Below, piece by piece: positions 1 to 64,000 of a stretch of DNA of 64,000 bases. Made by a program: the position numbers and the translations under genes. The stretch is taken from the NCBI GenBank assembly GCA_002748755.1, contig PDTD01000017.1, positions 36,747-100,746 on the forward strand, read 5' to 3'. The first letter of the stretch is position 1; each line of letters starts with the position of its first letter. The notes under the pieces were generated by a model. The model was not told the DNA's origin, made no database searches, and was given only the letters and a program-made list of their open reading frames with translations. This DNA comes from Desulfobulbus propionicus. GTDB taxonomy: Bacteria > Desulfobacterota > Desulfobulbia > Desulfobulbales > Desulfobulbaceae.

Positions 1-1902
1 TTCGAAGACGCGGAGTTTGGCCTTGACATGCACCTGCAACTTGCCTCCGGGGAAGGTATCGTGACTGGTAAAACCAAGGTCATGTACCGCGGTCTGAAAG
101 TGGGAGTCGTCAAAGAGGTCATCCTCAACAACGATGATCTGCATACGGTCACAGCCCGAATTCTCCTGGATCCCCGCGCCAAAGCTGTTTTGCGCCAAAA
201 CACTAAATTTTGGGTCATTAAACCTGAAGTCGGTCTGACAGGCATCAACAATCTCGAAACACTGTTGGGCGGCATGTACATAACCTTCTCCATCGGAACC
301 GGGGGATACCGGGACAGTTTTATCGTTGAACCCGGCCCCATGCCCAAGCCGGCAAGCAGGGGCGGGAAATATTTTAAACTGACCTCTGCAGACAGTGGCT
401 CGCTGGCTATTGGAGCGCCGGTCCTCTACAAAAAACTCCAGGTTGGAGAGATTACCAACATCACCCTGAATCCCGATGGCAGCAAAGTACTCGTTATCTT
501 TCTGGTGTATAACGAGTACGCTCAATTGGTTCGCAACAATTCCGTCTTCTGGAATGTCTCAGGTATCCACATAGACGGCAGTATAACCGATATTAAGGTA
601 CACCTGAACTCCCTGCAAACAGTGCTGGCGGGCGGGATCTCCTTTCTCACCCCTGCTCAGGAAAAGAAAAAACAGGCTGCCGAGGGAACTGTATTTCCCC
701 TATATCGGGACCTAGCAGAAGCGCTTAGCACAGAGGAGATGCTCCGCGACCAGGGCATGGTCGTACAAGTTATCACCGACAAGATGCCGACGCTCTCCAT
801 AGGGTCCCCCCTGCTGTACAACAAAGTTACCATCGGTACGGTCGTCGGTTTCAGGCTGGCCGAAGATAACAAGAGGGTTCTCATCGAACTTGTGGTACAG
901 GCCCCCTACACGGATCTGCTTTCCACCGCTTCCAGGTTCTACAGTACCTCTGGTGTGACTCTGGAAGGCAGCCTCAAAGGCGTGAAGCTGGAAACCGAAT
1001 CCCTGGCTTCCATACTCTCGGGAGGCCTTGCCCTGTTGAACAAGGAAAGCGGGGAAAAAGTGCAACCTGGACATCGGTTCCGCCTTTGTACCAGTCGCCG
1101 AGAGGCCGAGCATGCCAGCGACCTCCACCTCAGACTGTATGTTCCCCATGCCAAAGGCATACAACCCGGTACCCGTATTACCTATAAAGGGGTTGCTATT
1201 GGAGAGGTGGAATCGGTACACCTCAACCAGGAGGCCACAGGCGTGGTTGCCCGGGCGTTTGTGACCGCAAGAAGAGAACATCTGTTTCGCAGCCAGAGCA
1301 GGCTTTTACTCGTGCAACCGACATTTTCACTCACCAACCCCATCCGCTTCAACACCCTGCTCACCGGACCGTACATTGAGGTCATCAAAGGCGAAGGACT
1401 GCCGTGTACAGAATACAATGTCCTGAAAAGCCCCCCCACGGAAACCGAAGAGAAAGACGGACTTGCCCTGATCCTGGAAACGCCGCATCTGGGATCAATA
1501 GACACGGGGACGCCAATCTTCTTTCGTCAGGTTCAGGTTGGCATGGTCACCGGATACCAGCTTTCCCCCGGCAGCCAGCAGGTCTGGATCAGGGTCCACA
1601 TCGATCCCAAGTTCACACATCTTATCTACTCGGGCTCCAGGTTCTGGAATTCCAGTGGAATACGGGTAAGTGGTGGGGTATTCAGTGGTCTGTCAGTGAA
1701 CACCGAGTCCATGCAGGCACTCTTGCGAGGGGGCATATCCTTTGCCACCCCCGAGGGTAAGGAGATGGGCAGCGCTGCCCAAAGTGGTGATCATTTTCTG
1801 CTGGCCACATCAGCGCAGGAAGAGTGGCTGACCTGGCAACCGCTCCTGCCTGCACCCGAGGATTCCGGCCGGGGACAAAGAAGACCAGCTGGCCGTGATT
1901 GA
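1..1902 (+). CDS. Multi-domain MCE/MlaD-family lipid transport protein (PqiB/LetB-like), 5' partial
   Basis: The reading frame is open from base 1, so the N-terminus, with any membrane anchor, lies outside the window. At least five MCE (MlaD) modules are visible, each marked by a G-[TSA]-P/K-[VLI]-x-[YF] strand followed by a V/I-G-x-[VI] turn: near visible residues 15-30, 140-155, 260-275, 385-400 and 500-515. PqiB has three such modules and LetB/YebT has seven, so the module count is closer to LetB. These proteins form stacked hexameric rings or tubes that carry phospholipids across the periplasm. The gene is convergent with the next one, with a six-base gap. The family is certain; which paralogue it is cannot be decided without the upstream genes (pqiA/letA). 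Confidence 0.88.
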   Translation, partial: FEDAEFGLDMHLQLASGEGIVTGKTKVMYRGLKVGVVKEVILNNDDLHTVTARILLDPRAKAVLRQNTKFWVIKPEVGLTGINNLETLLGGMYITFSIGTGGYRDSFIVEPGPMPKPASRGGKYFKLTSADSGSLAIGAPVLYKKLQVGEITNITLNPDGSKVLVIFLVYNEYAQLVRNNSVFWNVSGIHIDGSITDIKVHLNSLQTVLAGGISFLTPAQEKKKQAAEGTVFPLYRDLAEALSTEEMLRDQGMVVQVITDKMPTLSIGSPLLYNKVTIGTVVGFRLAEDNKRVLIELVVQAPYTDLLSTASRFYSTSGVTLEGSLKGVKLETESLASILSGGLALLNKESGEKVQPGHRFRLCTSRREAEHASDLHLRLYVPHAKGIQPGTRITYKGVAIGEVESVHLNQEATGVVARAFVTARREHLFRSQSRLLLVQPTFSLTNPIRFNTLLTGPYIEVIKGEGLPCTEYNVLKSPPTETEEKDGLALILETPHLGSIDTGTPIFFRQVQVGMVTGYQLSPGSQQVWIRVHIDPKFTHLIYSGSRFWNSSGIRVSGGVFSGLSVNTESMQALLRGGISFATPEGKEMGSAAQSGDHFLLATSAQEEWLTWQPLLPAPEDSGRGQRRPAGRD

Positions 1903-1908
1903 CAAGGA

Positions 1909-4900
1909 TCACAAAGGTAAAATATGAATTTCCTCCTGCAGGGGATAATTGCCCTCGATCAGCAGGCCTTGGCGTCCATCTATGGCAATGGGGTCGCCAA
2001 AAGCTATCCGCTTACCATGGACTTCAGCATATTCCTCTGTCTCATATACCTGCAGGTCTCGGCAACCCACAACACAGGTTTTCTCCAGCCTGGTTGCTAC
2101 CACAGAGGCATGGCTGGTCTGACCGCCTCTGGAAGTAATCAGGCCGTCAGCCATGGAAATTTCGCGGATGTCCTCAGGAACGGTATCACGGCGTAACAAG
2201 ATCAAAACACTCTCAGGTTCTTTTTCCCGAAGTTGGCGCAGGTTCTCCACCGTGAACACCGCCTTGCCCGAAAGGGCGGAACCAGACACACCAATACCCT
2301 TGGTCAAGATATGTTTGTGTGCCAGGTCACTGTCGGCAAAGACATTGAGGTGTTCTTTTTTCTTGATAGTGATCATATCCCGGGTCTGGAGGATATACAG
2401 GTCCTCCGGCTGAGGCCCTTCAAAGGTAAATTCTATTTCCTGGGGGTTCCAGCCCTTGTCATACACCAGGTTACGGCTTATCTCCAGCAGCTGGGCATAA
2501 ATATGAGGGAATTTCAACTCCAGGCTTTTGTCCGGGTCCCTACCATCCAACTCCGACTGTTCCACGGAAACCGGATAACTGGTAACCAGACCGGACACGA
2601 TATCCTCGCCCTGGTCGCCGGGAGCATAGTCTCCCCACAGAGCAACCCTGCGAACCTTGCGATAGGGGTGGGCCGTAAACAGTACGCCGCTTCCAGATTC
2701 CTGGGTCAGGTTACCATAGACCATTTCCTGTACAATAACAGCCGTTCCCCAGTCATCGGACACATCCATAAGGCGTCGGTATTCCCTGGCCTTGTCTGCA
2801 TTCCAGGAATCCAGGACAACCTCCACCGCCCCAATGAGCTGCAACCAAGGGTCTTCAGGCATCCCATATCCTCTCTTACGGACGGTATCTTGATAGCGTA
2901 GCGCCAGTTCACGCATGGCGTCAGGGGTGAAATCACGTTTCAGGTGGATCTGATACTGCTGCTTATGTTTATTCATCAGTTCCTGAAAAACCTCCCGGTC
3001 CATGCCGTGCGACATACCCCAGGACTGCAGAAAACGCCTAAAATTATCCCAGGCAAAATACGCCTTGTCTGGATAGAGAGCAGCAAATTCTTCCACGAGT
3101 TCCTGGTTGGTGCCCACGTTATGGATGGTGGTCATCATGCCGGGCATGGATATGGCTGAGCCGGAGCGTACCGAAAGAAGCAACGGTTGCCGGGGAGAAC
3201 CGAACACCGTATCTGTCTGTTCTTCTATCCGGGTAATGGCGGCTCTCACCTGCCGCATGAACTCATCTCTTGCCCGGTCAAATTTCCTCACAGCCTCATA
3301 GCATCGGAATATTTCCGAGGTAATGATAAAGGCGTGAGGGACCGGCTTGTTTTCCCTTGCCAAGACCACCAGGTTAAAACCCTTGTTGCCAAGGTGAATA
3401 AGGTTAAGGGTACGTATATTGTCATCATAGAGGGTACTGATCGCTTTTTCTGGGTTATAGGACATAAGCAGATCAAGGGTCTGTTCATCCAGGATATCTT
3501 TCTGGGCCTCCAGGGTCTGAATTATTCTGCTAATGAAATTATCCAAGTGCTGCAAACCAAAGGCCTTTGCAATCAGTTCACGAAAAAAACTTTCCGATAT
3601 TCGCAGCACGGACTCGGGAATATTCTTTTCATCAAACAGGCTTTGGTATGTATTGAGTAAGTTCGTTTTCCCGACCTGGGGGATGATAATGGAGAGATTG
3701 TTCTGGTGAATGTTGGTGTAATACGCATAGATAATATCCTTGACCGACTCGGAAAAACCGCGAAAAATGTCTAGATGCTGCGTATAGGAGAAGCGCTTGA
3801 TGCCAATGGACGACCCCAACAAACTGATATAGGTGTCCAGTTTGCGGCTGGTTATACCGTCTACCTGCAAGGCGCGGGAGAAAAGCCGAAGGCATCGTAA
3901 TATATGAAGAAAAGTTGCCTGCGTGATAAAGGAAAGGTTGACCGTCTCAAACAATCGTTCGAGATAGATGTTTGCCAGACTCTCCATGCGGAAAGTAAGA
4001 CCCAGGGCATCAAACTTACGTTCCGAATAGCGCCCGTACACCGAAGGAATATCTACGGCAATATGGCGTTTATAGTAGATCTCCTCTTGGGGCTCAAACC
4101 GCTCCTCACTAAGGATCACCTGCTGCAAATACGCAAGCTGCTTCAGGAGTTCTTCCAGGCAATGGAAAGGATTATCCTGCTCCAGCACATCCAGAAGGCT
4201 CTCCAGTTCCGGAAAACCGTTATGTATGGCGTGCTGCAGCTGCAGCTGTAACTCCGGTAGACTCAATTTATACTTTTGGTACAACAATTTATACATTTTA
4301 ACCAGCAGGTCGAAACGGGCACGCTCCTTTTCATCCAGATCCTGCTGTCTGTCAAGAAAGGCTAGCCGTTCAGTCTCGTTCCATTCCAGTATTTGATCCA
4401 TACGGGTGAAACGCAGTTCTTTTTTTATCCGCTGGGCCAGAAGGTGCTGATCCTCGACATAGGGGCCGCTTGCAGCAACCTGCTTCAAAACCTCTTCGGG
4501 CAGATAGGCGTTGAGATGTCGCTTGTCCAGGGTTATCCAAAAAGCAAAAATAGCTTCGATAAAACCAACAATAAGATTGCTTGATTCTACGTGGGCCTGT
4601 TTTCTGAGAAAATGAATCAACACATCTTTGCGCTTGTGGAGCTCGTCGAGTTCCGTCGAAACATCACGCAACGCTCCTTCAGCTCCGATTTCGTTATAGA
4701 AAACAGGCATCAGTTTGGTAAACTGTTTTGCCAGGTTATAAATAGGTTCAATGGGGTGATTCAGCAGCTCTGTGATATCCCGTTGAAAGAGATCCGTGTC
4801 CTTCACACAGATGCCGGTCAGGCGAATGTTGATAATGAGGGCTGAAAACAGGGTGGAACACCACTTGGGTTCCTGCTGAATGAGATTTAACCAGATCCTG

Positions 4901-6171
4901 ATATTACCCAAGTGGGCGGGGTTGGCAATGGGCTGCCAGTCCTCGTCCACTCCCCGAACATTGGCATATTGAAAGCCAAAGCGGACAGCCTCCCACAAAA
5001 AGGCCTCCACCAATCGTGAATTGCCCCGCTTGAATACCTCGTTGCCGATAACCTGGATACATTGCAGCGAGGTATGGGGGTAGCGCCGAACATTGACCTT
5101 GAGCAGATGAAAGGTGGTGATGAAGAATTGTTCGATCTCTTCAAAACTCTGCCTGCGAATCAGGTGGACCAGGGAACGGTTAATTTCCCGTAAGGTTTCT
5201 TCATGAATCAGAGACAGCCCACCGGTGTCCATGATTCGGAACAGGAACAGCAGCTTCCTGTTTTCCAGAAACAATGCGTCCTCTTCATCGTCATGGTTCA
5301 TCTCTCCATTCAACTGGGCAGGGATATCCCGGTACAACCGAACAATATCCATATGGTTGGGCAGCTTGAGAATGATCTCCAAACCTTTCAGCGGGTCCTG
5401 CTGCATGTCCACGGTGTCTACCTTGCGCAGGTGCTCGCGGAGGACAGCATGGGAGATGGCGTGCAATTTCTCTTCAGCCAACCTGTTATTGTTATACTCC
5501 CCGCATTGTTCCTTGAACCAGAGCAAGGGGTCCCCTTCCCCAAGCCAGTACTGATAGTTTCTCTGCAGAATCAACTGCATCAACATGGCTGGGGGGAGGA
5601 GGTCACCGCTCTTGTCCGACGCTTGACGGTACAGCTCTGCGAGCTGCACAACCAGCCTACGGATGGGATGATGCCCCTGGACGATAAACATCATGACCGC
5701 AGGCATGGAGTCGTTGAGACCATGTACTGTTCGCAAGAATTGATTCAACGCATCCTGATAGCGCGGCAGGTCTTCAGGAGACAACGTCTTGACCAGTTTA
5801 TCGGCATAGGCAAGCATAGCCTCGACAATACAGGCCACTAAATGCTCGTTCCTGGCGGCATCATGCAAGGCCTCAAAAAAAATAGATGAAAACAAGGTAA
5901 ATGCATGTGGCCCTTGCTCATGTTTGACAAAATGGGGTATGTTTTTCAAAACATAGGCCCGCAACTCGGGGATAATCATTCTCCAATTCCGATAAGGATG
6001 ACTCACCTCATACAGCAGGCCCTCCAGCTTGGCAGATAACCCCTGGTACGAGCGGACAATGTCCTGCAGCGGTACATATTGATGTTTGATTTCAACGTCA
6101 TGGGCGGTCTCCTGCAGGTTCGCCTTAAGGGCATCGGATTGGAGAGTCATTGAAATATCATCAACTTTCAT
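1909..6171 (-). CDS. Large PPDK-like protein: ATP-grasp plus PEP-utilising mobile His domain, long novel N-terminus
   Basis: A 1420-residue protein. The last ~500 residues carry a pyruvate-phosphate-dikinase-type nucleotide-binding region (S-V-R-S-G-S and S-M-P-G-M-M-T-T motifs) followed by the swivelling phosphohistidine domain with G-G-Q-T-S-H-A-S, catalytic His near residue 1354. The C-terminal PEP/pyruvate TIM barrel of real PPDK or PEP synthase is absent, because the protein ends about 66 residues after that His. The first ~850 residues are helical and match no family I recognise. Family knowledge suggests ATP-dependent phosphorylation of the His and transfer to an unknown acceptor. It is flanked by a convergent MCE gene and, upstream, a repeat element. 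Function is unknown. Confidence 0.8.
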   Translation of the reverse strand: MKVDDISMTLQSDALKANLQETAHDVEIKHQYVPLQDIVRSYQGLSAKLEGLLYEVSHPYRNWRMIIPELRAYVLKNIPHFVKHEQGPHAFTLFSSIFFEALHDAARNEHLVACIVEAMLAYADKLVKTLSPEDLPRYQDALNQFLRTVHGLNDSMPAVMMFIVQGHHPIRRLVVQLAELYRQASDKSGDLLPPAMLMQLILQRNYQYWLGEGDPLLWFKEQCGEYNNNRLAEEKLHAISHAVLREHLRKVDTVDMQQDPLKGLEIILKLPNHMDIVRLYRDIPAQLNGEMNHDDEEDALFLENRKLLFLFRIMDTGGLSLIHEETLREINRSLVHLIRRQSFEEIEQFFITTFHLLKVNVRRYPHTSLQCIQVIGNEVFKRGNSRLVEAFLWEAVRFGFQYANVRGVDEDWQPIANPAHLGNIRIWLNLIQQEPKWCSTLFSALIINIRLTGICVKDTDLFQRDITELLNHPIEPIYNLAKQFTKLMPVFYNEIGAEGALRDVSTELDELHKRKDVLIHFLRKQAHVESSNLIVGFIEAIFAFWITLDKRHLNAYLPEEVLKQVAASGPYVEDQHLLAQRIKKELRFTRMDQILEWNETERLAFLDRQQDLDEKERARFDLLVKMYKLLYQKYKLSLPELQLQLQHAIHNGFPELESLLDVLEQDNPFHCLEELLKQLAYLQQVILSEERFEPQEEIYYKRHIAVDIPSVYGRYSERKFDALGLTFRMESLANIYLERLFETVNLSFITQATFLHILRCLRLFSRALQVDGITSRKLDTYISLLGSSIGIKRFSYTQHLDIFRGFSESVKDIIYAYYTNIHQNNLSIIIPQVGKTNLLNTYQSLFDEKNIPESVLRISESFFRELIAKAFGLQHLDNFISRIIQTLEAQKDILDEQTLDLLMSYNPEKAISTLYDDNIRTLNLIHLGNKGFNLVVLARENKPVPHAFIITSEIFRCYEAVRKFDRARDEFMRQVRAAITRIEEQTDTVFGSPRQPLLLSVRSGSAISMPGMMTTIHNVGTNQELVEEFAALYPDKAYFAWDNFRRFLQSWGMSHGMDREVFQELMNKHKQQYQIHLKRDFTPDAMRELALRYQDTVRKRGYGMPEDPWLQLIGAVEVVLDSWNADKAREYRRLMDVSDDWGTAVIVQEMVYGNLTQESGSGVLFTAHPYRKVRRVALWGDYAPGDQGEDIVSGLVTSYPVSVEQSELDGRDPDKSLELKFPHIYAQLLEISRNLVYDKGWNPQEIEFTFEGPQPEDLYILQTRDMITIKKKEHLNVFADSDLAHKHILTKGIGVSGSALSGKAVFTVENLRQLREKEPESVLILLRRDTVPEDIREISMADGLITSRGGQTSHASVVATRLEKTCVVGCRDLQVYETEEYAEVHGKRIAFGDPIAIDGRQGLLIEGNYPLQEEIHILPL

Positions 6172-6341
6172 GGTGAGGCCTCTGCAATGGAAAAAAGTGT
6201 TGGTAGATGTAACCAGCTGCCTTGAATGTAAAACGGATCAACAAGAAAGTCAGCACCTGTTTTACCCGCACAAGAAGTTCCAGAACATCCGGCAGCATGT
6301 ACACAGGCTTGAAACAAATGCAATCAAGAGGGTACACACCC

Positions 6342-6569
6342 TAACCCTGATTTTTCATCAGCTCGGGTGGTGCTAGGTTCGGGAGTTTTGGTTCACTCAT
6401 TATACTTGGGGTATATGTGTTGCCAAAATACTACCGAAGATGGTGCCACCTGAACCGACCTTTGGTAAACATTTTGTCGATATTTGAACAGGCCCGAGGA
6501 TATCATAGCAACTTGTTCTTATATGTTTTTTCTCAAATGAGACAAAGTGTTCAAAAGGAATCCGGGCTA
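6342..6569 (+). repeat. MITE-like dispersed repeat, copy A (228 bp)
   Basis: Full-length plus-oriented copy. It starts at TA followed by a CCCTGATTTTTCATCAGCTC-type left end and finishes at ATCCGGGCTA. The internal landmarks shared with other copies are present: TATACTTGGGGTATATGTG, TGCCAAAATACTACCGAAG, and TTCTCAAATGAGACAAA near the right end. It fills most of the 433-bp space between the start of the PPDK-like gene and the deaminase gene, so it may lie in the deaminase 5' region. Confidence 0.85.
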
Positions 6570-6604
6570 AAAGAGGGTACCTCTATTTTTTAAGTGGGGT
6601 GATT

Positions 6605-7195
6605 ATGCAAAACATTAATTTTCAGCTCGGACTCCCGGAGTGGGCAGTACAAAAACTGGCAGGGATATCCTCCCCCTACGCCTCGGTTGAAGAGCGGATG
6701 CAGCTCATACTTGACTTTGCCGAGGACAACAGTGCCCACAACACCGGCGGACCGTTTGCAGCCGGTGTATTCGAACAGGAGACTGGCAAACTCATCGCCA
6801 TCGGGGTGAACCGAGTCGTACCATTGCACTGTTCAAGCGCGCATGCGGAAGTCATGGCCCTATCTTTGGCTCAACAGACCCTGGGTACCTATGACCTTGG
6901 CGGCAAGGGGATGGCTGTACATCAGCTCGTTGTCAACTGGCGTCCCTGCACCATGTGTTTTGGTGCTGTTCTCTGGTCCGGAATCCGCTCCTTGGTCATT
7001 GCAGGAGCAGATAAAGAGCTTGAACGGATTACCGGCTTTGACGAAGGACCGCTCACACCGGGATGGCGTGAAGAGCTCAGAGCCCGAGGAATTACTGTTC
7101 AGGAGAATGTCCTTTATCATAAGGCTGTCGAACAATTCAAGCGATTTGCGGCCAGTGGCCGACTGGTGTATAACAGCAGGCAGGGCACCGACTGA
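6605..7195 (+). CDS. Nucleoside/guanine deaminase family (CMP/dCMP deaminase zinc fold)
   Basis: A 196-residue cytosolic zinc-dependent hydrolase. The signature is H-A-E-V (zinc ligand His and proton-shuttling Glu, near residues 80-83) followed by P-C-T-M-C-F-G (two zinc-ligand cysteines, near residues 117-120). The length and the long N-terminus fit purine/guanine deaminases or uncharacterised nucleoside deaminases better than TadA, which is ~160 residues. I chose the ATG at 6605 because GGGG lies just ahead of it; a GTG two codons upstream is in frame. It is convergent with the next gene, 17 bases apart. The substrate cannot be told from sequence alone. Confidence 0.85.
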   Translation: MQNINFQLGLPEWAVQKLAGISSPYASVEERMQLILDFAEDNSAHNTGGPFAAGVFEQETGKLIAIGVNRVVPLHCSSAHAEVMALSLAQQTLGTYDLGGKGMAVHQLVVNWRPCTMCFGAVLWSGIRSLVIAGADKELERITGFDEGPLTPGWREELRARGITVQENVLYHKAVEQFKRFAASGRLVYNSRQGTD

Positions 7196-7212
7196 ACTCA
7201 TGAGAACCCAAG

Positions 7213-8100
7213 TTAGCGCTGCCGAAACGGTATCTGGCAGTAGTCAATCCCTTGTTGAGGTACAATGCTGTTCTGCGCCAGAAACATGCTCATGGAATTC
7301 ATGGAGATATTGATATTACTGGTCGGACCAAGATAGAGATGCTCCAATTGCAGGGGTGCATCGGGATTCAAAAGCAAGTCAAATGCAATATAGGGAACCA
7401 GCATGGCATTGGCTTCCCTGAACTGCAGTTCAAAGGGCCTACTCTCATCCCACACGGGTGAAACAATACGCCACTCCTGTTCCTCACGAAAAGAAGGATG
7501 CTTGAGTATGGCTGCGATGCGAAGAAGATCAACTTCAAGCCGTTGAAACACCGAAAGATAAACAGCCGACCGCTGCTTATGGTCCTCATTCCCTGCCAGG
7601 AGCCGTCCCGCTTCACGTTCGACGGCATTGATCACCTGGCCGATCAAACGTCGCTGCTTTGTAGGCTCATAAATACACTTGCCGATCTGAAAGGCCTGCC
7701 TGCGGGCACACCTGAGTATATAGTCAGAGGCGAAACCGATACTGACGCCTTTGCCATGGGAGCTGTACCCGCGCCACTGACTAAGCAGGTTGCCATGGGA
7801 ACGAAATGAGGCGGCAAACAACAGGTGACCATTGGTTATGCGGTGCATGACCCAATCGACAAACTGCCCCAAAAGATCGGCATACGCTGTACCGCTGGTG
7901 ATGCGCTGCTGTACCTCTTGGCGAATCAAATCACCGGCATGCTTCAATTCCGCAGAATCATTCATGTAACGAATATCACTGGCCCACAGCGAACGAGACC
8001 TGACAATACCCAGCAGGCCCGTCAGGGTAGTGTAATGATACAGGATTCCCCGGGGCCTATCGGCAAACAAGGTCAGGGTGAGTTCTTCAAATGCTCTCAT
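7213..8100 (-). CDS. DUF2971 domain-containing protein
   Basis: About 295 residues. Near the N-terminus it has the L-Y-H-Y-T-T motif, followed by L-W-A-S-D-I-R-Y-M-N-D-S-A-E, and S-Q-W-R-G-Y-S further on; all are typical of DUF2971. The family has no settled function and is often found in accessory or defence neighbourhoods. The frame is open a further 38 codons upstream, but the ATG at 8100 begins the conserved region (M-R-A-F-E-E). No good ribosome-binding site is visible. The upstream side holds a decayed copy of the dispersed repeat. Confidence 0.8.
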   Translation of the reverse strand: MRAFEELTLTLFADRPRGILYHYTTLTGLLGIVRSRSLWASDIRYMNDSAELKHAGDLIRQEVQQRITSGTAYADLLGQFVDWVMHRITNGHLLFAASFRSHGNLLSQWRGYSSHGKGVSIGFASDYILRCARRQAFQIGKCIYEPTKQRRLIGQVINAVEREAGRLLAGNEDHKQRSAVYLSVFQRLEVDLLRIAAILKHPSFREEQEWRIVSPVWDESRPFELQFREANAMLVPYIAFDLLLNPDAPLQLEHLYLGPTSNINISMNSMSMFLAQNSIVPQQGIDYCQIPFRQR

Positions 8101-8193
8101 AGTTACACATAGAATGCGTCTTGCTGACTGTCGGCTCCAATGGTATGGTACAAAGATGGTATACAATGAACGGGTGGATCTTGGTTTCCAACG

Positions 8194-8340
8194 AGCCCGG
8201 AGCCTCATCAACACAGATGTGCCAAATGCACATTTTTTAGGCAGTGCAGAAGACTACCCTCTCTTTGCTGGCCCAATACTGCTGAAGAAGGTGCCGCCCG
8301 TGCTGAGTTTTTGGTGAACATTGTGGAAAAATTGGCCGCA
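8194..8340 (+). repeat. MITE-like dispersed repeat, copy B (decayed, 3' end lost)
   Basis: It begins AGCCCGGAGCCTCATCAAC, matching the family left end, and continues with TGCTGAAGAAGGTGCCGCC and TTTGGTGAACATTGTGG, which align with the internal landmarks of full copies. The right terminal repeat is not recognisable. It lies between the divergent DUF2971 and KdnB-like genes. Confidence 0.6.
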
Positions 8341-8361
8341 AACCATTTCTTTTATAACTCG

Positions 8362-8547
8362 TTATTTTTGTATTATCTTTGTTGACTTCTCAAAAATATT
8401 CTTAAGAAATTCAGGTGAGCGGGATGCTCCTCCATAACATGGCTTCCAGTCATTGTACATCAATTGGTCGACAAGACCACGCTTTATCTGTAACCACTGG
8501 CAAAAACGAAATAATCTCTCCAAATTGAACGATATTATCAAAACCAC
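8362..8547 (-). CDS. Small ORF of unknown function, possibly a gene fragment
   Basis: A 61-codon reading frame with a GTG start, rich in Phe, Leu, Lys and Trp (residues include F-R-F-C-Q-W-L-Q and D-W-K-P-C-Y-G-G-A-S-R-S-P). The composition is more protein-like than the usual shadow frames and no other gene occupies the stretch. I do not recognise it. It could be a short real gene or the tail of a lost transposase-like gene next to the decayed repeat. It starts ten bases from the start of the divergent KdnB-like gene. Confidence 0.25.
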   Translation of the reverse strand: MVLIISFNLERLFRFCQWLQIKRGLVDQLMYNDWKPCYGGASRSPEFLKNIFEKSTKIIQK

Positions 8548-8555
8548 CCAATCCC

Positions 8556-9623
8556 ATGTATAAGAACTTTCGAATCGTACCCAACATTATTTTCGGTCGC
8601 GGCTGCTTCAATCAACTTGGTGATATTCTCAAAACCCGACGCAGCACCAACAATTCGTCCATGATATTTGTACTGGATGATGTTTTCAAGGACTCTCCCC
8701 TGGAAAACCGCCTGCCAGTGGAAGGAAAGGATCTGGTGCTCCATGTGAACGTGGACGATGAACCTAAGACCAGTTACATTGACCAACTGGTACAGCAACT
8801 CCAGAACACGGTACCGGACAAACCCGAGGGGATCATAGGCATTGGAGGCGGCTCAACCATGGATATTGCCAAGGCCGTATCACTAATGCTGAACAATCCG
8901 GGATCAGCTGCCGATTACCAAGGCTGGGATTTGATCCAAAACCCTGCCGTATACCATGCCGCCGTCCCCACCCTCTCAGGTACAGGAGCTGAAGTTTCCC
9001 GTACCACAGTTCTGACCGGACCTGAAAAAAAACTGGGAATCAACTCCGACTATACGCTGTTTGATCAGATTATTCTAGATCCCGAACTGATAGCCGATGC
9101 CCCCCGAGAGCAGAGGTTCTACACCGGTATGGATTGCTATATTCACGATATTGAGTCCCTGGAAGGCACCTACCTGAACGAATTCAGCAAGGCATACGGT
9201 GAAAAATCGCTGGAACTGTGCCGCCAGGTTTTTCTAGAAGATCATTCGGATAAAGACGATAAACTGATGATGGCCTCCTACTTCGGTGGCATGAGTATCG
9301 CCTATTCCCAGGTAGGAGCTTGCCATGCCCTCTCCTATGGACTCTCGTTCGTCCTTGGCATCCATCACGGTATAGGCTGCTGCATCACCTTTGATTATCT
9401 CGAGGAGATATATCCTGAAGGGGTACGTGCATTCCGAAAAATGATGGAAAAACATACCATCAACCTGCCCAGAAATCTGACGAGAGACCTGAGTGCAGAA
9501 CAGATGGATACCATGGCCAATGTTGCCCTGGGGCTGCAACCGCTCTGGGAAAACTGCCTGGGTCCAAACTGGGCGGCAATCATGACCAAGGAGCGAGTGC
9601 TGTCCCTGTATCAGAAAATGTAA
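8556..9623 (+). CDS. kdnB: Iron-containing alcohol dehydrogenase, probable 3-deoxy-alpha-D-manno-octulosonate 8-oxidase (KdnB-like)
   Basis: A 355-residue group III Fe-dependent alcohol dehydrogenase fold. The NAD-binding loop is I-G-I-G-G-G-S-T-M-D (near residues 90-99), then T-L-S-G-T-G-A-E-V-S. Metal-ligand histidines lie in the G-A-C-H-A-L-S-Y-G and G-I-H-H-G-I-G segments. The stretch G-M-D-C-Y-I-H-D-I-E-S-L-E-G-T is, from memory, typical of KdnB, which oxidises C8 of Kdo before transamination by KdnA to 8-amino-Kdo. No kdnA aminotransferase adjoins it. The broad family is certain and the KdnB assignment is probable. The ATG lacks a clear Shine-Dalgarno site. Confidence 0.72.
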   Translation: MYKNFRIVPNIIFGRGCFNQLGDILKTRRSTNNSSMIFVLDDVFKDSPLENRLPVEGKDLVLHVNVDDEPKTSYIDQLVQQLQNTVPDKPEGIIGIGGGSTMDIAKAVSLMLNNPGSAADYQGWDLIQNPAVYHAAVPTLSGTGAEVSRTTVLTGPEKKLGINSDYTLFDQIILDPELIADAPREQRFYTGMDCYIHDIESLEGTYLNEFSKAYGEKSLELCRQVFLEDHSDKDDKLMMASYFGGMSIAYSQVGACHALSYGLSFVLGIHHGIGCCITFDYLEEIYPEGVRAFRKMMEKHTINLPRNLTRDLSAEQMDTMANVALGLQPLWENCLGPNWAAIMTKERVLSLYQKM

Positions 9624-9916
9624 CTCCCTTAAAGCACCTGCAGGTATTCTTTGTCCTGCATCTGCGCAGATCAAGAGCCTGATATACAAACCGCCCTGGT
9701 ACAGCAAAGAAAAACTGACCGCAAGGACCGTATCTCAGGCTCGTCCAAGCCCCCTGTAGAGGGAATCCCAAAGCAACACCTCCGAATCCTCAGCAGATTC
9801 GTTCACCTGCGGTGTTGCCTTTGTACTACTCTAATGTTTGTCGTAATTATTACCTCACCACCTTGCATCTTCCGTTTTTTGAACATGCGGGAACACAAGC
9901 CAAAGAAAGCCCCAGG

Positions 9917-10267
9917 TCAAAAATTAAACACTTTGGCTTCCGCCGCCATCTCGATCAGATGCGGCCCGCCATCTAAGAGCATGTTGGGATAAAAGGAGGC
10001 CTCGTCAAGAGCACGGTTATTAGCACAAGGGGTGCAGACACCAACAGGCACCTCATTTTCCACCAGATAAGGCAGATAATCATCGGGGCAGTCCCCGGTC
10101 ACGGTCTTCACACCACCATCTTTGCCCTGCACAGCCCAGTCAACCCCGCTATCAATAAAAAAAAGGTTCACCTTATGTCCCTTTAAATGTGCTATTGTAG
10201 CGAACTGGAAACAACGTGTTGCCTTTTCGTTATCATTCACACTGAGTACAAACAGAAAATGAGCCAT
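9917..10267 (-). CDS. DsrE/DsrF-like sulfur-relay family protein
   Basis: A 116-residue small cytosolic protein. It has the DsrE alpha/beta fold pattern, opening with M-A-H-F-L-F-V-L-S and then H-L-K-G-H-K-V-N-L-F-F-I-D. Cysteines lie near residues 19, 65 and 79-82 (V-C-T-P-C). In the family, conserved cysteines receive persulfide sulfur. The ATG at 10267 has GGGAGA six bases upstream, so I preferred it over the longer open frame. It stands alone and is not part of the dsrABD operon 33 kb away. Sulfur transfer is inferred from the family. Confidence 0.75.
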   Translation of the reverse strand: MAHFLFVLSVNDNEKATRCFQFATIAHLKGHKVNLFFIDSGVDWAVQGKDGGVKTVTGDCPDDYLPYLVENEVPVGVCTPCANNRALDEASFYPNMLLDGGPHLIEMAAEAKVFNF

Positions 10268-10561
10268 ATTTTTTCTCCCATTGGATAGTTGGTTGTGAGT
10301 CACCACGGCGGTGAACCCAATTGAAAGGACAGCCTGAAGTGTGAAACAAGCATCAAGCAGCCTCGGCGAACGGGCAAGATATACCAAAGTAGACCTCATC
10401 CGAAACTTTGTCGTCAAGAAAAAATGCGCTCAAAATTTTAGATCAAGGGGCTCGTACCCCAGGTTACCAAGGATGACAGGGCTCCTGTTCCTCGCCTTTC
10501 CCTCTCAAACAATATGTTGAGATACAAATACGCCGTAGTACCGCGTAGTACCGATTAATAA

Positions 10562-10589
10562 TTGATTTTTTCATCTCTTCGGTTATAGT
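10562..10589 (+). promoter_or_regulatory. Predicted sigma-70 promoter of the small zinc-ribbon gene
   Basis: TTGATT (10562-10567) and TATAGT (10584-10589) are separated by 16 bases, 50 bases ahead of the start codon. Just upstream (around 10535-10555) a CGTAGTACCG motif is repeated in tandem, which could be a regulator site. Confidence 0.5.
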
Positions 10590-10639
10590 CCTTTTAACCA
10601 AACATCATGGATATCAAAATTCAATTCAAGGAGAAAAAA

Positions 10640-10813
10640 ATGGCGCAAGAAGAGAACAAAACCGTCTGTCCGACCTGCCAGGGGAAGAAAATAATTGATG
10701 GCGTATGCGAAACCAGTGGCGAATGGCAGGGATCAAACTCTGACGACGGTCAGATATGCACCCCTGACCAAGACTGTCCGACCTGCAAAGGAAAAGGATA
10801 CATCGAAGATTGA
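10640..10813 (+). CDS. Small CXXC zinc-ribbon protein (DnaJ-type repeats)
   Basis: A 57-residue protein with two C-P-T-C-x-G-K-G-type knuckles, one near the start (C-P-T-C-Q-G-K-K) and one at the end (C-P-T-C-K-G-K-G-Y), plus cysteines in between. The spacing is like half of the DnaJ cysteine-rich zinc domain. AAGGAG lies seven bases before the ATG at 10640, so the longer in-frame start at 10607 is not used. It is monocistronic, with a good promoter upstream. It probably binds one zinc; a chaperone-adapter or redox role is a guess. Confidence 0.7.
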   Translation: MAQEENKTVCPTCQGKKIIDGVCETSGEWQGSNSDDGQICTPDQDCPTCKGKGYIED

Positions 10814-11327
10814 TGGAATCATGTCTTTCCTGAGTGGCCACCTCGGATTCCTCACCAGCTTGGATGTGCCAGCTTTGGGAAGTTCTGATATCGCAGCATT
10901 CCAGATCTCTGTACTGCCAAAATTGGCCCAAAGATGGATAAGTTGGGCAGGCCTTTAGTACATATTTTGCTGCGACCTGAGCCGGGTCACTGACAGCACA
11001 GGCAACTGTTGGAATGGCTGATTGCTCAAACGTGACAGCATATTCTTGAAACATTGGAGCAAAGGCCTGTCACATAATGACCAGCTCCACTCTTGTCTGT
11101 AACATATCTTCAAACCATCTTTTTTTTTGGGGGGGGGTCAAACACAAAACCGCAGGCGCAGTTTTTGTGTTGTGCCTGCGGTTTTGCTCAAGCGTTACAG
11201 ACCATCTACTCCCCCTTCGGGCGTCCTCTTCACCTTTCTTTTTGGCAACCCCATGGCAGGACCCGCTGCCCAGGCGTTAGCAGCAGGTGCTATCATCTGT
11301 GGAGAGCCCACAAGAACACAGGTTCTC
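10814..11327. other. Intergenic region, no gene seen
   Basis: About 510 bases between the zinc-ribbon gene and the end of glgA. No frame on either strand looks like protein. It contains a run of nine T followed by nine G (11120-11137) and the strong hairpin listed separately. Confidence 0.6.
11146..11185. terminator. Strong hairpin, probably a bidirectional terminator
   Basis: AAAACCGCAGGC...GCCTGCGGTTTT forms a 12-base-pair stem around a loop of about 16 bases. Stem ends of A and T on both sides let it act on either strand between the convergent transcripts of the zinc-ribbon gene and glgA. Confidence 0.6.
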
Positions 11328-12998
11328 TCACCAATCTGGTGAGTATTCAGATGTGTCTTGCACACAGACCATTTCCCGAGCCTGTTGGTACAACCCCAGA
11401 TATTGCTGCATCACCTGCTGCCAGGTATGGTGTCGGTATATCTTTTTCACAGCCTGAATCTGCATGGCACGCAGTCGCGGTTTATCGGCATAAATGGTCA
11501 AGGCCCTCTCCAAGGCCTCTGTCAGGGCGAGATGAGAATGGGGGCTAAAAGTTATACCGGTTTCCCCGTCCACGACCTTCACCAGTCCGCCGACATGGTG
11601 CACAATGGGCAGATTTCCCAATAGTTGCGCAATATAATCCGTAAGGCCACACGGTTCATATTGAGAAGGAACAAGAAAAAAATCACCGGCCGCATAAACA
11701 TGGTTGGCCAACTGGCTATCAAATCCCTTCAGGAAGCAAAGGCGTCCCTGCATTTGCCCCTGTTCAGTCCAGCGCTGGATCTGTTCTTCAATGGATGTAT
11801 CCCCTGATCCAAGCACCAGACATCCACAGCCCGTATGATCTAAAAAAAACGATTCCATGCACTGCAAAAGCAGATCAACACCCTTTTGTTCTGTCAATCG
11901 ACCGATAAAAGAGAACAGCGGCTGTTCCCAGGATATGTCCAGAGTGCCGTACTGCTCCACTCGCTCCCACCAACGAGGTGTGTTGACCTGCTCCAGCATA
12001 CGCTTTTTGCAGACAGCCTTGCCTTCAAGATCGCCATTGAGCACATCAAAACCTGCGTCCAACCCCAACACGCGGGGGTTTCGGGAATCAAAAGCCTTTG
12101 GGTTGATACCATTGGTCACCCCCTGCAACCGGATGCCGCGTTCTTTCAGGCGATGCCCCAACCAACCGGTTCGCCCATCCTCTTCTGTTTCCTGCAGCTC
12201 CCTGCCGTAATTCTCACTGACTGTATTAAACACAGCATAGGGCGAAGAGGCTATAAAAGGATTAAATTGACCACCCAGCCTATGGGCCATCACCGTCTGG
12301 CGGGAAAGCCCGGTCACTGTCTGGGCAAAATCAAGATCCGCCACTTCCTGGTGATAGCCCTGACCGGCATTATGGATAGTGACCACAGCAGCGGTAGACC
12401 GAAAATAATGTCTATACCCACTGTTTTCCCGCATCATAGCAGGCAGTGTCGCTGCATGCCCATCTTGGCAGTGAATAACCCATGGTACTTCCTGAAAAAG
12501 AATCAGCAAGTCCAGGAGCGCTTTCTGCAACAGGATGTTCATGGCAAAATAATCATAGTGGCCAGCACCCTGCCTGTGGTCGGCATTGGTCAATGCTTCC
12601 TCCCTGGTGTAGGTGTACACGCCAAGCTTTTCTCGAAAACGCTCAGCCTCGACCAGAAACACTTCTACACCCGATATTTCCTTCTTCCACAGCCCCACAG
12701 ACTCACGCCGGTTCTCCAGGGTATAATTCATATCAACACTGAACACGGAAGGGAATGCATAACCATTGAGCACCCCTGCCTGACAACAGGGGATATGTAC
12801 GGGTGCGAACCCTTCTGCCTCTGCTGGGAAAAACCCATACCTCGGCAGAATCACCCTGACCGGATAGTCATTGTGCGCCAATTCTTCCGCCAACTGCCGA
12901 CACACATCCTTGACGCCTCCGGCACCGGCAATCCCGTCGTATTCCCGGGACACGAACCAGATCAGCCGTGCCCTCCTCATATCTTGATCGGTCTTCAC
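11328..12998 (-). CDS. glgA: Glycogen/starch synthase (GT5 family)
   Basis: A 556-residue cytosolic glycosyltransferase that adds glucose from ADP- or UDP-glucose to a growing alpha-1,4-glucan. The N-terminal GT5 domain has A-G-A-G-G-V-K-D-V (residues 24-32), a degenerate form of the usual K-x-G-G nucleotide-sugar loop, followed by W-V-I-H-C-Q-D-G-H-A. The C-terminal GT-B half has F-I-G-R-L-T-E-Q-K-G-V-D and P-S-Q-Y-E-P-C-G-L-T, whose Glu is catalytic. The assigned start is a GTG; an ATG six codons downstream is possible. The altered K-x-G-G loop makes the exact donor uncertain. The aroK gene lies just upstream on the same strand, 22 bases away. Confidence 0.88.
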   Translation of the reverse strand: MKTDQDMRRARLIWFVSREYDGIAGAGGVKDVCRQLAEELAHNDYPVRVILPRYGFFPAEAEGFAPVHIPCCQAGVLNGYAFPSVFSVDMNYTLENRRESVGLWKKEISGVEVFLVEAERFREKLGVYTYTREEALTNADHRQGAGHYDYFAMNILLQKALLDLLILFQEVPWVIHCQDGHAATLPAMMRENSGYRHYFRSTAAVVTIHNAGQGYHQEVADLDFAQTVTGLSRQTVMAHRLGGQFNPFIASSPYAVFNTVSENYGRELQETEEDGRTGWLGHRLKERGIRLQGVTNGINPKAFDSRNPRVLGLDAGFDVLNGDLEGKAVCKKRMLEQVNTPRWWERVEQYGTLDISWEQPLFSFIGRLTEQKGVDLLLQCMESFFLDHTGCGCLVLGSGDTSIEEQIQRWTEQGQMQGRLCFLKGFDSQLANHVYAAGDFFLVPSQYEPCGLTDYIAQLLGNLPIVHHVGGLVKVVDGETGITFSPHSHLALTEALERALTIYADKPRLRAMQIQAVKKIYRHHTWQQVMQQYLGLYQQAREMVCVQDTSEYSPDW

Positions 12999-13020
12999 TC
13001 TTTCGTCTTAGAAATTCCTG

Positions 13021-13587
13021 TTACGAACCAGCGCTCTGCAGCACCCGCGAGCACTGCTGCAAGACAGTCGAAACGACTGCCTCGGGGTCCAGATCGTCGG
13101 TATCCACAATGTAATGAGCACCTGCGGCATAGAGCGGCGTACGTTGTACGAGCATTTGCCGAACCTCCTCCTCAAGATGAGTACCAAGAAGAGCGGGCCT
13201 CTGGTCACGGTTCTTGTGATCCGCACCCATCCGTGTGCAGATGGTCTCCTGACTTGCCCGAAGCCAAACTATATAATACCGCTTTTCCAGGTCCGGCCAG
13301 AGTGTGGTATGCTCAATGGCCCCGCCCCCCACAGCCAGAACCGTTTGTTCGGCGGTGAGCATGCCCTCTAAAAAAGCATATTCCAGAGCGCGGAACTTTT
13401 GCCAGCCATACTGCTCAACAAGTGCACGTACTGACATCCCCTGCTGCTCGCACAAAGCGATATCAGCGTCGACAAAGGTATATCCAAGCTTTCTGGCCAG
13501 AAGCGAACCAACCAGAGATTTCCCCGTTGCCCTGAAACCAGTAAAGAGGATATTGTCATATTGGAACGGGATTGGATTCTTCTTCAT
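13021..13587 (-). CDS. aroK: Shikimate kinase
   Basis: About 188 residues. It phosphorylates shikimate with ATP in aromatic amino acid synthesis. The Walker A loop G-F-R-A-T-G-K-S is at residues 17-24, followed by F-V-D-A-D (shikimate and Mg site), the shikimate-binding G-G-G-A segment after A-V, and the lid region with R-P-A-L-L. The ATG at 13587 fits the family start; a GTA-preceded ATG four codons earlier (13599) is in frame. It is probably co-transcribed with glgA. Confidence 0.88.
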   Translation of the reverse strand: MKKNPIPFQYDNILFTGFRATGKSLVGSLLARKLGYTFVDADIALCEQQGMSVRALVEQYGWQKFRALEYAFLEGMLTAEQTVLAVGGGAIEHTTLWPDLEKRYYIVWLRASQETICTRMGADHKNRDQRPALLGTHLEEEVRQMLVQRTPLYAAGAHYIVDTDDLDPEAVVSTVLQQCSRVLQSAGS

Positions 13588-14327
13588 GCAATGTACCATA
13601 CGAGATAGCTGAGCCGATCAGCAAGCAGAAAGTAATCACCTGTCAGTTTTTCTTGTCCAGACGCTGTACGAAAGAAAGGGGCAAGACGAACACTCTACAA
13701 TTCAACCATAGCTGCTTTCCATAGAAGACAAAATGTATTATAGTTAATTCGCAAATCGTTTCTACCTTAAAAAAGGCACGCTTGGAGGATGTACTCTATT
13801 GATTCAGTAGCATTCGCCAGCTGCACTCGTGCATTACCTGCCATGGCACCAGACAAGTTATTATCTTGTCCTGAACTGAACCAGATGTTGCCACCACGCT
13901 TACTGCTTTTTGGCATACCCTGTGCCGGTTTATCCCAAGGGTACTACCGAAGGACAACGGACGTGACCTGCAGTCCACAGTACCATGCAGAGAAAAAGTG
14001 TTGTCTTTCCCTACCGGTATCGCCATCTGCTGCAAGAGCCGGACAAAAAAACAGACGATCACCTTGCCTCTGGTTGTCCCTGAACGCGCAACAGAAAGAG
14101 CAAACTCTGCTCTATCGCCCCTATGGAACGAATACTGCCGAGCAATCCTCCCTGGGAGCCGACAGTAAAGTAATGGAGCAATCTGTTCTCTCAATGGAAC
14201 GATTCTGGACCAGGGGTCATGCTGCAGCCTGCCCGGCATCTGCCAGCTCTGGGGTACGGCAGGGGAATATACGCATACATTCTTTAAAGAGCTGGCAGTT
14301 TTGCAATAGTACCGGTGTCGAGGATAC
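13588..14327. other. 740-bp region without a credible gene
   Basis: Both strands hold open frames of 147-180 codons (13789-14331 plus, 13796-14239 minus), but the translations are rich in Cys, Ser and Arg and have no family features. The plus frame would overlap rmuC by GTGA. I see no RNA family. A ten-base inverted repeat lies at the 3' end (listed separately). Confidence 0.5.
14240..14298 (+). other. Inverted repeat upstream of rmuC
   Basis: CTGCCAGCTC (14240-14249) is complementary to GAGCTGGCAG (14289-14298) with a 39-base loop, followed by TTTT. It may be a terminator-like or leader structure ahead of rmuC. The long loop makes a simple terminator doubtful. Confidence 0.3.
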
Positions 14328-15683
14328 GTGAGTTTTCAGGAGTATTGTGTACAGTTTATTCACCAGCATGTTCAGCACATAGATCCGGCCTCCGCCCTGA
14401 CGGGTTTTTGTTTAGGCGCCCTGCTTGTCCTGCTCCTGCTCATCGTTATCCAGGCGAGGAGTACGAGAGCCTTGCTGGTTGCTGAAATGCGCTTGCAACA
14501 GGCACAAGAGGCAAACAAACAGCAACAGGAGGCGCTGGGTCAAATACAGCTCGAACAGCGGAATATCACGCGCGAGAACAGTCTTCTCAGCCGTACCAAT
14601 GCTGCCTTGGAAGAAAAGGTAGCAGGGATGGAAGAGATCGTCGCGGAACGGGATTATATCCTTGAAGCTAATACAACCCAGCTGGAACAAAAATTTGAAA
14701 TTCTCGCCAGTGCCATTCTGGCAGAGAAAAGCAGCCTCATTAACCAACGCCATGAATCGACCTTAAAACTTATGCTGCAGCCATTCAGCGATCAACTGGC
14801 AGAGTTTAAGCACAGGGTGGATCATCTCTATGACCAGGAAACCCGCGACCGGCAGGGGCTGCGTAAGGAAATCGAGCACCTAAAAAACCTGAACGAGCGC
14901 ATCAGCTCAGACGCCATGAACCTGACCCAGGCTCTCCAGGGAACAACCAAACTCCAGGGACAATGGGGAGAAGTGCTGCTAGAATCTCTTCTAGAGCAAT
15001 GCGGTCTTAGAAAAGGGTTTGAATACGATACCCAGGTCAGCCTGCACACCGAGGATGGGGCCAGACGCCAACCTGATATTGTTGTTCACCTACCGGGAAA
15101 TCGCGCTCTCATCATTGATGCCAAGGTATCGCTGAAAGCCTTTACCCAGGCCCATGCCCAAACGGATTCCGAAAAGAGGAAGCGACAAATCAACAACCAC
15201 CTGGGTTCCGTTAAACGGCACGTACAAGGTTTGGCAAAAAAAAAGTATCATCTGTTGCAAGGTATACAAACCCTGGATTTCGTCCTGCTTTTCATTCCCG
15301 TTGAAGGAGCCTTTCATATGGTTGTCGAGCATGGCAGTGAACTGATGCAGTCAGCCATGCGCAGAAATATAATACTTTGCAGCCCTTCCACTCTGCTGGC
15401 AACCCTGCGAACCATCCACTACCTCTGGCGCCTTGACAAACAAAACCAAAACAGCGCACGTATTGCAAAACAAGCTGGCACCTTATATGACAAATTCACT
15501 GGTTTTGTGGAGTCCTTTGAAGAGGTCGGCATGCGCCTTGACCAAAGCAGGCAGGCGTGGCATACAGCCCGAAAACGGTTAACAACGGGCAACGGGAACC
15601 TGATTTCCCGAGCCGAAGGCCTCAGAGAGCTGGGCGTGCAGACAAATCGTCAATTGGACGACGTGCTTCAGAAAACAAAGTAA
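14328..15683 (+). CDS. rmuC: RmuC family DNA recombination protein
   Basis: 451 residues. An N-terminal membrane helix (near residues 22-42) is followed by a long coiled coil (45-190, Gln/Glu/Arg rich) and the RmuC nuclease-like core: G-Q-W-G-E-V-L-L-E-S-L-L, then P-D-I-V-V-H-L-P and I-D-A-K-V-S-L-K, whose Asp, Asp and Lys fit a PD-(D/E)XK-type site. RmuC limits DNA inversions and some mobile elements. The start is a GTG with GAGG five bases upstream. A lipoprotein gene follows 22 bases downstream. Confidence 0.92.
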   Translation: MSFQEYCVQFIHQHVQHIDPASALTGFCLGALLVLLLLIVIQARSTRALLVAEMRLQQAQEANKQQQEALGQIQLEQRNITRENSLLSRTNAALEEKVAGMEEIVAERDYILEANTTQLEQKFEILASAILAEKSSLINQRHESTLKLMLQPFSDQLAEFKHRVDHLYDQETRDRQGLRKEIEHLKNLNERISSDAMNLTQALQGTTKLQGQWGEVLLESLLEQCGLRKGFEYDTQVSLHTEDGARRQPDIVVHLPGNRALIIDAKVSLKAFTQAHAQTDSEKRKRQINNHLGSVKRHVQGLAKKKYHLLQGIQTLDFVLLFIPVEGAFHMVVEHGSELMQSAMRRNIILCSPSTLLATLRTIHYLWRLDKQNQNSARIAKQAGTLYDKFTGFVESFEEVGMRLDQSRQAWHTARKRLTTGNGNLISRAEGLRELGVQTNRQLDDVLQKTK

Positions 15684-15705
15684 ACGCTACCATAAGGAGA
15701 AATCC

Positions 15706-16149
15706 ATGAAACGTACTCTTGTTGTTGCCCTTGCCGGATTATGCTTCCTCGCCTCCTGTGCCAAGGCACCTCCCCGCCCCGCCAGCACTTTGGGGGGCGC
15801 CGCCGGTGGTGCGCTGGTTGGCCAAGCCATCGGCCACGACACTGAAGCCACGCTTACTGGGGCGGCAGTGGGTACTGTGTTAGGCTATATCGTTGGCAGT
15901 ACAATGGATCAATACGACAAGAGACAGCTCAACCACGTCTACGAACGTGGTATGTCCAACCAAAGACTATCCTGGTACAACCCGGATACCGGCAACCAGT
16001 ACCGGATAATACCCAAACCGGCCTATCGACGGAAACCCGGCGGTCCTTCCTGTCGTAGGGCTCAAATAGAGGCAATCATTAACGGTAAACGCCAGGTTAC
16101 CTACTCCACAGCCTGCAGGGACCGCAATGGGCGATGGCATCTATACTAG
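15706..16149 (+). CDS. Glycine-zipper outer-membrane lipoprotein (17-kDa surface antigen/SlyB-like)
   Basis: 147 residues. The signal peptide ends in a lipobox L-A-S-C (Cys 18). The glycine-zipper 2TM segment follows (G-G-A-A-G-G-A-L-V-G and G-A-A-V-G-T-V-L-G, residues 30-66), then a basic C-terminal domain ending R-D-R-N-G-R-W-H-L-Y, as in surface-antigen-type lipoproteins. AAGGAG sits ahead of the ATG. Notably, its stop codon TAG is also the first three bases of repeat copy C. The envelope role is inferred from family members. Confidence 0.85.
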   Translation: MKRTLVVALAGLCFLASCAKAPPRPASTLGGAAGGALVGQAIGHDTEATLTGAAVGTVLGYIVGSTMDQYDKRQLNHVYERGMSNQRLSWYNPDTGNQYRIIPKPAYRRKPGGPSCRRAQIEAIINGKRQVTYSTACRDRNGRWHLY

Positions 16150-16375
16150 CCCGTTTTTCTCATCAGCTCAGGCGGTGCCAGGTTCGGTAGTTTTTGGTTA
16201 CGCATTATACTTGGGGTATTTGTGTTGCCCAAAGACTGCCAAAGAAGGTACCTCCTGGACTGAGCTTTGGTAAACCTTTTGTCAAAATTTGAGCCGACTC
16301 ACGCTAGAGCACCGACATCTCTTTTTGTCTCTTTTTTCTCAAGTGAGACAAAAGATTGAAGAGAAATCCGGGCTA
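16147..16375 (+). repeat. MITE-like dispersed repeat, copy C (229 bp, complete)
   Basis: It starts TAGCCCGTTTTTCTCATC and ends GAGAAATCCGGGCTA, so both termini are imperfect inverted repeats. An internal TTTTGTCTC...GAGACAAAA hairpin lies near the right end. Its TAG is the stop codon of the lipoprotein gene, and its right end is 20 bases before the yjbQ start codon. Confidence 0.9.
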
Positions 16376-16395
16376 GGCCACGGGAGACTATAGAC

Positions 16396-16797
16396 ATGAT
16401 CAGTGGAGAATGCCGTATACAAACCCGAGCACAGATGGAAATGGTTGACGTTACCGCAAAAATTGAATCCATTGTACAACAGCATCAGGTACGCTCAGGT
16501 ATTTGCACACTTTTTAATCCGCACACCACCGCCGGAATAACCATTAACGAAGGAGCAGACCCGGATGTACAAAAGGATCTCATCGGTATTTTCCAGCACC
16601 TGGTTCCTCTGGACTATCCGTACAGACATAGGGAAGGCAACTCCCCTTCCCATGTCTTGGCCACCCTCACAGGCAGTTCGGTAACCGTCTTCCTTGAAGG
16701 GGCCAAACTCAAGCTGGGGACCTGGCAGAGGATATTCTTCTGCGAGTTCGATGGCCCCCGAAACAGAAAGATCTGGTGGCACATCATGAGCGGATAA
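16396..16797 (+). CDS. YjbQ family protein (secondary thiamine-phosphate synthase enzyme, UPF0047)
   Basis: 133 residues, the usual length. Conserved motifs: N-P-H-T-T-A-G-I-T-I-N-E near residues 40-51, H-R-E-G-N-S-P-S-H near 75-83, and a C-terminal segment with L-G-T-W-Q-R-I-F-F-C-E-F-D-G-P-R. The E. coli homologue has weak thiamine-phosphate synthase activity; the true role is unclear. The gene starts 20 bases after repeat copy C, so the repeat supplies most of its upstream region. A hairpin lies 23 bases after the stop. Confidence 0.9.
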   Translation: MISGECRIQTRAQMEMVDVTAKIESIVQQHQVRSGICTLFNPHTTAGITINEGADPDVQKDLIGIFQHLVPLDYPYRHREGNSPSHVLATLTGSSVTVFLEGAKLKLGTWQRIFFCEFDGPRNRKIWWHIMSG

Positions 16798-16820
16798 CAG
16801 GTGGCATATGCTATGTTCCA

Positions 16821-16845
16821 CCACTCAGCCTCCATCGCTGAGTGG
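16821..16845 (+). terminator. Hairpin after yjbQ
   Basis: CCACTCAGC (16821-16829) and GCTGAGTGG (16837-16845) form a perfect nine-base-pair stem with a seven-base loop. There is no T-run, so it is at best a weak or factor-assisted terminator. Confidence 0.4.
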
Positions 16846-17018
16846 TCGCAATGGCTCCCATAGGCCTGCTCACTCGATTTGCGCATGAACATTTTAAACA
16901 AATCTTCAATCAATGATTGTCTTTCTATTTTTTGCAATTTTTCCTGCATGTTCATGAAGCATTCGGACGAAGGAAGGCCATGGAAATATTTCTACTCTAA
17001 CCCCCGATCATACCTCTA

Positions 17019-17234
17019 ATGATATTTGGCTTGAACAGAAAAACCGACGAACAGTCATTGCTGCAATTCCTGCAGCAATTCAGTACGGATGAACTCTTGG
17101 AACATCTCATACCCCGTTTGAGTACTGAAGACATCAACACCATTGTCGACATCCTTACGGATGTGATGCGCTCGTACTTGAGTGAACAAGAATACCATGC
17201 ACTGTTTTTAAACGGCCCTGACCATCAGCAGTGA
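17019..17234 (+). CDS. Small acidic protein of unknown function upstream of ubiD
   Basis: 71 residues, acidic and helical, with L-L-Q-F-L-Q-Q-F-S and L-S-T-E-D-I-N-T-I-V-D-I-L segments. It has no signal peptide or membrane segment. It ends 30 bases before the UbiD gene on the same strand, so co-transcription is likely. No family recognised. A weak ribosome-binding site lowers confidence, but the composition is that of a real protein. Confidence 0.55.
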   Translation: MIFGLNRKTDEQSLLQFLQQFSTDELLEHLIPRLSTEDINTIVDILTDVMRSYLSEQEYHALFLNGPDHQQ

Positions 17235-17264
17235 CCCCCCTGAAGCCTGTACACGGGACAGCCC

Positions 17265-19037
17265 ATGCCACCACTTTACAACCTGCGCTCCTACCTTGAT
17301 CTGCTCCAACAAAATAACCAACTGCTCACCATTGATGTTGCCGTTGATCCCTGCTTGGAGATTGCCGAAATTCATCGCCGAGTCATTGCCCAAGGCGGAC
17401 CCGCACTCCTTTTTACCAGGGTGAAAGGATCCAAATTTCCGGTGGTCACCAACCTGTTCGGCACCAACCTACGGCTCGAGATGGCATTTGGCAGGAAACC
17501 CATCCAGTTTGTCCAGCACATGGTGGAACTGGTGGAACACTCCATGCCCCCAGGCCTGACCACGCTCTGGAACGCCCGTTCCCTTTTGGCGCAAGGACTG
17601 AAACTGGGGTTGAAAACACGAAAAACCGGCCCCATACTTGAAAGCTGTATGGCTCCCACGCGCCTGAGTGAACTCCCCATGCTGACATCCTGGCACTCGG
17701 ACGGCGGCCCGTTCGTTACCCTACCGCTGGTGTATACCGAACATCCCCAGACAGGAGGGCATAACCTGGGGATGTACCGTATACAACGCTTTGACGACAC
17801 CACCACAGGTATTCACTGGCAGATTCACAAAGGCGGCGGATACCACTATTACGAGGCAGAACAACGAAACCAACCCCTGCCCATGACCCTTTTTATCGGT
17901 GGTCCGCCGGCTCTCATGCTTGCCGCCATTGCCCCCTTGCCGGAAAACATCCCGGAACTCATTCTCGCCTCCCTGCTGCAGGGAAAAAAGCTGGACATGG
18001 TCCGTGATCCGAGAGGCGGTCATCATCTGGTCAGTGAAGCGGAATTTGCTGTCAAGGGGATGGTGCCGCCTACGCTCAGGCGTCCAGAAGGACCTTTTGG
18101 AGATCACTACGGCTACAACTCTCTCCAACACGACTATCCAATTTTTCAAACAACCCACCTGTATCACCGGCAAAACGCCATTTATCCAGCAACGGTTGTC
18201 GGCAGGCCCAGACAGGAAGATTTCTTTATTGGCGATTTCCTCCAAGAGTTGCTCAGCCCTCTCTTTCCCCTGGTCATGAATGGCGTCCTCCAGTTAAAAA
18301 CCTTTGGGGAAACCGGATTTCACTGCCTGGCTGCGGCCCGGGTAAGAGATCGCTATCCCAGGGAGGCGTTTGCTGCTGGTCTACGGGTTCTTGGCGAAGG
18401 ACAACTCAGCCTCAGCAAATTTCTTCTGGCCACCGATGGCGCCATTGATATTGGTGATTTCAAAATCCTTTGGCCGCACATTCTCGAACGAATCCAATGG
18501 GATCGGGATCTGTATATCTTTGCCCATGTCTCCCAGGACACCCTTGATTACACCGGTCCGTCCGTTAACAAGGGCTCCAAAGCCATGATGTTTGGTTTGG
18601 GCCGAGAAAAGGTGCGCGAATTACCCAGAGTGTTCAACGGCACCCTCCCGGACAACTGCGACAGCCCGGCAGTGTATCTTCCCGGCACCTTGGTTGTACA
18701 GGGTTCTTCCTATGAGAAGTCACCCGAGCTTGGCAAACAGCTGGCACAGTTTTCTGGGGTAAGGCCTTGGCCGGTAGCCATCCTGGTGGATTCCACCCGG
18801 GAAGCCACCGCCAATCTTCAGGAATTTCTCTGGACATTGTTCACCAGGTTTGAACCAGCCAACGATATCCACGGAGCGCGACAGGTGATTCAGCGATACC
18901 ATGTGGGGCTGGAACCGCCAATCGTTTTTGATTGCCGTATGAAACCATGGTATACGGATGTACTGGCAGTTGATGAACCCACCAAAAAACTGGTTGATGA
19001 TAAGATACACACCATTCTGCCCGCATCCTTACGTTAA
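17265..19037 (+). CDS. UbiD family prFMN-dependent (de)carboxylase
   Basis: 590 residues, cytosolic. UbiD enzymes use prenylated FMN, made by UbiX, to decarboxylate aromatic or alpha,beta-unsaturated acids. Seen here: a UbiD-type N-terminal segment (R-S-Y-L-D-L-L), H-K-G-G-G-Y-H-Y-Y near residues 189-197, and P-E-G-P-F-G-D-H-Y-G-Y near 276-286, which matches the conserved E-G-P-F-G-E-x-x-G-Y loop. In a menaquinone-using anaerobe the likely role is quinone synthesis (UbiD or futalosine-route MqnP type), but specificity is not readable. The rluB gene follows 15 bases downstream. Confidence 0.88.
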   Translation: MPPLYNLRSYLDLLQQNNQLLTIDVAVDPCLEIAEIHRRVIAQGGPALLFTRVKGSKFPVVTNLFGTNLRLEMAFGRKPIQFVQHMVELVEHSMPPGLTTLWNARSLLAQGLKLGLKTRKTGPILESCMAPTRLSELPMLTSWHSDGGPFVTLPLVYTEHPQTGGHNLGMYRIQRFDDTTTGIHWQIHKGGGYHYYEAEQRNQPLPMTLFIGGPPALMLAAIAPLPENIPELILASLLQGKKLDMVRDPRGGHHLVSEAEFAVKGMVPPTLRRPEGPFGDHYGYNSLQHDYPIFQTTHLYHRQNAIYPATVVGRPRQEDFFIGDFLQELLSPLFPLVMNGVLQLKTFGETGFHCLAAARVRDRYPREAFAAGLRVLGEGQLSLSKFLLATDGAIDIGDFKILWPHILERIQWDRDLYIFAHVSQDTLDYTGPSVNKGSKAMMFGLGREKVRELPRVFNGTLPDNCDSPAVYLPGTLVVQGSSYEKSPELGKQLAQFSGVRPWPVAILVDSTREATANLQEFLWTLFTRFEPANDIHGARQVIQRYHVGLEPPIVFDCRMKPWYTDVLAVDEPTKKLVDDKIHTILPASLR

Positions 19038-19051
19038 CCCCCCTTACCGTA

Positions 19052-19819
19052 ATGCCTACTCAACACCAAGACAATACCCCACAGCGGCTACAAAAAATAA
19101 TTGCACGCGCCGGCATCTGCTCCAGGCGCGAGGCCGAAACCCTGATCGCCAGCGGCAGGGTACGGGTCGACGGCCAAACAGTGACTCTGATGGGCTCTAA
19201 GGTTGATCCGTCCCAATCAGAAGTCACTGTGGACGGCAAACCTCTCAAGGAGGAGCAGAAAATGTATATCCTGCTCAACAAACCAAGGGGATATGTCACC
19301 ACCCTTTCCGACCCTCAGGGACGCCCTATTGTGACAGATTTGCTCACAGAACTGCCTGTACGGTTGTTCCCGGTTGGCAGACTTGATCTTGATACCGAAG
19401 GCGCTCTGCTTATGACCAATGACGGTGCACTGAGCAACTACATCCTTCATCCCAAATATGAAGTGAACAAAACCTATAAAGCGACAGTACAAGGGACTCC
19501 CAGTGTAGGTGACCTCAACTTGTTGGCCGACGGGATTATTCTCGAAGGTCGAAAAACAGCACCTGCACTGGCACGTGTGCTCAGACGATTGCAGGGTAAA
19601 ACCCAGGTAGAAATCATCATTCATGAGGGCAGAAAAAGGCAGGTGCGTACGATGTTTCAGGCCATCGGTCACCCGGTGATACGCCTGAAACGAACTGCGT
19701 ATGGCCAACTGCGGCTGGGCTCGCTTCCTACCGGGGCCTACAGATCATTATCAAGACAAGATCTAAAAAAAATATTTTCCGGAAAAATTCCCTTTACAAT
19801 CAAAAACATACTTGCTTAA
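19052..19819 (+). CDS. rluB: 23S rRNA pseudouridine synthase (RluB/RsuA family)
   Basis: 255 residues. The N-terminal S4 RNA-binding domain (residues ~10-70: I-A-R-A-G-I-C-S-R-R-E-A-E) precedes the RsuA/RluB catalytic domain with G-R-L-D-L-D-T-E-G-A-L-L-M-T-N-D-G, whose first Asp after Leu is catalytic, and E-G-R-K-R-Q-V-R near the end. It isomerises a uridine in 23S rRNA helix 89; RluE or RluF alternatives are less likely by length. It probably forms an operon with ubiD. Confidence 0.88.
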   Translation: MPTQHQDNTPQRLQKIIARAGICSRREAETLIASGRVRVDGQTVTLMGSKVDPSQSEVTVDGKPLKEEQKMYILLNKPRGYVTTLSDPQGRPIVTDLLTELPVRLFPVGRLDLDTEGALLMTNDGALSNYILHPKYEVNKTYKATVQGTPSVGDLNLLADGIILEGRKTAPALARVLRRLQGKTQVEIIIHEGRKRQVRTMFQAIGHPVIRLKRTAYGQLRLGSLPTGAYRSLSRQDLKKIFSGKIPFTIKNILA

Positions 19820-19860
19820 ATTTGTATAGTGTGGGAGAACTCCCAGCTCTTTCCTGCCTC

Positions 19861-20072
19861 TAAGCGGGAATTTTCATACCCTCCGGCGAAGCCGGGTACG
19901 CCAATTCTTGGCAACGCACTCTACTTGGGTATGGCCTAAACGCTCTCAAAAATGGAGCGGATCTGTGATGACCATTTTGTCAGATGTCAGTTGGCTCACT
20001 GGGATCACAAAGAACTGTTTGAATGTCTTTTTTCAAAGAAGACATACTGTGTTCATGAGCAATTCGGGTGCA
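19861..20072 (+). repeat. MITE-like dispersed repeat, copy D (decayed)
   Basis: The left end TAAGCGGGAATTTTCAT is altered. The family landmarks GGCAACGCACTCTACTTGGG, GACCATTTTGTCAGAT, CTTTTTTCAAAGAAGAC and the right end TTCATGAGCAATTCGGG are recognisable. It lies between rluB and the HU/IHF gene, so the HU/IHF promoter is within or just after it. Confidence 0.6.
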
Positions 20073-20138
20073 GTGCCCAGCAGATACACCTACAACTAGA
20101 AAGGATAGCAGACCCAAAAAAACTGAGGGGAACCACAT

Positions 20139-20420
20139 ATGAATAAATCTGAATTGATAGAAGCCCTGGCCGAAGAAATGAATATTCCCGTTCGTGAAGC
20201 TGCTTCCATTACCAACACCATCATCGACACCATGAGCGATGCCCTTGCCAGAGGAGAATCCATAGAAATCCGAGGTTTTGGTAGTTTTGTAGTGAAAGAG
20301 TACGATGCGTATACCGGCAGGAACCCTAAGACAGGAGAAAAAATCAAGGTCGCTCCCAAAAAGCTCCCCTTTTTCAAGGTGGGAAAAGACCTTCGCGAAC
20401 AGGTGAACAGGCACAAGTAA
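20139..20420 (+). CDS. HU/IHF-family nucleoid DNA-binding protein
   Basis: 93 residues. It is a typical HU/IHF subunit: M-N-K-S-E-L-I-E-A-L-A at the N-terminus and the beta-arm signature G-F-G-S-F-V-V-K-E, with R-N-P-K-T-G-E-K-I and an extended basic tail. It dimerises and bends DNA. The N-P motif at the arm tip and the length lean towards IHF-like. GAGGGGAAC precedes the ATG. The gene is convergent with rimO. Confidence 0.92.
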   Translation: MNKSELIEALAEEMNIPVREAASITNTIIDTMSDALARGESIEIRGFGSFVVKEYDAYTGRNPKTGEKIKVAPKKLPFFKVGKDLREQVNRHK

Positions 20421-20438
20421 CGGTCCCAAAAGACCAAG

Positions 20439-21785
20439 TCAAAGCACATTGGCCACCACTTCGCCGACCAAATCATACGTGTGGGCTTCTTCGATGTGTA
20501 CCGGTACAATGTCCCCCTGAGCCACCTGTCCACAGGTAATAAGGACGGAACCGTCAATATCAGGAGCCTGAAAACGTGTCCGACCTTCAAGCAACAGATC
20601 ACTTTCACGACTCAATCCTTCTATGAGGACAGGTTCTACCCGGCCAACATACTTCTGGAGTTTTGTCTGGGATATGATCTTTTGTGCTTCCATGATCCGT
20701 TCATATCGTTTTTCCCTGATCTTTTCTGGAACTACGGGTCCATAATCTGCCGCAGGTGAGCCCTCCTCAGCCTGATATTGAAAGGTGCCCACATGGTCAA
20801 TCTGCCATCTGTTAAGCCTGGAAAGCATGAAATCAATGTCCTCTTCAGACTCGCCGGGAAAGCCAACCATCAGAGTGGTGCGCAGCGCACAATCAGGGAG
20901 ATATGAGCGTATTCGGCTGATCAAATTATCCAGGATCTCGGTGCCGTACGGCCGGTTCATGGCCCGCAAAATAGTATCACTAACATGTTGGAATGGAATA
21001 TCAAGATAGGGAACGATCCTAGGCTGGGAGGCCATAAGCTCCAACAGGGCATTGCTCACTCCGCTTGGGTACAAATACATTAGGCGGAACCAGGGAATGG
21101 AGGAGTGACGCAACAGAGCATCCATCAAAGGTACCAGTCCTGCTCCATCGCTGCGGTCCTGCCCATAGGCTGTCAAGTCCTGTGCAATCAAGGTCAGCTC
21201 CTGCACCCCTTGCGCTTCCAGGAGTTGCGCCTCCTGAACCAGATCAGCCACTGCACGGCTACGCAAACGCCCCCGAATAGAAGGAATCATGCAATATGAG
21301 CAATGATTGTTGCACCCTTCGGTGATTTTTAAATAGGACCGATGCACGGGTGTGGCAATTTTCCTGGAAACCCCTGCATCCATAAGATAGCGTGAAGGCC
21401 GGACATCCAATTCTTTTTTATTCCCGGCCATCAGGTCATCCAGGGCAGCCCCAATATGCGGAAAATCATCGATGGCAAGAAAAAGATCCACCTCCGGCAG
21501 GGCTTCATACAGCTCTCTACCATAGCGCTGCACCATGCATCCGCTCACCACCAGATATACCCCGCTCCGTTCCCGCTTCAAAGCTGCCATTCGCAAGACT
21601 TCATCTATGGCCTCTTCAACGGCCGGCTGAATAAAGCCGCAGGTGTTTACCAAAAGTATATCTGCGCCTTGGGGATCCTGTTCGATGCAGTATCCGTGCT
21701 GCTCCATATCCGCAAGCATAACTTCGGCATCAACCAGGTTCTTAGCGCAGCCAAGACTGATAAAGTGCACCGATTTCATCTGCAC
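20439..21785 (-). CDS. rimO: Ribosomal protein S12 methylthiotransferase
   Basis: 448 residues. A radical-SAM enzyme that methylthiolates Asp of ribosomal protein S12. The N-terminal domain opens H-F-I-S-L-G-C-A-K-N-L-V-D with its cluster cysteines, the radical-SAM C-x3-C-x2-C is in E-G-C-N-N-H-C-S-Y-C, and the C-terminal TRAM domain follows. Two [4Fe-4S] clusters are expected. The gene overlaps the end of the upstream nucleoside phosphorylase by ten bases, so the two are co-translated. Confidence 0.94.
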   Translation of the reverse strand: MQMKSVHFISLGCAKNLVDAEVMLADMEQHGYCIEQDPQGADILLVNTCGFIQPAVEEAIDEVLRMAALKRERSGVYLVVSGCMVQRYGRELYEALPEVDLFLAIDDFPHIGAALDDLMAGNKKELDVRPSRYLMDAGVSRKIATPVHRSYLKITEGCNNHCSYCMIPSIRGRLRSRAVADLVQEAQLLEAQGVQELTLIAQDLTAYGQDRSDGAGLVPLMDALLRHSSIPWFRLMYLYPSGVSNALLELMASQPRIVPYLDIPFQHVSDTILRAMNRPYGTEILDNLISRIRSYLPDCALRTTLMVGFPGESEEDIDFMLSRLNRWQIDHVGTFQYQAEEGSPAADYGPVVPEKIREKRYERIMEAQKIISQTKLQKYVGRVEPVLIEGLSRESDLLLEGRTRFQAPDIDGSVLITCGQVAQGDIVPVHIEEAHTYDLVGEVVANVL

Positions 21786-22501
21786 ACTCCACTGGTTTTG
21801 GATACCCAGAAACAGAGTTGTTCAAGCAGCCGACAGCTTTCCCTGCGAAACGACTTCTTTATGAACCGAGGCTCCCAGGTGTGGTGATACAGTTCATCTG
21901 AGACATACAGAACAGCCCCACATACAATCTTTCGATAAGCTGCCAGCGCATACAGGGCGGAACTTTCCATATCAACCACAGAGACTTTTTGCGCAGCGTA
22001 GGCTGTTATTTTCTTTCTTGTTTCTCGATATGGGGCATCGGTTGTCCAGATGACAGTTCTGTGCACAGGTAGCCCTGTTGTTTGGGCGTAGTGATACAGG
22101 GTGTCGACAAAATCTCTGTCCGCTAGAAAGGATGCTTTGGCAATATAATGGCTGCTTGTCCCTTCCTCGGAAACGGCACCAGTTGGGATACAAAGAGCGC
22201 CTGCGGGTATATGCTGCACAAGCGAACCGCACCAACCATAAAGAAGGATTCGTCGTGCTCCCAAGGCTATAAGCTTTTCCGCTGTCATCACAGCCATGGG
22301 CGCCCCGACAGCAGGGCCTGCCAAAAAAAAATTGCTACCAGAATAAAGTGATGAATGAAACAGGGATGAGCGTACGAGAGCAAAGGTTTGCGCCAATTTT
22401 GGCAGAACCGCTGCATCAGTCGGGTTGACAGCAAGTATACCGTCAGGGGGAAGCAGGGGATCGTTTTGTGACCTACACGGCTGGATAATGCAATCATCCA
22501 T
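21776..22501 (-). CDS. Nucleoside phosphorylase family protein (purine/uridine phosphorylase or nucleosidase)
   Basis: About 241 residues. It has the PNP/UDP-type fold: a phosphate-binding G-P-A-V-G-A-P segment, a G-W-C-G-S-L strand, and the ribose-binding V-V-D-M-E-S-S-A-L-Y motif (Met-Glu-Ser) near residue 185. It cleaves the glycosidic bond of a nucleoside; the base is not predictable. I chose the ATG at 22501 because a terminator sits directly upstream; it lacks a good ribosome-binding site. It overlaps rimO. Confidence 0.8.
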   Translation of the reverse strand: MDDCIIQPCRSQNDPLLPPDGILAVNPTDAAVLPKLAQTFALVRSSLFHSSLYSGSNFFLAGPAVGAPMAVMTAEKLIALGARRILLYGWCGSLVQHIPAGALCIPTGAVSEEGTSSHYIAKASFLADRDFVDTLYHYAQTTGLPVHRTVIWTTDAPYRETRKKITAYAAQKVSVVDMESSALYALAAYRKIVCGAVLYVSDELYHHTWEPRFIKKSFRRESCRLLEQLCFWVSKTSGVCR

Positions 22502-22504
22502 AAG

Positions 22505-22538
22505 AATAAAAAAGAGCTGCGACCAAATGCCGCAGCTC
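22505..22538 (-). terminator. Rho-independent terminator of the atp Fo operon
   Basis: On the minus strand GAGCTGCG and CGCAGCTC form a stem with a short loop, followed directly by a T-run (six T). It lies about 200 bases after atpE and just before the start of the nucleoside phosphorylase. Confidence 0.75.
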
Positions 22539-22736
22539 ACATATATTTATTATACCTGCTCACAGGGTGAAGAACGCCCAGCTCACTCTCCCTGCGGCTG
22601 GTTACAACACGCAGGCTGCCCAAATTAAGACAGGCAAAATTGACTACCAGAGGCTCTCTACACAGCCAGTGGTCATCATCCGCAAAAGGGATACTAATCA
22701 ATGCCCACGTATCACCTGTTCTGACAGGGTATCAGA

Positions 22737-22979
22737 CTACTTCAGAGGGTTGGCGTACAGCATGATAAATGCGATAACCAGACCATAAATGGCAATGGAC
22801 TCACAAAGAGCCATACCAAGAATCATGGTGGTAGTGATAGGGCCCTTTGCCTCAGGGTTACGGGCAACGCCGTCACAAGCACCGCGCAGACCATTTCCCA
22901 TACCGATACCAGCGCCAAGACCTGCCAGTCCGATACTCAAAGCTGCACCTACACAAACTAATGCGGTTCCGATTTCCAT
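22737..22979 (-). CDS. atpE: ATP synthase Fo subunit c
   Basis: 80 residues forming a two-helix hairpin. Helix 1 has the G-x-G-x-G-x-G packing motif (20-28), the polar loop is A-R-N-P-E-A (39-44), and the ion-binding Glu is residue 60 in A-L-C-E-S-I. Compared ungapped with Na+-type c subunits, the coupling Glu and the next Ser are kept, but the helix-1 Gln is Met 27, which argues for proton coupling (inference). It is the last gene of a four-gene Fo cluster; subunit b and F1 genes are not in the window. Confidence 0.95.
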
Positions 22980-23054
22980 TTTACGAATCCTCCGTAATGA
23001 TATTAAATATATATTGGCCTTCTTCTCTATTGAACAAAGGGAGTATGAGTATAA

Positions 23055-23777
23055 TCAATGCGCCTCTTCCATGGCGCCTGCACAGTAAAGAACTGCAAGC
23101 AGCACAAAAACCACTGCCTGGATGATACTGACCAGAACCCCGAGGCAGAGAATGGGCAGCGGGGCAAAGTAGGCGCCGGCAAGCATAAAGAGTACTGCCA
23201 GAAGGACTTCTTTTGCAAAGATGTTTCCAAAAAGACGCATGGATAGTGAAATCAACCGCGCCAAGTTACTGATAATTTCAAGCAGGAACATAAAAGGTGC
23301 CAGAACTTTGCTTGGCCCCATGAAGTGTTTATAATACTGCAACCCGTGACACTTGAACCCAAGATAATGGTGAGTGAACCATACGATAAGGGTCATTCCA
23401 AGGGTGATATTGAGGTTTGAGGTGGGCGACATAAAACCGGGAATCAAACCAATCATATTCGCCAGCACGATATAGAAAAAGAAGGTCGCCATCATGGGAA
23501 ACAGTAGCTTCGCTCCAGACTCACCCAGGTTCTCCGCGAAAAAATCCATGAGCCCACCAATCATAACTTCCCAGAAGTTTTGTCCGCTGCCGGGCACCAT
23601 CTCCAGTTTGGACAGAGTCAGTTGGGGAACAATAATTAAAAAGGCCATAACTAACCAGGTATACGTCATATACGGCGTGCACAGCTGTTCAATCAGATTG
23701 CTTCCGGTAACGGTATGCGGTACCGGAAGGCCAAGTTTCTCCAAAATGATCGAAATAAACAATATAGGATGTTCCAT
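23055..23777 (-). CDS. atpB: ATP synthase Fo subunit a
   Basis: 240 residues of polytopic inner-membrane protein. The essential stator arginine lies in S-M-R-L-F-G-N-I-F-A, and the family segment M-I-G-L-I-P-G-F-M precedes it. It forms the half-channels that load and unload the c-ring. It lies between atpI and atpE on the same strand. Confidence 0.95.
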   Translation of the reverse strand: MEHPILFISIILEKLGLPVPHTVTGSNLIEQLCTPYMTYTWLVMAFLIIVPQLTLSKLEMVPGSGQNFWEVMIGGLMDFFAENLGESGAKLLFPMMATFFFYIVLANMIGLIPGFMSPTSNLNITLGMTLIVWFTHHYLGFKCHGLQYYKHFMGPSKVLAPFMFLLEIISNLARLISLSMRLFGNIFAKEVLLAVLFMLAGAYFAPLPILCLGVLVSIIQAVVFVLLAVLYCAGAMEEAH

Positions 23778-23948
23778 AAATTACACGCTCCTCAAACGTA
23801 ATTCGTACCCATCATTGATGGTGATTTCTCAGAACTTCGGTCTTCTGCCTGACATTGTCTCCTGGGGAAGAAAAGTCTGTTTACAGGTCCCAGTACCAAT
23901 TCTGTCCCCGAGAGACGTCTTTGCATACCCTGAAATCGCATAAAAACT

Positions 23949-24374
23949 TCATTCCCGAACAGAGACCAACTTGGAATAAATAGATTTCCCTTTGCTCAGC
24001 ACAACGACGATCACGCTCAACCCCACTGTTGCCAGCCCCAAAGACAAACCAATACCGTCAACAGGATATCTTGTAACCAACGTAATCAATACCAATCCCA
24101 AAATTACCAGGCGAGCATTACATTTGACAAGAAAACGAACTACCTCTACCCTCGACCCAGAACGTTGAGATGCATCGGCTTTGCTCACTCTGTTAAGTAC
24201 CTGCTCAATATCTTTTTTCAGCAAGAGAAAGCTGCCATTCACCAAGACACCGCCGATACAAACAGACCAGGCAAATTCCCTGTCCGCAAGAAACCAGCCC
24301 CCTAGTACCAGGATGACGACAATTAGCCAGCTCACGCAGATAATCGTTCGTATCAGAGCCTGATCCTTGTCCAC
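23949..24374 (-). CDS. atpI: ATP synthase subunit I (AtpI-like)
   Basis: 141 residues with about four membrane helices, the first at I-I-C-V-S-W-L-I-V-V-I-L-V-L. The length and its place directly upstream of atpB identify it as the poorly conserved AtpI-type protein, which helps assemble the c-ring. It follows atpZ by seven bases. Confidence 0.8.
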   Translation of the reverse strand: MDKDQALIRTIICVSWLIVVILVLGGWFLADREFAWSVCIGGVLVNGSFLLLKKDIEQVLNRVSKADASQRSGSRVEVVRFLVKCNARLVILGLVLITLVTRYPVDGIGLSLGLATVGLSVIVVVLSKGKSIYSKLVSVRE

Positions 24375-24381
24375 AGCGCGG

Positions 24382-24612
24382 CTACTTCCCGTCCGAGATC
24401 TTTCGGGTTAATTCCCATAAGGTCCTAAATCCTGCGACAATACCTATCCCCAAAAACACAAAGGTCAAATACGGTGTTGTTTTTCCGTGAAAAACCTTAT
24501 TATCGAGATACCATCCAATACCAAAACCAACCAAGATGGAAAAAACAAAGGTCATCCCGACTTGACTGTACTCAGCCAGCTGTCGAAACATCTCTCGACT
24601 GTCTTTAGACAT
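24382..24612 (-). CDS. AtpZ/AtpI family Fo accessory protein
   Basis: About 76 residues with two membrane helices and the glycine-rich L-V-G-F-G-I-G-W-Y-L-D and F-L-G-I-G-I-V-A-G-F-R segments of the AtpZ family. The start at 24612 is backed by GAGGAA seven bases upstream; a longer frame exists. AtpZ with AtpI is proposed to act in Mg/Ca uptake or ATP synthase assembly. It is the first gene of the Fo operon. Confidence 0.8.
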   Translation of the reverse strand: MSKDSREMFRQLAEYSQVGMTFVFSILVGFGIGWYLDNKVFHGKTTPYLTFVFLGIGIVAGFRTLWELTRKISDGK

Positions 24613-24837
24613 ATATATTTCCTCTGGAAACCCTGTCAAACAGAGGCCGGAACGTAGGCCGTCCTTCTTTCTGGACAGGTCCTCACTTCCACTGTCTACG
24701 CTCAGTAGTATGTTCTCAATCCAGGCAGACGCCTGAGCGCTTGCTCACTCAGAACACTATCCTTCAAATTCCTGACCGGGTTTTCTCAATGTGGCTACAG
24801 GTATCATGCGTGCCCGGCAAACGCAATATTTTTTTAT

Positions 24838-26127
24838 TTAATCCATCAATTTTTTAAATGATACTTCCATCGCAGTCAACGCCTTTTCAAGATGATGCTG
24901 CTCATGAGCCCCACTGATGAATGCGGCTTCAAACTGTGAAGGCGCCAACCATACCCCGCCTGCCAGCATATTTCTGTAGTGGCGGGCATATGTTTCGGTA
25001 TCAGCCTTCATGGCAGAGGCGTAATCACGGACGGGCTCTGTGGCAAAAAAACACGTCATCATGGAACCAATTCGGTTGAGTACTGTTGGAACCCCTGCAC
25101 TTTCCGCACTTTCTTTCATCCGGGCTGCGATCCACGCACTCTTTTCTTCGAGCTGTTCATAAAACCCCTTTTCCCGTACCAACTGCAATGTCGCCACACC
25201 GGCTGCCATGGCAAGTGGATTGCCCGATAAGGTCCCGGCTTGGTACACCGGGCCATCCGGGGCGATCAAGTCCATGATCTCTCTCTTCCCGCCATAAGCA
25301 CCCACAGGGAGTCCACCGCCGATAATTTTGCCCAGGCAGGTCAGGTCAGGAGTAATGCCAAAACGTTCCTGTGCGCCTCCGAGTCCCAGACGAAATCCTG
25401 TAATCACTTCATCAAAAATTAACACAATACCCAGCTCTTGGGTTAACTCGCGTAATTTGAGATGAAATTCCATCTCCGGAACCACAACCCCCATGTTCCC
25501 GGCAACAGGCTCGACTATAACACAGGCAATATCAAGGTTGGGATCCCGGACAGTCTTTTCCAGTACCTCCAAATCGTTATACGGTATAGAGATGGTATTA
25601 CGGACTATTTCTTCGGGTACCCCCGGACTACCCGGAATACCAAGGGTGATGACTCCTGAACCGGCTTTCACAAGAAAAGAATCCGCATGCCCATGATAGC
25701 AGCCGTCAAATTTAACAACCACGCTTTTACCGGTATATCCTCTGGCCAGACGCACAGCGCTCATGGTTGCTTCCGTCCCTGAGTTAACGAAACGTACTTT
25801 ATCCAGAGAGGGAAGACTGTCACAGACCAATTCCGCCAACTCGACCTCAAGACGACAGGGAGCCCCGAAACTTGTGCCGTCCGCAGCTGCCTTGCGAATG
25901 GCCTCAATAACCCGAGGATGAGCATGTCCGGTAATCATTGGCCCCCAGGAAGAGACGAAATCAATAAAGGTGTTGCCGTCCTCATCAGTTATCTCACAGC
26001 CTGCTGCCTGTCGTACAAACAAGGGATCGCAGCCGACAGAGCGGCAGGCACGAACCGGAGAGTTCACCCCGCCTGGAATTCTTTTCTGGGCCTGATCAAA
26101 CAGGGAATTGGATCGAGTTGTATGCAT
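24838..26127 (-). CDS. hemL: Glutamate-1-semialdehyde 2,1-aminomutase
   Basis: 429 residues. A PLP enzyme making 5-aminolevulinate in the C5 route of tetrapyrrole synthesis, consistent with the siroheme demand of Dsr. Motifs: P-G-G-V-N-S-P-V-R near the N-terminus, N-S-G-T-E-A-T-M-S-A, and the PLP lysine in L-G-K-I-I-G-G-G-L-P. Full family length. It is monocistronic here. Confidence 0.95.
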   Translation of the reverse strand: MHTTRSNSLFDQAQKRIPGGVNSPVRACRSVGCDPLFVRQAAGCEITDEDGNTFIDFVSSWGPMITGHAHPRVIEAIRKAAADGTSFGAPCRLEVELAELVCDSLPSLDKVRFVNSGTEATMSAVRLARGYTGKSVVVKFDGCYHGHADSFLVKAGSGVITLGIPGSPGVPEEIVRNTISIPYNDLEVLEKTVRDPNLDIACVIVEPVAGNMGVVVPEMEFHLKLRELTQELGIVLIFDEVITGFRLGLGGAQERFGITPDLTCLGKIIGGGLPVGAYGGKREIMDLIAPDGPVYQAGTLSGNPLAMAAGVATLQLVREKGFYEQLEEKSAWIAARMKESAESAGVPTVLNRIGSMMTCFFATEPVRDYASAMKADTETYARHYRNMLAGGVWLAPSQFEAAFISGAHEQHHLEKALTAMEVSFKKLMD

Positions 26128-26344
26128 AGGCTCACCTTTTTGACGGCATCTGTCAGGGCGGAAGCTCCATGACAGGAAGTATCACTTGAATCACTTGATG
26201 ATTGGGATAGATTGTAAACTATACCAGCCCGTCTTCCATTCTGTCAAAACCAAAAAACAGGAAACTACGCACTGGTTTCTCCCCACCAGACTCCATTGCT
26301 CTACGTCTGTATCCGCCCTCATGCGAAGAGTCGTGGCCGCCCGA

Positions 26345-26393
26345 AAGGGGGACCTGGAAGTCGGCCCCATAAAAGGGCCGCTGGCGCCCCCTT
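26345..26393. other. Nested inverted repeat upstream of hemL
   Basis: An outer AAGGGGG/CCCCCTT stem encloses an inner CGGCCC/GGGCCG stem with a seven-base loop. There is no T-run. It lies in the hemL-trxA intergenic region, which otherwise contains only repeat copy E. It could be a folded transcript or protein-binding site. Confidence 0.35.
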
Positions 26394-26476
26394 GAGATGT
26401 AAGCAAATATGCCAATTTTCTCTTGTCACCGTGCCCTCCCCAAGGTAGTATGAAGTCTTTATGATTTAATCCCTTC

Positions 26477-26700
26477 CACTCTGGATTGCTTATAAACATT
26501 ATGTCTTTATGAGAAAACAAAGAGACAGACAAATGTACTGCCAATAGGCAGCCTCGAATTCTGACCAAATCTATATGCAAGGTCAGCAAACGTAGCAGCA
26601 TCTTCGGCAGTATTTTTTCGACACATATACCCAAGTAGTATGCGTTACCAAAAATGATCGAATATGGCACCGCCTGAGCGGAGAAAAGCTCCAGACTGAG
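26477..26700 (-). repeat. MITE-like dispersed repeat, copy E (minus orientation, decayed ends)
   Basis: On the minus strand it reads CTCAGGCGGTGCC, then TTTTTGGTAACGCATACTAC, then CTTGGGTATATGTG and ACTGCCGAAGATG, the family order. The terminal repeats are mutated. It ends about 55 bases before the trxA start codon. Confidence 0.7.
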
Positions 26701-26754
26701 CATTGATTTTTGTACCCATTATTCTTTTAACGGGCATATCAAGGAGAAACCAAG

Positions 26755-27084
26755 ATGGCAAGTGATAAAGTATTGCATGTCTCAGATAGTGAATTCGACA
26801 CAACAGTTCTAAAGAATGATCTTCCCTGCCTGGTAGACTTCTGGGCTCCATGGTGTGGTCCATGCAAAGCTATCGGGCCTGTTATTGATGAGCTTGCGGA
26901 CGAGTTTGCTGGAAAAGTCAACATAGCTAAAATGAATGTTGACGACAATCCTGCCACTCCAGGAAAATTTGGTATTCGAGCAATTCCCACCCTCATTCTG
27001 TTCAAAGGCGGCGAGGTTGTTGACCAGATAACCGGTGCAGTAGGTAAAAGCCAATTGCAGGACCTGATCAACAAGGCGGTCTAA
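26755..27084 (+). CDS. trxA: Thioredoxin
   Basis: 109 residues, canonical single-domain cytosolic thioredoxin. The active site W-A-P-W-C-G-P-C-K is intact, the cis-proline loop is I-P-T-L, and the second half ends with the usual helix. AAGGAG lies eight bases before the ATG. It reduces disulfides with electrons from thioredoxin reductase. Monocistronic. Confidence 0.96.
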   Translation: MASDKVLHVSDSEFDTTVLKNDLPCLVDFWAPWCGPCKAIGPVIDELADEFAGKVNIAKMNVDDNPATPGKFGIRAIPTLILFKGGEVVDQITGAVGKSQLQDLINKAV

Positions 27085-27410
27085 AACAGAATGGTTGGCC
27101 GAAAATGGCATTCGGGGTCTGCGTTTACTGGGTCCTTTTTAGGCAGTCACAGGCTCCGATATACTGTGCTACAGTGCAATGGACAGAACGGTCAGCGCTG
27201 ACCCAAAGCCACAAGGCCATATCGGGACGAACCCGCAACAAGGAAAAAGATTCTGTGCATTCCAAGCGTTGCTGATGAAAACCAAAAGAGTTCTTTTCCC
27301 CCGCTACATCTGTCTTCCATACCATAGAACCATAATTTCCCCCTTTCTCCCCCTTCCCAACCAAAGAATTTTATTCACCCCAATACATGAATTACTGAGA
27401 AGAAGATCCC
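27085..27410. other. Intergenic region between trxA and bamD
   Basis: No gene seen. CCGAA/TTCGG forms a small hairpin shortly after trxA. A perfect 14-base palindrome, GGTCAGCGCTGACC, lies at 27190-27203 and could be a regulator site for bamD. Confidence 0.5.
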
Positions 27411-28184
27411 ATGCATCATCCTGACCGAGTACCGTTGTCCTCCATCGTTCTCCTACTCTTGTTCTGCCTCCTCCTGCTACCCCTTTCTGGATGCTCTGTC
27501 TTTCAGGGTATGTTTGACAGGGTTACCTTTGGTGAAGAGGAAGAGATAGCAGGCAATGCACCGGAAACACTGATCACTGAAGGGATGGATGCCTATGGTG
27601 TTGGGGACTACTCGAAGGCCATACGTGCGTTTGACAAGATTCTCGATGAGCATCCTTTCAGTCAGCAAGCCATGCTTGCCGAGCTGAAGTCGGCAGACGC
27701 CTCCTACTATAGCCACGCATACCTGGAGGCTAAACTTCGTTATCAACAATTTGAGGAACGACACCCGACCAACGAGGCCACACCCTATGTCCTCTTTCAA
27801 ATCGGCATGTGCGACTTCCAAAGAATTGATCGCATAGACCGTGATGTCTCAGGAACGGAAGAAGCCATCAAATCCTTTTCCAGGCTGCTGAGATCTTTTC
27901 CTGATTCTCCTTATACCAACGAGGCCAGGGCCAGAATTGCCGCAGCCAAGGACTTCCTGGTCAATCACGAATATTTCGTAGCTGTTTTTTATGTACGCAC
28001 TCAAGAGTACGAGCAAGCCAAATATCGACTCAAATATCTCCTGGCCAGGTATCCGCACTCCACCCTCGCACCAAAAGCATCAGCCCTCCTACAAAGGCTT
28101 GAAGACAATGATCCACCCCGATGGGGACTTCAAAAATGGGTGCCAGATTTTATCATGCCGACCAAAACCACTGCTGACAAGTAG
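27411..28184 (+). CDS. bamD: Outer membrane protein assembly lipoprotein BamD
   Basis: 257 residues. Signal peptide with lipobox L-S-G-C (Cys ~28), then tetratricopeptide repeats (Y-G-V-G-D-Y-S-K-A-I-R-A-F; P-Y-V-L-F-Q-I-G; Y-E-Q-A-K-Y-R-L-K-Y-L). BamD is part of the BAM complex on the periplasmic face of the outer membrane. Slightly longer than typical but same layout. Monocistronic, followed 113 bases later by repeat copy F. Confidence 0.9.
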   Translation: MHHPDRVPLSSIVLLLLFCLLLLPLSGCSVFQGMFDRVTFGEEEEIAGNAPETLITEGMDAYGVGDYSKAIRAFDKILDEHPFSQQAMLAELKSADASYYSHAYLEAKLRYQQFEERHPTNEATPYVLFQIGMCDFQRIDRIDRDVSGTEEAIKSFSRLLRSFPDSPYTNEARARIAAAKDFLVNHEYFVAVFYVRTQEYEQAKYRLKYLLARYPHSTLAPKASALLQRLEDNDPPRWGLQKWVPDFIMPTKTTADK

Positions 28185-28296
28185 AACAACCGTTCACCCG
28201 GCCAGGCATTCTCATACCCTTTCTGTCAAATCTTCAGGAAAAATCCTGGCGAAATGTATACGGCGGCACCAAACGCGACTGATTCTGGCGCTGCCC

Positions 28297-28520
28297 TACC
28301 CGGATTTCTCATCAGCTCAGTTGGTGCCAAATTCGGTAGATTGTGGTACCTCATTCTACTTGGGTATATGTGTTGCCAAAATGCTGCCGAAAATGGTGCC
28401 GCCTGGGCTGAGCGCTGGTAAACATTTTACCAAAATTTGAGTCTGTTCACGGTCATCACATACATCTCTTTTTATTTTTTTCTCAAATGAGAAAAATTAT
28501 TCATGAGCTATCCGTCGCTA
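28297..28520 (+). repeat. MITE-like dispersed repeat, copy F (224 bp)
   Basis: It starts TACCCGGATTTCTCATCAGC and ends with the weak CCGTCGCTA terminus. The interior (CTACTTGGGTATATGTGTTG, CCAAAATGCTGCCGAAAATG) is close to copies A, C and G. It lies between the end of bamD and the end of the P-loop kinase gene. Confidence 0.85.
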
Positions 28521-28575
28521 ACCCGATGAAGGGACTGAGCTGAAACAGCCTTGGGGATCGAGAAACACAGACAGG

Positions 28576-29199
28576 TCAGCCCGATTTGGTACAGACAGAA
28601 CGCTGCTGAGCCTTTACATATTCCTGAATCCGCTGATCCAGTTTCCTCAACAAAGGCTCAACCTCCCCACTGGTTGCAAAACATATACAATCTTCTTCCT
28701 GGTCTGGAAGCTCAAAAGTCTGCTTCTGGTGCTGATAGATCTCCCACCTGCCATCAGAGACGGCTGAGTCATCATGGGAACGCATCTCCAGACGGCGTCT
28801 TGTTTCTTCTTCTGTGCAGAAACAATAAATAAACAAAACTGCAACCTCCATCTCACGGCCTCTGGCGCGCACACATTCACGCTGCGTACGCTTGGCATAC
28901 GATCCGTCAAGAAGAACAAGCGAGCTGCCTGCGGCAAAGGCATCTTCCGCCTGATCCAACAATTGTTGATAGGTTCTTTCCGTCAACTCAGGCGAATAAA
29001 TACCCTGATCTATTTTATCAGGGCGCCTCCGGGTCGGCTCAATCCCTGCAAGCCTTTTACGAACCCGGTCCGTATTGATATGCATGCCGTTGCTGCGCTC
29101 TGCATAAGCCTCAGCAAGGGTTGATTTGCCTCCGGCGGTCAGGCCCATAAAAACAAGCAGAACCTTCCCCCAAAGGACGCCATTCGGCTGCCTGCTCAT
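28576..29199 (-). CDS. P-loop kinase-like ATPase, second half of an APH/kinase pair
   Basis: About 207 residues. Walker A G-L-T-A-G-G-K-S-T-L near residue 20, D-T-D-like N-T-D-R-V-R-K, and a kinase-type L-D-G-S-Y segment. In many bacteria this P-loop domain is fused to the C-terminus of an APH-type phosphotransferase (~520 residues). Here it begins four bases after the stop of that gene, in the +1 frame. It could be a natural gene split, a sequencing or evolutionary frameshift, or a programmed shift (see findings). Substrate unknown. Confidence 0.75.
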   Translation of the reverse strand: MSRQPNGVLWGKVLLVFMGLTAGGKSTLAEAYAERSNGMHINTDRVRKRLAGIEPTRRRPDKIDQGIYSPELTERTYQQLLDQAEDAFAAGSSLVLLDGSYAKRTQRECVRARGREMEVAVLFIYCFCTEEETRRRLEMRSHDDSAVSDGRWEIYQHQKQTFELPDQEEDCICFATSGEVEPLLRKLDQRIQEYVKAQQRSVCTKSG

Positions 29200-29203
29200 A
29201 CAG

Positions 29204-30211
29204 TCACCCTTTGGCATACCCGTAGGCCAAAGAAAAATACCGGGCGGCATTGGCCAGGCAGTCCTGACGGACCTCTTCGGAGACATGGGGATCAGCCGCT
29301 GTGAAAAGGCCAATTTTCCCGCGAACATAGGCTCGATAGCACTTATAGAAATCCAGGAGGTCATAAACCCCCGGATCTGCGATCCGGGTGACAAACTGCT
29401 CTATACAATACTTCGAGAGTTCCTCTAACCCGTGAAAATCCAAATCCATAGCCAAGAAAGCGATATCACAGGCAATATCGCTATACCGAAAACGATCGTT
29501 AAACTCTATGCAATCATATATATACACTTTCTCCGCCAGGCAGATATTGGCCGAGTACAGGTCTCCGTGGCAGTCACGGATGCGCCCCTCCTGTATCCTC
29601 TGCTCGAAGAGTTCCGTCTGTGCCAGAAACGATTTGGCATAGGCCGCAATCTCACGGTATTGGTTCTCAGCAAGAGCCCCCTGACCAACAAAGGTCCTGG
29701 TCTGGTCAAAATTCTCCAGCACATTGTCCCCAACGCTGTCAGATGTGCCAAAAGCAGCAATATTTTTCCCTCCCTGGGCACCCCTGTAAAAAGGAACCAG
29801 GACATCGACAATCTGGTCTATGTGGCCGCGATTCAAGTCACCCCGAGCGATAACATTGCCCATCATCATCTCTTCTGGCATCCGCCGCATGCGGACCCCA
29901 AACTCAACGGCATTGTCACCTGTATCAAAAAAATAGTGCCCTCCCTTTTGCCCCACCATAATCAAATCCAGATATATCTCGGGACATAGCCGTGCGTTGA
30001 GTTCCAACTCCCTCTTGCAGTTGGTCTTTCTTTTTTCTAGGGTCGAAAAATCAAGGAAACCAAAATCAACTGGTTTTTTGAACTTATAGACAAACTCCCC
30101 CGCAATCAGGACATAACTGATATGCGTCTGGATCAATTGGACCCGATCAACAGGATGCTCATAAGCATCTGTCTGTAATAGTGCATTGATGTAATCCGGT
30201 AAATCGCTCAT
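29204..30211 (-). CDS. Aminoglycoside-phosphotransferase-like (APH) family protein
   Basis: 335 residues of protein-kinase-like fold. K-F-K-K-P-V is the ATP-binding lysine region, D-C-H-G-D-L-Y-S-A-N-I-C is the Brenner-type catalytic loop (Asp and Asn), and Y-D-C-I-E-F-N-D is the metal-binding Asp. No resistance function is implied; such APH/kinase proteins are widespread and uncharacterised. It ends in G-Y-A-K-G followed by TGA C, with the P-loop domain directly after. Confidence 0.82.
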   Translation of the reverse strand: MSDLPDYINALLQTDAYEHPVDRVQLIQTHISYVLIAGEFVYKFKKPVDFGFLDFSTLEKRKTNCKRELELNARLCPEIYLDLIMVGQKGGHYFFDTGDNAVEFGVRMRRMPEEMMMGNVIARGDLNRGHIDQIVDVLVPFYRGAQGGKNIAAFGTSDSVGDNVLENFDQTRTFVGQGALAENQYREIAAYAKSFLAQTELFEQRIQEGRIRDCHGDLYSANICLAEKVYIYDCIEFNDRFRYSDIACDIAFLAMDLDFHGLEELSKYCIEQFVTRIADPGVYDLLDFYKCYRAYVRGKIGLFTAADPHVSEEVRQDCLANAARYFSLAYGYAKG

Positions 30212-30336
30212 TGGTATTCGCCCTTAACTTGTAGTGTACCCGCAGCCGTCCTGCAGGCGGTGTTGAAGATGTTAAAAATACGATGTATCTTGCACATTAT
30301 CCATGGATTTTTGAAAAAATATACTTACGGTACACC

Positions 30337-30554
30337 TAGCCCGTCTTTCTCATCAGATCAGGTGGTGGCAGTTTTTGGTAACTCATTCTATTTGGGTATA
30401 TGTGGGGCCAAAATACTGCCAAAAATAGTACCGCCTGGACTGAGCATTGGTGAACAGTTTGTCGAAATTTGAGACGATTCACGGACAGCACATCCATCTG
30501 TTTTTGTCTCTTTTTTCTCAAATGAGACAAAAGAATCATGAGCAATCCGGGCCA
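30337..30554 (+). repeat. MITE-like dispersed repeat, copy G (218 bp)
   Basis: It starts TAGCCCGTCTTTCTCATC and ends AATCCGGGCCA. The TTTTGTCTC...GAGACAAAA internal hairpin is perfect. The 724 bases between the APH gene and larB hold this element and otherwise only an open but unlikely 5' extension of larB. Confidence 0.9.
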
Positions 30555-30935
30555 GGTACATGAGTAGACCATGTTGCCCCCTGATTATTGAGAGCCCTGC
30601 ATCCATGGCAGTTCGGTACAAAGAATCTCTTATACACCAGGAGAGCAAAACCTGCATTATTCACCAGGGACCTGAGTCGAAGAACGCTTAAAAACTATGC
30701 AGATACACAAGGTGGTACTCGATTTAATCATCCAAACAGTCTAGCAGCATCCTACCAAGAGAGCAAAGGTCTGTTTCACAATGCCTGGCAGGACGATTGG
30801 GTGCGCCTGCATACTGTGCAGTATTTCATTGCTTCTATTGTAAAACTATTTGGTTCAAGAAACCAACCCTTGGACTACATTGTTCAACACGTTTTTCCCC
30901 GGTCCAGGAAAGATACACCTTCTCCCCTATTACGT

Positions 30936-31694
30936 ATGAACCACGAACAACTCACACGCCTGCTTACAGAGCTACGCGCTGGTCGACTCAGTCAAGAGGA
31001 AGCCATAGAGAAACTCCGCCGCCTGCCAGTGGAATCATTTCCCGAGGCGCAGTTGGATCTCCATCGTTCACTGCGCACGGGTATTCCCGAAGTCATTTTT
31101 GGCGAATATAAATCTGCGGAACAGATACAGGCAATCATTGAACGGTTGTATGCCTCTCAAACAGTCATACTTGCCACCCGGGTGCGAGCGGAGCATGGAG
31201 AAAAGATCCATGCTGCACTGGACTACCTGGACTACCATCGCGAGGCACGTATTTTGGCAGGCAACAAAGAGTACGCTCCCAAAATCACTGTTCGTGGAGA
31301 AGTCGTGCTCGTAACCGCTGGTTCTTCAGACTTCCCGGTTGCAGAAGAGGCACGCCTGACCTTAGAATTGTTCGGGCATCCGACACGCCTGGTGTATGAC
31401 TCAGGGGTTGCAGCGCTCCACCGCATTCTCGGCCAGACCAAAACACTGCAACAAGCTGCGGTGGTCATAGTCATTGCCGGCATGGAAGGGGCACTGCCCT
31501 CGGTTGTCGCTGGTCTGACCGACGCCCCGGTTATCGGCGTGCCTACCAGTGTGGGCTACGGTGCCGGGGCTGGGGGGTACTCCGCTTTGCTCGGTATGCT
31601 CAACAGTTGCTCCCCGGGTTTATCCGTCGTCAATATCGACAACGGTTTTGGTGCGGCCTGCATGGCCGCTGCGATCAACCGCATCCGTCCATAG
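30936..31694 (+). CDS. larB: Nickel-pincer cofactor biosynthesis protein LarB
   Basis: 252 residues from the ATG at 30936, which matches LarB length; a further 116 in-frame codons upstream look non-coding. The C-terminal PurE-like domain has T-A-G-S-S-D-F-P-V-A-E-E-A near residues 130-142 and G-V-P-T-S-V-G-Y-G near 200-208. LarB carboxylates and hydrolyses nicotinic acid adenine dinucleotide to start pincer cofactor synthesis. larC and larE are not in the window, and the enzyme that uses the cofactor is unknown. Confidence 0.9.
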   Translation: MNHEQLTRLLTELRAGRLSQEEAIEKLRRLPVESFPEAQLDLHRSLRTGIPEVIFGEYKSAEQIQAIIERLYASQTVILATRVRAEHGEKIHAALDYLDYHREARILAGNKEYAPKITVRGEVVLVTAGSSDFPVAEEARLTLELFGHPTRLVYDSGVAALHRILGQTKTLQQAAVVIVIAGMEGALPSVVAGLTDAPVIGVPTSVGYGAGAGGYSALLGMLNSCSPGLSVVNIDNGFGAACMAAAINRIRP

Positions 31695-31708
31695 ACGACC
31701 TCAACCTG

Positions 31709-31900
31709 TAGCCCGAATTTCTCATAAATATTTTTAAGATGCTGAAAAATAACTTCAAGCCAATTCCTTCAAAATATGTCCCAAAGCACAGCTCAGACGA
31801 CATCATCTGCAATAGTATTTCAACAGCAAAAAGCGATCACTCTATGCACGGGAAAAAAACTTTGAATCTGGCACCGTCTGAACTGATGAGAAATCCGGGA
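31709..31900 (-). repeat. MITE-like dispersed repeat, copy H (divergent interior)
   Basis: It is bounded by TAGCCCGAATTTCTCAT and ATGAGAAATCCGGGA. The right end read on the minus strand gives the standard left end, including CATCAGTTCAGACGGTGCC. The interior is diverged and shared with copy I (CAGCAAAAAG...). It begins 15 bases after the larB stop codon and lies upstream of secDF. Confidence 0.75.
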
Positions 31901-32097
31901 CGGCCGTTTGAAGGACTCCGGTCTCAACCATAACGGCTGCTCACCAACATCACTCGAACAGATCCCCTGACACTCCATTTTCCGAAAAACACAATCTCCC
32001 CATTGCATGATACAGAGTATCGTCGTATAATCGATGGGTTTGTGGTTAACTTCATGTAGAGTGCACATTCTGTAAACAGCAACCAAGGCTACCTCCA

Positions 32098-34662
32098 ATG
32101 AATACTTCTTTGAAATTGAAAATAGGCATGCTCGTTGTGCTGGTCCTGTTTTCGGTTATGACCCTTGTTCCATCCTTTTATAATGAGGCTCCCGGCTGGT
32201 GGAAAAAATATCTGGCCCCTGAAGGTTTGAAACTCGGCTTAGATCTCCAAGGTGGGCTGCACCTTGTTTTACAGGTGGATTTAGAAAAAGCCGTTGAGAA
32301 CTCATTGGACCTGGCAGCCGAAGACCTCAAGGAAGTACTTGCCGAGAAAAAAATCACTGCAGTGCGCCTGCAGTCAGATCATCGTGACAGGGTTATTTTT
32401 ACCTTGCCGAGCACCAGTGCCGTGGAGACCGTGCGCGAGGTCTTAGGCTCAGATTTTCCCGACCTTTCGTCCACGCTGCAAGCAGAAGAAGGGACATTTC
32501 CCCGGGTCACCCTGCAACTAACCCCGGAACAGATCGAACATATCAAAAAAAATGCAGTTACCCAGTCCCTGGAAATTATCCGGAACAGGGTAGATCAGTT
32601 CGGGGTTGCTGAGCCGGTCATCGTGCGTCAGGGAGAAAACGAAATAGTCGTCCAACTGCCAGGTGAAAAAAATCCTGATCGTGCCGAGAGCCTAATCGGC
32701 AGAACTGCGCAGCTTGAATTCAAGCTGGTTGTAGACAATCAGGCAATCAACCTCAGTCAATTGATCAACGACGCCATACTGGCCGGAAAGTGGAAAGATG
32801 GCGAGGAACTGGAAAAATTAAACCTCGCCCTGCAAAGCCAACTCCCGCAGGGCACGACCATCTATTTCGAAAAAGAAATCGATCCCCAGACTAAACAAAC
32901 CAAAAAAATCCCTCTGCTTATTGAAGACCAGGTATTGATGACCGGCGCAATGGTAAAACAGGCCCACGCTCGGGTGGGTGGCACCTTTAACCAGCCCTAT
33001 GTCAGCCTTGATCTCACAGGAAGAGGCCGTACGATCTTTTCCCATATCACGGAGAAAAACGTCAATCGCAGATTGGCTATTATACTGGACGGTGTCGTAC
33101 GCTCGGCGCCAAATATCAACGAGCCCATCTATGGGGGTAGCGCCCAAATTTCAGGCCGCTTCACCCATGAAGAGGCCACTGACCTCGCCATTGTTCTTCG
33201 TGCCGGGGCCTTGCCCACAGACGTCAAGACTTTACAGAAACTCAGCGTCGGCGCCAGCCTTGGGCAGGATTCCATCGACAAGGGACTGCTCTCCGGGCTC
33301 TACGGCACGCTAATGGTGCTGGTTTTTATGATACTGTATTATCGACTGTCCGGTATGATCGCTAACCTGGCACTGGCCCTGAACATTCTTTTCCTTTTTG
33401 TCGGTCTGGCCATGCTCAGCGCCACCCTGACCTTGCCCGGGATAGCAGGTATTATCCTCTCCATTGGTATGGCCGTGGATGCCAATGTCCTTATTTTTGA
33501 GCGTATGCGGGAAGAATTCTCTCTGGGTAAGTCGATAAAATCAGGAATTGACTCCGGTTTCAGCAAGGCGTTCTGGAGTATCGTCGACTCCCAGGTGACC
33601 ACCCTTATTACGGCCCTGGCTCTGTTCCTCTTTGGTACCGGCCCTATCAAAGGGTTTGCCGTTACCCTTTCTCTGGGTATCATTTTCAACCTTTTTGCCG
33701 TACTCTTTTGCAGCCGACTGGTATTTGATAGCCTTTTTACTGTCGTCAGGATGAAAAAACTGACCTTCATGCGCCTGATCAAAAATCCCTCTTTCAACTT
33801 CATGCAAGCGCGTACATTTGCATTTACAGTGTCCTCCGTACTGGTGGTCTTGGGTCTAGTCGCCTTTATCCAGATCATCAGAGGGCAAGCGAATCTTGGA
33901 GTGGACTTTAGCGGCGGTTCTCTCCTTCAATACAAGGCGCAAACGCCATTTAAGCTTGCGGATATTCGGGCTTCATTCGGAGATAACGGCTACCCCAATA
34001 TAGAACTTCAGGAAGTGACCGGTGAGAATCGGCTAATCGTCAAGCTAAAAAAACAGAAAGAGAGTGTCGGGCATCTCGGGGATGCGCTCACTACCATCCT
34101 GGTAGAACATTTCCCTGAGAACAATTTTGTCCTGGAGAGTCAATCCGAAATCGGCTCTTCCATTTCCGAGGTGCTGCGCAACAAGGCAATCCAGGCCATC
34201 GCCATCTCTCTTTTAGGCGTTCTCTGTTACCTGGCCATGCGTTTTGACCTCTCCTTCGGTCTGGCTGCCGCTGCCGCTACTTTTCATGATGTCCTTGCGG
34301 TTCTCGGTATCTGCTGGCTGATCAAGATGGAAATCACCCTGTTAATTATCACAGCACTTCTGACCCTGGCCGGATACTCGCTGAATGATTCGGTGGTTGT
34401 CTTTGATCGGATCCGTGAAAACATGCGTTCTCGCGAGCACCAGGAATTCGAACTCCTGGGGATCATCAATAAAAGTATCAATCAGGTACTTGGCCGTTCG
34501 GTGGTCACTTCTCTGACAACGATCCTGGTCCTGCTATCCCTGTTTCTTTTTGGAGGGGCCGCCATTCACAACTTTTCTCTTGCCCTGCTCATCGGTATTG
34601 TGGTGGGAACGTACTCTTCCATCTTCATAGCCAGCCCGCTGCTCACGCTTAAAACACGATAA
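32098..34662 (+). CDS. secDF: SecD-SecF fusion, protein translocase accessory subunit
   Basis: 854 residues. SecD half ~1-545: an N-terminal membrane helix, then L-G-L-D-L-Q-G-G-L-H-L near residues 42-52, periplasmic P1 domain, and the five-helix block with M-A-V-D-A-N-V-L-I-F-E-R. SecF half ~560-854: V-D-F-S-G-G-S-L-L and L-N-D-S-V-V-V-F-D-R-I-R-E. It pulls exported proteins through SecYEG using the proton gradient. SecD and SecF are separate genes in many bacteria; here they are fused. The next gene starts five bases later. Confidence 0.95.
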   Translation: MNTSLKLKIGMLVVLVLFSVMTLVPSFYNEAPGWWKKYLAPEGLKLGLDLQGGLHLVLQVDLEKAVENSLDLAAEDLKEVLAEKKITAVRLQSDHRDRVIFTLPSTSAVETVREVLGSDFPDLSSTLQAEEGTFPRVTLQLTPEQIEHIKKNAVTQSLEIIRNRVDQFGVAEPVIVRQGENEIVVQLPGEKNPDRAESLIGRTAQLEFKLVVDNQAINLSQLINDAILAGKWKDGEELEKLNLALQSQLPQGTTIYFEKEIDPQTKQTKKIPLLIEDQVLMTGAMVKQAHARVGGTFNQPYVSLDLTGRGRTIFSHITEKNVNRRLAIILDGVVRSAPNINEPIYGGSAQISGRFTHEEATDLAIVLRAGALPTDVKTLQKLSVGASLGQDSIDKGLLSGLYGTLMVLVFMILYYRLSGMIANLALALNILFLFVGLAMLSATLTLPGIAGIILSIGMAVDANVLIFERMREEFSLGKSIKSGIDSGFSKAFWSIVDSQVTTLITALALFLFGTGPIKGFAVTLSLGIIFNLFAVLFCSRLVFDSLFTVVRMKKLTFMRLIKNPSFNFMQARTFAFTVSSVLVVLGLVAFIQIIRGQANLGVDFSGGSLLQYKAQTPFKLADIRASFGDNGYPNIELQEVTGENRLIVKLKKQKESVGHLGDALTTILVEHFPENNFVLESQSEIGSSISEVLRNKAIQAIAISLLGVLCYLAMRFDLSFGLAAAAATFHDVLAVLGICWLIKMEITLLIITALLTLAGYSLNDSVVVFDRIRENMRSREHQEFELLGIINKSINQVLGRSVVTSLTTILVLLSLFLFGGAAIHNFSLALLIGIVVGTYSSIFIASPLLTLKTR

Positions 34663-34666
34663 AAAG

Positions 34667-35407
34667 ATGGCCGCACCCCACGTACCACACTTTGAACCTC
34701 TGGGCGCAGACGAAACATTTTGCTTTAAATGCCACCCTGGTGTTCCCTGCTTCACTGAATGCTGCAGGGAACTGGACTTGGCCTTGACACCGTATGATGC
34801 GCTTCGCCTCAAAAACAGGTTGCAGATGCACTCTGGGCGTTTTCTTGAACAATACGTGATCATTGAGTGGGATCCAAGCCAGATCTTTCCAGTCTGCTAC
34901 CTGAGCATGGTCGACGACGGCAGGGCAAGTTGCGTCTTTGTCGGCAAGCAAGGATGCACGGTGTACACAGATCGCCCGTCAAGCTGTCGTGCCTATCCCA
35001 TGGGAAGAGGAACATGCCAGGGTGTTGATGGCACCCTGGAGGAAAAGTATGTGCTCCTCAGAGAACCCCACTGTCAAGGTTTTGTTGTACAGGAAGAGTA
35101 CGCCCCTTCTTCCTATACCGTTGACCAGGGCCTTGCAGTCTATAATCGTTTCAACGACGCCCTCTTGCCCTTGGTGCAGCACAGGCGAATCAAGGAGGGC
35201 TTTCGGCCTTCCAGAAAACAGCTCGACAACTACATCCTGGCCTTGTACAACCCGGACGCTTTCCGCCAGGAAATGGGAGACAACCACATCGGCTTGCACC
35301 GGCCATTGAGCGCCCTTGAGCTGCAGGCGCTTGCAGGTGATGACGAACAGTTATTGTTGCTCGGAATCCGATGGCTTGTCCAGGAGTTTTTCAACGAGAG
35401 CATCTGA
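34667..35407 (+). CDS. YkgJ family cysteine-cluster protein
   Basis: 246 residues. A Cys-rich N-terminus, C-F-K-C-H-P-G-V-P-C-F-T-E-C-C-R (residues ~22-37), and C-V-F-V-G-K-Q-G-C-x8-R-P-S-S-C-R-A-Y-P match the YkgJ zinc- or iron-binding cluster. Function unknown. It starts five bases after secDF, so it is translationally coupled. Confidence 0.85.
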   Translation: MAAPHVPHFEPLGADETFCFKCHPGVPCFTECCRELDLALTPYDALRLKNRLQMHSGRFLEQYVIIEWDPSQIFPVCYLSMVDDGRASCVFVGKQGCTVYTDRPSSCRAYPMGRGTCQGVDGTLEEKYVLLREPHCQGFVVQEEYAPSSYTVDQGLAVYNRFNDALLPLVQHRRIKEGFRPSRKQLDNYILALYNPDAFRQEMGDNHIGLHRPLSALELQALAGDDEQLLLLGIRWLVQEFFNESI

Positions 35408-35419
35408 GCCGCCGCCACT

Positions 35420-36124
35420 ATGAACGATGAATCCTTTACGCTTGATCTTGCCGCCCGCCTGGATCAAATTCGGTCCGTCAGCCATACGTTCTGTCTTGCG
35501 GAAGGCGGTTCACACGGACCCGATCACAGCGAAAGAGTTTTCACCACCGCCATGCTCCTGGGCCGGGAACTTGGTGCAGACCTTCTTATTCTGGGGACAG
35601 CAGCACTTCTCCATGATATTGGCAGAAAAGAGGAAAGCCTGAGCAAAGGCCGGGTCTGCCACGCCCGAAAAGGAGCCGAACTGGCCCGAAAAATTCTGTC
35701 CGAACACCAGTACACTCCCAGGCAGATACAACAAATCTGCCACTGTATCAGCAGCCACAGATATCGGAAAGGAGTCCCCCCTTCCACCCTGGAAGCACAA
35801 ATACTTTTTGACGCCGATAAGCTGGACTCCATAGGAGCAGTGGGCATTGGTCGGGCATTCCTCTTCGCAGGTCAGATAGGAGCTCGGCTCCATAATCCCG
35901 AACAAGCACCAGAAGAAAGCGCCCCTTATTCAACGGAAGACACCGCCTATAGAGAATTTCAGGTAAAAATGTCCCGCATCCACCATCAGATGATAACGGA
36001 TCTCGGCAAGAAACTGGCTTGGGAACGCCATCAATTCATGGAGACATTTTTCACCCAACTTCATCACGAAATATATGGTGTTGAGCAGGCCATTAAACAA
36101 TTCGGAACGGAAAAAAATGCTTAA
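35420..36124 (+). CDS. HD-domain metal-dependent phosphohydrolase
   Basis: 234 residues. HD superfamily: G-P-D-H-S-E-R near residue 34 gives the first His, L-L-H-D-I-G-R-K near 66 the HD pair, and D-A-D-K-L-D-S the later Asp. Typical substrates are nucleotides or (p)ppGpp-like compounds; not predictable here. It follows the YkgJ gene by 12 bases and overlaps the HAD gene by eight. Confidence 0.85.
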   Translation: MNDESFTLDLAARLDQIRSVSHTFCLAEGGSHGPDHSERVFTTAMLLGRELGADLLILGTAALLHDIGRKEESLSKGRVCHARKGAELARKILSEHQYTPRQIQQICHCISSHRYRKGVPPSTLEAQILFDADKLDSIGAVGIGRAFLFAGQIGARLHNPEQAPEESAPYSTEDTAYREFQVKMSRIHHQMITDLGKKLAWERHQFMETFFTQLHHEIYGVEQAIKQFGTEKNA

Positions 36125-36743
36125 GCTTATTGTTTTTGACTGTGATGGCGTGATGTTCAGTTCACTGGAAGCCAACAGGGTGTACTACAACCACCTCCTC
36201 TCCCACTTTGACTGTCCACCAATGAATACTGAGGAACTGACCTTTGTCCATGCCCATGATGTTACCGACTCTGTTGCCCACATCTTCCGCAGGCATACCC
36301 ATCTTGATCAGGCGGCCATCAACGACTACAGGTTCAAGTTGGACTACACCCCATTCCTGAAATATATGCAGATGGAGGAGGACTTACCGGCATTCCTCAG
36401 CCAGGTCAAGCAGCGCTATCACACGGCCATTTCAACCAACCGGACGACGACCATGGATATGATTCTGGATACCTTCCAGCTCCGTCCCTGGTTCGATCTG
36501 GTCGTCACGGCATCGGACGTGCCAAACCCTAAGCCCGCACCCGATGCCCTGCTGAAAATACTCGGGGAGTTGAGGGTGCAACCCTCTGAAACGCTCTATA
36601 TTGGAGACAGCACTGTGGATGCCCTGCACTGTTCCAGTGTCGGTGTCGACCTAATAGCATTCAAAAATAGAGAACTGGACGCCAAATACCACGTAGGGAA
36701 TTTTATGGATATCCTGGAACTGCCCCCTCTTTGCGAGAACTGA
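36117..36743 (+). CDS. HAD-superfamily phosphatase (phosphoglycolate phosphatase-like)
   Basis: 208 residues. The nucleophile motif F-D-C-D-G-V (residues ~6-11), motif II S-T-N-R-T-T, and motif IV I-G-D-S-T-V-D-A are all visible. The cap sits between motifs I and II. The start ATG at 36117 overlaps the HD gene, so both are co-translated. The substrate is unknown. It ends 14 bases before repeat copy I. Confidence 0.85.
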   Translation: MLKLIVFDCDGVMFSSLEANRVYYNHLLSHFDCPPMNTEELTFVHAHDVTDSVAHIFRRHTHLDQAAINDYRFKLDYTPFLKYMQMEEDLPAFLSQVKQRYHTAISTNRTTTMDMILDTFQLRPWFDLVVTASDVPNPKPAPDALLKILGELRVQPSETLYIGDSTVDALHCSSVGVDLIAFKNRELDAKYHVGNFMDILELPPLCEN

Positions 36744-36757
36744 TACAGAGCCCCGGT

Positions 36758-36972
36758 TACCCCAAGTTTCTCATGAACATGTTATGAAAATTGAAAAATA
36801 GCAATCAGTTAGAAACTGATTGATTGGCGTCGATTTCTCTAAAATGTACACCAGCGCTCTGCGCAGGAGGCATTATCTTATACAGTGTTGAGACAGCAAA
36901 AAGAAGGTGCTTTCATACATTGCCAATACTTCTGAAACTGGTACCGCCTCTGCTGATGAGAAAGCCGGGCTA
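36758..36972 (-). repeat. MITE-like dispersed repeat, copy I (215 bp, divergent interior)
   Basis: It runs from TACCCCAAGTTTCTCATGAA to ATGAGAAAGCCGGGCTA. On the minus strand it opens TAGCCCGGCTTTCTCATCAG and CGGTACCAG like the other copies, but the interior matches copy H. Its terminal TAG (minus strand) is the stop codon of the DUF4388 gene. Confidence 0.8.
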
Positions 36973-37602
36973 TTCCTCTTCGTCCAGCCGTCTGAGGCCT
37001 TCCATCAGGATCATCATAAAGTCCCCGATTTCCCGTGCCTGCATCAGTGAGTCAGGCAAGCCAGGGATGAAACGAAAAGTTCCGCTTTTTTCCGCCAAAA
37101 GAGCATAAACAGCCTGCTGATTGTCCAACTCCCCATATCGTGCTGCCAAAAGCCCACCTTCGCGGAAGGTAACCCGGGCAGATCCGCCTTGCACTTCCAT
37201 GAGCAGATGCCCTGTCTTCTGGTGCATATGAAAAACCTGTAACAGTTCAGCGGGCAGGATAGCATCCAACTGACCCGTAATCACTGCGCCGTCACCCTCA
37301 GCTGCTTTACTGACCACGGCTTGCCCACCCGCTGCAGCGGACTTATCACCTAAATGAAACTTGATCAATCCCGTGCATCCTCCACAGGTAAAGCTCTCTT
37401 TTCTTTTCTTCTGCAAGGCCTCTTCATTAAGGGTTACCAAGCTGAACAACAAACTGGTTAATTCGCGAATTAAAATGAGACATGACGGTTTCCCCAACGG
37501 GAGGCTCACGCACTGATCATTGAGCTGAAAAGCGTCGCCAACAGAATAAAAGGGACAGCGACGTTCTTCAGTCACCTGAAACGTTACATTGAAACGGGTC
37601 AT
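36970..37602 (-). CDS. DUF4388 (PATAN-like) domain protein
   Basis: About 210 residues. N-terminal domain with C-P-F-Y-S-V-G and a C-G-G-C-T-G knuckle near residue 70; C-terminal DUF4388 domain (~115-200) with G-H-L-L-M-E-V and F-R-E-G-G-L-L-A-A-R. DUF4388 proteins are often response-regulator or gliding-type partners. The ATG at 37602 is favoured by AAGGAA; a GTG lies five codons upstream. The stop codon TAG is donated by repeat copy I. It is divergent from the UBC-like gene. Confidence 0.75.
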   Translation of the reverse strand: MTRFNVTFQVTEERRCPFYSVGDAFQLNDQCVSLPLGKPSCLILIRELTSLLFSLVTLNEEALQKKRKESFTCGGCTGLIKFHLGDKSAAAGGQAVVSKAAEGDGAVITGQLDAILPAELLQVFHMHQKTGHLLMEVQGGSARVTFREGGLLAARYGELDNQQAVYALLAEKSGTFRFIPGLPDSLMQAREIGDFMMILMEGLRRLDEEE

Positions 37603-37819
37603 AACTTCCTTGGGCACAAAGGTACGTTACAAGCATTGTACACACGATATGGTTTTCACTCAAAGGAAAGTTCACCCAGACACCGAAGGCTGCACTTTTT
37701 CCCGGTAAGCCGGGAATGAACCTTGTTTACACGATTAAAATACTATACAATATGCAGGGATAATTAAGGCGCAGAACGGAAAAACTTTTTCGGCAATACC
37801 TTCACATACAGGGTAGCGT

Positions 37820-40201
37820 ATGGCATTGGGTTCGCACCAACTGGAAAACGATTTCGAACAACTCCAAAACACACTGGAGTTGTATCCCAAGATCACTGTC
37901 CTCAGCACCGAAGGGCAGCCACCGGATCACTATGAAATCGAGTATGCCTTGCAGGGATTTGTCAGGGGAAGCGATGGTAATGTGGAAGTGAGCGACACCC
38001 ACCGGATCCGGATCAGCCTTCCTTTTGGCTACCCTCATTTCGCTCCTACAGTCAAGCCTCTCACCAATATTTTTCATCCTGACGTAGATCCAGCAGCCGT
38101 TCGTATTGCCGATCAATGGCAGAAAAATCCATCCCTGGCAAGCTTGGTCGTCTTCATTGGCGAAATGATCTGTGGTAAGGAGTATCATCTGGAAAATCCA
38201 TTTAATCCGAAAGCGGCCCAGTGGTATACTGCCCATGAAGCCAGCCTGCCCCTGGATTCTCTTACCATTGCGGACATAGAAGAATCCATCCAAGATATAG
38301 ACTCATTGGTTGATGATACCTTTTCCTCCCTTGGTTTGGAAATTGATACCTTCCTTGAGCCGGAAGCAACCTACAGCGAAGAGGACGTGCAGCCTATCCG
38401 GGATCTTGTTGCTTCCAAAAAGCTGTACACTGCCAGCAATCGTCTGGCAGAAATTCCAGCATCCGTCGACATGCCGGACAGAGAAACACTACAGATCTCC
38501 ATCGAGCAAGGTATCCACAAGGTGGAACAGCTCTATCGGCTGATCGAACAGTTGGAAGACAACGGCAAGTTCGACGAAGCCCTTGAAGTTGTAGAAAATG
38601 TCTATGAAATAGCTTCTGATGTGCCAGGCGGGGAAGAACTTCGTCAACGGCTGGAGCTTGCTTGCTCTTTGAAGCAGAAAAAATCGCCCAGCGCAAAACA
38701 AAAGGCAACCAAAAAAAAGAAGGAAGCACCAAAAGAACAGCCGCCTTCACCACCGCCTCAGGCTCGTGGCAAACAATCTCTACCAAAACTTCATTTTTTC
38801 ATTCCCTTACAGCTGATCTTGGGGATAACAGTCGCCTTAGCGCTCTGTGCCTGGGGTATCACTCTCTATTTTAAAGATCAAAACATCGTCAGCCGCATTC
38901 AAGCAAACATTAGCAAAGCTCAGCTTCTTATCGACAATGGGCAGTTTGATGCTGCCCGGGATTCCCTTGAGTACGCCCAGGAAACCCTTGCCGACCTCAC
39001 CATATTGAGATTTCGTAAATCCAACCTGGATAATAGAATTACCACCCTGCTCAAATCCAAGGAAATGCGCGAAGGGCTCGTGGGCAATGTTCTCTATCAA
39101 GGGGAATATATGCCTGCTGAAGCGGCTCAAGCACAACGAAAACTGGCAGCGATGATCGAGCAAGCGAAAGCTTTGGTCGATCAAAATCAAAGAGATAGCG
39201 CTCTGACCACCTATAAGCAGGCTCTGGACTATGCGGAAAAAAAAGAGATAAGGGGAAAAAATATAGAGTTACAACGTATTATTAAAGCTCTCGAATTACA
39301 GATTGCACTCTCCCATGCAGCAAAAGCTGAAATGGGGCACAATTGGAAACAAGCAGCAGAAACGTACAGTCAGGCACTGGAGCTTTCTCAGGATTTATCC
39401 GATCCGGAAACAGCCAGCGAAATAATACACAAACTGACCACAGCCTCCTTTAGATTGCAGTGGGCCAAATCTAAACAGTCTTTTACCCAATCCGAATGGC
39501 AGAAAACCGTTGCCACACTGCAACAGGCACAGGATATCATCAATCAGAACCCTGATATAGTTTCTGACCGTGAACGTCAAAATTTGCATCGTCTCTGGGT
39601 TAACTCCTCACTCTACAACATGCTTAATGGTGCCCGAGAAGCCTATCAGCAAAAAAACTGGAACGAGACCATACGGCAATATCAAAAAGCAATTGACTTG
39701 CTCGACACAGAATCCGCGAATTTCGAAGGGTTGCTGGATGATTCCATGTACAAAATTCAAAAGACATTGCTCAAGGTCAAAATTGCACAACTACAAGAAA
39801 AAGTACTGCTTGCAGAATATAATAATGATATTGATGAAGGAATCCGTCAGTCGCAAAATATTCAACAGTTGATCAAATCAAGTCCCTTAAGCGGTGATCC
39901 TGAGATCAAAAACATCGCTCAAAAAATTGGCGAACAGATCAATGCACGCCAAAAGGAAATGGAACTGGACAGGAAACTCAATTATCTCAAAGAAAATTAT
40001 GCAGAAATATTTCGAACCAATTATCCGACTTTCAAAGGTTCCAGACTTCAATCTCCCAAGGTCACCTTTCTCCACAAAAGGGGCAATAAACATATTTTTT
40101 CCATCTCGTGTACAGAGCGAAGCCAGGGAAGTTCATCGCGCCTGGAACTCAACTATGCATATGACGAGGCGACTCAAACCTGGTCCGTATACGACGAATA
40201 G
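37820..40201 (+). CDS. Membrane protein with N-terminal E2 (UBC)-like domain lacking the catalytic Cys, and a C-terminal helical repeat domain
   Basis: 793 residues. Residues ~1-140 follow the ubiquitin-conjugating-enzyme fold: L-P-F-G-Y-P-H-F-A-P (67-76), I-F-H-P-D-V (84-89), a Trp at 100, and N-P-F-N-P-K-A-A-Q-W-Y (126-136) as in E2 C-terminal helices. The position of the active-site Cys is Arg 95, so it is a UEV-like inactive variant. Then a Lys-rich linker, one membrane helix (~326-350) and ~440 residues of coiled-coil/TPR-like helices, predicted periplasmic by the positive-inside rule. No E1, ubiquitin-like or protease gene adjoins. The E2-like assignment is from motifs only. Confidence 0.6.
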   Translation: MALGSHQLENDFEQLQNTLELYPKITVLSTEGQPPDHYEIEYALQGFVRGSDGNVEVSDTHRIRISLPFGYPHFAPTVKPLTNIFHPDVDPAAVRIADQWQKNPSLASLVVFIGEMICGKEYHLENPFNPKAAQWYTAHEASLPLDSLTIADIEESIQDIDSLVDDTFSSLGLEIDTFLEPEATYSEEDVQPIRDLVASKKLYTASNRLAEIPASVDMPDRETLQISIEQGIHKVEQLYRLIEQLEDNGKFDEALEVVENVYEIASDVPGGEELRQRLELACSLKQKKSPSAKQKATKKKKEAPKEQPPSPPPQARGKQSLPKLHFFIPLQLILGITVALALCAWGITLYFKDQNIVSRIQANISKAQLLIDNGQFDAARDSLEYAQETLADLTILRFRKSNLDNRITTLLKSKEMREGLVGNVLYQGEYMPAEAAQAQRKLAAMIEQAKALVDQNQRDSALTTYKQALDYAEKKEIRGKNIELQRIIKALELQIALSHAAKAEMGHNWKQAAETYSQALELSQDLSDPETASEIIHKLTTASFRLQWAKSKQSFTQSEWQKTVATLQQAQDIINQNPDIVSDRERQNLHRLWVNSSLYNMLNGAREAYQQKNWNETIRQYQKAIDLLDTESANFEGLLDDSMYKIQKTLLKVKIAQLQEKVLLAEYNNDIDEGIRQSQNIQQLIKSSPLSGDPEIKNIAQKIGEQINARQKEMELDRKLNYLKENYAEIFRTNYPTFKGSRLQSPKVTFLHKRGNKHIFSISCTERSQGSSSRLELNYAYDEATQTWSVYDE

Positions 40202-40432
40202 CCGTTGTTTTTCATAGATCCCATTCCCCATCTTCCCTCCTTTATGACCTAAGCTCAGGCAACAGAAAGCGCTAACTTATTTCTGGGATATATACACCCT
40301 GAAAAAGGAAAACTTCGTTAGGTTGGGGATATTTAATGGACAACCGACAACCAAGGGCTTTTTCAGGGATATAGGCAGTGCGTATTGGGGAAAAACAGAA
40401 GCACTACAACTTCTCTGCAGAATATGTGGTTC

Positions 40433-41404
40433 TTAAATGAGGAATCTGAATTCCCCTTTTCCCAGAAGATCATGTAAGTGCAGGATACCTTGCAGCCTGT
40501 TGTGAACGTCTACCACCGCCAATATGGTAATTTCCCTGCTTTGCATCAGGCTCAACGCATCAGCTGCAAGCAGATCTGCGGTAATGGTGACTGGCGCTGT
40601 GGTCATAATATCCTGCACCGCAACATGCTCTAACGGCTTGCCTGTGATAACCAGTCTGCGCACATCTCCATCTGTCACTATGCCCTGCAGATAGTGTTCT
40701 TTACTGGTTACCACCACAGCACCGATATTTTTTTTGTTCAATTCCACCAAGGCATCCTGTAGGCTGCCTTTTTCGTCAACCACAGGCACATCGATCCCCG
40801 TGAGCATAACTTCCCGAACCGCAACCTTGAGCCGTTCTCCAAGGCTGCCACCTGGGTGATTCTTACGAAAGTCTTCCTCCCTGAATCGCTTTTTCCTAAG
40901 CAATGTGACCGCAATGGCATCACCTAGAGCCAGAGTTGCCGTGGTCGATGTTGTGGGGGCAAGCCCAAGAGGACAGGCCTCTCCAGGCACAGCAATCTCA
41001 AGAGTCACAGCAGCCGATTTCGCCAAAGTGGACAGTCTGTCACGAGTCATGGCAATGACAGGAATTGCTCGCTCTTTAAGACTCGTCAGCAGGGGGTACA
41101 ACTCAGCGGTTTCGCCTGAATAGGAGATAACCAATACTACATCAGACGCGGTCACCATGCCGAGATCTCCGTGCATGGCCTCCACAGGATGCAGGAAAAA
41201 AGAAGGGGTACCAGTTGAATTGAGAGTGGCAGCAATCTTCTGTCCAATAATGCCAGATTTACCTATGCCGGAAATGACAACCCGGCTGGGGCATGCATAA
41301 AGGATTTCTATGGCTTCTGTGAATTCTTCTCCCAAGGATGCACGTACTGCGAGAATACCTTCACTTTCGAGGGCTAATACCTCTTTTGCCTGTTGTAAAC
41401 TCAC
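40433..41404 (-). CDS. kdsD: Arabinose-5-phosphate isomerase (KdsD/GutQ)
   Basis: 323 residues. SIS domain (~30-180: S-G-I-G-K-S-G-I-I-G-Q-K and S-Y-S-G-E-T-A-E) followed by two CBS domains (~210-323). It makes arabinose 5-phosphate, the first step of Kdo synthesis for LPS. It overlaps the end of the upstream AcuI gene by four bases (ATGA). With the KdnB-like gene at 8.5 kb it points to Kdo modification in this organism. Confidence 0.94.
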   Translation of the reverse strand: MSLQQAKEVLALESEGILAVRASLGEEFTEAIEILYACPSRVVISGIGKSGIIGQKIAATLNSTGTPSFFLHPVEAMHGDLGMVTASDVVLVISYSGETAELYPLLTSLKERAIPVIAMTRDRLSTLAKSAAVTLEIAVPGEACPLGLAPTTSTTATLALGDAIAVTLLRKKRFREEDFRKNHPGGSLGERLKVAVREVMLTGIDVPVVDEKGSLQDALVELNKKNIGAVVVTSKEHYLQGIVTDGDVRRLVITGKPLEHVAVQDIMTTAPVTITADLLAADALSLMQSREITILAVVDVHNRLQGILHLHDLLGKGEFRFLI

Positions 41405-42408
41405 ATCTCCTCCTGCATGTGCACAACGGTTCTTCCCAAAGCTTGACCGGCAAGCATTTGATCAATGACTGGGTTAACAGCATTCAGCTGAATGTTTCGG
41501 GTAATCATATCCAAATCGGTCAATCGCCACTCGTCAGCAAGTTTCTTCCAAATCATTTTCCGTTTATCCATGGCACAATCTGCAGAATATATGCCGATGA
41601 GGTGCACCCCTCGTAAAATGAAAGGGTACACATTCAACGGTAAATCCTCGGCAAAGGCATTACCACAGGCGGTCACTACTCCGTCAAATGCAGTTGCCTT
41701 AACAATGTTGGCCAGAATCGTTCCGCCTACCGTATCCACGGCCCCGGCCCATTGCTCGGAAAGCAACATTTTGCTGCTGCCCTCTAACCCGACTGCACGC
41801 GGGAGTATATGCTTTGCCCCGCAATCATGGAGTAAGGAACTATATTCTGTTTTTCCTGAGAGCGCGTGCACCTCATAACCAATCTTGGAAAGGAGTTGCA
41901 CGGCAACCAATCCCACCCCACCGGTAGCACCGGTAACCACAATCGGACCATTTGTTGGCAAGACGTTGTTTTGTTGCAAAGCATGGACGCATTGGGCTGC
42001 TGTAAAGCCCGCCGTCCCTATCGCCATGCATTCTTTAAGAGAAAGGCCTTCAGGGAGAGGGAGTACCCATTGCGCTGGAACACGAATGATTTCTCCCAAC
42101 CCCCCATCAGTGTTCATTCCCAGATCATAGCCACTACAGAGGACTTCCTGGCCTTCTTTGTACTCTTGGACCTCGGATCGCAAAACAATGCCAGCAGCAT
42201 CAATACCTGGTGTATGCGGATATCTTCGAGTCACCCCTCTGTTTCCGTTAGCTGAAAGAGCATCTTTATAGTTAAGAGAAGAATACCGTACCCGGATAAG
42301 TATTTCTCCAGGAGGCAAATCTGCAATTGCGCGGGTTTCAATGGCACGGCTAAACCCATCTTGTTCCGTTTCCCGAACGACCAAGGCCCGAAATGTATCA
42401 TCAGCCAT
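41401..42408 (-). CDS. acuI: YhdH/YhfP family quinone oxidoreductase (acrylyl-CoA reductase AcuI-like)
   Basis: 335 residues of MDR (zinc-free) family. Y-S-S-L-N-Y-K-D-A-L near residue 42, P-G-I-D-A-A-G near 68, and the NADPH site V-T-G-A-T-G-G-V-G-L-V-A near 156. Homologues reduce acrylyl-CoA with NADPH. Overlaps kdsD by four bases, so co-translated. Confidence 0.88.
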   Translation of the reverse strand: MADDTFRALVVRETEQDGFSRAIETRAIADLPPGEILIRVRYSSLNYKDALSANGNRGVTRRYPHTPGIDAAGIVLRSEVQEYKEGQEVLCSGYDLGMNTDGGLGEIIRVPAQWVLPLPEGLSLKECMAIGTAGFTAAQCVHALQQNNVLPTNGPIVVTGATGGVGLVAVQLLSKIGYEVHALSGKTEYSSLLHDCGAKHILPRAVGLEGSSKMLLSEQWAGAVDTVGGTILANIVKATAFDGVVTACGNAFAEDLPLNVYPFILRGVHLIGIYSADCAMDKRKMIWKKLADEWRLTDLDMITRNIQLNAVNPVIDQMLAGQALGRTVVHMQEEM

Positions 42409-42528
42409 AATTTTGTCTCAAATTTTGGAGGATTAATCATGTATGGAGACGGTGGTCAAAAAAATACTCCGTTCAGCCATCCCCACGCCTGCAGCACCCC
42501 CCTTGTTTGGACGATGCCAGACGGCCTG

Positions 42529-43257
42529 TCAGCCATGCGGTAGCAAACGCCCAGAGAGCACTTTTATCTGTTTGCCATCAGGAAACTGGATGCAATATCG
42601 GCCGTCGTCAACCATCCCTTTTCCTCGGGCAACGCGACGGCTTTTACCGTCATCATATTGCACCCACTCCCCATAGAGATAATCACGTTTCTGCCATTGA
42701 GCGAGGAGCTTTTTTCTATCGTGAACAAGCAGTGTACGTTTTTTGTACAAACGCTCCCCCAATTGAGAGAGCACGAAGTGGATATCAACAGTTCTGCCGG
42801 TCTCCTCATACAGGGTGGTCACTCTTGACCGGATGGCCCTGGGATATTGAGAAATACGGTTGTTGAGATTGAGGCCTATCCCAATGAGTAACCAGAGCGA
42901 TTGATCTGGTGGGCGCATGGATTCACATAAAATACCTCCAAGTTTATGTCCATTCAGATAAAGGTCATTGGGCCACTTTAGTTGGACGTCCATCTTTCCC
43001 AATTCTTCCAGAACCTCGGCACAGGCGACACCAACCGCAAGGGTAACACAGGGGAGCCAGGAGGGAGCCAAATCCGTAGAATCAAGGAAGGTACAGTACA
43101 AACCACCTTGGGGAGAGCTGAAGGAACGCCCCTGCTGACCTTTCCCCAAGGACTGGGTTTCTGTCACCAGAAGTGCTGGGCTACGATGTCCAGAGGTAAT
43201 CAATGCTTTTGCCCGGATATTGGTTGAATCAAGTGAAGTCCATCGATATACCTCCAT
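42529..43257 (-). CDS. birA: Biotin--[acetyl-CoA-carboxylase] ligase, single-domain
   Basis: About 242 residues. Biotin protein ligase core: S-T-N near residue 11, G-K-G-Q-Q-G-R-S-F near 39-47 (biotin-AMP loop), K-W-P-N-D-L-Y near 94-100 and G-I-L-C-E near 106. It lacks the N-terminal HTH of E. coli BirA, so it is not expected to be a repressor. The ATG at 43257 has GGGG upstream. It follows the dsr terminator. Confidence 0.9.
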   Translation of the reverse strand: MEVYRWTSLDSTNIRAKALITSGHRSPALLVTETQSLGKGQQGRSFSSPQGGLYCTFLDSTDLAPSWLPCVTLAVGVACAEVLEELGKMDVQLKWPNDLYLNGHKLGGILCESMRPPDQSLWLLIGIGLNLNNRISQYPRAIRSRVTTLYEETGRTVDIHFVLSQLGERLYKKRTLLVHDRKKLLAQWQKRDYLYGEWVQYDDGKSRRVARGKGMVDDGRYCIQFPDGKQIKVLSGRLLPHG

Positions 43258-43281
43258 CCCGTCCCCTTCCAATATAGTTGA

Positions 43282-43318
43282 CAAAAAAAAAGCAGAGCCG
43301 CCAAGGCTCCGCTTTTTA
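43282..43318 (-). terminator. Terminator of the dsrABD operon
   Basis: On the minus strand GCGGAGCC-TTGGC-GGCTCTGC forms a stem with one mismatch, followed by TTTTTTTTT. It lies about 90 bases after dsrD and before birA. Confidence 0.75.
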
Positions 43319-43403
43319 TCTACTCACATACTACCAGCCCATACATAATTTTTCCCAAATATTATCTAGGTACAGACACGCAGCAAGGCAACATAAAGAT
43401 ATG

Positions 43404-43634
43404 TTACGCCTCCTCGTCCTGGATACGGTCGGGATCGGCATACATGGTGGTGGATCCTGAAGACCAGAACATCAGTTTGCCCTTTGTAACCAACGCATTG
43501 GCGATTTTCTTTATTTCACGAGGTTTTTTATCAGGATCACAAGCGTAAAAATCTTTCACATACAACTGTGGTTTTGGCGATTTTTTTGCTTTTTCGATCA
43601 TTGCTGCTTCTATTTCTTCGATACTCAGTGCCAT
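43404..43634 (-). CDS. dsrD: DsrD, activator of dissimilatory sulfite reductase
   Basis: 76 residues, winged-helix fold. Matches DsrD: K-S-P-K-P-Q-L-Y-V-K-D-F near residue 18 and L-V-T-K-G-K-L-M-F-W-S-S-G near 48. DsrD allosterically activates DsrAB and is diagnostic of the reductive, sulfate/sulfite-reducing Dsr. It is the third gene of dsrABD, 74 bases after dsrB. Confidence 0.96.
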   Translation of the reverse strand: MALSIEEIEAAMIEKAKKSPKPQLYVKDFYACDPDKKPREIKKIANALVTKGKLMFWSSGSTTMYADPDRIQDEEA

Positions 43635-43708
43635 ACTCAGCTCCTTGAGATGAAATAATAAAAAAGGTCGATCGACCCTGACTGCCAGGGCCGATCGATT
43701 GAGAAACC

Positions 43709-44848
43709 TTACTCTGTGTAAGCAGCGGTGTGGCTTGTGTATTTAAACTGGGTCGTGGTTCTCCATGTATCGTAAGCCAATCGGTAGTCGTCGATTGATT
43801 TCTCGGTAAATGGAATTTTGCAGACCTCGAAAAATTTTTCCCAGCCAATGCGCTCAGCCCACTCTCCTACACGCTCATACTTCTTTGCACCCTTGGCGTA
43901 TGCCTCAACAATATTGCGGATACACTCTACTGTTTCCGGCCAACGCGGAGTGGTGTTTGGTAGGAAAGGCACAACCAGTTTAGAAAATTTAGGGGCAGAT
44001 CGAGCATTGGACACCTTACCACCAACCAGAATCGCGATACCGTCACCCTCAGGATCAGCCAGAGGCATGGCCGGACACATAGTATAGCAGTTTCCACAGA
44101 ACATGCAACGCTCGTTATGCACCTTAACCGTCTTGATCTGTTCCCCATTCACTTCAGCCTTGGCTGGCTTAATGGCCCCCAGAGGACAGGCAGCAATAGC
44201 CAAAGGTATCTCACAAACGCCTGTGATACGCTCATGGTCAATCATGGGGGGGGTACGATGGATACCGAGAATCGCAATATCAGAAGCATGTACCGCACCA
44301 CACATATTCAGGCAGCAGGCCAGTGCAATGCGAACCTGTGCAGGCAACTTCATGGAGGTGAAGTATTCAAACAGCTCATCCATAACAGCTTTAACAGGTC
44401 CTGAAGCGTCTGTCGCCGGTGTATGGCAATGTATCCAGCCCTGGGTATGGACAATATTGGATACGCTGGCACCTGTTCCCCCTATGGGAAACTGGTTGCC
44501 GTAGCTGGCAATGGTTTCTTTTAAGGGTGCAACCTTATCCTCGGAATCCACCATGAACTCAACATTGTTCCGGGTGGTAAAACGCACATAGCCGTCACAG
44601 TGCTTATCGGCGATATCACAGATATCGCGAACATAGCTTATGGTTACCAGACGTGGAGAACCGCAACGGACGGTGAACACCTTGTCACCGCTTTCCGCCA
44701 CATGCACCAAAACACCAGGCTCCAGGATCTCGTGATAGAGCCATTTCGCCTTATTCTTTGTGATGACAGGAGGCATCATGTCTCCATAGTATTTTGGTCC
44801 CAAGTCGGTAATTCTACCTTCCATAGGATTATTCGGATCGTAACCCAT
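43709..44848 (-). CDS. dsrB: Dissimilatory sulfite reductase beta subunit
   Basis: 379 residues. Siroheme/[4Fe-4S] cysteines in [11 protein letters not shown], and an inserted ferredoxin domain with [12 protein letters not shown]. Pairs with DsrA as alpha2beta2 in the cytoplasm; reduces sulfite to a DsrC-bound trisulfide. 55 bases after dsrA. Confidence 0.97.
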
Positions 44849-44903
44849 AATATGTCTCCTTATAAAAACTTCTCAGTTGGTTATTCTATTCAATCGAACG
44901 GGA

Positions 44904-46190
44904 TTACATGGCGTGACGTTTTCTGAACTCTTTGATATCACGATCCCAACCGCCAGGCACTTCCTCTTCTTTCCAGAAGACATAGGGATTGGAACGCGGT
45001 TCTTTCACATGTTGTGGCAAAGGTTCTATTTCCATAACCCTTAAGAAAGTTGGCAAACCGATACGCTGCATGGTCTCTCCAACGCGCTCACGGTTTTTAC
45101 CGACTTCCATCCACCAATCCCATACTTTTTCGATGACATCAATCACTTCTTCAAAATCGTTCTCTTTGCTCACCTTAATAAAAGGAATAACCAACGTCGA
45201 GAATTGAGCGCCATCAAGAATCGGAGCCTTGGCACCAATCAGGATGGAAGCACCTGTATCAAGACCTGGGCGTAAAGCGCGAGGCATGACATTGATACAG
45301 TGCATACAACGGGTACACTCGCTATCATCAATTTTCAGTTCATCACCTTCCATCCACATGCACTGGGTCGGGCAGAGATCAAGTACTTCTTCCTTGATAT
45401 CAAACGGTCCCCAGTCACCGCCTCGGTGAGAACCTGCATTGGACGGGTATTCAGGGTTGTTGGCGATGTACTCTTTGACAGCTGCCTGATCAATGCGGAT
45501 ATTGTCTTTCCAGGTTCCAATAACAGAAAAGTCGGAACGGGCTATAGCTGCAACACAGTCATTGGGGCATGAGGAGAATTTAAATTTGAACTTGTACGGA
45601 AATGCTGGGCGATGAATCTCGTCCTGGTAATGCTGGGTCAGGTGATTGCAGATCTCCTGAGCGTCAAAGCAAGACCATTCACAGCGAGAGGAACCAAGAC
45701 AGCAGGCCGGTGTCCGCAGGTTAGACCCTGAACCACCAAGATCCTGGCCAAGGTCATGGGTCAGATCCCAGAACAGAGGCTCAAGATTCTCGGTCCGAGT
45801 TCCCAGAAAGATCATATCCCCGGTTGAGCCATGCATATTGGTGACACCAGAACCGTATTTCTCCCACAGATCCATGAGGGCCCTGAGATTCTCTGTGGTG
45901 TAGTAGAGCCCTGATGGCTGGGCGACGCGTACGGTATGAAAATGTTCCACTCCTGGAAATCGGTCAGGAACGTCGGAGTAACGACCGACGATACCACCCC
46001 CGTACCCGAAAACACCTACGATGCCACCATGTTTCCAATGGGTGATCCTGTCTTCGTATGAAAGCTCAAGCTGCCCAAGGATGTCCCACACCTCAGGCTT
46101 GGTTTCAGCCTGTCGCTTGAGGTCAGTGACGAAACTCGGCCATGGACCTTTTTCCAGTTCGTCCAATAGAGGCGTTTCATGCTTTGCCAT
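44904..46190 (-). CDS. dsrA: Dissimilatory sulfite reductase alpha subunit
   Basis: 428 residues. Cluster-binding cysteines lie in T-P-A-C-C-L-G-S-S-R-C-E-W-S-C near residues 170-184 and a ferredoxin domain with C-T-R-C-M-H-C near 285. Reductive-type organisation with dsrB and dsrD downstream. dsrC, dsrMKJOP and sat/apr are not in this window. A consensus promoter lies 127 bases upstream. Confidence 0.97.
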   Translation of the reverse strand: MAKHETPLLDELEKGPWPSFVTDLKRQAETKPEVWDILGQLELSYEDRITHWKHGGIVGVFGYGGGIVGRYSDVPDRFPGVEHFHTVRVAQPSGLYYTTENLRALMDLWEKYGSGVTNMHGSTGDMIFLGTRTENLEPLFWDLTHDLGQDLGGSGSNLRTPACCLGSSRCEWSCFDAQEICNHLTQHYQDEIHRPAFPYKFKFKFSSCPNDCVAAIARSDFSVIGTWKDNIRIDQAAVKEYIANNPEYPSNAGSHRGGDWGPFDIKEEVLDLCPTQCMWMEGDELKIDDSECTRCMHCINVMPRALRPGLDTGASILIGAKAPILDGAQFSTLVIPFIKVSKENDFEEVIDVIEKVWDWWMEVGKNRERVGETMQRIGLPTFLRVMEIEPLPQHVKEPRSNPYVFWKEEEVPGGWDRDIKEFRKRHAM

Positions 46191-46316
46191 CAGTGTTCCT
46201 CCTAGATAATTAAATGGTTAAATATATAACCGGTAAATAATTTTATTGTGCCCAACATATCGCTGTTGATGCAAACTAGAGCGACAATACTATATTGAAT
46301 GCTCATTCAGTAAACG

Positions 46317-46345
46317 AAGATAAACGGACACGATAGCTTTGTCAA
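46317..46345 (-). promoter_or_regulatory. Predicted sigma-70 promoter of dsrABD
   Basis: On the minus strand TTGACA (46345-46340) and TATCTT (46322-46317) are separated by 17 bases. It predicts a leader of about 120 bases ahead of dsrA. A perfect -35 fits strong constitutive expression. Confidence 0.7.
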
Positions 46346-46402
46346 CAAAAAACCGTAACCCGTTGTTGCACCAACAAAACATGCCTTCCACCTGCTCATA
46401 AA

Positions 46403-48013
46403 TTATCTGATTTTCGCCACTTTTAAGAGGACTTCTTCAATAGAACCAACCTCTTCCTTTGGTGCTGTTTTTACGGCATCTCCTCTCATATAATTGAGTA
46501 TATTCCTGGCCAGCACCTTGCCAAGCTGCACACCTTCCTGGTCAAAAGAATTAATGTTCCAGCAAAAACCCTGAAACGCTATCCGGTTCTCATAAATCGC
46601 CAGCAGGCTCCCCAGGGTCTTGGGGGTGAGGCGATCAGCAATAAGAACACTGTTTGGCCGGTTCCCGGAAAAACTGCGTACCAGATTGTCACTTTGCCTG
46701 CCTGTTGCAAGGGCAATGGATTGTGCCAGCATGTTTGCCAGTAGTTTCTGCTGCGAAGAGGTCTGCTCAACCACGGCATCCTCACCGTATTGGCTGGCCC
46801 GAAAACCGATAAACTCAGCCGGCACTATTTCCGTCCCCTGGTGCAACAGCTGATAAAATGCATGCTGACCGTTTGTTCCCGGTTCTCCCCAGATAACCGG
46901 CCCTGTCTGGTACCGAACCGGTGTGCCAGTACGGGTAACGGATTTGCCGTTGCTTTCCATGTCACACTGCTGCAGATGAGCCGGAAAACGCGATAAGGCC
47001 TGGCTGTAAGGCAACACGGCGCAGGTCGCATACCCCAGCAAATTATGGTTCCATATCCCCAGCATGGCCATGAGCAGAGGAATATTTTCTCGTATATCCG
47101 GGTTTTCCGATTCCCTGTCAATGCTTTCCGCCCCCTGCAGGATCTGCATAAAGCTCTCATATCCCAACAAAAAGCCAAGCGTCACCCCCCCAACCATGGA
47201 CGTGACAGAATATCGTCCGCCAATATAATCATACATAAAAAAGGAGGCCAGATACCGGGCAGGGTTATCCATGGGACTGCCCTTACCGGTTACAGCAAGC
47301 ATATGACGGGCAGGATCCAATCCTTTCGCCTCCAGTGCCTGCCGAACAAGAATTTCATTGGTCAGGGTTTCCAAAGTGGTGCCGCTTTTGGAGACCACAT
47401 TGATCAGTGTCCGTGACAGGTCCACCTTTCTTAACACCTCAGCAGCGTCATCGGGGTCCACATTGGCGATAAAATGTGCGCTCCTCCCGTTCAGCGCATA
47501 CGGCTGCAAAGCCATGGCCAGAGCCCTCGGCCCAAGGTCGGACCCGCCGATGCCCACCTGGATAATAGAGGTAAACGACTGCCCCTGTGCGTTCACCAGT
47601 TGCCGGTTTGCAATTTTCTGCAAAAATACCTGCAGTTTTTCCAACTCATCTCGCGCAGCCTGCGTCGCCTCGGGACAAAGAGGCGATACAGTAAAGATAT
47701 CTCGACAGGCTGTATGCAGCACCTGCCGTTGTTCACTCTCAAAGCCCTCAATATAATTCAGTACTTCCCCCCTCTTCATAGCTGCAAATTTATCCAGCAC
47801 CCCAGCCTGGTCAACCATCTGCTGCAGTGCGTCAAGCACCCGGTTATCAATCCTCTGGGTACCATAAAGCAAATCAAAGTCGGCAGAGGAACACACATAG
47901 CGGCTCAACCTCTGCTCAGAGAGTGCCCCCTCGCTGGTCAGATCAAAGGGGGTTTGTGCGAGTTCCTTTAAGAGCGCCAGGCTGGGTAATTGATCAAAGT
48001 CAGTAAACTGCAT
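46403..48013 (-). CDS. pgi: Glucose-6-phosphate isomerase
   Basis: 536 residues from the ATG at 48013, preceded by AGGAGG. Family motifs: G-G-S-D-L-G-P-R-A near residue 146, S-K-S-G-T-T-L-E-T near 205, G-G-R-Y-S-V-T near 261. Interconverts glucose and fructose 6-phosphates; with glgA it suggests glycogen or sugar storage. Ends 212 bases before dsrA. Confidence 0.95.
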   Translation of the reverse strand: MQFTDFDQLPSLALLKELAQTPFDLTSEGALSEQRLSRYVCSSADFDLLYGTQRIDNRVLDALQQMVDQAGVLDKFAAMKRGEVLNYIEGFESEQRQVLHTACRDIFTVSPLCPEATQAARDELEKLQVFLQKIANRQLVNAQGQSFTSIIQVGIGGSDLGPRALAMALQPYALNGRSAHFIANVDPDDAAEVLRKVDLSRTLINVVSKSGTTLETLTNEILVRQALEAKGLDPARHMLAVTGKGSPMDNPARYLASFFMYDYIGGRYSVTSMVGGVTLGFLLGYESFMQILQGAESIDRESENPDIRENIPLLMAMLGIWNHNLLGYATCAVLPYSQALSRFPAHLQQCDMESNGKSVTRTGTPVRYQTGPVIWGEPGTNGQHAFYQLLHQGTEIVPAEFIGFRASQYGEDAVVEQTSSQQKLLANMLAQSIALATGRQSDNLVRSFSGNRPNSVLIADRLTPKTLGSLLAIYENRIAFQGFCWNINSFDQEGVQLGKVLARNILNYMRGDAVKTAPKEEVGSIEEVLLKVAKIR

Positions 48014-48151
48014 GGGGTCCTCCTGCATCGTACATGATCATACCATTCCGAATCCGGGCAACTGCAATGGACACAGAGGTGCCTCTGTCCCAGATGGTTT
48101 CTGAACAATCAGACGAAAAGGTCACAGATTCAAAAAAAGAGAATTGCGAGG

Positions 48152-48826
48152 TCACATCTCGCCGCCCCCCGAGGCACGCGCTCGCATCATCGCTATCACC
48201 CCAGCATAATCTTCTTGGCTATAAACAGCTGACCCAGCAACAAAAATATTTGCTCCGGCAGCAGATGCCGCCCCTATGGTTGCAGGGCCTATACCGCCAT
48301 CAATTTCTATCCCCGCTTCCGGATTACACCCATCGAGCTTGACGCGAAGTTCCTCTATTTTCTTGAGCGTTGAGCCGATAAAAGTCTGGCCGCCAAAGCC
48401 TGGATTGACACTCATAAGCATAACCAGATCCAGCTCTTCCAAAACATAATCCAAAGTGGACAAAGAGGTTGCCGGATTCAGAACAGCACCGCTCTTTTTC
48501 CCCATTTCCCGGATGGCTGTCAAGGTCCGGTGCAGATGGGTACAGGCCTCGACGTGCACTGTGATCCAGTCGGCTCCCGCCTTGGCAAAGGCGGCGAGAT
48601 GTGCATCGGGATTGGTGATCATAAGATGCACGTCCAGGGGCAGCTTTGTGATCTGCCGCACCGCTTGGACCAGCAGCGGCCCCATGGTAATATTCGGTAC
48701 AAAGTGACCATCCATAACGTCAATATGGATAACATCAGCTCCAGCATCCTCCACAGCCCGAACTTCTTCACCAAGCCTGGAAAAATCTGCTGATAAGAGA
48801 GAAGGGGCGATCAGAATAGACTTCAT
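48152..48826 (-). CDS. rpe: Ribulose-phosphate 3-epimerase
   Basis: 224 residues from the ATG at 48826. TIM barrel with I-H-I-D-V-M-D-G-H-F-V-P-N near residues 34-46 and V-N-P-G-F-G-G-Q-T-F near 142-151. Pentose-phosphate pathway. Family length fits this start rather than the longer open frame. Confidence 0.95.
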   Translation of the reverse strand: MKSILIAPSLLSADFSRLGEEVRAVEDAGADVIHIDVMDGHFVPNITMGPLLVQAVRQITKLPLDVHLMITNPDAHLAAFAKAGADWITVHVEACTHLHRTLTAIREMGKKSGAVLNPATSLSTLDYVLEELDLVMLMSVNPGFGGQTFIGSTLKKIEELRVKLDGCNPEAGIEIDGGIGPATIGAASAAGANIFVAGSAVYSQEDYAGVIAMMRARASGGGEM

Positions 48827-48986
48827 CTTTATGCATTCCTTTGGCTCATGATCAATATATAACCCAGTGGTACTCCCCTGTTTTTTCAAAAAAAGGGCAT
48901 TTATGGGAAAAAAAATCAGCAAACAACCCTAATCCTTCAGGATGTAAGCCCGAACTGTTTTTCAAAAAGAATCACCGATCACGGGC

Positions 48987-49211
48987 TCACCCAGATTTTT
49001 CATCCGCTCAAGCGGTACCAGGTTCGGGAGTTTTTGCCACTTTATTATACTCTGATAAATCTGTGACCAAAATACTACCGAAGATGGTATCGCATGGGCT
49101 GAGCTTTGGTGGACAATTTGTCAAAATGTGAGCCCCCTCACGGCCTCACATGCATTTGTTTCTATGTATTTTTCTCAAACAAGACAAAATGTTCATGGGA
49201 AATTCGGGCTA
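48987..49211 (+). repeat. MITE-like dispersed repeat, copy K (225 bp)
   Basis: It starts TCACCCAGATTTTTCATCC and ends GGGAAATTCGGGCTA. The terminal CTA gives the TAG stop codon of dprA on the minus strand. Interior shows CAAAATACTACCGAAGATGG and the CTCAAACAAGACAAAATG right-hand segment. Confidence 0.85.
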
Positions 49212-50339
49212 GGCAGTGTCAATACGCTCGTATATCTGACCGGGCAGTTGGCGGATAGCCCCTGCAAGCTCCAGCTCCAGTAACAAGCCGGGGATATCCC
49301 GTGCAGAGAAGCCACTCAATCGCCCTAAGGCATCAATAGATAAAGGATAGGGCTCCACATAGGACAGCAATTCCTGCGCCCGGGTACTCAAAAGCAGGCT
49401 ATCGGTCCCCTCTTCATGCGAAGGTTCTGCCGGGCTCTCCGATCCCAGCCCGCCGAAACCTAATCGCAGTTCCTGGAGCACATCCTCGGCATTCTGAACC
49501 AAATACGCCCCAGCCTGAATAAGGCGATGACATCCCTGACTTTTCAAGGAATCAACCCGTCCCGGCACGGCAAAAACTTCTCTACCCTGGTCCAGAGCCA
49601 GCCGAGCCGTGATCAGAGAACCTGATTTTTCACTGGCCTCCACCACCACTGTCCCCCTGGACATGCCGCTGATTATTCTGTTTCGCATTGGAAAATGAAA
49701 TCTCTCCGGCGCACTACCCAACGAAAACTCGGAGAGTAACGCTCCTTTTTCCCGTATATGCGCGTAGAGTTGTCCATGATTTTTGGGATACACAACATCA
49801 ATTCCGCACCCAAAAACACAGATGGTTTCTCCTCCGCCAGCAAGAGCTCCCGTATGTGCCGAGGCATCTATGCCATGCGCACCACCGGAAACCACACAGA
49901 CGCCCTGCCGTGCCAGATCTCGTCCAAAAGCTTCTCCCTGACGTTTGCCATAGGATGTCGCAGTCCTGGAACCCACTATAGCCACCCTTGGCCGTTTGAA
50001 GCAGGCGACCTCTCCTGCTCCGTACAACAGGACAGGAGGATCTGCAATGTTTTTCAACTCTTCAGGATACAGAGGACAGCACTGCGCCAGAAGAAAAAAA
50101 TGGTTGCGTTCAAGCACATCCAATTCACGCTTGGCCCTTTCCAGTGCCTGCTTTTGATTGTTTCGGTCACGAATCACGGTCTGTGTCCTGGAACCGAGAA
50201 TGGGATCTACCGTGTCATCTGCCGCAAGAATTGCTTCGGGGGAACCGTATTGTTTGATCAGACGGTTTTGCAGTGCACACCCCACTCCTTCCAGGAAACT
50301 CAGGGTAAGCCAATCAATGGCTCGGGAACATATATGCAC
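49209..50339 (-). CDS. dprA: DNA-processing protein DprA
   Basis: About 376 residues from a GTG at 50339 with AAGG six bases upstream; a longer frame reaches 50408. N-terminal SAM/HhH-like segment (W-L-T-L-S-F-L-E-G-V-G), then the Rossmann core V-A-I-V-G-S-R-T-A-T, S-G-G-A-H-G-I-D-A-S-A-H and F-G-C-G-I-D-V-V-Y-P, and a C-terminal winged helix. It loads RecA on incoming single-stranded DNA during transformation. Flanked on both sides by repeat copies K and L; copy K donates the stop codon. Confidence 0.93.
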   Translation of the reverse strand: MHICSRAIDWLTLSFLEGVGCALQNRLIKQYGSPEAILAADDTVDPILGSRTQTVIRDRNNQKQALERAKRELDVLERNHFFLLAQCCPLYPEELKNIADPPVLLYGAGEVACFKRPRVAIVGSRTATSYGKRQGEAFGRDLARQGVCVVSGGAHGIDASAHTGALAGGGETICVFGCGIDVVYPKNHGQLYAHIREKGALLSEFSLGSAPERFHFPMRNRIISGMSRGTVVVEASEKSGSLITARLALDQGREVFAVPGRVDSLKSQGCHRLIQAGAYLVQNAEDVLQELRLGFGGLGSESPAEPSHEEGTDSLLLSTRAQELLSYVEPYPLSIDALGRLSGFSARDIPGLLLELELAGAIRQLPGQIYERIDTA

Positions 50340-50412
50340 AGCGTACCTTATGCAGAGTTTTATGCAGAATATTGAGCGGTGTTGATTGAGTGTCTGCACC
50401 ACAGACAACTGC

Positions 50413-50594
50413 TAGCCCGGATCACTTAGGAACATTTGGTCTCACCAAAAAAAAAGAGAGCAAACAGATACACGGGATATCCGTGAGCAGGATCAAATTT
50501 GGACAAAATGTCCACCAAACAACCTCGGTGCGCCTCTTTTTGGCTGCATTATGCCTACAAGAGGTCAACCTCCATCCCCTCCTATAGGCCCGTC
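50413..50594 (-). repeat. MITE-like dispersed repeat, copy L (minus orientation, left part decayed)
   Basis: Begins TAGCCCGGATCACTTAGG. Read on the minus strand, TTTGGTGGACATTTTGTCCA and the terminal ATCCGGGCTA agree well with copy K; the distal part (near 50540-50594) is degenerate. It lies 74 bases upstream of the dprA GTG. Confidence 0.7.
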
Positions 50595-50642
50595 CTCAAA
50601 TTAAATAAAAGAATAACCGTCTAAGCAGATGAAAACGCAAGG

Positions 50643-52274
50643 CTAATCGGTCATGAATGCTTCCAGGTCCTCACTACGGGAGGGGTGTCTGAGTTTTTTA
50701 ATGGCCTGGGCCTCAATTTGGCGGATACGCTCTCTGGTCACCGAAAAACATTGTCCTACTTCTTCCAGGGTATGATCACAGGCGATCTCAATACCATAGC
50801 GCATGCGCAGCACCTTCTCTTCCCTTGGGGTGAGAGATCCCATGACCCTGCACAGACAGCGCTTAAGGCTTTCAGTTATAGAATTCTCCTGGGGATCGGG
50901 GTGGGCATGGTCTTCTATAAAATCACTGAGCATGGCATCTTCTTCTTCACTAACCGGCGCATCCAGAGAAATAGCATCTTTGGCTGTTTTCAGGGCGATA
51001 TGCACCTTTTCAACATCAGTACCGAGTTGCTCCGCCATCTCTTCAGGGGTGGGCTCTCTGCTTTCCAGCCTCTGGAAATCCTTGGAAAAACGCAGCAACC
51101 TGTTGATGGTCTCTATCATATGCACCGGCAGACGAATGGTCCTGCCCTGGTCGGCAATCCCCCTGGTTACTGCCTGCCTGATCCACCAGGTAGCATAGGT
51201 TGAAAATTTATAGCCGCGTTGATAATCATACTTTTCCACAGCCTTCATTAGACCAATATTGCCTTCCTGGATAAGATCGGGCAACTGCATGCCACGATTA
51301 AGAAACTTTTTGGCCACAGAAATCACCAAGCGTAAATTGGCTCGCACCAATGACTCCTTGGCTTGCTTGGCCATCTCAAGCCCCAGCTCAATTTCTTGCT
51401 GGATTTCCATAAATGCGGACCAGCTTACCCCTATAGTTTCTGCCAGTTCCAATGTGATATGCCGCTCTATTTCAGCAGGGCTGATTTCTCCGTCCTGCCC
51501 CTTACTGATTTGCTCACGTCGTACGGTAAGCAACTCTCTTTGCTGCGCAACCACTCTGACTTTAGTAAACTTCTTACTCAATTCCTTAACAGCATCGGCG
51601 ACCGAAAGGATGCCCTTAGAACAGAGTCGGTGCTCATGGAACAAATTGGATATTTGCCACCCAACCTGAAGGATTTCCTCCACTATCTTTTCCTCTGCCT
51701 GTTCATCACCGGACTGTTTTTTCAGCTCTGTAAACAAATCACGGCGCCTGGCGTCAAGGGCGTTCGCCTCCTCAATTTTATCAAGAAGAGAATCGCGAAC
51801 CTTGTTCAAAATCTTGTCGTCATTATCTGAAACACCCCGAACAACAGTGTTAATCCGCGTACTCCCACGGAGAATGTTTTCTGCAAGATCGTTGAGAGCG
51901 GTTATTCCAAGGGTCAAGCGTAACACAGCATATTGTATTCTGGCTTCACTTTCTTCCACCATCTTGGCTAGCTCTATCTCCTCTTCATGACTGAGTAATT
52001 TCTGGCTACCCATTTCTCGGAGGTAGATATTCATCGGGTCCTGGTTCGTCCCCATACTACGCCTGTCTGTGCGACGTCTGTCACCTCCCGATCGTCTATC
52101 TAATTGCGTACGTCTCTCTTTATCGAATTGACCGTTGATCTGCTGAACGAAAGCCGCTCCGATGACACTTTCTTCTGTATGCATATCAGCAGCTTCAAAT
52201 TCTTCTCGTTCATCTTCAGCTACGAATCCATTCAACGTGACATCTTCGTCCAACTGCTGCTCTCTTTTATTCAT
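50643..52274 (-). CDS. rpoD: Primary sigma factor RpoD (sigma-70)
   Basis: 543 residues from ATG 52274 (GGAGAG upstream). Short acidic N-terminus, then an Arg-rich [13 protein letters not shown] stretch, region 1.2 with [10 protein letters not shown], region 2 with [13 protein letters not shown] and [10 protein letters not shown], and region 4 [10 protein letters not shown]. Main housekeeping sigma factor. Downstream of dnaG as in many bacteria. Confidence 0.96.
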
Positions 52275-52497
52275 TCTAGCTCTCCAGGATAGTAGCCCAC
52301 AAAATGAGAGATAACTGCCGGCGCCATCTCCAGACACCTAAAAAAACGTTGAAACAGCATCATAAACCCAATTGACGGGTCCTGTATACCAGATCCAAAA
52401 CACATCCTTTCGCCATCTATCCCCTCAAAACGCTTTCTTGCAACGACTCCTCCAGTATGGAGGTTACCAGCATTACACATTTTTTCAATAAGTTATC

Positions 52498-54285
52498 TTA
52501 ATAACCCTTTCTTTTTTTACCAATGAGCATTTTTTTTTGCAGCAACTCCATCAACAGAGCTTGGTCGCCAGCTCTTTCTGCTGCATCAATCCGTTCCTGC
52601 AATATTTTTTCATTGTTCTGGGCATTGACATCCTCTATCCACCGTAACAGTTCAACCCGCATGCTTTCTACGAGACCGCTTTCGTCTTCACCCTCTACCT
52701 GTACAAGGCCATGTGTCAATAATTCGACAACATGCTCACGCACCGTATCATCCTCGGTCAAATCAAGTATCTTTTCAGGTTCTTCTGCCCCACTTAAACA
52801 AAACTCATTAATTAGATGCAAAATACGGACCGACAACTCATCCTTTACCACTGACGCCAGGCCGGCAGCAGCCATTTCCTGATACGAATCTGGATGCAAA
52901 AGAAGAAACTCAAACAATTGACGTAGCTTTTTAGGTAATCGGCCTACAACTGCCTCCTGCCCCTTACTCTGCTTCCTAGGCAGGGCCATGGTTTTTCCGT
53001 CCTGCAACAACGAAAGATCAATCCCTAACTGGGCCCCAAAATGAGTGGCCATCAAAGCGTACTGTGCCGGATTTTTTGCTTCCCGCAACAGCGGCTTAAG
53101 TTTTTCCATGATTCTGTTCTTACCCAGTAAGGTCAGGCCATGTTCTTGCACCAGGGTGTCAAAAACAAACTCCGCAAGCGGCTGAGCCTCCTCAATACAC
53201 TGCTCTATTCCCGATGCACCTTTCTCCCGCACAAAACTATCAGGATCATGATTTTCCGGTAACATAGCCACCTTGCACTCCAAATTCTCAGCCAAAAAAT
53301 AGGGAACACTTCGCATGGCCGCTTGCAACCCTGCAGTATCACCATCAAACAACAACACCGCCTGATCGCAATAATTGCGCATCTGCCGAACATGATGGGG
53401 CGTCAGAGAAGTTCCCAGGGGCGCGACCGCATTATCTACCCCATGGACAGCCAGCATCAAAAGGTCAAAATTTCCTTCAACAACGATTGCGGTCCGTTTT
53501 GCACGAATGGCTTCCCGATGCTGATAGAGCCCAAATAACAGTCGACTTTTTTCGAAAATCGGACTTTCTGGAGAGTTCATATACTTGGGCTTTCCGTCTC
53601 CCAGAATTCTTCCGCCAAAGGCCACCACCCGACCGCTCATATCCAAGATGGGAAACATGATCCGTGAACGAAAACGATCATAATGTCCGCCCCGTTCCCT
53701 CTTGACAGCCAAACCAGCTTGCTCGATCACTTCCATGGACAATTGTTTTCTCCGCAAAGCGCGAGTCTGGAAAGACCAGCCTACTGCCTTGGGCGATGGA
53801 GCCAGGCCTAATCTGTACCGTCGGACAAACGCATCAGGAACCCCCCGCTGTTTTAGGTAAGTGCGGGCTTCGACAGACTCCTGACCCCGAACCAGGCACT
53901 GTTCATACAAGCGGGCAGCCTCTTCACAGGTCTGGTACAGTCTCTCCCGCATTCGGAGACGTTTTTTTTCCTGATCGCTCATTCGACGCTCAGGCAACTC
54001 TATATGGTACCTTTGGGCCAGCATCTTGAGCGCTTCAGGAAAATCGCAGTGATGATGCTTCATGACAAAGGAGAAGACATCACCTGAGGCGCCACAACCA
54101 AAACAGTAGAAAAATTGTTCCTGAGGGTTAACGGAAAAAGACGGTGTTTTTTCATTATGAAACGGACATAACCCTTGATACCTGTTTCCCACTTTACGCA
54201 GGTCGATACATGCACCAATGACCTCAACTATATCAGCAGCTTCCCTGACCTGATTTTTAACCTGCTCGCGTCCCCCGCCTTCCAT
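52498..54285 (-). CDS. dnaG: DNA primase DnaG
   Basis: 595 residues. N-terminal CHC2 zinc finger (C-P-F-H-N-E-K-T-P-S-F and F-Y-C-F-G-C-G), TOPRIM core with V-V-E-G-N-F-D-L-L and L-L-F-D-G-D-T-A-G, and a C-terminal DnaB-interaction domain. Synthesises RNA primers. Forms the classic dnaG-rpoD pair, 223 bases apart. Confidence 0.95.
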   Translation of the reverse strand: MEGGGREQVKNQVREAADIVEVIGACIDLRKVGNRYQGLCPFHNEKTPSFSVNPQEQFFYCFGCGASGDVFSFVMKHHHCDFPEALKMLAQRYHIELPERRMSDQEKKRLRMRERLYQTCEEAARLYEQCLVRGQESVEARTYLKQRGVPDAFVRRYRLGLAPSPKAVGWSFQTRALRRKQLSMEVIEQAGLAVKRERGGHYDRFRSRIMFPILDMSGRVVAFGGRILGDGKPKYMNSPESPIFEKSRLLFGLYQHREAIRAKRTAIVVEGNFDLLMLAVHGVDNAVAPLGTSLTPHHVRQMRNYCDQAVLLFDGDTAGLQAAMRSVPYFLAENLECKVAMLPENHDPDSFVREKGASGIEQCIEEAQPLAEFVFDTLVQEHGLTLLGKNRIMEKLKPLLREAKNPAQYALMATHFGAQLGIDLSLLQDGKTMALPRKQSKGQEAVVGRLPKKLRQLFEFLLLHPDSYQEMAAAGLASVVKDELSVRILHLINEFCLSGAEEPEKILDLTEDDTVREHVVELLTHGLVQVEGEDESGLVESMRVELLRWIEDVNAQNNEKILQERIDAAERAGDQALLMELLQKKMLIGKKRKGY

Positions 54286-54608
54286 TCGATCGTGATCCCT
54301 CTCTTATTTTATTGGTAATTACGTTCCGGTTACGGTACAGTATCACAAAAAAAAATTACGCATACTGCAACAGGAATCAACACAACAACATCAAACAGTT
54401 ACCTTTCCTGTGAGCGGTTGCGATTTCACAGATGGCGATGACATCCTTCGAAACACCATACTTAGTCAATTTAGTGCAGTACATGTTCCAAGCACAACTC
54501 TTCCTTTGCCAACAGTCCACCTGTGCCACTGTACCCGGAGCCACGTTAGCGCTGCCAAAAGCGCTCGCCAGCGGCGTAGAATCTGTACGTACCGCCTGAC
54601 GGATAAAG
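54286..54608. other. Intergenic region upstream of dnaG
   Basis: 323 bases between the divergent dnaG and the unknown gene at 54609. It must contain both promoters; no clear consensus sites, hairpins or RNA genes were seen. Confidence 0.5.
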
Positions 54609-55373
54609 ATGCCCCATGCTATAAACCACATCCTGACTCTGGAAGTGAGAAAGGAAATCGCTGAGCGTTACTTCGGACTACGCAAAACCATTGAAGAAGA
54701 TATCCAACGCTACAACGAACAACTCAAGGCAGCATTGAACGCCATGGAAATGACCGTAGGTATGACGCTCATTCGCATTTACATTCTCCTACAACACACC
54801 AAAATTATAAAAGAATTCAATCAGCTGATCGGCCTAAACGATGATCTTTTTTTTGATCCCTATCTGGTAGAATCGGCCACCATACGCAGGCGACTCTTCA
54901 ACGGCACTGACCAGACACGGGGGAGAGGGATTACTAAAAAACAAAAGTTCACCAATCTCCTATACACCCTCTACCAACAATTACTCCAGGCCGTTGAAGA
55001 ATATCGACGCGTCCGGCAGCACCTTATGCAAGAGGAAGAAACCATTGCTGAAGAAATAAAAATGTTTCACCGAAACAACGACCTGTCGGCTATTATAGGG
55101 TTTCTTCGCCATCTTGACAGCGACCCCATTCACACAGGGTACATGGCGGGTGACCTTATGAAGGCAAGGGACAAAAAACTTGCTGAAAAAATGTATGTAC
55201 AGCCCCCCCTGCAAGCTGAAAAAGTCCTTCCTCCCATTCCGGCAATGCCACCTTGTAAAGAAGTGAAAAAACTTCTTGCCCAGCTCGCGAAAAATGCTTT
55301 TACTCTCACAGGCCGTACCCATGTGGGATACCTTTTTAAAGACCTTGATATGCAACGGACAGACTGCCTATGA
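54609..55373 (+). CDS. Helical protein of unknown function, coupled to a Ca2+/Na+ antiporter
   Basis: 254 residues, largely helical and charged, no signal peptide or membrane segment (Y-F-G-L-R-K-T-I-E-E-D-I and E-E-E-T-I-A-E-E-I-K segments). C-terminal V-L-P-P-I-P-A-M-P-P is Pro rich. No family recognised. Its last codons overlap the antiporter start by four bases (ATGA), so the two are co-translated and may act together. Confidence 0.7.
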   Translation: MPHAINHILTLEVRKEIAERYFGLRKTIEEDIQRYNEQLKAALNAMEMTVGMTLIRIYILLQHTKIIKEFNQLIGLNDDLFFDPYLVESATIRRRLFNGTDQTRGRGITKKQKFTNLLYTLYQQLLQAVEEYRRVRQHLMQEEETIAEEIKMFHRNNDLSAIIGFLRHLDSDPIHTGYMAGDLMKARDKKLAEKMYVQPPLQAEKVLPPIPAMPPCKEVKKLLAQLAKNAFTLTGRTHVGYLFKDLDMQRTDCL

Positions 55374-56311
55374 CTTCTTCTGCTCTAGCTTGCGGCTCTG
55401 TTATTCTGGGTCTGTCCCTTCTTGTTGCCGGTGGAGAAAGCCTGGTTCGCGGCGCTGCAGACCTTGCTAAGGGAGTTGGCGTAACCGCCTTTGTCGTCGG
55501 CCTGACTGTGGTTGCTTTCGGAACCTCTGTGCCCGAGCTTTTTATTAGCCTTACGGCTTCACTCCAAGGACACGCTGACATTATGATCGGCAATGTGGTG
55601 GGCAGCAACATCGCTAATGTTGGACTTATCCTCGGCTGCTGCGCCCTGTTTGCGCCCCTGAGACTACCCCTCAGGGAGGTATGGAACGAACTCCTCATCG
55701 TCGTGGGAGCAAGCGTAATGCTTATGTTCTGCAGTGGCTATGGACTCTTCCCACGCATAGTGGGCGTTTTTTTCACCTTGGTTATCACAGGGTATACCGT
55801 ACTTGTCTACCTGCATGCAAAAAAGAGCCACCAACAATCCGATGGGGGTACCCTGTCGCTCACCGCAAAAGGCCTTTTCCTTCTCTTATTCATGATCGTT
55901 CTAGGGCTTGGACTACTAGCTGTTGGTTCACACTTTTTTATTAACGGAGCAATCACCCTGGCCCGCCTCCTTGGTGTCAGTGAACTCATCATAGGTCTAA
56001 CCCTGGCGGCCGTGGGAACTTCTCTACCGGAACTCGCTTCCTCCCTGGCTGCCCTGCGTCATGGCGAGACAGGCATGCTCATCGGCAATGTGGTAGGTTC
56101 CAACATGTTCAACCTGCTCATGGTCCTCGGAGTTACGAGTGTTATCAAACCTTTTGCAATTGATCCTAGCCTACTGCAAAGAGATTTACCAGTCATGCTA
56201 GGCTTTACCCTTATTCTCATTCCTCTATTGCTCAGAGATGGCACGACCAAGAGGTGGCAGGGATTTCTCCTGTTCTGCGGATATGCCGGATACTGTTTCA
56301 GCCTGATGTAG
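55370..56311 (+). CDS. Calcium/sodium antiporter (CaCA family, YrbG-like)
   Basis: 313 residues with about ten membrane helices. Two alpha-repeats carry the family motif: G-T-S-V-P-E-L-F-I-S near residue 48 and G-T-S-L-P-E-L-A-S-S near 216, each with its ion-binding Glu, plus G-N-V-V-G-S-N after each. Inner membrane. The stop TAG is also the start of repeat copy J. Confidence 0.93.
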   Translation: MTSSALACGSVILGLSLLVAGGESLVRGAADLAKGVGVTAFVVGLTVVAFGTSVPELFISLTASLQGHADIMIGNVVGSNIANVGLILGCCALFAPLRLPLREVWNELLIVVGASVMLMFCSGYGLFPRIVGVFFTLVITGYTVLVYLHAKKSHQQSDGGTLSLTAKGLFLLLFMIVLGLGLLAVGSHFFINGAITLARLLGVSELIIGLTLAAVGTSLPELASSLAALRHGETGMLIGNVVGSNMFNLLMVLGVTSVIKPFAIDPSLLQRDLPVMLGFTLILIPLLLRDGTTKRWQGFLLFCGYAGYCFSLM

Positions 56312-56345
56312 CCCGAACTCCTCATACACATTTTCAGGCCATAGC
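56309..56345 (-). repeat. MITE-like dispersed repeat, copy J (one terminus only)
   Basis: TAGCCCGAACTCCTCATACA resembles the start of copies H and I. The TAG is the stop codon of the antiporter gene. The opposite end was not found, so this is a remnant; orientation is uncertain. Confidence 0.5.
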
Positions 56346-56639
56346 TCATAGTAACACGATATTCGCACAATTGTTCTATCCTATCGATAGTCATTGTTAT
56401 AATGCTCTTCTCATGGGTCCGTATCGGCCCCAGCAAATCTTGTCCTCCATGAAATATCTCGCCAAGCTTGGTCAAGCCATGGCACCCACCCAGCGATTAC
56501 AGCCGTTCAACCGATGTCAAAGGCAATTGTTATAAGAGTTGTTTCACCCTCTTTCTGTAAAACACCAAACCAAAAACATGCAAAGAATATTGTTTTATTT
56601 CAAACAACTATAACCGGATACCACCGACCCTGTTATGGG

Positions 56640-56837
56640 CTACATCGTATGCAATCCTGCTTCAGTTAGGTTTTCAATCATATCTGCATCGGTTTTCTTT
56701 TCTGGATACCATGTAAATAGGCCATGAGTTCTGTCGTAAATAGAGCTGGATACCCCGTAAAGGGATGCTACCCGAATGGATTCCCTTTCTCTTTTCAGGC
56801 ATTGAAAAAAATGGAACCAACCTTTTATCGCAACTCC
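56640..56837 (-). pseudogene. Short coding-like frame without ATG, possibly a decayed gene
   Basis: 65 codons that read like protein (R-V-A-S-L-Y-G-V-S-S-S-I-Y-D-R-T-H and P-E-K-K-T-D-A-D-M-I-E-N). There is no ATG, GTG or TTG at the front, but AGGAG lies six bases before an ATA codon where the first conserved-looking residues begin. It may be a gene whose ATG mutated to ATA, or a fragment left by the nearby mobile elements. Family not recognised. Confidence 0.3.
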
Positions 56838-56955
56838 TCACAGGCCATATAACATCTTTATTTTACTTGGTTTACTTCTGAAATTGCTTTCAGCTTACCC
56901 AGAATCATTCATATTCAGGTATTGGTTTGTACAGTAATGCAGGTAGGATGGCCAG

Positions 56956-57183
56956 TTACCCGATCGTTTTCTCACCGCTCCCTGCCTGCGGTGTTCCCGC
57001 ACAGGGCTCCTCCATATTATTCGCTTCGTACAAAAGCATTATCAGTGCCCTGTAACCGATTATGCAGGGGCGAGGAATACGAAAGAACCTTATGGGTCCT
57101 CGCCATTGAACGCTTTTCCTCTGACTCCTCCAATTGAACCACTTAAAACTCATACAGCTTACCCTGAAAAAGGAGTTGAGCAA
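56956..57183 (-). pseudogene. Remnant of a group II intron reverse transcriptase/maturase, C-terminus
   Basis: The translation has F-K-W-F-N-W-R-S-Q-R-K-S-V-Q-W and I-P-R-P, the signature seen near the C-terminus of group II intron-encoded proteins (R-S-Q-R-K-S-x-x-W ... P-R-I). Directly after it the DNA GAGCCCTGTGCGGGAACACC fits the intron segment that follows such ORFs. The reverse-transcriptase core and the rest of the intron are gone. Repeat copy M lies 26 bases further. Confidence 0.55.
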
Positions 57184-57208
57184 GCGATCGTTTCCCCTGA
57201 CACCGTAC

Positions 57209-57350
57209 TAAACCGGATTTTTCATCAGCTCTGATGGTGCCAGGTTGGGTAGTTTTGGGTACCTTATTCTACTTGGGTATATGTGCTGCCCAAAAAATGG
57301 CGAAGTTGATGCCGCCTGGGGTGAACAGGATACAAACTATGGCTCAATAT
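57209..57350 (+). repeat. MITE-like dispersed repeat, copy M (truncated at 3' end)
   Basis: TAAACCGGATTTTTCATCAG, then TGGTGCCAGGTTGGGTAG and CTACTTGGGTATATGTGCTG; breaks off after GATGCCGCCTGGGG. The 1184 bases between the antiporter and the CBS-ACT gene hold only copies J and M, the intron remnant and the ATG-less frame. Confidence 0.75.
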
Positions 57351-57495
57351 TGAACCCTTACCGATCCGATGAAACGATATCCATAAACACCTGCGTCGTA
57401 CTCATAGCGTTCACCTCCTTTTGGAAGAAGATCGAAACGGCAGACGATGTTTGCCTAGCCGACACCAGAGATTCTTTTCTTTGAAGGATCCAAAC

Positions 57496-58167
57496 TTAAT
57501 CCGGAAGATACGGGGTAATGTCTTTCAGGTACTTTGTGGCGACCTTAAAGCCTTCTTTTTCCAGAGAAATAACGGCCTTGGCGCCGTCTTCACCTGCGAT
57601 GCGCATGACAAGTTGAATGATCCCAGCCCGTTCTTTGATCGGCCAACTGATCAGGCTCTGGATGTTGATATTCGCTTCCTTGAATACTGCCGTAACCTTG
57701 GCGAGTTGGCCAGGATTGTCAGAGACAAACACCGAAATCCGTATACTGCTTTCGCTCATGCCTATGGCCATCAGAAGCATTTCCATGACATCGCTGCTGG
57801 TTATAATTCCCACCAGCTTCTCATTTTCCTGGACCGGCAGTGAATTGATACTTTTGGTCTGCATGATGTAGGCCGCTCGCTCAATTGTGGTGTCTGGAGT
57901 GGCAGTGATTACGGTTTTAATCATGATCATGCCCAGCTCAACTTTCTCCAGCAGGTAATTGAGTTCATGGGCAGACAAGGCTGTAGCAGGCGATGCCCAA
58001 TTTTTTTTCAAATCCCGATCTGAGACCACTCCAGCCAGCTTCCCTTTTTTGTCCACTACGAGAAGGTGGCTGACATCTTTTTCTTCGAGCATATCGCGTG
58101 CTTCGACAAGCGTTGTTTCCGGTCCGACTGTTACCAAATCCGTGCGCATTATCCTGCCGATATACAT
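57496..58167 (-). CDS. CBS-pair plus ACT domain protein (AcuB-like)
   Basis: 223 residues. Two CBS domains (residues ~1-60 and 78-135, each with a V-x-S-D-R/V-D-L-type end), then an ACT domain (~145-215; I-S-V-F-V-S-D-N-P-G-Q-L-A). Such proteins sense adenine nucleotides or amino acids. Cytosolic, monocistronic. Specific partner unknown. Confidence 0.85.
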   Translation of the reverse strand: MYIGRIMRTDLVTVGPETTLVEARDMLEEKDVSHLLVVDKKGKLAGVVSDRDLKKNWASPATALSAHELNYLLEKVELGMIMIKTVITATPDTTIERAAYIMQTKSINSLPVQENEKLVGIITSSDVMEMLLMAIGMSESSIRISVFVSDNPGQLAKVTAVFKEANINIQSLISWPIKERAGIIQLVMRIAGEDGAKAVISLEKEGFKVATKYLKDITPYLPD

Positions 58168-58237
58168 ACCTGCCTCCTTATAGCATTATGTGTTTCAGTA
58201 CCAAGTGCATCATTTTATCACTGTAGCGTAAATATGG

Positions 58238-58642
58238 TTAATGAGCCACAGTGATACCTTCGCGCAGAATATTTTTTGTGATCATTGCCTGGTTCCCAGG
58301 ATGTCGATATCGTATTTCACCTTTGACCTGGTTGGGTGCAATGGGTTTGGAGAAGCGCAGAACTATAGTATGGTTGCCACTTGCAGGACGCCTGAACAAC
58401 CATTTTGCGGCAGGTTTGCCCAGTCCGTTGACCGGGAGCGGGTTTGCTGCGATCAAATGTACTCCCCGGGCATGCTTTTGCATAACGATAAATGCCGGTG
58501 GGGCCGGGGAACTGACGTGTATACAAATTTGAACGACATCGCCTCGATCCACATATTTTGCTGAAACCCCGGCGTTGGCAAATCCATGATCAGACAGGAG
58601 CAGAAGAATGGATGAGAGGAGCAGGGCGAGTATATTTTTCAT
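58238..58642 (-). CDS. Secreted protein of unknown function
   Basis: 134 residues with a signal peptide (M-K-N-I-L-A-L-L-L-S-S-I-L ... F-A-N-A). The mature part is a likely beta-rich ~110-residue domain with single Cys. It overlaps the upstream HTH-transmembrane gene by four bases, so it is co-translated with it and probably acts in the same periplasmic system. Confidence 0.7.
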   Translation of the reverse strand: MKNILALLLSSILLLLSDHGFANAGVSAKYVDRGDVVQICIHVSSPAPPAFIVMQKHARGVHLIAANPLPVNGLGKPAAKWLFRRPASGNHTIVLRFSKPIAPNQVKGEIRYRHPGNQAMITKNILREGITVAH

Positions 58643-59646
58643 GGGGACTCCTTATTTTGTTCAGACTGGGGCTGAAAAGTTTGCGTGTTCTCATCCCAAG
58701 AGTATTGTCCGGCCAGCCACAAGGTCTCCACCTCGCTGAAATTAAAGCCGACACTCTCCGGAATGGTATACTGCTCGTAGGCTTTTAATATTTCGTTATC
58801 AGTAATGGTGTTGTCCCGGTCCGTATCGGCCCAGTGATAAGGCGCTATGGTGCTTATGGTCTGTCCCTTTATATCCTCTCCGCGCCCCTTCATATCCCCG
58901 GCAATGCATTGTCCTGAAAAGCGAATGATGTCTCCCATCTCTATGTCAGGATGAGGGGTAACCATATAGAGGAAAGCGGTTTTGCCGTTATCAAGCGTGC
59001 CAACCCAACGGGGACTGGTTGCAAACTGATGGTTGCGTGAGGAACCTGTAAGGCTTTCAGCAACGGCTTGTCCCAACACTTCTTCCCGTAAAAGGATGGG
59101 CGTCTGTTGACCGACTTGCCCCTGCACCTTGATGATAACGGGGAATCTCAAGTTGGGCGCGGTATGCGGCGGCACCGTCCGGGTAACCGTAATTGACGCA
59201 GAGGCCGTATCCTCACTGGTTAGGTTGAGCCAAAGAAGCAAAAGTATAAGAAGCAGAAAGGGCACAAGGAACCAGGATATCCTCCTAAATTTTCGAAAAA
59301 AAAGAGAAAAAGGCTCGGTTCTCTGTTTCGCATGCAGGGGGGGGGCGTGAAATTTTTCTTCTCTCTCTCCCTGTTCTCTGGATGAAAACGCAACAACCTT
59401 GGCTCCTGTCTCGGTGTTGGTAGGCTCATGTTGTTCCTGCTTATCCAGGAGCTGTTCAAGCTCGACCTCAAGCGCCAGGGCAAGCTTTTCTGCATTTTCC
59501 AGTTTGATTGAGGGGTATTTTCTATTTTCCCATCGAGAGATGGTATCAGTGGTCACTCCCACCACTGTGGCCAGATAAAGCTGGGTCAGCCCTTTGCCCT
59601 CCCTGAAAGTACGAATGGCACTGCCATTTATGTGTACACTGCTCAT
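58639..59646 (-). CDS. Membrane-anchored XRE-family HTH regulator with periplasmic EF-hand
   Basis: 335 residues. N-terminal HTH (residues ~8-65: G-L-T-Q-L-Y-L-A-T-V-V-G-V and I-S-R-W-E-N), cytosolic linker, one membrane helix (~123-142), then a periplasmic region ending with an EF-hand-like D-T-D-R-D-N-T-I-T-D-N-E-I loop (274-286). The layout suggests a one-component transmembrane sensor. Divergent from two small secreted genes; a palindromic CGACAT site lies in the shared upstream region. Confidence 0.75.
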   Translation of the reverse strand: MSSVHINGSAIRTFREGKGLTQLYLATVVGVTTDTISRWENRKYPSIKLENAEKLALALEVELEQLLDKQEQHEPTNTETGAKVVAFSSREQGEREEKFHAPPLHAKQRTEPFSLFFRKFRRISWFLVPFLLLILLLLWLNLTSEDTASASITVTRTVPPHTAPNLRFPVIIKVQGQVGQQTPILLREEVLGQAVAESLTGSSRNHQFATSPRWVGTLDNGKTAFLYMVTPHPDIEMGDIIRFSGQCIAGDMKGRGEDIKGQTISTIAPYHWADTDRDNTITDNEILKAYEQYTIPESVGFNFSEVETLWLAGQYSWDENTQTFQPQSEQNKESP

Positions 59647-59768
59647 CGGATGCTATGTCCCTGTCCCTTTACGGCTGACACCGGTGCTTGAGTATCAGTC
59701 TGTCTTCTGTATATTGTTTTATAGCCGCTATTATCTTATCATACCGATTTTTCATGGTTACATCGGGT

Positions 59769-59808
59769 CGACATCACCCTATGTCGGGTCCAATGTCCCT
59801 CTATGTCG
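59769..59808. promoter_or_regulatory. Candidate operator of the membrane HTH regulator
   Basis: CGACAT (59769-59774) and ATGTCG (59781-59786) form an inverted repeat with a six-base spacer; another CTATGTCG occurs at 59801-59808, 22 bases (about two helical turns) after the first. It lies between the divergent regulator and small-protein genes. Confidence 0.5.
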
Positions 59809-59914
59809 AATGACAGATCGTCCTTGATTTCGTACAGTGGATTCATAAGCGAGGAGGGTAGGTCCATGAAAAAAGAGAGGAGTCGTCAGCTTGTTGAGTC
59901 TCATATCTAGATGA

Positions 59915-60115
59915 ATGGCCACGCATGCTGCTACCCAAAAGTGCACTTGCGAGGTGATCGCCATTGAAGGCGACACCAGTACTCTCCAGTGCGAGAGAAT
60001 GAACCAAGATCTCACTGTAGATGACCTCGCGCAAATGAAAATCAAAAAGAACCAGAAAAAACGGCGATTGAAGGATGTTAATGAGTCCATACCGTTAAAA
60101 CAAGAAAATAGGTGA
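59915..60115 (+). CDS. Small cytosolic protein, unknown function
   Basis: 66 residues, charged, with two Cys in K-C-T-C and a Lys-rich tail (K-I-K-K-N-Q-K-K-R-R-L-K). No family recognised. Weak ribosome-binding site. Followed after four bases by the secreted protein gene, so a two-gene operon divergent from the regulator is likely. Confidence 0.45.
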   Translation: MATHAATQKCTCEVIAIEGDTSTLQCERMNQDLTVDDLAQMKIKKNQKKRRLKDVNESIPLKQENR

Positions 60116-60119
60116 AGAA

Positions 60120-60407
60120 ATGAAAAGATCTATCAAAATGTTGGCCGTGTACAGTGTTCTTGCACTTGGGGTGTGGAGCGTTTTGCCTCAGACGGCAGAG
60201 GCCGAAGTCAGCACCAAGGCAGTGAGCTTTTCTATCCTGACTCCTGGCTTAGGGGTGAGTCTGGCCATCCCCGGTCCCGGACTCAATGTCTCCCGCTATC
60301 GTTATAGGCCACCTTGCCGTCCCTGGCTCGTCCGACCCAAAGCACGGGTGGTGAAAACCATCACAAGCACCACCGTCTATCGCGTCAGACCTGCCTGTTG
60401 CTGGTGA
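60120..60407 (+). CDS. Small secreted basic protein
   Basis: 95 residues. Signal peptide ends around T-A-E-A (residue 28), then a mature Arg- and Pro-rich region with R-Y-R-Y-R-P-P-C and V-Y-R-V-R-P-A-C-C-W. AGGTGAAG precedes the ATG. Function unknown. The pair is probably controlled by the adjacent HTH regulator. A terminator lies 185 bases downstream. Confidence 0.6.
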   Translation: MKRSIKMLAVYSVLALGVWSVLPQTAEAEVSTKAVSFSILTPGLGVSLAIPGPGLNVSRYRYRPPCRPWLVRPKARVVKTITSTTVYRVRPACCW

Positions 60408-60499
60408 GAAAAGAGGCCGCTGGCGAGCTTTCATCTGCCGCAGGTAATGCTGGAGCGGCAGGGTTCGATAAAGGCAGTGCTGGCACCTTATTTTTGATT

Positions 60500-60533
60500 T
60501 AACCGGCTTTCTCATCGGCTCCGGTGCATTGCA
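60500..60533 (+). repeat. MITE-like dispersed repeat, fragment (left terminus)
   Basis: TAACCGGCTTTCTCATCGGC matches the family left end; no interior or right end follows. Confidence 0.4.
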
Positions 60534-60591
60534 CGGATGCAGTACCATGTTCAGGTGTTGACACCTTACCGAGCAGCAGGCCGGAGTGTAC

Positions 60592-60626
60592 AAAGACAGA
60601 GATGGATGTGTCCATCTCTGTCTTTT
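60592..60626. terminator. Bidirectional terminator
   Basis: AAAGACAGAGATGGA-tgtg-TCCATCTCTGTCTTT gives a perfect 15-base-pair stem with a four-base loop and T-run on the plus strand. Ends the small secreted protein transcript. Confidence 0.8.
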
Positions 60627-60747
60627 CCTGCTCGATAGTATTTGCCGAAAGAGGGGTGGCACGAACCACCAGAGAACATCTTGCATAGAGGCATGGTTAT
60701 ATATGTGAATACCTCGTCGTGTGGAAGGATGGGAGGCGTATAACGAA

Positions 60748-61155
60748 ATGCATACTGCAGCCACCATGTATATCTGTGTTGATTTTGACGGAACGATTGT
60801 AGATCATCAATTTCCCAAGATAGGGCAGCCTGTCCCTGGGGCCATCAGATGGCTGAAACGATTTATTGCACTGAAGGCAAAAATAATTCTTTTTACTATG
60901 CGCTCAGATAATATGGCCCATGGAGATGTGTTGAGCGAGGCCGTGCAATACCTGCGCAAGGAAGGTGTGCATCTCTACGGGATTAACCGGAATCCTGAAC
61001 AGGACCGTTGGACCTCAAGCCCCAAGGCGTATGGACAACTCTATATCGATGACGCTGCTGTAGGTTGCCCCATAATACATCCCGACGGATTTGCCAGACC
61101 CTGTGTTGACTGGTCCAAGGTGGGACCGTATGTGGAATCGATTCTGATAGAATAA
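60748..61155 (+). CDS. HAD-superfamily hydrolase, small (BT0820-like)
   Basis: About 135 residues. Motif I D-F-D-G-T-I-V-D (near residues 11-18) and a Y-I-D-D-A-A motif IV-like segment. Tiny capless HAD phosphatase. The ATG at 60748 follows GGGAGG; ATG 60766 is also possible. Substrate unknown. Confidence 0.8.
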   Translation: MHTAATMYICVDFDGTIVDHQFPKIGQPVPGAIRWLKRFIALKAKIILFTMRSDNMAHGDVLSEAVQYLRKEGVHLYGINRNPEQDRWTSSPKAYGQLYIDDAAVGCPIIHPDGFARPCVDWSKVGPYVESILIE

Positions 61156-61201
61156 CCGGAGCGGTCTGAATACAACAGGTTGATGCTGCTGGCCACTTCT
61201 A

Positions 61202-61237
61202 GAGAGCCTGTTTTCGATAACAGGGACCCATGCTCTC
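61202..61237 (-). terminator. Hairpin after the selenoprotein gene
   Basis: On the minus strand GAGAGC...GCTCTC encloses an inner CCTGTT/AACAGG stem. No T-run; possible factor-aided terminator between convergent genes. Confidence 0.4.
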
Positions 61238-61289
61238 AGGAGCGGGGCATTGGTTATCTGGTTTCCCCCCTTCCCCACTGGCCTTTTAT

Positions 61290-61541
61290 CTAAGATGCCG
61301 GAAGGTTCGTGCCTCCCGGTTTCCCAATGGTAAGGACTACTCCGTAGGTACGCTCCTCTCTCATGATAATCTCTCCACCTGCATGGGCGACCACCTTGTT
61401 CATGCCGTCTGCCATAAGCGGCACACAAAGAAAGGTAAACTGTTGGCCCGGAGACATGTTTCCTAGACGTGCCCGCACGTCTTTGTAGCCCCATCAACAG
61501 TCTTTACGGTAATCAATATCTATTCGGTTGCGTTTTCTCAT
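61290..61541 (-). CDS. Candidate selenoprotein: TusA/SirA-like with in-frame TGA (Sec16)
   Basis: AAGGAG lies seven bases before the ATG at 61541. The frame runs 15 codons, ending K-D-C, meets TGA at 61496-61494, and continues in the same frame through 67 codons to TAG. The joined 83-residue product has the TusA pattern: I-D-I-D strand, Cys 15 at the position of the catalytic Cys of C-P-x-P, then M-S-P-G-Q and a final L-T-I-G-K-P. TusA proteins are ~80 residues and relay persulfide sulfur. If TGA is read as Sec, it forms a Cys-Sec pair. A hairpin at the right distance supports recoding. Otherwise it is a nonsense-mutated pseudogene. Confidence 0.75.
61465..61482 (-). promoter_or_regulatory. 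Candidate bacterial SECIS hairpin
   Basis: On the minus strand AGACGTG-CGGG-CACGTCT is a perfect seven-base-pair stem with a four-base loop. The loop starts 19 bases after the TGA, within the spacing of known bacterial SECIS elements, and has G in its second position. It lies within the coding sequence, as expected. Confidence 0.65.
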
Positions 61542-61586
61542 ACTCAGTCTCCTTGTCAGTAAGGAAAGTGTTCTCTTGGGGATGGT

Positions 61587-61615
61587 GATACAATGCGTTG
61601 CCTCTTTTCTGTCAA
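61587..61615 (-). promoter_or_regulatory. Predicted promoter of the selenoprotein gene
   Basis: On the minus strand TTGACA (61615-61610) and TGTATC (61592-61587) are 17 bases apart, placing transcription start about 35-40 bases before the ATG. Confidence 0.45.
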
Positions 61616-61800
61616 TCTGGTTCAATCTAAGGAGGTACGACCATATACGGACGAATAATCCATGGGTATCGTCTTGTAGTGCAACAGTGGATTTACTGCA
61701 GCCGTCGCGGATTGAAAGACATGAAAAATACTGGTAGTAGCCGATGCTCTTTACCTTGGATACTAAACTATATATCGCATACAAACAATAACCTGAAAGG

Positions 61801-62151
61801 GTGAGTATCAAAAAATACCGTAGGTATTCTGTGGACAGGATGTTTGCTCAGGAACAGGCAAGAGGCCCTTGGTTGCAAAAGAAATTCTCTGAGGTACACC
61901 ACCTGGCATGGTCAGTAGGCACGAAGGAAAGTACCCGAGTGATACGCGAACACTCCCGAGATATCCCAGCTCCCATTGACCCAGAGCTAAACAAACTCAC
62001 TATCTTACGATGGCAAGCCTCTACCCCGGATTTCTCATCAACTCAGATGGTGCCGGGTTTGGTCATTTTTGGCCCCTCATTCTACTTGGGTATATGGGTT
62101 ACCAAAATAATCATGAAAAATCCAGGCGACGGGAAAGGGTGGCCTTTTTGA
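61801..62151 (+). CDS. Doubtful ORF running into a repeat copy
   Basis: Open frame of 116 codons from a GTG with GAAAGG upstream. The first ~73 residues are basic and protein-like (K-K-Y-R-R-Y-S-V-D-R); the remainder is translated repeat copy N. It may be a gene truncated by the insertion, or non-coding. Confidence 0.2.
   Translation: MSIKKYRRYSVDRMFAQEQARGPWLQKKFSEVHHLAWSVGTKESTRVIREHSRDIPAPIDPELNKLTILRWQASTPDFSSTQMVPGLVIFGPSFYLGIWVTKIIMKNPGDGKGWPF
62022..62128 (+). repeat. MITE-like dispersed repeat, copy N (internally deleted, 107 bp)
   Basis: Left part TACCCCGGATTTCTCATC through TTGGGTATATGGGTTACC is intact; it then jumps to the right end ATCATGAAAAATCCAGG, so about 115 internal bases are missing. 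Confidence 0.8.
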
Positions 62152-62198
62152 AAAGGTCCTTGTACAGGGTACCCACAGTTTGCTGTATACAGGAACCC

Positions 62199-63434
62199 TC
62201 AAGGTCTCCAAGTTGGCTTTTTGCAGGTGTCCTGATAGAATGGTTTACCGAAGGCATCACGCTGTGAACTAAAGTAGTGTACCGTGGGCGGCATATAGGC
62301 ATCATGATCGGGAAAGAGATTGCCAAACAGCGTGCGGCATGGCTCCAGAAAATCCTTACGCTGCAGAGTCGGGAAATACTTTTGAGCGCAGGCAATCACA
62401 GGGTCGAAAAAATGGTGCCCCATGAACATATCATATGTGATACTGAGAAATGCGCCCGTTTCCATACGATTATACATATTCAGGTTCTCTTCGGGCAAGC
62501 CCTGGTCACGGCGTCTGCGCATATCGATGCCGACACTGAGGTCCCGGTGCACTACGCGTTGTATATCACCTTGGACATTGACTTCAAGCAGAACATTCTG
62601 TCCGTGGGGCTCAAGCATATAGCCCAGCAAAAGGTAGCAGTGCACCCAATGACGAATAATGGGAAACATCAGCTGTTCAAGTAGATATTCCAGGGGATGG
62701 CGGGAGGCTATCAGCTCAATGAGCAGAGGAGGGGTGTTCGGGGCGAAATAATTGGCGCCGTGGAGGGCAAACCCGGGTATAAGGTAGCGCCTTTCCGTAC
62801 TTTGGGGAAACGGGGTCATTTCACGGACCAGGTAGCCCCAATGCTCACCTCTGAGCATTTCTTGCTTTGGAACAATCTGCTGCTGTTTTATAGACAGTCC
62901 CAACACTTCACGCAAAAAGGCAAAATTTTCATCCAGGGCGGCAATGTGATGCTCCAATTCCAGGGAGACATTGATGGCCTGTTCAATAACCTCGTCCCGC
63001 ATTTTCCTGCTATATCTGGACACTTTGAATGGAAAGTGCACTTTAAGCGCGTGCGCTGGAAGCTCTTTGCTGTCCACATACAGGGTTCGGGTGGAGGAAC
63101 TGGGGATAACAGGTATAGGGGGGAGAGGAGAGGCTGCCTGCAGCACCGTCTGCAAAAACGGGTCGTGGTCAACACTCTGAAGAACCTGGGGATGGATGCA
63201 GAAAATGGCCTGATTCCCAGGCAGGTACTGCTGTTCCAGTTTGGGGTGTGGACCTGCAGTATAGATGTTGACCATGTCGCGGCGCAGGGAAAATGGAGTG
63301 AGCTTGAACCACGGCGTTTCAGCGTTGGGTCGATACTGCTCCAGAGCTTCTGTATACCCGGCTTGGTCAGAATAGTTTCTTGTCCCTTCGTTGTGGTAAC
63401 GGTCCAGGTAAATAAGAGACGGGTACATGGTCAC
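62199..63434 (-). CDS. IucA/IucC-like (NIS siderophore synthetase) family protein, short form
   Basis: 411 residues. The C-terminal half has E-P-H-G-Q-N-V-L-L near residue 276 and R-V-V-H-R-D-L-S-V-G-I-D near 292, the IucA/IucC pattern around the active site, and the middle has L-K-V-H-F-P-F-K-V-S. NIS synthetases (~600 residues) join citrate or similar acids to amines using ATP. The N-terminal third with the H-P-x-H-P motif is not seen, so it is short or divergent. No other siderophore genes adjoin. Confidence 0.6.
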   Translation of the reverse strand: MTMYPSLIYLDRYHNEGTRNYSDQAGYTEALEQYRPNAETPWFKLTPFSLRRDMVNIYTAGPHPKLEQQYLPGNQAIFCIHPQVLQSVDHDPFLQTVLQAASPLPPIPVIPSSSTRTLYVDSKELPAHALKVHFPFKVSRYSRKMRDEVIEQAINVSLELEHHIAALDENFAFLREVLGLSIKQQQIVPKQEMLRGEHWGYLVREMTPFPQSTERRYLIPGFALHGANYFAPNTPPLLIELIASRHPLEYLLEQLMFPIIRHWVHCYLLLGYMLEPHGQNVLLEVNVQGDIQRVVHRDLSVGIDMRRRRDQGLPEENLNMYNRMETGAFLSITYDMFMGHHFFDPVIACAQKYFPTLQRKDFLEPCRTLFGNLFPDHDAYMPPTVHYFSSQRDAFGKPFYQDTCKKPTWRP

Positions 63435-63921
63435 GATCTCTAGGGGATATCCCGCTTATTCATCAAGAAAGGTCAGGACTCACGAGGGATATGACATAGG
63501 TCTGTTGTTTTATCCCTGGTCCGGTTTTTTCCTTATTCTAAGGAAGCCAACAAAGCTATAAAAGGTGTTAAAAAGGGTACAGGCAACATGATATATTGCC
63601 CAGCAAGTAGACTGTACACAACGTCCTCATACTTGGCAAGCCCTTGGAAAACGAGGACGTGGAGCAAGGTATCACGGAGGAGCAAGTGCTGCTGAAAATG
63701 GCATCTTACTGCCGAAAAAATTTGGAATCTGAATTCCGCCAAAATCAAAGAATACCCCGGCCCACTTATCTCAACATAGATAAATGAATGTGGCATTATG
63801 GCATGATGCAAGAAAAGATCTTTCCAGCAACACCACAGGCTCTGGCTTTTCGTTGCTATTTTTCTTTTTTTTGATTAACAAGTCAAAGATTTATCGTCTG
63901 TTCAACAAAGGGGGAAAGAGA
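63435..63921. other. Intergenic region, no confident gene
   Basis: About 490 bases between the divergent IucA/IucC-like gene and the BioY-like gene. A minus frame of 92 codons (63533-63811) exists but shows no family features. Regulatory sites were not identified. Confidence 0.45.
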
Positions 63922-64000
63922 GTGGATGACAGCGCACAACAACTAAGGAACATGGTGTACGCCGCCCTGATGGCGGCCTTGACCGCAGCGGGAGCGTATA
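63922..64000 (+). CDS. bioY: BioY-like biotin transporter, 5' end only
   Basis: The window ends 26 codons into this frame. The start is a GTG with GGGGGA upstream. The visible residues end L-R-N-M-V-Y-A-A-L-M-A-A-L-T-A-A-G-A-Y, which resembles the start of BioY, the S component of the biotin ECF transporter. BirA elsewhere in the window fits biotin use. Too short for certainty. Confidence 0.5.
   Translation, partial: MDDSAQQLRNMVYAALMAALTAAGAY

Follow-up and report, generated by a model that had tools for sequence, protein, structure and literature searches.

Can a short reading frame that is interrupted by an in-frame TGA directly behind a cysteine codon be the gene of a selenoprotein, and if so, what might such a protein do? 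The question is raised by positions 61290..61541 (minus strand) of a 64,000-nucleotide stretch of Desulfobulbus propionicus DNA, the whole of which we call the window. A Shine-Dalgarno sequence, AAGGAG (61549..61554, minus strand), lies 7 nt before an ATG at 61541-61539, which opens 15 codons ending in Cys (TGT). The TGA (61494..61496, minus strand) stands directly 3' of the Cys15 codon, and 67 further codons lead to a TAG at 61292-61290. The frame is open once the TGA is read as selenocysteine (Sec), and then encodes 83 residues with Sec at position 16, in a subfamily that starts MRKRxRIDIDYRxDCU. Behind the TGA lies a SECIS-like hairpin (61465..61482, minus strand), whose 7-bp stem joins 61482-61476 to 61471-61465 in seven Watson-Crick pairs with no mismatch and encloses the loop CGGG (61472-61475); the first loop base is the 19th base after the TGA. 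An earlier first-pass annotation, made from the letters alone, had described these elements and had noted that standard gene calling would miss or truncate the gene, since the frame would be cut at the TGA; all of this holds, as does its placing of Sec after the Cys, for which both the sequence and the family speak. Its main proposal, a new selenoprotein, agrees with the conserved TGA, the SECIS-like hairpin and the presence of selA, selC and selD in the genome. As the best explanation of the whole, the locus very probably encodes a small Sec-containing protein, because the UGA at codon 16 is conserved, the hairpin stands right behind it and the genomes carry Sec machinery.

Relatives of the gene are numerous, and nearly all carry the TGA. 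A search with the 83-residue protein gave 26 matches in 21 of 37 related genomes (its own included), every one of them with an in-frame TGA at the same site. The profile made from these 26 rows (A1) has invariant positions at the start Met, Asp10, Arg12, the Sec site, Asp21, Arg25, Leu26 and Gly56. In the order, A1 found 78 matches in 64 of 193 genomes, 71 of them with TGA; the other seven have Leu (TTA in three, CTG in one), TAA (one), or start behind the site (two). Across the phylum, a profile of 57 rows (A2) reached 35 of 395 genomes, with TGA in all 32 strong matches, four of which had already been seen (the weak matches in G292, G283 and G525, E 1.9e-4 to 9.6e-4, were left out). A profile of 42 rows spanning all subfamilies (A4) was run on two further classes. 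It gave 33 matches in 32 of 85 genomes in the class of G515: 32 carry the TGA, one of them truncated and the other 31 full-length, and the last, free of stops, is a TusA. In the class of G529 it gave 24 matches in 24 of 46 genomes, all with TGA.

The first-pass annotation had named the residue of homologues at this site as a check. Over the five genome searches (relatives, order, phylum and the two classes), 146 distinct matches span the site, 141 of them with TGA, four with Leu and one with TAA. This tally goes by place, with repeats entered once (78 less 2 from the order, 4 more from the relatives, 28 from the phylum, 24 from the class of G515 and 14 from the class of G529), and includes the TAA copy (L049) and a truncated one (G611). 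None of the 146 has Cys at the Sec site, so the Cys homologue by which a bacterial selenoprotein is usually accepted is missing among them; a Cys close to this position is seen only in the distant TusA. All profiles carry Cys at the site, and a Cys form would therefore have scored higher, not lower. A regular expression that allows any residue at the site, run over all fetched DNA (named contigs included), found 144 full-length contexts: Cys-TGA in 137, Thr-TGA in one, Ala-TGA in one, Leu in four and TAA in one. The expression demands a family-like frame, and copies such as L260, L188, L306 and L307 escaped it. On re-reading the 29 remaining copies, some of which had been read before, TGA followed Cys in all 29. 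Elsewhere in the family, a frameshift or truncation affects L060, L063, L068 and L313. The predicted vicinal Cys-Sec pair is thus kept by the family.

Across 84,980 genomes, one for each species, a DNA pattern for D-Y-R-x-[DN]-C-TGA-x4-D-[VI]-[RS] hit 78 stretches. Every one of these is a family gene; four (L118, L128, L136 and L139) are cut by an early stop or by the end of the stretch. These stretches were chosen by their TGA and many are genomes of the relatives and order searches, so they give no independent count of TGA. A narrower Cys-Cys motif gave eight matches in the same 84,980 genomes, none a relative. The titles of the pattern matches bear Desulfobacterota-type names or unspecific ones (Deltaproteobacteria, Proteobacteria, Pseudomonadota, 'Bacterium BMS3Bbin14'). 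Among the carriers are Desulfogranum japonicum DSM 18378, D. marinum DSM 2058, D. mediterraneum DSM 13871, Desulfacinum hydrothermale DSM 13146, Desulforhabdus sp. TSK, Desulfocapsa MAGs and the cable bacteria Candidatus Electrothrix; the cultured hosts (Desulfogranum species) make the family experimentally testable. As far as searched, the family appears confined to Desulfobacterota-type bacteria, the genome searches having stayed within the phylum and the pattern covering DYR-type members while being blind to IDSR-type ones. The latter are found in the class of G529 (e.g., L187-L193, L296-L309), whose members form a divergent subfamily, mostly IDSRxxCU...GVGLRFR, with TGA and hairpin kept.

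Two other accounts of the frame were considered and rejected. A frame downstream of the TGA that is free of selection does not fit the comparison of the window with L009, in which 18 codons differ at 13 third, four first and one second positions; the third-position bias is weak in some other pairs (L012, L045). A mobile or viral origin was dropped as well, as viral_contigs gave no match to the TGA pattern and no relative to a Cys-coded query, and plasmids gave none either.

The case for the hairpin comes from the family. For the window alone, the folding energy of the 48-nt stretch does not stand out from that of synonymous recodings (z = -0.19), so the significance of the hairpin has to come from its relatives; an Rfam scan of the window gave nothing at gathering scores. 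Counting the TGA as nt 1-3, nt 15-21 pair with nt 26-32, the same position across the family, and all seven pairs are present in 101 of 112 distinct TGA rows, six in 10 and five in one (L065). In 200 synonymous-codon randomisations, rows with all seven pairs made up 2.7% on average and 6.25% at most, and the mean number of pairs was 4.50 (SD 0.095, maximum 4.72) against 6.89 observed. Pairing so far above the synonymous controls indicates that the stem is not forced by the protein sequence alone. Folding energy gives a weaker signal than pairing: 90% of 115 rows fall under the mean of their synonymous recodings, 56% by over one SD; three of the 115 TGA rows are truncated, have no energy and distort the mean z, and the pairing count was therefore made on 112. 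In bacterial SECIS elements a G stands among the first two loop bases; here it is the second base in every one of the 112 TGA rows. Of the re-read copies, 28 could be scored, all Cys-Sec, with seven pairs in 23, six in four and five in one.

Covariation is in keeping with a selected stem. In an alignment of 111 rows (A5, L065 left out), 98.7% of 777 cells are paired and both sides have changed at four of the seven pairs. Cells with both sides changed number 62, against 18.7 in shuffles, none of 500 of which was as high; two of the five covariation measures are modest, as many pairs being reached in 10 of 500 shuffles and as many pair types in 29 of 500. Sliding the partner by 1-3 columns lowers the pairing to 22-61%, and RNAalifold predicts the same seven pairs.

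Copies that lack the TGA are instructive in this respect. The first-pass annotation had held that homologues with a sense codon other than Cys or TGA at the site would speak against a selenoprotein, and copies without either do exist, four with Leu and one with TAA. However, L059, L061, L062, L064 and L065 (family f4, genus g29), in which Cys-Sec has become Thr/Ile-Leu or, once, Thr-TGA, form one clade nested among the Sec members of f4 (support 100/99 and 100/100, on few tree columns), and their hairpin has decayed. The Leu copies keep three, five, three and three of the seven pairs and the Thr-TGA copy (L065) five; the TAA copy keeps all seven. Because the Leu clade is nested and has lost the hairpin, it does not refute the selenoprotein; it represents an evolutionary loss of Sec by a non-Cys route. 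That Cys, Sec and hairpin were lost together makes the Leu copies a natural control for the SECIS element and for the Cys-Sec pair, and hints at joint action of the two residues. Apart from this clade, L049 (G189:C24) has TAA at the Sec site behind which the hairpin is intact, and in L042/L230 (G098:C14) a TAA stands eleven codons behind that of Sec; either may reflect recent decay or a sequence error.

What kind of protein is this? The first-pass annotation had called it TusA/SirA-like, and the broad profile does reach TusA; the window protein by itself has no Pfam match (E up to 1) and no NCBIfam match (E up to 10), and the narrow profiles are weak. When members were scanned singly (E up to 10), Pfam TusA was reached by 4 of 26 (best E 0.029) and by 6 of 42 (best 3.5e-4), and the unrelated BRCT_2 was also reached by 6 of 42 (best 0.0038), just as often, so that single matches are not decisive. 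Profile A1 had no match among PDB chains. In hhalign comparisons with a profile of 29 TusA sequences from relatives, A1 reached a probability of 15%, A2 of 4.5% and A4 of 70.9% (score 28.1, the 53 aligned columns lying beyond the Cys-Sec site; 33% when aligned globally). For comparison, 200 column-shuffled TusA profiles averaged 10.5 and reached at most 21.3, a reversed profile scored 11.5, and TusA against TusA gave 98.9%. Two subsets of TusA scored 18.8 and 21.7 with A4, no better than the best shuffle, and a two-row subset of A3, which we take by its pattern to be YedF N-domains, scored 10.4, no match. Searching genomes with A4 also picked up an ordinary TusA, that of G593, at E 1.3e-4 per genome (7e-8 by hmmsearch among 30 sequences); the alignment spans positions 5-70 of the 71 in the profile and puts Cys on Cys.

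These comparisons leave room for a real selenoprotein unrelated to TusA, with a small fold of its own whose likeness to TusA would go no further than length and a DxR...C...PG pattern. Such a fold would account for the lack of a Pfam or NCBIfam match of the window protein, for the equal reach of TusA and BRCT_2 (6 of 42 each) and for the low values of the narrow profiles (4.5-15%) and of the TusA subsets. It is unlikely, though, given that the broad profile beats all 200 column shuffles and the reversed control, and that the family profile finds the G593 TusA over nearly its full length. A link of the family to the TusA superfamily is, with good confidence, the preferred reading, and the profile comparisons make it a probable distant member of the TusA/SirA superfamily, in which the Cys would occupy the catalytic position and Sec, where helix 1 begins, would replace the Pro that comes next.

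The register of this alignment deserves comment. Counting from the Asp of DxR, Sec itself would stand in register with the catalytic Cys of TusA, and one gap separates that reading from the one in which the preceding Cys does. The former was rejected, as full-length hhalign and hmmsearch alignments both place the Cys there; the CP motif that opens helix 1 in TusA is matched in its Cys, its Pro falls on Sec, and one residue is missing before the Cys. With TusA/SirA (PF01206; NF001423) the family thus shares length, profile similarity, the position of the Cys and an MxPG-type turn after helix 1, whereas the window protein has no Pfam-level match, Sec for Pro and one residue fewer before the Cys. 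In the two-domain YedF and FdhU proteins (TusA-DsrE) a TusA-type domain is tied to selenium genes (PMC5322559, PMC2432076), as is probably so here, but the family has a single domain, with Sec for the Pro after Cys. The first-pass annotation had mentioned reports of Sec-containing TusA/SirA-like proteins; these did not turn up, and two papers that use the term 'SirA-like' deal with Cys-containing YedF/SirA-like proteins in selenium metabolism. Two ordinary TusA-type genes are present in the genome of the window, and coexistence with them indicates that the family gene is an addition, not a replacement.

Neighbouring genes connect the family to selenium in some lineages. The 61 regions fetched gave 58 neighbourhoods (three had no regular-expression match), and when their 875 ORFs, of which 31 encode annotated proteins, were clustered, no cluster recurred in more than six loci; a single conserved operon partner was therefore discarded. 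In G018 the family gene (L015/L233) is directly preceded, on its own strand, by selB (377 bits). Of 30 loci in the class of G515, 26 have a co-oriented LysR regulator gene upstream, whose end lies 22-342 nt ahead of the DYR codons (a 31st locus, G615, starts too near the contig end and was left out). Of these 26 genes, 24 are near full-length and two are fragments (G612, G596); the gene is absent from three loci, and one locus is too short. Two of the LysR proteins were scored against LysR_Sec_metab (NF040786) and passed with 259 and 270 bits (cut-off 250), and the rest were assigned by similarity to these two. The link became complete only with tblastn, an antisense ORF having masked the LysR gene in two loci. 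The annotated neighbours in the order of the window are diverse (ppk, creA, NapH-like, Sui1, Na/Pi transporter), so the selenium link rests on other lineages. Two minor features of the neighbourhoods may be recorded. A metallo-beta-lactamase-like gene stands beside selB or the LysR_Sec regulator in L233, L266, L267, L271, L282 and others, that of L233 being hydroxyacylglutathione-hydrolase-like, below cut-off. In the class of G529, a gene of cluster c14 adjoins in five neighbourhoods, and the one that is annotated is a dihydrouridine synthase.

A role as a chalcogen handler in selenium metabolism is the function we would put forward, with a probability somewhat short of even. The selenium-sulfur relay of the first-pass annotation is plausible in this sense, and the sulfite reducer it had supposed as host is borne out by dsrA (dissimilatory sulfite reductase alpha) at window positions 44904-46190 (minus strand; 585 bits), which marks a sulfite/sulfate reducer. 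In this scheme, a donor such as the persulfide of a cysteine desulfurase or selenocysteine lyase would load sulfane sulfur or selenium onto the Sec selenolate. The neighbouring Cys would then resolve the Sec-bound chalcogen by forming a Cys-Sec bond, and HSe- or HS- would be released or passed on, for example towards SelD. The protein being made only when Sec is available, its level would follow the selenium status of the cell. The rise of TusA and TusD transcripts upon selenium depletion in Methanococcus maripaludis fits such a selenium role (PMC11097638).

Other functions can be given to the same protein. The Cys-Sec pair could be a site for binding or detoxifying soft metals (e.g., Hg or Cu) instead of a chalcogen relay, as a CU motif is also found in predicted selenoproteins such as SaoL, SaoC, HgcA and MbdU (PMC13188914, Table 1). 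This seems improbable, since none of the 31 annotated neighbours (of 875 ORFs) is a known metal-resistance protein, and selenium genes recur near the family in one class and one other genome. The protein might alternatively sense selenium status together with the LysR_Sec regulator, the full-length form arising only with selenium and signalling to the regulator. The closeness of the LysR gene, just upstream on the same strand at 26 of the 30 loci in one class, would suit that role, and the way in which the LysR-type HrsM perceives selenium is described as unknown (PMC11097638). Against it, no LysR_Sec-type gene was found in the fetched stretches from the order of the window or the class of G529, and the protein itself carries a conserved pair that looks like an active site, which leaves a pure sensor with little probability. 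Chalcogen handling remains the reading we prefer.

Does the host have the means of inserting Sec? The first-pass annotation had proposed a search for the sel genes, with the absence of selB or selC counting against a selenoprotein, and three of the four are there. The assembly of the window (2.0 Mb in 44 contigs, estimated 90.66% complete) holds selC (tRNA-Sec, 74.4 bits), SelA (599 bits) and SelD (G000:C31:122022-122963, L163; 357 bits), all over cut-off, the last with an in-frame TGA of its own. No selB over cut-off was found in the 2.0 Mb, the best match being EF-Tu-like (186 bits, cut-off 242), although the genus mates G001, G003, G004 and G006 have one over cut-off (three of these are listed as 100% complete, at 4.8-5.8 Mb). 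Missing sequence would be the simplest account of this gap. SelB is over cut-off in 165 of the 193 genomes of the order (58 of 64 with the family, 107 of 129 others), and at 85% of the order anyway, its co-occurrence with the family is weak evidence. That the TGA is an ordinary stop, ending a 15-residue peptide before a dead or unrelated frame, is highly improbable: the TAA in one relative (L049) and the unseen selB would agree with it, but the protein is conserved behind the TGA over about 59-67 codons across the phylum, with mostly third-position-biased divergence, and the hairpin is conserved and lost in the Leu copies.

Selenoproteins are normally recognised through their Cys counterparts, and selenoprotein finders lean on Cys-containing homologues; the family is unusual in having no close one. 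Selenoproteins without Cys homologues are regarded as absent or very rare in a 2007 screen (PMC1914089) and in the deep-Sep paper (PMC12013277). On present data the family stands as an exception at the level of orthologues; counting the distant TusA as a Cys homologue weakens it. An inventory of 119 prokaryotic selenoprotein families or subfamilies, the latest to be found, includes CU motifs in SaoC, SaoL, HgcA, MbdU and KCU-star (PMC13188914). These share with the family a Cys directly before Sec, but have other domains, and the 119-entry table has none with a TusA domain; no TusA/SirA-named family is among its entries, and 'SirA', 'TusA' and 'YedF' are absent from the text (PMC13188914). DsrE-like and rhodanese-like selenoproteins also combine sulfurtransferase-type domains with Sec, in the motifs UxxC, UxxS, UxxG, CxU or UxxxxU (PMC13188914); no DsrE or rhodanese model was among the matches of the family scans. 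NCBIfam 20.0 (June 2026), against which 26 and 42 members were scanned, offered no convincing model, TusA being reached by one member at E 0.1. No published TusA-like selenoprotein was found in the openly searchable literature; an unnamed annotation may exist, for instance in subscription papers, supplements or GenBank. A bolder proposal, less likely than not, is that of an obligate selenoprotein family, with Sec and no Cys orthologue, nearly always beside a Cys. If true, a Sec-only family would work inside selenium metabolism itself, in delivery to SelD or in reporting of selenium status to LysR_Sec.

In the window, the gene seems solitary. The nearest ORFs are a weak HAD-type one, below cut-off, and a FhuF/IucA-like protein. 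The latter, at 62199-63434 (minus strand), is FhuF/IucA-IucC-like with 34 and 30 bits, both above the Pfam cut-offs, and may be a siderophore-type gene in an anaerobe.
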